The position numbers and the translations under genes were made by a program. DNA of 10,611 nucleotides from Betaproteobacteria bacterium (lineage in GTDB: Bacteria; Pseudomonadota; Gammaproteobacteria; Burkholderiales; Rhodocyclaceae). The notes beneath the pieces were generated by a model that was given only the letters and a program-made list of their open reading frames with translations, was not told the DNA's origin and did not search any database. This document shows, one piece after another, positions 1 through 10,611 of the stretch (position 1 is its first letter; every line of letters begins with the position of its first letter). The DNA is taken from positions 1 through 10,611 of the forward strand of contig JAPTVL010000126.1 in assembly GCA_028065725.1 (NCBI GenBank), written 5' to 3'.

Positions 1-2
1 CA

Positions 3-140
3 TCTGTGGTGCGCATGAAACTGTTCACCCTGGATCACCGGTTCGTAGTGGGTAAATTGGGCGTATTGTCGAGTGCCGACAGGCTCTTGGTGAATGGCAG
101 CCTCGATGCGCTATTGGCGATTGGCAAACGGAACTTGTAG
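3..140 (+). CDS. MazF/PemK-type toxin, C-terminal fragment (gene starts before the window)
   Basis: An open frame runs from the window edge to a TAG at 138-140 and gives 45 residues. It contains FTLDHRFVVGKLGVLS, followed by an A-D-R-L-L-V pattern and an aliphatic C-terminal helix. This resembles the end of MazF/PemK-family endoribonuclease toxins, where a T-x-D-x-x-R strand is followed by K-x-x-G-x-L-S-x-x-D and a final helix ending in leucines. MazF-like toxins cleave mRNA and are neutralised by an antitoxin, usually encoded just upstream, which here would lie outside the window. An antitoxin of a different toxin-antitoxin type follows 118 bases downstream. Only the tail is visible, so the family call is tentative; a PIN-domain tail was the alternative considered. 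Confidence 0.45.
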   Translation, partial: SVVRMKLFTLDHRFVVGKLGVLSSADRLLVNGSLDALLAIGKRNL

Positions 141-258
141 GACCCGGCGCTCACATTTCCCGTTACCCCGGCCTGCTCGGGTCGCCCGCCAACAAAGCCT
201 GCCCCCAATTCGCGCCTACGCGATGTTGTGCATTCGCATCAGCTTGGAGTCGTATAAG

Positions 259-531
259 TTGACTGCAAGCGTCAAACTGGAGTCCGCTTTGAAATCCCGT
301 TTGCAGAGCTTGGCCGAAGCACGGCGGCGGAAAGCGCATTGGCTGATGCACGAAGCGATTCTTGAGTACGTCGAGAGGGAAGAAAAGCGGGAGCAGTTTC
401 GGCACGTTGCCCTGGAATTTTGGCGGGAATTTCAGGAAACCGGGCTGCATGTGACCGGAGATGAGGCTCTGGCCTGGCTTGAAACTTGGGGTGCGGACGA
501 AGAAAAAGAACCGCCTTTATGCCACGAGTGA
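259..531 (+). CDS. Ribbon-helix-helix (CopG/ParD-type) antitoxin
   Basis: This 90-residue protein begins TASVKLESALKSRLQSLAEA after the start, which is the usual opening of RHH antitoxins: a short DNA-binding strand followed by two helices. The helix around HWLMHEAILEYVEREEKREQ and the C-terminal stretch ending in acidic residues and PPLCHE fit the family that pairs with ParE/RelE toxins. Such antitoxins bind the toxin and repress their own operon. The frame is open from an ATG at 94, but the first 55 residues of that version are arginine- and proline-rich and unlike the family. I therefore choose TTG at 259, which has GGAG at 246-249, nine bases upstream. Its stop overlaps the start of the toxin gene by 13 bases, the normal antitoxin-toxin arrangement. 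The antitoxin looks intact while its toxin is broken. Confidence 0.8.
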   Translation: MTASVKLESALKSRLQSLAEARRRKAHWLMHEAILEYVEREEKREQFRHVALEFWREFQETGLHVTGDEALAWLETWGADEEKEPPLCHE

Positions 532-618
532 TTCTTTCCGCACATGCGCTGCGTGATTTGGAGCGATTACGAGATTTTCTGAGGGCAAGAAATCCGCTGG
601 CAGCGCGCCGGGCTGCAG
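519..618 (+). pseudogene. ParE/RelE-type toxin, truncated after about 33 residues
   Basis: The frame from ATG 519 starts MPRVILSAHALRDLERLRDF and continues with R-A-R-N-P-L-A-A-R-R-A-A. This is the characteristic first strand and two helices of ParE/RelE-fold toxins encoded behind this class of antitoxin. After about base 617 the reading no longer resembles the family, and it ends at a TGA at 687-689. The beta-sheet and C-terminal basic residues that inhibit gyrase or the ribosome in intact members are missing, so the product should be inactive. The sequence that replaces them is a permease remnant, so this looks like a deletion or recombination joint and not a simple point mutation. The gene overlaps the antitoxin stop by 13 bases. 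Confidence 0.72.
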
Positions 619-627
619 TTGGGCTGC

Positions 628-1427
628 ATGGCGTTGCGTCAGGCGCTCAACCTCGCCCCGCTGGCCGTCGTGATTTTCTTTCACGCTGATCCCCCTTCTA
701 CCTGATGTGGGGGCGCAAGCTCCATGCGGCACCGGAGGATCGCGCCCAGGTCATGGCCTTCGACGAAAAGGAGGCCATCACCGATGTCCAGCTACTGAAG
801 CAATCCCTGTCGGTGATCGCCCTGATCATCCTGGGTTTCTCGCTGTCTCACAGCATCGGCCAGGAACCCGCCACCATCTCCATGTTCGGCGCGGTACTAT
901 TGCTGTTGCTGCTGGCCTTCGGCAAAGGGGCCGAGAAGCAATCGCATGAGGTTCATCATACTTTCGGCGAGGTGGAATGGGTGACCATTTTCTTTTTCGT
1001 CGGCCTGTTCGTGGTGGTGGCGGGCGTGGAAAAGGGCGGGGCGCTGACCATACTGGCCAAACAGATCGTTGACTTGACCGGGGGCGACCTGGGTGGCACG
1101 GTCATTGTCATCCTGTGGGTATCAGCCGTGGCCTCGGCGGTGGTGGACAACATCCCCTTCGTTGCCACCATGATCCCGGTGATCCAGAACATGGCGCCGA
1201 CCTTTGGCGCCGAACATCTCAATACGCTGTGGTGGTCGCTGGCGCTGGGCGCCTATCCGGGCGGCAATGGCAGCCTGGTAGGCGCGAGCGCCAATCTGGT
1301 GGTGGCGGGTTTTGCCGAGCGGGCCGGCCAGCCGATCCGTTTCATGCCGTTCCTGCTGATGGCTTTTCCGCTGATGTTGATGAGTATCGCAGTCAGCACT
1401 GCCTACCTCTGGCTGCGCTATTTGTGA
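628..1427 (+). pseudogene. ArsB/NhaD-superfamily permease, C-terminal half with frameshifts
   Basis: The longest intact piece (ATG 705 to TGA 1427, 240 residues) is the second half of an ArsB/NhaD/citrate-type ion permease. It has a cytoplasmic loop GRKLHAAPEDRAQVM, then about six hydrophobic segments, with the family hallmarks VDNIPFVATMIPVI and GGNGSLVGASANLVVAG. Full members are about 430-460 residues, so the N-terminal half is gone. Homology extends upstream of ATG 705 in another frame, as LNLAPLAVVIFF at 646-681. Joining it to the main frame requires correcting the T run near 679-681 and removing one C from the five-C run at 691-695. The remnant starts directly after the broken toxin, with a junction between about 606 and 628. 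Translation from ATG 705 could still yield a half-permease, but loss of function is the simpler reading. The substrate (Na+/H+, arsenite or organic anion) cannot be told. Confidence 0.78.
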
Positions 1428-1456
1428 AAACAGGTTCTCGTCAGAGGGAGAGGCTC

Positions 1457-2095
1457 ATGCACCCGAAATTATTAAGAACCCTTTTCTGCTCGCTGGCGCT
1501 GGCCGGGCTGTTCGTTCATGCCGCCGCCCATGCAGCGGATTGCAGGAAGGAACCCAACGCGCAATGTGCCGGCGCCAACCTGGAATGGGCGGACTGGCGC
1601 GGCGCCAATCTGGAGGGTGTCAATTTCGACGGTGCCAATCTGGAGCATGTCAACCTGTCGGGAGCCAAGCTCAAGGGCGCCAGTTTCAAGGGCGCTAACC
1701 TCATGCTGGCGCAGTTGCGGCAAGCCGACTTGCGTGGAGCAAGATTTGAAAACGCTGACCTCAGCTATGCACATCTGGAAAAAGCCAACCTGGAAGGCGC
1801 CAATCTCAAGCGCGCCCTTCTGGCAAAAGCCGACTTGAAGCTGGTCGATCTGGAAAAAGCTAATTTGGAGGAAGCCGACCTGAAAGACGCCGATCTCAGC
1901 GGCGCCGATCTGGAAAGCGCCAACCTGCGGGGGGCGCGAATGGATTCGGCACGCCTCGGCCTGGTCAATCTCAAGCGGGCGAATCTGACCGGCGCCAGCC
2001 TCAACAACACTTCCTACCGGGGCACGCTGCTCAAGGGTGCGACCTGGGCCGATGGCCGCACCTGTGGCGTGGGCTCGATTGGACGCTGCACGTAA
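1457..2095 (+). CDS. Exported pentapeptide-repeat protein
   Basis: This is a 212-residue protein with a signal peptide (basic MHPKLLR, a hydrophobic core at about 8-22 and a likely cleavage after A-H-A at 24-26), so it should act in the periplasm or outside the cell. From A40 to about T196 it is one unbroken run of some 32 pentapeptides of the A-(N/D)-L-x-x type. Every fifth residue is small (Ala, Val or Thr) and Leu or Phe falls two positions later. This predicts a right-handed quadrilateral beta-helix of about eight coils. Cysteines lie only outside the helix, C29 and C37 before it and C203 and C211 after it, which suggests a disulfide at each end. The C-terminus ATWADGRTCGVGSIGRC resembles the end seen in other proteobacterial members. 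The start ATG has a strong AGAGGGAGAGG site at 1443-1453. The function is unknown; export argues against the gyrase-protection role of cytoplasmic members such as Qnr and MfpA. Confidence 0.88.
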   Translation: MHPKLLRTLFCSLALAGLFVHAAAHAADCRKEPNAQCAGANLEWADWRGANLEGVNFDGANLEHVNLSGAKLKGASFKGANLMLAQLRQADLRGARFENADLSYAHLEKANLEGANLKRALLAKADLKLVDLEKANLEEADLKDADLSGADLESANLRGARMDSARLGLVNLKRANLTGASLNNTSYRGTLLKGATWADGRTCGVGSIGRCT

Positions 2096-2146
2096 GCAGG
2101 ATTTGTCCGTCAACTACCGCACAACATCGAAACCGGCGGCAACAGG

Positions 2147-2275
2147 ATGAAATATCCCTCATCCGGATGGCAGCCATCCGTGGCGCAAATCCCCCACCGC
2201 GACGGCATGCCCTGCCAGGATGAACGCTGCCCCCAATGCGGCGCCAAGATGCTCAGGGAAGGTTCTCGTCACTAG
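2147..2275 (+). CDS. Small ORF with a zinc-ribbon-like cysteine cluster
   Basis: This 42-residue frame runs from ATG 2147 to a TAG at 2273-2275. The second half contains HRDGMPCQDERCPQCGAKML, a C-x4-C-x2-C arrangement followed by C-G-A-K, which looks like half of a zinc ribbon. I do not recognise the family. The ribosome site is poor, only CAGG directly against the ATG. It lies 51 bases after the pentapeptide-repeat stop and in the same frame, so it might be read on the same transcript. A second stop follows soon after the amber codon, in a stretch that runs into the AmrS remnant on the other strand, so this may be the truncated front of a longer gene. It is too short to trust without homologues. 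Confidence 0.35.
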   Translation: MKYPSSGWQPSVAQIPHRDGMPCQDERCPQCGAKMLREGSRH

Positions 2276-2349
2276 GCGCTTTGGCAGTAGAAGAAACAGA
2301 AGCAATCCGGCAAATAGGCGCCGCATCCTCGCCGAAGACGGCCCCCAGC

Positions 2350-2874
2350 GAGCTCCTCGTCGGAGTCGTTCACCCCCGGGATGACCAGGGTGGTCACCTC
2401 CACCCACACCCCTAGTTCGCAATAGAGCCGGATGGCCTGCAGAATCGGCTCGAGGCGGGCGCGGCTGATGTGGCGGTAGCTCTTATCGCGGAAGAACTTG
2501 AGATCCACGTTGGCCGCGTCCAGCACCTGCGCCAGTTCCCTCAAGGGCGCCTCGACGATCTCCTCCGGCAGGTGGGTCTTCGCCCATTGGGAGATCTGCC
2601 AGTTCTGGCAGAAGGTGCAGCGCAGATTGCAGCCCACGGTGCCGATGGAATAGGCGGTGAAGCCGGGATAAAAATGGAACAGGGGCTTCTTCTCCACCGG
2701 GTCGAGCTCTCGGGAGACCACCTTGTCGTAAACCAGGGTTATAGAGCTTGCCGCCGCGATTATAGCGCACTGCGCAGGCCCCGCGTGCACCGTTGGGGAT
2801 GCGGCAGTCGTGGGGACAGAGGGTGCATAGTACCTTGCCGTCCGGGAGGGGAGTGTAGTAACGGCCTCGTGCAT
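2350..2874 (-). pseudogene. amrS: AmrS-type radical SAM protein (AmmeMemoRadiSam system), degraded
   Basis: On the minus strand the frame contains YDKVVSRELDPVEKKPLFHF, the radical SAM motif VGCNLRCTFCQNWQISQ (C-x3-C-x2-C, around 2607-2632), DAANVDLKFFRDKSYRHISR and WVEVTTLVIPGVNDSDEEL. These are signatures of the AmrS radical SAM family. Intact members are about 330-350 residues. Four lesions are visible. One base is missing near 2860 and one extra base lies at 2739-2740; between them about 40 residues, including the N-terminal cysteine cluster, fall out of frame. Roughly 70-100 residues are missing between EEIVEAPLRELAQ and VLDAANVDLKFF. Everything after DSDEEL is replaced by unrelated sequence up to a stop at 2272-2274. 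I place the start at the ATG whose first base is 2874, because MHEAV is the expected N-terminus. An in-frame ATG lies 21 bases upstream. Confidence 0.82.
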
Positions 2875-3139
2875 GAACGATCTCTTTTGACTCAATCCTG
2901 GGCGCCAGCCAGTAAAATTTATTATAGTAAAAGAGATAAACTCTGTTCGCCCGGTTTCGACACGCCCTGGATCTAGGAGACGGGACCCAGGTATCGACCC
3001 TGATCCGGACCTACGGGCGCGCCCATTCCGAGATCTGACCCGCCACGGAGTGGGCGAGGTTCAAGGAGATCCTCCACGGGCTTCCGGGGCAGTGAAACCA
3101 GCTTAAGGCGCGCAAATGGTCCGTGAGATGGCATGAGAA
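2875..3139. other. Gene-poor stretch between the amrS remnant and the plus-strand operon
   Basis: No convincing gene is seen here. The first part is AT-rich and holds the likely upstream region of the amrS remnant on the minus strand. From about 2945 to 3135 the base composition is like coding DNA. One plus-strand frame reads LGDGTQVSTLIRTYGRAHSE, then a stop, then P-A-T-E-W-A-R-F-K-E-I-L-H, and then another stop. That may be a decayed coding sequence, but I cannot assign it. It must also contain the promoter for the genes that follow. I found neither a clear -35/-10 pair on the plus strand nor a good match to a Fur box. Confidence 0.5.
2921..2926 (-). promoter_or_regulatory. Candidate -10 element for the amrS remnant
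   Basis: Read on the minus strand, this is TATAAT, a perfect sigma-70 -10 hexamer. It sits in an AT-rich patch (2911-2940) that stands out in an otherwise GC-rich window, about 47 bases upstream of the amrS start. The matching -35 position (2944-2949, CGAACA on the minus strand) agrees with the consensus only in its last three bases, so the promoter is uncertain. It would now drive a dead gene. Confidence 0.3.
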
Positions 3140-3352
3140 ATGAACGATAAGCCCACCAGGGAATACCTCCGGCTTCGGGCTAGGCTTGAAGCATTCGAGG
3201 ATCTCAAGGCCGAGATCGAGCCGTGGCTCATGGAAGAGCGGGATACCTCGGCGCGCGAGGCGCTGACCAACGTTATCGCCCATCTGGATGCGGAGATCGT
3301 CGAGCAGCACCGCAGCCTCGACGAACTACTCAGGCGGGCGGGCTGGACGTGA
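3140..3352 (+). CDS. Small charged helical protein of unknown function
   Basis: This is a 70-residue protein, rich in Glu, Arg, Leu and Ala, without cysteines, a signal peptide or a membrane segment. Proline occurs only near the start and at E-P-W in the middle. Two long helices are likely (about 7-35 and 38-65), a hairpin or coiled-coil shape. Third codon positions are strongly G or C, as in the operon downstream, which supports real coding. The ribosome site is weak (GAGATGG at 3125-3131, eight bases before the ATG). It precedes the ferritin-like gene by 81 bases on the same strand, so it may be the first gene of the operon or stand alone. I do not recognise a family. Confidence 0.55.
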   Translation: MNDKPTREYLRLRARLEAFEDLKAEIEPWLMEERDTSAREALTNVIAHLDAEIVEQHRSLDELLRRAGWT

Positions 3353-3433
3353 GAGGCGCCTCGGCTCGCCGGCTCGTATTTACTGCTCGAGGGAATCGGC
3401 GCTATCGCTATTTTCCACCACTGAGGATGAATC

Positions 3434-3898
3434 ATGAACCCACTGACCGAAACCGAAATCTGCGCCCTCAACGAGGCGCTCGACGACGAGTACCGTGCCT
3501 GGGCGACTTACGACCAGGTGATTGCCGATTTTGGCGAGGCACCGCCGTTCAGCAATATCCGCGAAGCCGAGGCGCGCCACATCGAGGCGCTTAGCACGCT
3601 GTTTGTGCGCTACGGTCTGCCCATACCCGCGAACCCTTGGCCGGGCAAGGTGATGCGCTACGCCAGCCTGCAAGAAGCCTGCGAAGCGGGGGTGGCAGCC
3701 GAGATCGCCAATGGTGAAATGTACGACCGTTTGCTTGGGGCGACCCAGCGCCCGGACATCCTCACGGTGCTGCGCACTCTGCAGGAGGCGTCGCAGCAGC
3801 GACATCTGGCTGCGTTTCAGCGTTGTGCCCAACGCCCCGCAACTGGCGGTGGCGGGCGTGGCGCGGGACGCCATATGGGCGGAAGGGGGCAGTCATGA
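3434..3898 (+). CDS. Ferritin-like domain protein (DUF2202-like)
   Basis: The 154-residue protein has the four-helix pattern of the ferritin-like DUF2202 group: E-A-L-D-D-E-Y-R-A-W at 14-23, E-A-E-A-R-H-I-E-A-L at 44-53, A-A-E-I-A-N-G-E-M-Y at 88-97 and L-Q-E-A-S-Q-Q-R-H at 116-124. Candidate di-metal ligands are E19, E46, H49, E90, E118 and H124; E46-x2-H49 is the typical E-x-x-H half-site. The linker PANPWPGKVMRYAS is typical of the group. The tail after C131 is Gly/Arg-rich and probably disordered. It has no signal peptide, so it should be cytoplasmic. Members are poorly characterised; iron binding or oxidation is inferred from the fold. ATG 3434 has GAGGA at 3423-3427, six bases upstream, and the stop overlaps the next start as ATGA. 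The position at the head of a metal-uptake operon fits a role in iron handling. Confidence 0.82.
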   Translation: MNPLTETEICALNEALDDEYRAWATYDQVIADFGEAPPFSNIREAEARHIEALSTLFVRYGLPIPANPWPGKVMRYASLQEACEAGVAAEIANGEMYDRLLGATQRPDILTVLRTLQEASQQRHLAAFQRCAQRPATGGGGRGAGRHMGGRGQS

Positions 3899-4905
3899 GT
3901 GCCAAAGCGGAGAAAGGCGGCGGCACTTTCCAGGGCATCAAGCTGTTGCTGTGCGAAAACCCGCTGCCGCCGATTGACGAGGCCATCGCCGCGGCCCAGG
4001 CCGAGGCGCCGCACAGCAACTTCTATACCGAGCCCTATTCGGCGCCGCTGCGCCGGCTTATCAGCGAGCAGATCGGCGTGCCCGAACGGCTCATTCACAT
4101 CAACGCCGGCTCCGAGCTCATCCTGCGCCAGCTGTTTGACCGCTTCGGTCAGCAGGTCCACCTGCTGACGCCGACCTATGTACTCTTTCCCGAGATCGCC
4201 CAGCACTACACGGAAACACGGCTGCTGCCCGAAAACGATTTCGCCTTTGATCTTGCCGAATTGGCGATTCCGCAGGGCACCACACTCGCGGTCATCGTGA
4301 ACCCCAATAACCCCAATGGCGGCATCTTCGACATGACACCCTTGCCAGAACTGTTGCACCGCCACCCGGAAACGCGCTTCCTGGTCGACGAGGCGTTCAT
4401 CGGCCTGGCCGGGCAGTCAGTCGCCCATCTGGTGCCCGAACATCCCAACCTGCTGGTGACGCGCACCCTGTCCAAGGCCCACAGCCTGGCGGGCTTTCGC
4501 ATTGGCTACGCCATATTGCCCGAGGCCATCGCCGACGACCTGAACAGCCACAACGACGCCTACCCGCTCGCCCGCCCCAGTCAGGCGGCGGCCATCGCCA
4601 CGCTTCAGCATGAGGGTAGGATTCATGCCCGTGCCGCGCAATTGCGCGCCTGGACCGAGGAGTTCGCGGCGCAGTTGCACGCCCTGGGCATACGCACCTA
4701 TCCGACCGAGACCTATTTCTTCCTCGCCGACTTCGCGCCTCATGACGCTGCGCATTTGGCAGAGGCGTTCAAGGCACGGGGGATTCTAATCAAACCGTTG
4801 AACGACCCAGCGCTTGGTCCAGGCTATATGCGCGTCACCACGGCATTGCCCGAAGACAACCGGCGGTTCGTTGATGCGCTGCGGGAGTTGCTGTCCCGTG
4901 CCTAG
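3895..4905 (+). CDS. PLP-dependent class I/II aminotransferase, HisC-like
   Basis: This 336-residue fold-type I PLP enzyme resembles histidinol-phosphate aminotransferase and its relatives, which run to about 340-370 residues. Visible motifs are N-P-N-N-P-N-G at 136-142, D165 in VDEAFIG (pyridine-nitrogen contact; the usual Tyr next to it is Phe), K194 in TLSKAHSLAGFRIGYAI (Schiff-base lysine), R202 (phosphate) and R313 in YMRVTTA (substrate carboxylate). It should therefore be catalytically competent. ATG 3895 is chosen over upstream starts because GGAAGGGGG at 3881-3889 precedes it and it overlaps the ferritin-like stop by four bases. No histidine-biosynthesis gene is nearby. The neighbours are metal-related, so the true substrate is probably not histidinol phosphate. 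Relatives also include CobD-type decarboxylases and aromatic transaminases. The reaction is unknown. Confidence 0.85.
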   Translation: MSAKAEKGGGTFQGIKLLLCENPLPPIDEAIAAAQAEAPHSNFYTEPYSAPLRRLISEQIGVPERLIHINAGSELILRQLFDRFGQQVHLLTPTYVLFPEIAQHYTETRLLPENDFAFDLAELAIPQGTTLAVIVNPNNPNGGIFDMTPLPELLHRHPETRFLVDEAFIGLAGQSVAHLVPEHPNLLVTRTLSKAHSLAGFRIGYAILPEAIADDLNSHNDAYPLARPSQAAAIATLQHEGRIHARAAQLRAWTEEFAAQLHALGIRTYPTETYFFLADFAPHDAAHLAEAFKARGILIKPLNDPALGPGYMRVTTALPEDNRRFVDALRELLSRA

Positions 4906-5533
4906 AGTTGCCCCCTTCGAGGCTCACCATCAGCGCTATGAGGCGTGGTTCGAAAAGCACGAGGCTGCTTATATCTCGGAGCTGCTCGCCCTGCGCCCGT
5001 TCGTGCCGTGGGAGGGTCGAGGAATCGAGATCGGGGTGGGCAGCGGCCGCTTCGCCGCGCCGCTGGGGGTGCAGGTGGGTGTGGATCCTTCCGCTGCAAT
5101 GCTGGCCCACGCCGCGGCGCGAGGTATAGAAGCCGTGGAAGGCGTGGCCGAAAACCTGCCTTTCACAGCCGGCAGCTTCGACCACGCCCTGGTGGTGACC
5201 ACCATCTGCTTTGTGGATTCGCCTGCGAGAATGCTTACCGAGGCGCGCAGGGTGCTTAAGCCGGGCGGGCGATTGGTGATTGGCTTCATCGACCGGGAGA
5301 GCACTTTGGGACAAGATTATCTGGTGCACCAGGCAGAGAATGTATTTTACCGCGAGGCCACTTTCTATTCCGCTGACGAGGTGGCACGGCTTCTGCCGGA
5401 AGCCGGGTTCGCGATTAGCGCCTGGGGCCAGACACTCGCGCACCCCCTGCCCGAGACGCGGGAGATCGAACCTCTGCGGACAGGGCGCGGCCAATGTGCG
5501 TTCGTGGTTGTCGCAGCAACGAGTGAGGACTGA
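4898..5533 (+). CDS. Class I SAM-dependent methyltransferase
   Basis: This 211-residue protein has the Rossmann methyltransferase pattern: motif I G-I-E-I-G-V-G-S-G-R-F at 42-52, the acidic end of strand 2 at D63 in GVDPSAAML, A-E-N-L-P-F at 84-89, strand 4 around S-F-D-H-A-L-V-V at 93-100, and R-V-L-K-P-G-G-R-L at 118-126. It matches the Methyltransf_11 type, which acts on small molecules. The acceptor cannot be read from the sequence. I choose GTG 4898, with GGGAG at 4883-4887 ten bases upstream, over ATG 4814, which lies deep inside the aminotransferase gene. With this start it overlaps the aminotransferase stop by eight bases, so the two are probably translationally coupled. The coupling suggests that the two enzymes act on the same pathway. 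Confidence 0.85.
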   Translation: MPRVAPFEAHHQRYEAWFEKHEAAYISELLALRPFVPWEGRGIEIGVGSGRFAAPLGVQVGVDPSAAMLAHAAARGIEAVEGVAENLPFTAGSFDHALVVTTICFVDSPARMLTEARRVLKPGGRLVIGFIDRESTLGQDYLVHQAENVFYREATFYSADEVARLLPEAGFAISAWGQTLAHPLPETREIEPLRTGRGQCAFVVVAATSED

Positions 5534-5536
5534 TCC

Positions 5537-6394
5537 GTGGGAATGATTGCCAAAACCTTCGCGTTTGTGGTCGCACTCTGGGCCTTGCAGGTGGGCGCTG
5601 CGTCAGCTTCCGCGCCGCTGCCGGTGTTCGTGAGCATCCTGCCGCAGAAGTATTTCGTCGAACGCGTCGGCGGCGGGCAGGTTGCGGTTTCGGTCATGGT
5701 GGGCTCCGGGCAGAGCCCGGCAACCTACGAGCCGACGCCGCGCCAGATGACGGCGCTGTCCCGGGCGCGGCTTTACTTTTCTATCGGGGTGGCGTTCGAG
5801 GACACCTGGATGAAGCGCATCCAGGCCGCGAACCCTGCCTTGCGCGTGGTGCCCATGCAGCGCGGCGTCGAGCTGCTGCCCCTGACCGGCCCGGGCGGCA
5901 AACCCACCGGCACGGATCCGCACATCTGGACCAGCCCGCCGCGGGTGAAGATCATGGCGGCAATCATCCGCGATGCCCTGATTGAGGCCGACCCCGCCCA
6001 CCGTGGCGACTACGAATCGAACTATCTGGCGTTCAGCTCCGAGCTGGACGCGCTGGATCTGGAAATCCGTACCATTCTTGCATCGGCCAAAGGCAAGCCC
6101 TTCCTGGTGTTTCATCCATCCTGGGGCTACTTCGCCAAAGACTACGCACTGCGCCAGATTCCTATTGAGGCCGAGGGCAAGGAACCGGGAGCCAAGGCGC
6201 TCGCGCGCGTGATCGATCTCGGCAAGCGGGAGGGCGTGAAGGTCATCTTCGTGCAGACCCAGTTCAGCCGGCGCACCGCCGAGACTGTCGCCGCGGCCAT
6301 CGGCGCCCGGGTGGTGGGAGTGGACCCGCTGGCGGAAAATTATCCGCAAAACCTGTTGCGGGTCGCGCATGAATTCGCCGACGCCTTGAAATGA
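5537..6394 (+). CDS. Metal ABC transporter substrate-binding protein, ZnuA/TroA-like
   Basis: The 285-residue protein has a signal peptide (hydrophobic to about residue 20, cleavage near A-S-A-S-A) and the cluster A-I metal-binding fold, with V-F-V-S-I-L-P-Q-K-Y-F at the start. Likely ligands are H129 in DPHIWTSP, H193 in FHPSWGYFA and D263 in VDPLAENYP. Where classical members have a His before Y-E-P-T-P, this protein reads GSGQSPATYEPTP, with Q59 in place of His, so the site is altered. The His-rich loop of many ZnuA proteins is also missing. It captures a divalent metal in the periplasm and passes it to the permease two genes downstream; Zn, Mn and Fe are all possible. GTG 5537 is preferred over ATG 5543 because GAGGA at 5525-5529 is seven bases upstream of it. 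It lies three bases after the methyltransferase stop. Confidence 0.87.
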   Translation: MGMIAKTFAFVVALWALQVGAASASAPLPVFVSILPQKYFVERVGGGQVAVSVMVGSGQSPATYEPTPRQMTALSRARLYFSIGVAFEDTWMKRIQAANPALRVVPMQRGVELLPLTGPGGKPTGTDPHIWTSPPRVKIMAAIIRDALIEADPAHRGDYESNYLAFSSELDALDLEIRTILASAKGKPFLVFHPSWGYFAKDYALRQIPIEAEGKEPGAKALARVIDLGKREGVKVIFVQTQFSRRTAETVAAAIGARVVGVDPLAENYPQNLLRVAHEFADALK

Positions 6395-7143
6395 AACCGG
6401 TCATCGAACTGAAGGACGTTTCCTTCGCCTACGACATCGGCCCGCCGGCGCTGGAACATGTCAGCCTGGCCGTGGGGGAAGGCGAGTTCCTGGGCCTGGT
6501 GGGGCCAAACGGCGGCGGCAAGAGCACACTGCTCAAGCTTGTGCTGGGGCTGCTCCGGCCAGGTTCCGGCGAGGTGCGCGTGGCCGGTGGAACCCCGCAA
6601 GAATCACGCAGGATGATCGGTTATGTGCCGCAATATGCCCGCTTCGCCCGCGACTTCCCGATTTCGGTAGAGGAGACGGTGCTGCTGGGACGACTCGGCA
6701 CTACCCGATTGCTGGGCGGCTACCGTGCCGCAGACCGCGAGGCGGCGCACCTGGCGATGACGGAGACCGAGGTGCTGGACCTGCGGCAGCGCCCGCTCGG
6801 CACCCTCTCCGGCGGACAGTTGCAGCGGGTGCTGGTGGCGCGGGCACTCGCCTGCGACCCGCGCATCCTGATTCTGGACGAACCCACCGCCAACATCGAC
6901 CTGCGTGCCGAAACCGAGATTTTCGACCTGTTCAAGGCGCTCAACCAGCACATGACCATCGTCGTCGTCTCCCACGACATCGGTTTCATCTCGCGCTATG
7001 TGACCCGCGTGGCCTGCCTCAACCGCACCCTGCTGTGCCACCAGCCGGCGCCGATCGGGTCGGCAGCGATCGAAAAACTGTATGGCATGCCGGTGCAGCG
7101 CATTCCGCACAGCGATGCTTGCGAGACGGAGGCGAAACCATGA
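6391..7143 (+). CDS. Metal ABC transporter ATP-binding protein (ZnuC-like)
   Basis: This 250-residue ABC ATPase is complete: Walker A G-P-N-G-G-G-K-S-T at 38-46, Q-loop Q81 in GYVPQ, signature L-S-G-G-Q at 139-143, Walker B I-L-I-L-D with catalytic E164, and H-loop H195 in VVSHD. It resembles the ZnuC/MntB group that energises A-I metal importers and sits on the cytoplasmic face of the permease. The start overlaps the stop of the substrate-binding gene as ATGA, and its own stop overlaps the permease start in the same way, so the three importer parts are coupled. The last 40 residues (with H-Q-P-A-P-I-G-S and a Cys near the end) are typical of family tails and show no recognisable sensory domain. 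Substrate specificity cannot be inferred from the ATPase. Confidence 0.92.
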   Translation: MKPVIELKDVSFAYDIGPPALEHVSLAVGEGEFLGLVGPNGGGKSTLLKLVLGLLRPGSGEVRVAGGTPQESRRMIGYVPQYARFARDFPISVEETVLLGRLGTTRLLGGYRAADREAAHLAMTETEVLDLRQRPLGTLSGGQLQRVLVARALACDPRILILDEPTANIDLRAETEIFDLFKALNQHMTIVVVSHDIGFISRYVTRVACLNRTLLCHQPAPIGSAAIEKLYGMPVQRIPHSDACETEAKP

Positions 7144-7994
7144 GCGCGTTCCTGGAGGCGCTTTTTAGCCACGCGTTTCTGCAGCACGCCCTGGCCGCCG
7201 GCGTGCTGGCCAGCATCGCCTGCGGCATCGTCGGCAGCTATGTGGTGGTCAAGCGCATCGGCTACCTCGCCGGCGGCGTTGCGCACACCGTGCTGGGCGG
7301 CATGGGCATCGCCTATTTCCTGGGCAAAAGCCCGATCGGCGGCGCGCTCATCGCCGCGCTGCTGGCGGCGCTGATCATCGGCTGGGTGAGCCTGCGCTTC
7401 CGCCAGCACGAGGACACCATCATCGGGGCGCTGTGGGCGGTGGGCATGGCCATCGGGATTCTCTTCATCTCGCGCACGCCGGGTTACAACGTGGATCTGA
7501 TGAGCTACCTGTTCGGCAACATCCTCATGGTACCGCGCGAGGATCTGCTGCTCATGGCCGGCCTGGACGGCGTGATCATCGCCCTGGTGTGGCTATTCCG
7601 CAAACAATTTCTCGCCGTGTGCTTCGACGAGGAGTTCGCCCGCCTGCGCGGCATGCCAGTCGACGTGTTCTACCTGGGACTGTTGCTGATGGTGGCCTTG
7701 ACCGTGGTGATCCTGATCCAGGTAGTGGGTCTGGTGCTGGTGATCGCGCTCCTGACCCTGCCGGCCGCCATCGCCAGCCAGTATGCGCGTTCGCTCGCCA
7801 CCATGATGCTGACGGCGACGCTGCTCGGGGTCATTTTCACCAGCGCGGGGCTGGCGCTTTCCTATGAACCGGATTCGCCCGCCGGCGCCACCATCATCCT
7901 GCTGGCGGGAGTGGCCTACCTGCTTTCGGCCCTGGGCCGGGGAATCTGGCTGCGCTGGCATCGCACCACGACCCTTCCAGAAGCGAAACCATGA
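7140..7994 (+). CDS. Metal ABC transporter permease (ZnuB-like, ABC-3 family)
   Basis: A 284-residue integral membrane protein with about eight hydrophobic segments, the usual size for ABC-3 permeases of Zn/Mn/Fe importers. Family features seen are GSYVVVKRIGYLAGGVAHTV near the N-terminus, D-L-M-S-Y-L-F-G-N-I-L at about 120-130, and the stretch V-G-L-V-L-V-I-A-L-L-T-L-P-A-A-I-A in the second half. The coupling loop with the E-E-F-A-R-L-R-G motif (about 163-170) should contact the ATPase. The frame is open further upstream, but ATG 7140 overlaps the ATPase stop by four bases and gives the family-like N-terminus. It forms the membrane channel of the importer and its stop overlaps FeoA, which links the ABC importer to the Feo genes in one transcript. 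Confidence 0.92.
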   Translation: MSAFLEALFSHAFLQHALAAGVLASIACGIVGSYVVVKRIGYLAGGVAHTVLGGMGIAYFLGKSPIGGALIAALLAALIIGWVSLRFRQHEDTIIGALWAVGMAIGILFISRTPGYNVDLMSYLFGNILMVPREDLLLMAGLDGVIIALVWLFRKQFLAVCFDEEFARLRGMPVDVFYLGLLLMVALTVVILIQVVGLVLVIALLTLPAAIASQYARSLATMMLTATLLGVIFTSAGLALSYEPDSPAGATIILLAGVAYLLSALGRGIWLRWHRTTTLPEAKP

Positions 7995-8248
7995 GCGGTC
8001 ACCCGCACGTCCCCCTCGATCAGCTCGCACCCGGCGCGCACGCGATCGTGCGGGAGATCCGGGGAGGTGCTGACTTCTCGAGCCGCCTGGCGGCGATGGG
8101 GCTTACAAAGGGAGCACGCATCGAGATCCTGCAGAACGCCGGGCGGGGTCCTGTACTGGTGCGCGCGCACGAAACCCGCATTGCCCTGGGCCGGGGAGAG
8201 GCGCTGAAGATCCTGGCGGAAGAGACAAGCGATGAGTCGCCAGGCTGA
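7991..8248 (+). CDS. feoA: FeoA, SH3-like accessory protein of ferrous iron uptake
   Basis: An 85-residue protein with the FeoA pattern: P-L-D-Q-L-A-P-G at the start, F-S-S-R-L-A-A-M-G-L-T-K-G-A-R-I-E-I-L in the middle, and G-P-V-L-V-R-A-H-E-T-R-I-A-L-G-R-G-E-A near the end, the beta-barrel typical of FeoA. FeoA is a small cytoplasmic partner needed for full FeoB transport activity. Its mechanism is still debated. The start overlaps the ABC permease stop as ATGA, and its 3' end overlaps feoB by 17 bases. Length and position fit the family, and no defect is visible. Confidence 0.92.
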   Translation: MSGHPHVPLDQLAPGAHAIVREIRGGADFSSRLAAMGLTKGARIEILQNAGRGPVLVRAHETRIALGRGEALKILAEETSDESPG

Positions 8249-10250
8249 GCCCACGCCGAAACAACGGACGCTCCTGGTGGGCCTGGCCGGGCAGCCCAAC
8301 GTCGGCAAGTCCACCCTCTTCAACCTGCTGACGGGCCTCTCCCAGCACGTCGGCAACTGGCCCGGCAAGACGGTGGAGCGCAAGGAAGGCATGCTGGACC
8401 ATGACGGGACACGGATGCGGCTGGTAGACCTGCCGGGGACCTACAGCCTGACCTCGCACAGTCTTGAGGAGCAAGTGGCGCGCGACTTCATCATCCACGA
8501 GCACCCGGACATCATCGTGATGGTGGCCGATGCCTCTTCCCTGGAGCGCAATCTTTACCTGCTCGCCGAGTTGCTGATCCTGCGCGTCCCGGTAGTGCTT
8601 GCACTCAACATGCTGGATGTCGCCGAGGCGCAGGGCATCCAGATCGAACCGCACGTGCTGGAGGCGGCGCTGGGCTTGCCCGTGGTGTCCATGGTGGCGA
8701 CGCGCAACCAGGGACTCGCCGAGCTCATCGCCGCCATCGGGCATCTGGCGTGCAACCCGGACACCTTCCACCCGGTGCGGCCGCAGATCGCCGCGCCGCA
8801 CCGGGGGGTACTCGATCAACTGAAGGAGATGGTGGCGGGGCAGCTTCCAGCGCCGTTTGATCCGGATTGGGTGGCACTCAAGCTGCTGGAAGGGGATGCT
8901 GAAATCACCCGGAAAGCCAAAGGCTGGGCCGGTGAACGGGTCTGGCCCGGGATCGAAGCCCTGCTGAGCGCGCATGAAGACGCGGTGCTGGACATCGCCA
9001 GCGGCCGCTACGAATGGATAGGCCGCATGGTACGGGCCGCAGTGACCCGCCCGCGCCTCGGACAGGTGAGCCTTACCGACAAACTGGACCGGGTCGCGTT
9101 GCATCCGCTGTGGGGTCTGGTGCTCCTCTTCAGCGTTTTCGCGGCCGTGTTCTGGTTCACCTTCACACTCGCAGTCCCGGTCCAGGAGTGGCTGGACGTA
9201 ACTGTCGTCGGACAGGCGCGTGCGGCGGTGCGGCATTTACTCGCCGGCGCGCCGGGCTGGCTCGCCGCCCTCGTCGCCGAAGGCGTGCTGGGCGGGGCCG
9301 GTCTCGTTCTCACTTTCCTGCCTGTCCTGGCGTTATTCTTCGGCGCGCTCGCGCTACTGGAAGACACCGGCTATCTCGCACGCAGCGCCTATGTGATGGA
9401 CCGCTTCATGCACGCGCTCGGGCTGCATGGCAAGAGCTTCCTGCCGCTCTTTCTCGGCTTCGGCTGCAACGTGCCGGCGGTGATGGGTGCACGGGTGATC
9501 GAATCGCGCGGCGGGCGGCTGCTCACCATCCTGCTCGCCCCATTGGTGCCATGCAGCGCGCGCCTCGTGGTGCTCGCCTTCCTCGCCCCGGCCTTCTTCG
9601 GAGCGGCGGCGCTGCCGGTCGCGCTCGCCCTCGTCGCGCTCAACCTGATGGTGCTGGCGCTGGCGGGCATAACGCTCAACCATACGCTGTTTCGCGGCCA
9701 GCACATGGCCTTCATCATGGAGCTGCCGCTCTACCACATGCCGAACGCCCGCACCATCGGCACCTCTGTCTGGAACAACACCTGGGCCTTCGCGCGCAAG
9801 GCGGGAAGCTTCATCCTGCTCGCCTCGGTGGTGGTCTGGACGTTGAGCTACTTTCCCACCGGCGCCCTCGAACAAAGCTACCTCGCCCGCATCGGGCATA
9901 AGCTCGCGCCGCTCGGCGAACTGATGGGCATGGACTGGCGCATGCTGGTCGCGCTCATCGCCGGCTTCGTCGCCAAGGAGAACGTCATCGCCACCCTCGG
10001 CATCCTCTACGGGCAGGGTGGAGGCGGTCTGGCCCGCACCCTCGCCGCCCAGGTTTCGCCCGCCTCGGCGCTCGCCTTTCTCACCGTGACCATGCTCTTC
10101 ATCCCCTGCCTGGCCACGGTGGCGGTCATGCGCCAGGAAACGGGAAGCTGGCGCTGGACGCTGTTCGATATCGCACTGCTGCTTGCCATCGCGCTGGGCG
10201 CAGGCATCCTCGTCTATCATGGGGCGGGAGCGCTGGGAATGGAGGGCTGA
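8232..10250 (+). CDS. feoB: FeoB, GTP-dependent ferrous iron transporter
   Basis: This 672-residue protein has an N-terminal G domain and a C-terminal membrane domain. The G motifs are complete: G1 G-Q-P-N-V-G-K-S at 20-27, the switch region G-N-W-P-G-K-T-V-E, G3 D-L-P-G at 66-69, G4 N126-M-L-D129 and G5 around S153-T157. The membrane part carries the two conserved gate repeats: GFGCNVPAVMGARVIESR with C412, followed by VPCSARL with C441, and GFVAKENVIATLG with E583. It imports Fe(II) across the inner membrane under low-oxygen or reducing conditions. It is shorter than E. coli FeoB (773 residues), within the range of other bacterial members. The start is supported by GGAAGAG at 8219-8225. It overlaps feoA by 17 bases and its stop directly abuts feoC. 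Confidence 0.96.
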   Translation: MSRQAEPTPKQRTLLVGLAGQPNVGKSTLFNLLTGLSQHVGNWPGKTVERKEGMLDHDGTRMRLVDLPGTYSLTSHSLEEQVARDFIIHEHPDIIVMVADASSLERNLYLLAELLILRVPVVLALNMLDVAEAQGIQIEPHVLEAALGLPVVSMVATRNQGLAELIAAIGHLACNPDTFHPVRPQIAAPHRGVLDQLKEMVAGQLPAPFDPDWVALKLLEGDAEITRKAKGWAGERVWPGIEALLSAHEDAVLDIASGRYEWIGRMVRAAVTRPRLGQVSLTDKLDRVALHPLWGLVLLFSVFAAVFWFTFTLAVPVQEWLDVTVVGQARAAVRHLLAGAPGWLAALVAEGVLGGAGLVLTFLPVLALFFGALALLEDTGYLARSAYVMDRFMHALGLHGKSFLPLFLGFGCNVPAVMGARVIESRGGRLLTILLAPLVPCSARLVVLAFLAPAFFGAAALPVALALVALNLMVLALAGITLNHTLFRGQHMAFIMELPLYHMPNARTIGTSVWNNTWAFARKAGSFILLASVVVWTLSYFPTGALEQSYLARIGHKLAPLGELMGMDWRMLVALIAGFVAKENVIATLGILYGQGGGGLARTLAAQVSPASALAFLTVTMLFIPCLATVAVMRQETGSWRWTLFDIALLLAIALGAGILVYHGAGALGMEG

Positions 10251-10526
10251 ATGCTCAGTGAAGTATTGCGCCTGGCCGTCGAGCGGGGCACCACCAGCAG
10301 CGAGGAACTGGCGCGAGCGCTTGACACGAGCCCGGAGCTGGTACACGTAGCGCTTGAGGAACTTGCGCGACGCGATTACCTCCAGGCCGTGGCACCTGGC
10401 TGTTCCGCGGCCTGCGAGCGCTGCCCTCTGCGCGCAGCCTGCCTGTTTCGCCGCCAGCCGCGGGTATGGACGCTCACCCGCAAGGGTGATGCATGGGTGG
10501 CAAAAGAACATGATTCAGTGAGGTAA
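10251..10526 (+). CDS. feoC: FeoC-like winged-helix protein with a four-cysteine cluster
   Basis: The 91-residue protein has a winged-helix N-terminus (helix at about 2-12, T-T-S-S-E-E-L-A-R-A-L-D-T-S as helix-turn-helix, then V-H-V-A-L-E-E-L-A-R) and a cysteine loop, C51-x3-C55-x2-C58-x5-C64. This matches FeoC/HTH_15 proteins, in which four cysteines can hold an oxygen-sensitive iron-sulfur cluster. It may regulate Feo transcription or protect FeoB from proteolysis, roles proposed for other FeoC proteins. The basic linker R-R-Q-P-R-V-W-T-L-T after the cysteines forms the wing. The ATG follows the feoB stop with no gap, and AATGGAGG at 10237-10244 can serve as the ribosome site. It is the last gene of the operon, followed by a hairpin. 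Confidence 0.85.
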   Translation: MLSEVLRLAVERGTTSSEELARALDTSPELVHVALEELARRDYLQAVAPGCSAACERCPLRAACLFRRQPRVWTLTRKGDAWVAKEHDSVR

Positions 10527-10527
10527 A

Positions 10528-10546
10528 CCCCCGGCTATGCCGGGGG
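10528..10546 (+). terminator. GC-rich hairpin after feoC
   Basis: CCCCCGGC at 10528-10535 and GCCGGGGG at 10539-10546 form a perfect eight-base stem with a three-base TAT loop, two bases after the feoC stop. No T run follows (ACTCAGTCAGG), so it is not a classical intrinsic terminator. It could stop transcription partly, pause it ahead of Rho, or protect the 3' end of the long transcript. Confidence 0.6.
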
Positions 10547-10559
10547 ACTCAGTCAGGTT

Positions 10560-10577
10560 TGACCGTTCCGGCGGTCA
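10560..10577. terminator. Second, smaller hairpin downstream of feoC
   Basis: TGACCG at 10560-10565 pairs with CGGTCA at 10572-10577 around a six-base TTCCGG loop. It is followed by TTAAAAAG, again without a real T run. With the hairpin just upstream it may form a tandem termination region. On its own it is weak evidence. Confidence 0.3.
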
Positions 10578-10611
10578 TTAAAAAGCAACAATAAAATTCA
10601 GAAACATCATT

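Follow-up and report, generated by a model that had tools for sequence, protein, structure and literature searches.

FeoABC and ABC importers of the ZnuABC/MntABC type are the closest described systems to the transport genes of the locus reported here, and HisC and CobD are those closest to its aminotransferase. In the window, as we call the whole analysed stretch of 10,611 nucleotides of betaproteobacterial DNA (contig JAPTVL010000126.1), ORF and profile analysis revealed nine almost contiguous genes on the + strand (3434-10526), encoding in this order a ferritin-like protein (FerL), an aminotransferase (AT), a methyltransferase (MT), the metal-binding protein (SBP), ATPase and permease of an ABC importer, and FeoA, FeoB and FeoC (Table 1). 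Their number, strand and span were exactly those given by a sequence-only reading of this DNA, as were the junctions between them (-4, -8, +3, -4, -4, -4, -17 and 0 bases, negative values denoting overlaps). The gene types it had named, namely ferritin-like, aminotransferase, methyltransferase, ABC importer and FeoABC, agree with the Pfam matches and, for FerL, are compatible with the fold model.

Table 1. The nine operon genes and further features of the window.
Feature	Position	Strand	Basis
FerL, ferritin-like four-helix protein	3434..3898	+	sub-threshold DUF2202, structure model, conserved Glu/His
AT, PLP aminotransferase, non-HisC subfamily	3895..4905	+	PF00155; below HisC/CobD cut-offs; family-specific invariant residues; HisC/CobD fold
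MT, SAM-dependent methyltransferase of class I, start codon GTG	4898..5533	+	PF08241 (Methyltransf_11); best solved relative 1VLM
SBP, ZnuA-type metal-binding protein of ABC importer	5537..6394	+	PF01297, 227 bits
ABC ATPase	6391..7143	+	PF00005 (ABC_tran)
ABC-3 metal permease	7140..7994	+	PF00950, 261 bits
FeoA	7991..8248	+	PF04023
FeoB ferrous iron transporter	8232..10250	+	TIGR00437, 559 bits, cut-off 315.65; Pfam FeoB_N/Gate/FeoB_C
FeoC-like protein	10251..10526	+	PF09012, 21.2 bits, cut-off 21 (barely passes)
Ion-transporter-like piece, 240 aa	705..1427	+	best NCBIfam model MamN, 69 bits, far under cut-off
Pentapeptide-repeat-like protein	1424..2095	+	translation judged visually
Shortened AmmeMemoRadiSam radical SAM gene	2272..2895	-	127.8 bits, cut-off 220, two stretches
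70-aa ORF immediately 5' of FerL	3140..3352	+	no match in Pfam/NCBIfam

Both transport systems have their expected genes in the expected order, FeoA, FeoB and FeoC domains on the one hand, with FeoC only just above its cut-off, and a ZnuA-type SBP, an ATPase and an ABC-3 permease on the other; the SBP scored below the AztC, MntC and ZnuA equivalog cut-offs of the NCBIfam models. What the window adds to these systems are the overlapping FerL, AT and MT genes in front, and we know of no other operon in which these three stand ahead of FeoABC and an ABC importer. No sigma-70 site was found in a scan of 2860-10611, and no Fur box was detected with one consensus and up to three mismatches allowed. 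Terminator-like sites numbered 9 against an expected 4.4 (sd 2.0), most of them within genes. At the gathering threshold, no metal riboswitch was detected in a search that covered eight loci besides the window; its sole match was a selenocysteine tRNA gene 3' of AT in locus L008 (6298-6389, - strand).

In databases, AT carries a HisC-type name. It is a fold-type I aminotransferase by its match to PF00155 (Aminotran_1_2; 111.9 bits, cut-off 19.7), and K194 and D165, which we take to be the PLP lysine and aspartate, are invariant in the AT sequence alignments. With HisC (TIGR01141) it shares the fold, the PLP lysine and the PLP-binding residues at about 30% identity to HisC paralogues, and HisC is still its best-scoring NCBIfam model (193.4 bits). 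Together with the database name, these likenesses would favour a second histidinol-phosphate (or similar) transaminase that raises the supply of histidine, a metal ligand, but we consider this improbable, since the HisC cut-off of 276.55 bits is reached neither by the AT of the window nor by any of the 47 AT copies among the matches listed in 49 genomes, and 46 of these 49 genomes already have a separate protein above it. Moreover, C20 and K300 of AT stand where the three HisC paralogues compared have Asn and Arg; at the latter position, whose Arg in HisC presumably contacts the substrate phosphate, at least 97% of 49 AT sequences, and 27 of 27, have Lys. Against the CobD model (TIGR01140), AT scored 149.1 bits where 290.55 are needed. 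The AT structure model is moderate (pLDDT 78) and its fold, that of HisC/CobD, cannot discriminate between the two; scores, residues and the separate HisC genes of the AT genomes speak against AT being either of them. Judged by its sequence, AT is a separate subfamily filed under the HisC label, and the other components of the operon are members of known families.

The neighbours of AT were surveyed at 53 loci chosen regardless of what surrounds them, comprising the window, 30 loci of a pattern search (which gave 35, five distant ones being left out), 20 further loci of genome searches and two loci of one haloarchaeal plasmid. They represent at most 52 genes, L029 and L114 probably being halves of one gene, and L073 and L074 are identical. 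Neighbours were detected with reference proteins drawn from these same loci, and genes were called with a seeded gene caller, which still misses small ones. In 28 of the 53 loci, AT has a ZIP transporter gene (PF02535) on its own strand no more than 1.5 kb away, as it has in 25 of the 41 loci with at least 1.5 kb on both sides; where the nearest ZIP is within 3 kb, it is never on the opposite strand, though L014 has a second, opposite one about 2.5 kb away. Usually the ZIP gene ends a few bases 5' of AT or of FerL, and 4-base overlaps in ZIP-FerL-AT or AT-ZIP order were seen at several loci, with a FerL gene that follows ZIP and overlaps AT by 4 bases in L001, L017, L071 and L100.

In three loci, namely the window, L021 and L112, an ABC importer replaces ZIP beside AT. 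The series AT-SBP-ATPase-permease-FeoA-FeoB-FeoC is seen again in L021, with identities of 47-77%, behind an encapsulated-ferritin-like gene, while L112 displays VIT1-AT, a run of N, and then SBP-ATPase-permease. Because the order recurs in L021 and, as VIT1-AT-ABC, in L112, it is more than chance. An apparent AT-SBP fusion of 626 aa in L112 was rejected, as the run of N separates the two. When every kind of metal transporter is counted, 31 of the 53 loci have one on the AT strand at up to 1.5 kb; 22 have no reference metal transporter within that distance, the ZIP gene being about 3 kb off in L005 and about 7 kb off in L055.

The sequence-only reading had tied an aminotransferase-methyltransferase pair to metal handling. 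For AT this is strongly supported by its 28 loci with ZIP and 31 with any metal transporter, as against no reference neighbour at all around 30 true HisC genes from these genomes, taken with flanks of up to 1.5 kb; for the pair as a unit it is not, MT being near AT in 13 of 53 loci. Neither is AT found mostly away from metal genes, which was named as the case that would speak against the link, though the 22 loci just mentioned have to be kept in mind. As for the partners that had been proposed for counting, feoB and the ABC genes, Feo is rare (the window and L021) and the ABC importer occurs in the three loci named, ZIP being the usual partner. In a separate Pfam listing, read by eye, at least 26 of 49 genomes had a ZIP match no more than 2 kb from AT. 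By an estimate made from at most 184 ZIP matches, fragments included, in about 155 Mb and summed by hand, chance would give about 0.3 ZIP neighbours in these 49 genomes, where 27 loci were observed.

A tree of AT from 49 of the 53 loci requires at least 11 changes of the ZIP neighbour, 10 of MT and 10 of FerL, and therefore these links do not go back to one inherited event. In the family of a Thiobacillus genome (117 genomes), a close form of ZIP, defined by at least 63% identity, a threshold chosen after seeing a gap down to about 53%, occurs in nine of 18 AT genomes against seven of 99 others (p 4e-5). In one of the nine (G625), ZIP lies about 10 kb from AT. Among the seven genomes with the close ZIP and without a full AT, two revealed AT remnants, a 36-residue piece behind ZIP (L162, 2615-2722) and a 34-residue piece near a contig end (L164). 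ABC genes 50-55% identical to those of the window are present in two relatives without AT, which means that the transport parts do not need AT.

Aminotransferase-methyltransferase pairs that make beta-methyl amino acids are known from MppJ, MarI/MarG and GlmT. AT and MT might follow the same logic, from a keto acid via C-methylation to re-amination, which is no more than an analogy; a literature search for a link between AT-MT and beta-methyl amino acids found nothing. The best solved relative of MT is 1VLM from Thermotoga maritima (E 3e-58), which matches over nearly the full length and supplies no substrate, and neither function nor substrate was found in a search of the open literature on TM1293/1VLM. 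Against the DVU_1556 family methyltransferase model (NF045667), MT scored 54.2 bits, below the cut-off of 155. MT is a same-strand neighbour of AT, at up to 1.5 kb, in 11 of 53 loci, and with both strands and up to 3 kb allowed the count is 13 (partial in L015 and in L028 of Sulfuricella sp. T08). Within the 117-genome family, three genomes have MT, all of them among the 18 with AT (Fisher p 0.003), so that 15 of the 18 are without it, and a search at E<=1e-15 gave a match in 10 of 16 AT-bearing genomes or records, seven of them close, and none in six. The AT-MT pair is real but optional, and the conserved unit is AT; the coupling proposed by the sequence-only reading recurs in bacteria and on a haloarchaeal plasmid, but does not amount to a conserved unit.

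Ten plasmid records carry MT, of which seven were inspected (one of two places in Salinirubellus was seen). The Halomicrobium urmianum plasmid has AT-MT twice, divergently arranged, one copy with ZIP alongside. On a Natrinema plasmid MT adjoins ZIP and AT is absent, on a Salinigranum plasmid a truncated MT lies about 1.5 kb from ZIP, and on plasmids of Halomicrococcus, Salinirubellus, Aquicella and Legionella anisa MT occurs without ZIP or AT. Pieces of AT precede an intact MT in L009 (C-terminal piece, 6206-6968) and in genome G661, where both AT ends were found (L159, 1303-1505; L190, 3503-4333), and each of these two genomes has a full AT elsewhere. These pieces, like the one behind ZIP in L162, look as if AT had been lost in place. 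In L002, a different class I methyltransferase (PF13649; 4437-5183) adjoins AT, as if replacing MT.

FerL showed no Pfam match above cut-off, scoring 19.8 bits against DUF2202 (PF09968; cut-off 22). Its predicted structure is a confident four-helix bundle (pLDDT 89.8), for which MJ0754 is the nearest solved fold (E 1.1e-4), followed by weak matches to Rv2844 and bacterioferritins (E 1.5e-3 and worse, for bacterioferritins 2.7e-3 and worse; TM about 0.7). Six sequences all have E19, E46, H49, E90 and H124. FerL, found near AT in 11 of 53 loci with some copies partial, would be an oxidase or a store for iron.

Relatives 67-89% identical to the AT of the window were found in Beta- and Gammaproteobacteria, several deltaproteobacterial lineages, Nitrospirota, Planctomycetota and named haloarchaea, the last covered through plasmid records; many of the bacterial contigs are metagenome bins, for which individual lineage assignments may err. 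Presence is patchy, with AT in 6 of 399 genomes in the order of Sulfuricella, 7 of 158, 18 of the 117 mentioned above, 3 of 22 and 1 of 20, each group including the genome on which it was centred. From the high identity together with the patchy presence we infer that AT probably spreads horizontally. Syntrophia and Myxococcia rows fall among Betaproteobacteria in the AT tree, in which good support was obtained for only 14 of the 48 inner branches. Spread by viruses or phages was rejected, as no relative was confirmed in viral_contigs and phages gave only matches under 32% identity.

Such patchy spread would also be expected of a mobile stress island, the main rival explanation, by which AT would be a part of general stress metabolism and would travel, under shared regulation, with MT, Usp, KatG, peroxiredoxin, cytochrome bd, ferritins and metal transporters. 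Usp, KatG, peroxiredoxin and cytochrome bd do recur near AT, with Usp as a same-strand neighbour at up to 1.5 kb in 11 of 53 loci, NDH in six, EncFtn-like genes in five and MBL in four; furthermore, the plasmid MT of Aquicella is near groEL/hsp20 and an integrase, that of Halomicrococcus near thioredoxin/MsrA. However, of the neighbours tested ZIP is by far the commonest, its spacing is tight, several loci showing 4-base overlaps, and different metal importer families occupy the same place, so that co-travel with stress genes appears less likely to us. The KatG, peroxiredoxin, EncFtn-like and ferritin genes would also fit an AT that supplies alpha-keto acids reacting with hydrogen peroxide and thereby shields the cell during iron uptake, as keto acids quench peroxide. 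Within 3 kb of AT, however, KatG (3 of 53) and peroxiredoxin (6 of 53) are rarer than ZIP, and MT is given no role, which makes such a shield quite improbable.

For an AT that is not HisC, is linked to metal importers, recurs with unrelated importer families and is spread patchily across phyla, we tentatively prefer, at a probability of about 0.4, the reading that the operon represents one version of a mobile cassette for metal import, in which an AT core is joined to differing importers and the AT product handles the imported metal. The core would be the new AT subfamily, while the importer would vary, being mostly ZIP, here a ZnuABC-like ABC importer with FeoABC, and once VIT1 with an ABC importer; FerL and MT would be frequent optional members. 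Since the linked importers of unrelated families share a divalent-metal substrate class, AT probably has a role in dealing with the metal as it enters the cell or afterwards. It would make or break a small amino or keto acid other than histidinol phosphate, most likely making one that handles imported Fe, Mn or Zn, and MT, where present, would methylate this product. The product, which may be a small chelator or a modified amino acid, would buffer or deliver imported Fe(II), Mn(II) or Zn(II). More doubtful is the further step that AT, with MT where present, makes a new intracellular metal ligand and forms a portable module attached to ZIP, ABC plus Feo, or VIT importers. Evidence against the cassette reading comes from the 22 loci without a near metal transporter, the recurring stress genes, the ABC and ZIP genes without AT, the frequent absence of MT and the scans that gave neither a riboswitch nor a Fur box.

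No account of a linkage between AT and metal importers was found in the open literature, to which the search was confined, subscription papers lying outside its scope. AT is annotated as a transaminase of histidine biosynthesis, yet its neighbours, in bacteria as well as archaea, point to metal import. Should its product be a metal ligand, there would be a small-molecule layer between importers and metalloproteins which is now hidden by annotation. AT also offers a genetic handle on the cellular buffering of labile Fe(II), Mn(II) and Zn(II).

Some further observations were made at individual loci. In L163, from a genome without AT, the close ZIP gene is followed on the same strand by a relative of FeoB with 60% identity. 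Downstream of ZIP-AT in L020, a protein of 454 aa (11195-12559) is encoded that has no match in Pfam/NCBIfam. In anaerobes, MT (L075, 8701-11926) or AT (L023, 1812-7204) occurs with dinitrogenase-cofactor-like (PF02579) and MinD-like ATPase genes and with no importers. Full-length members of the AmmeMemoRadiSam radical SAM family, of which the window has a shortened gene, directly adjoin AT in L019, L023 and L026.
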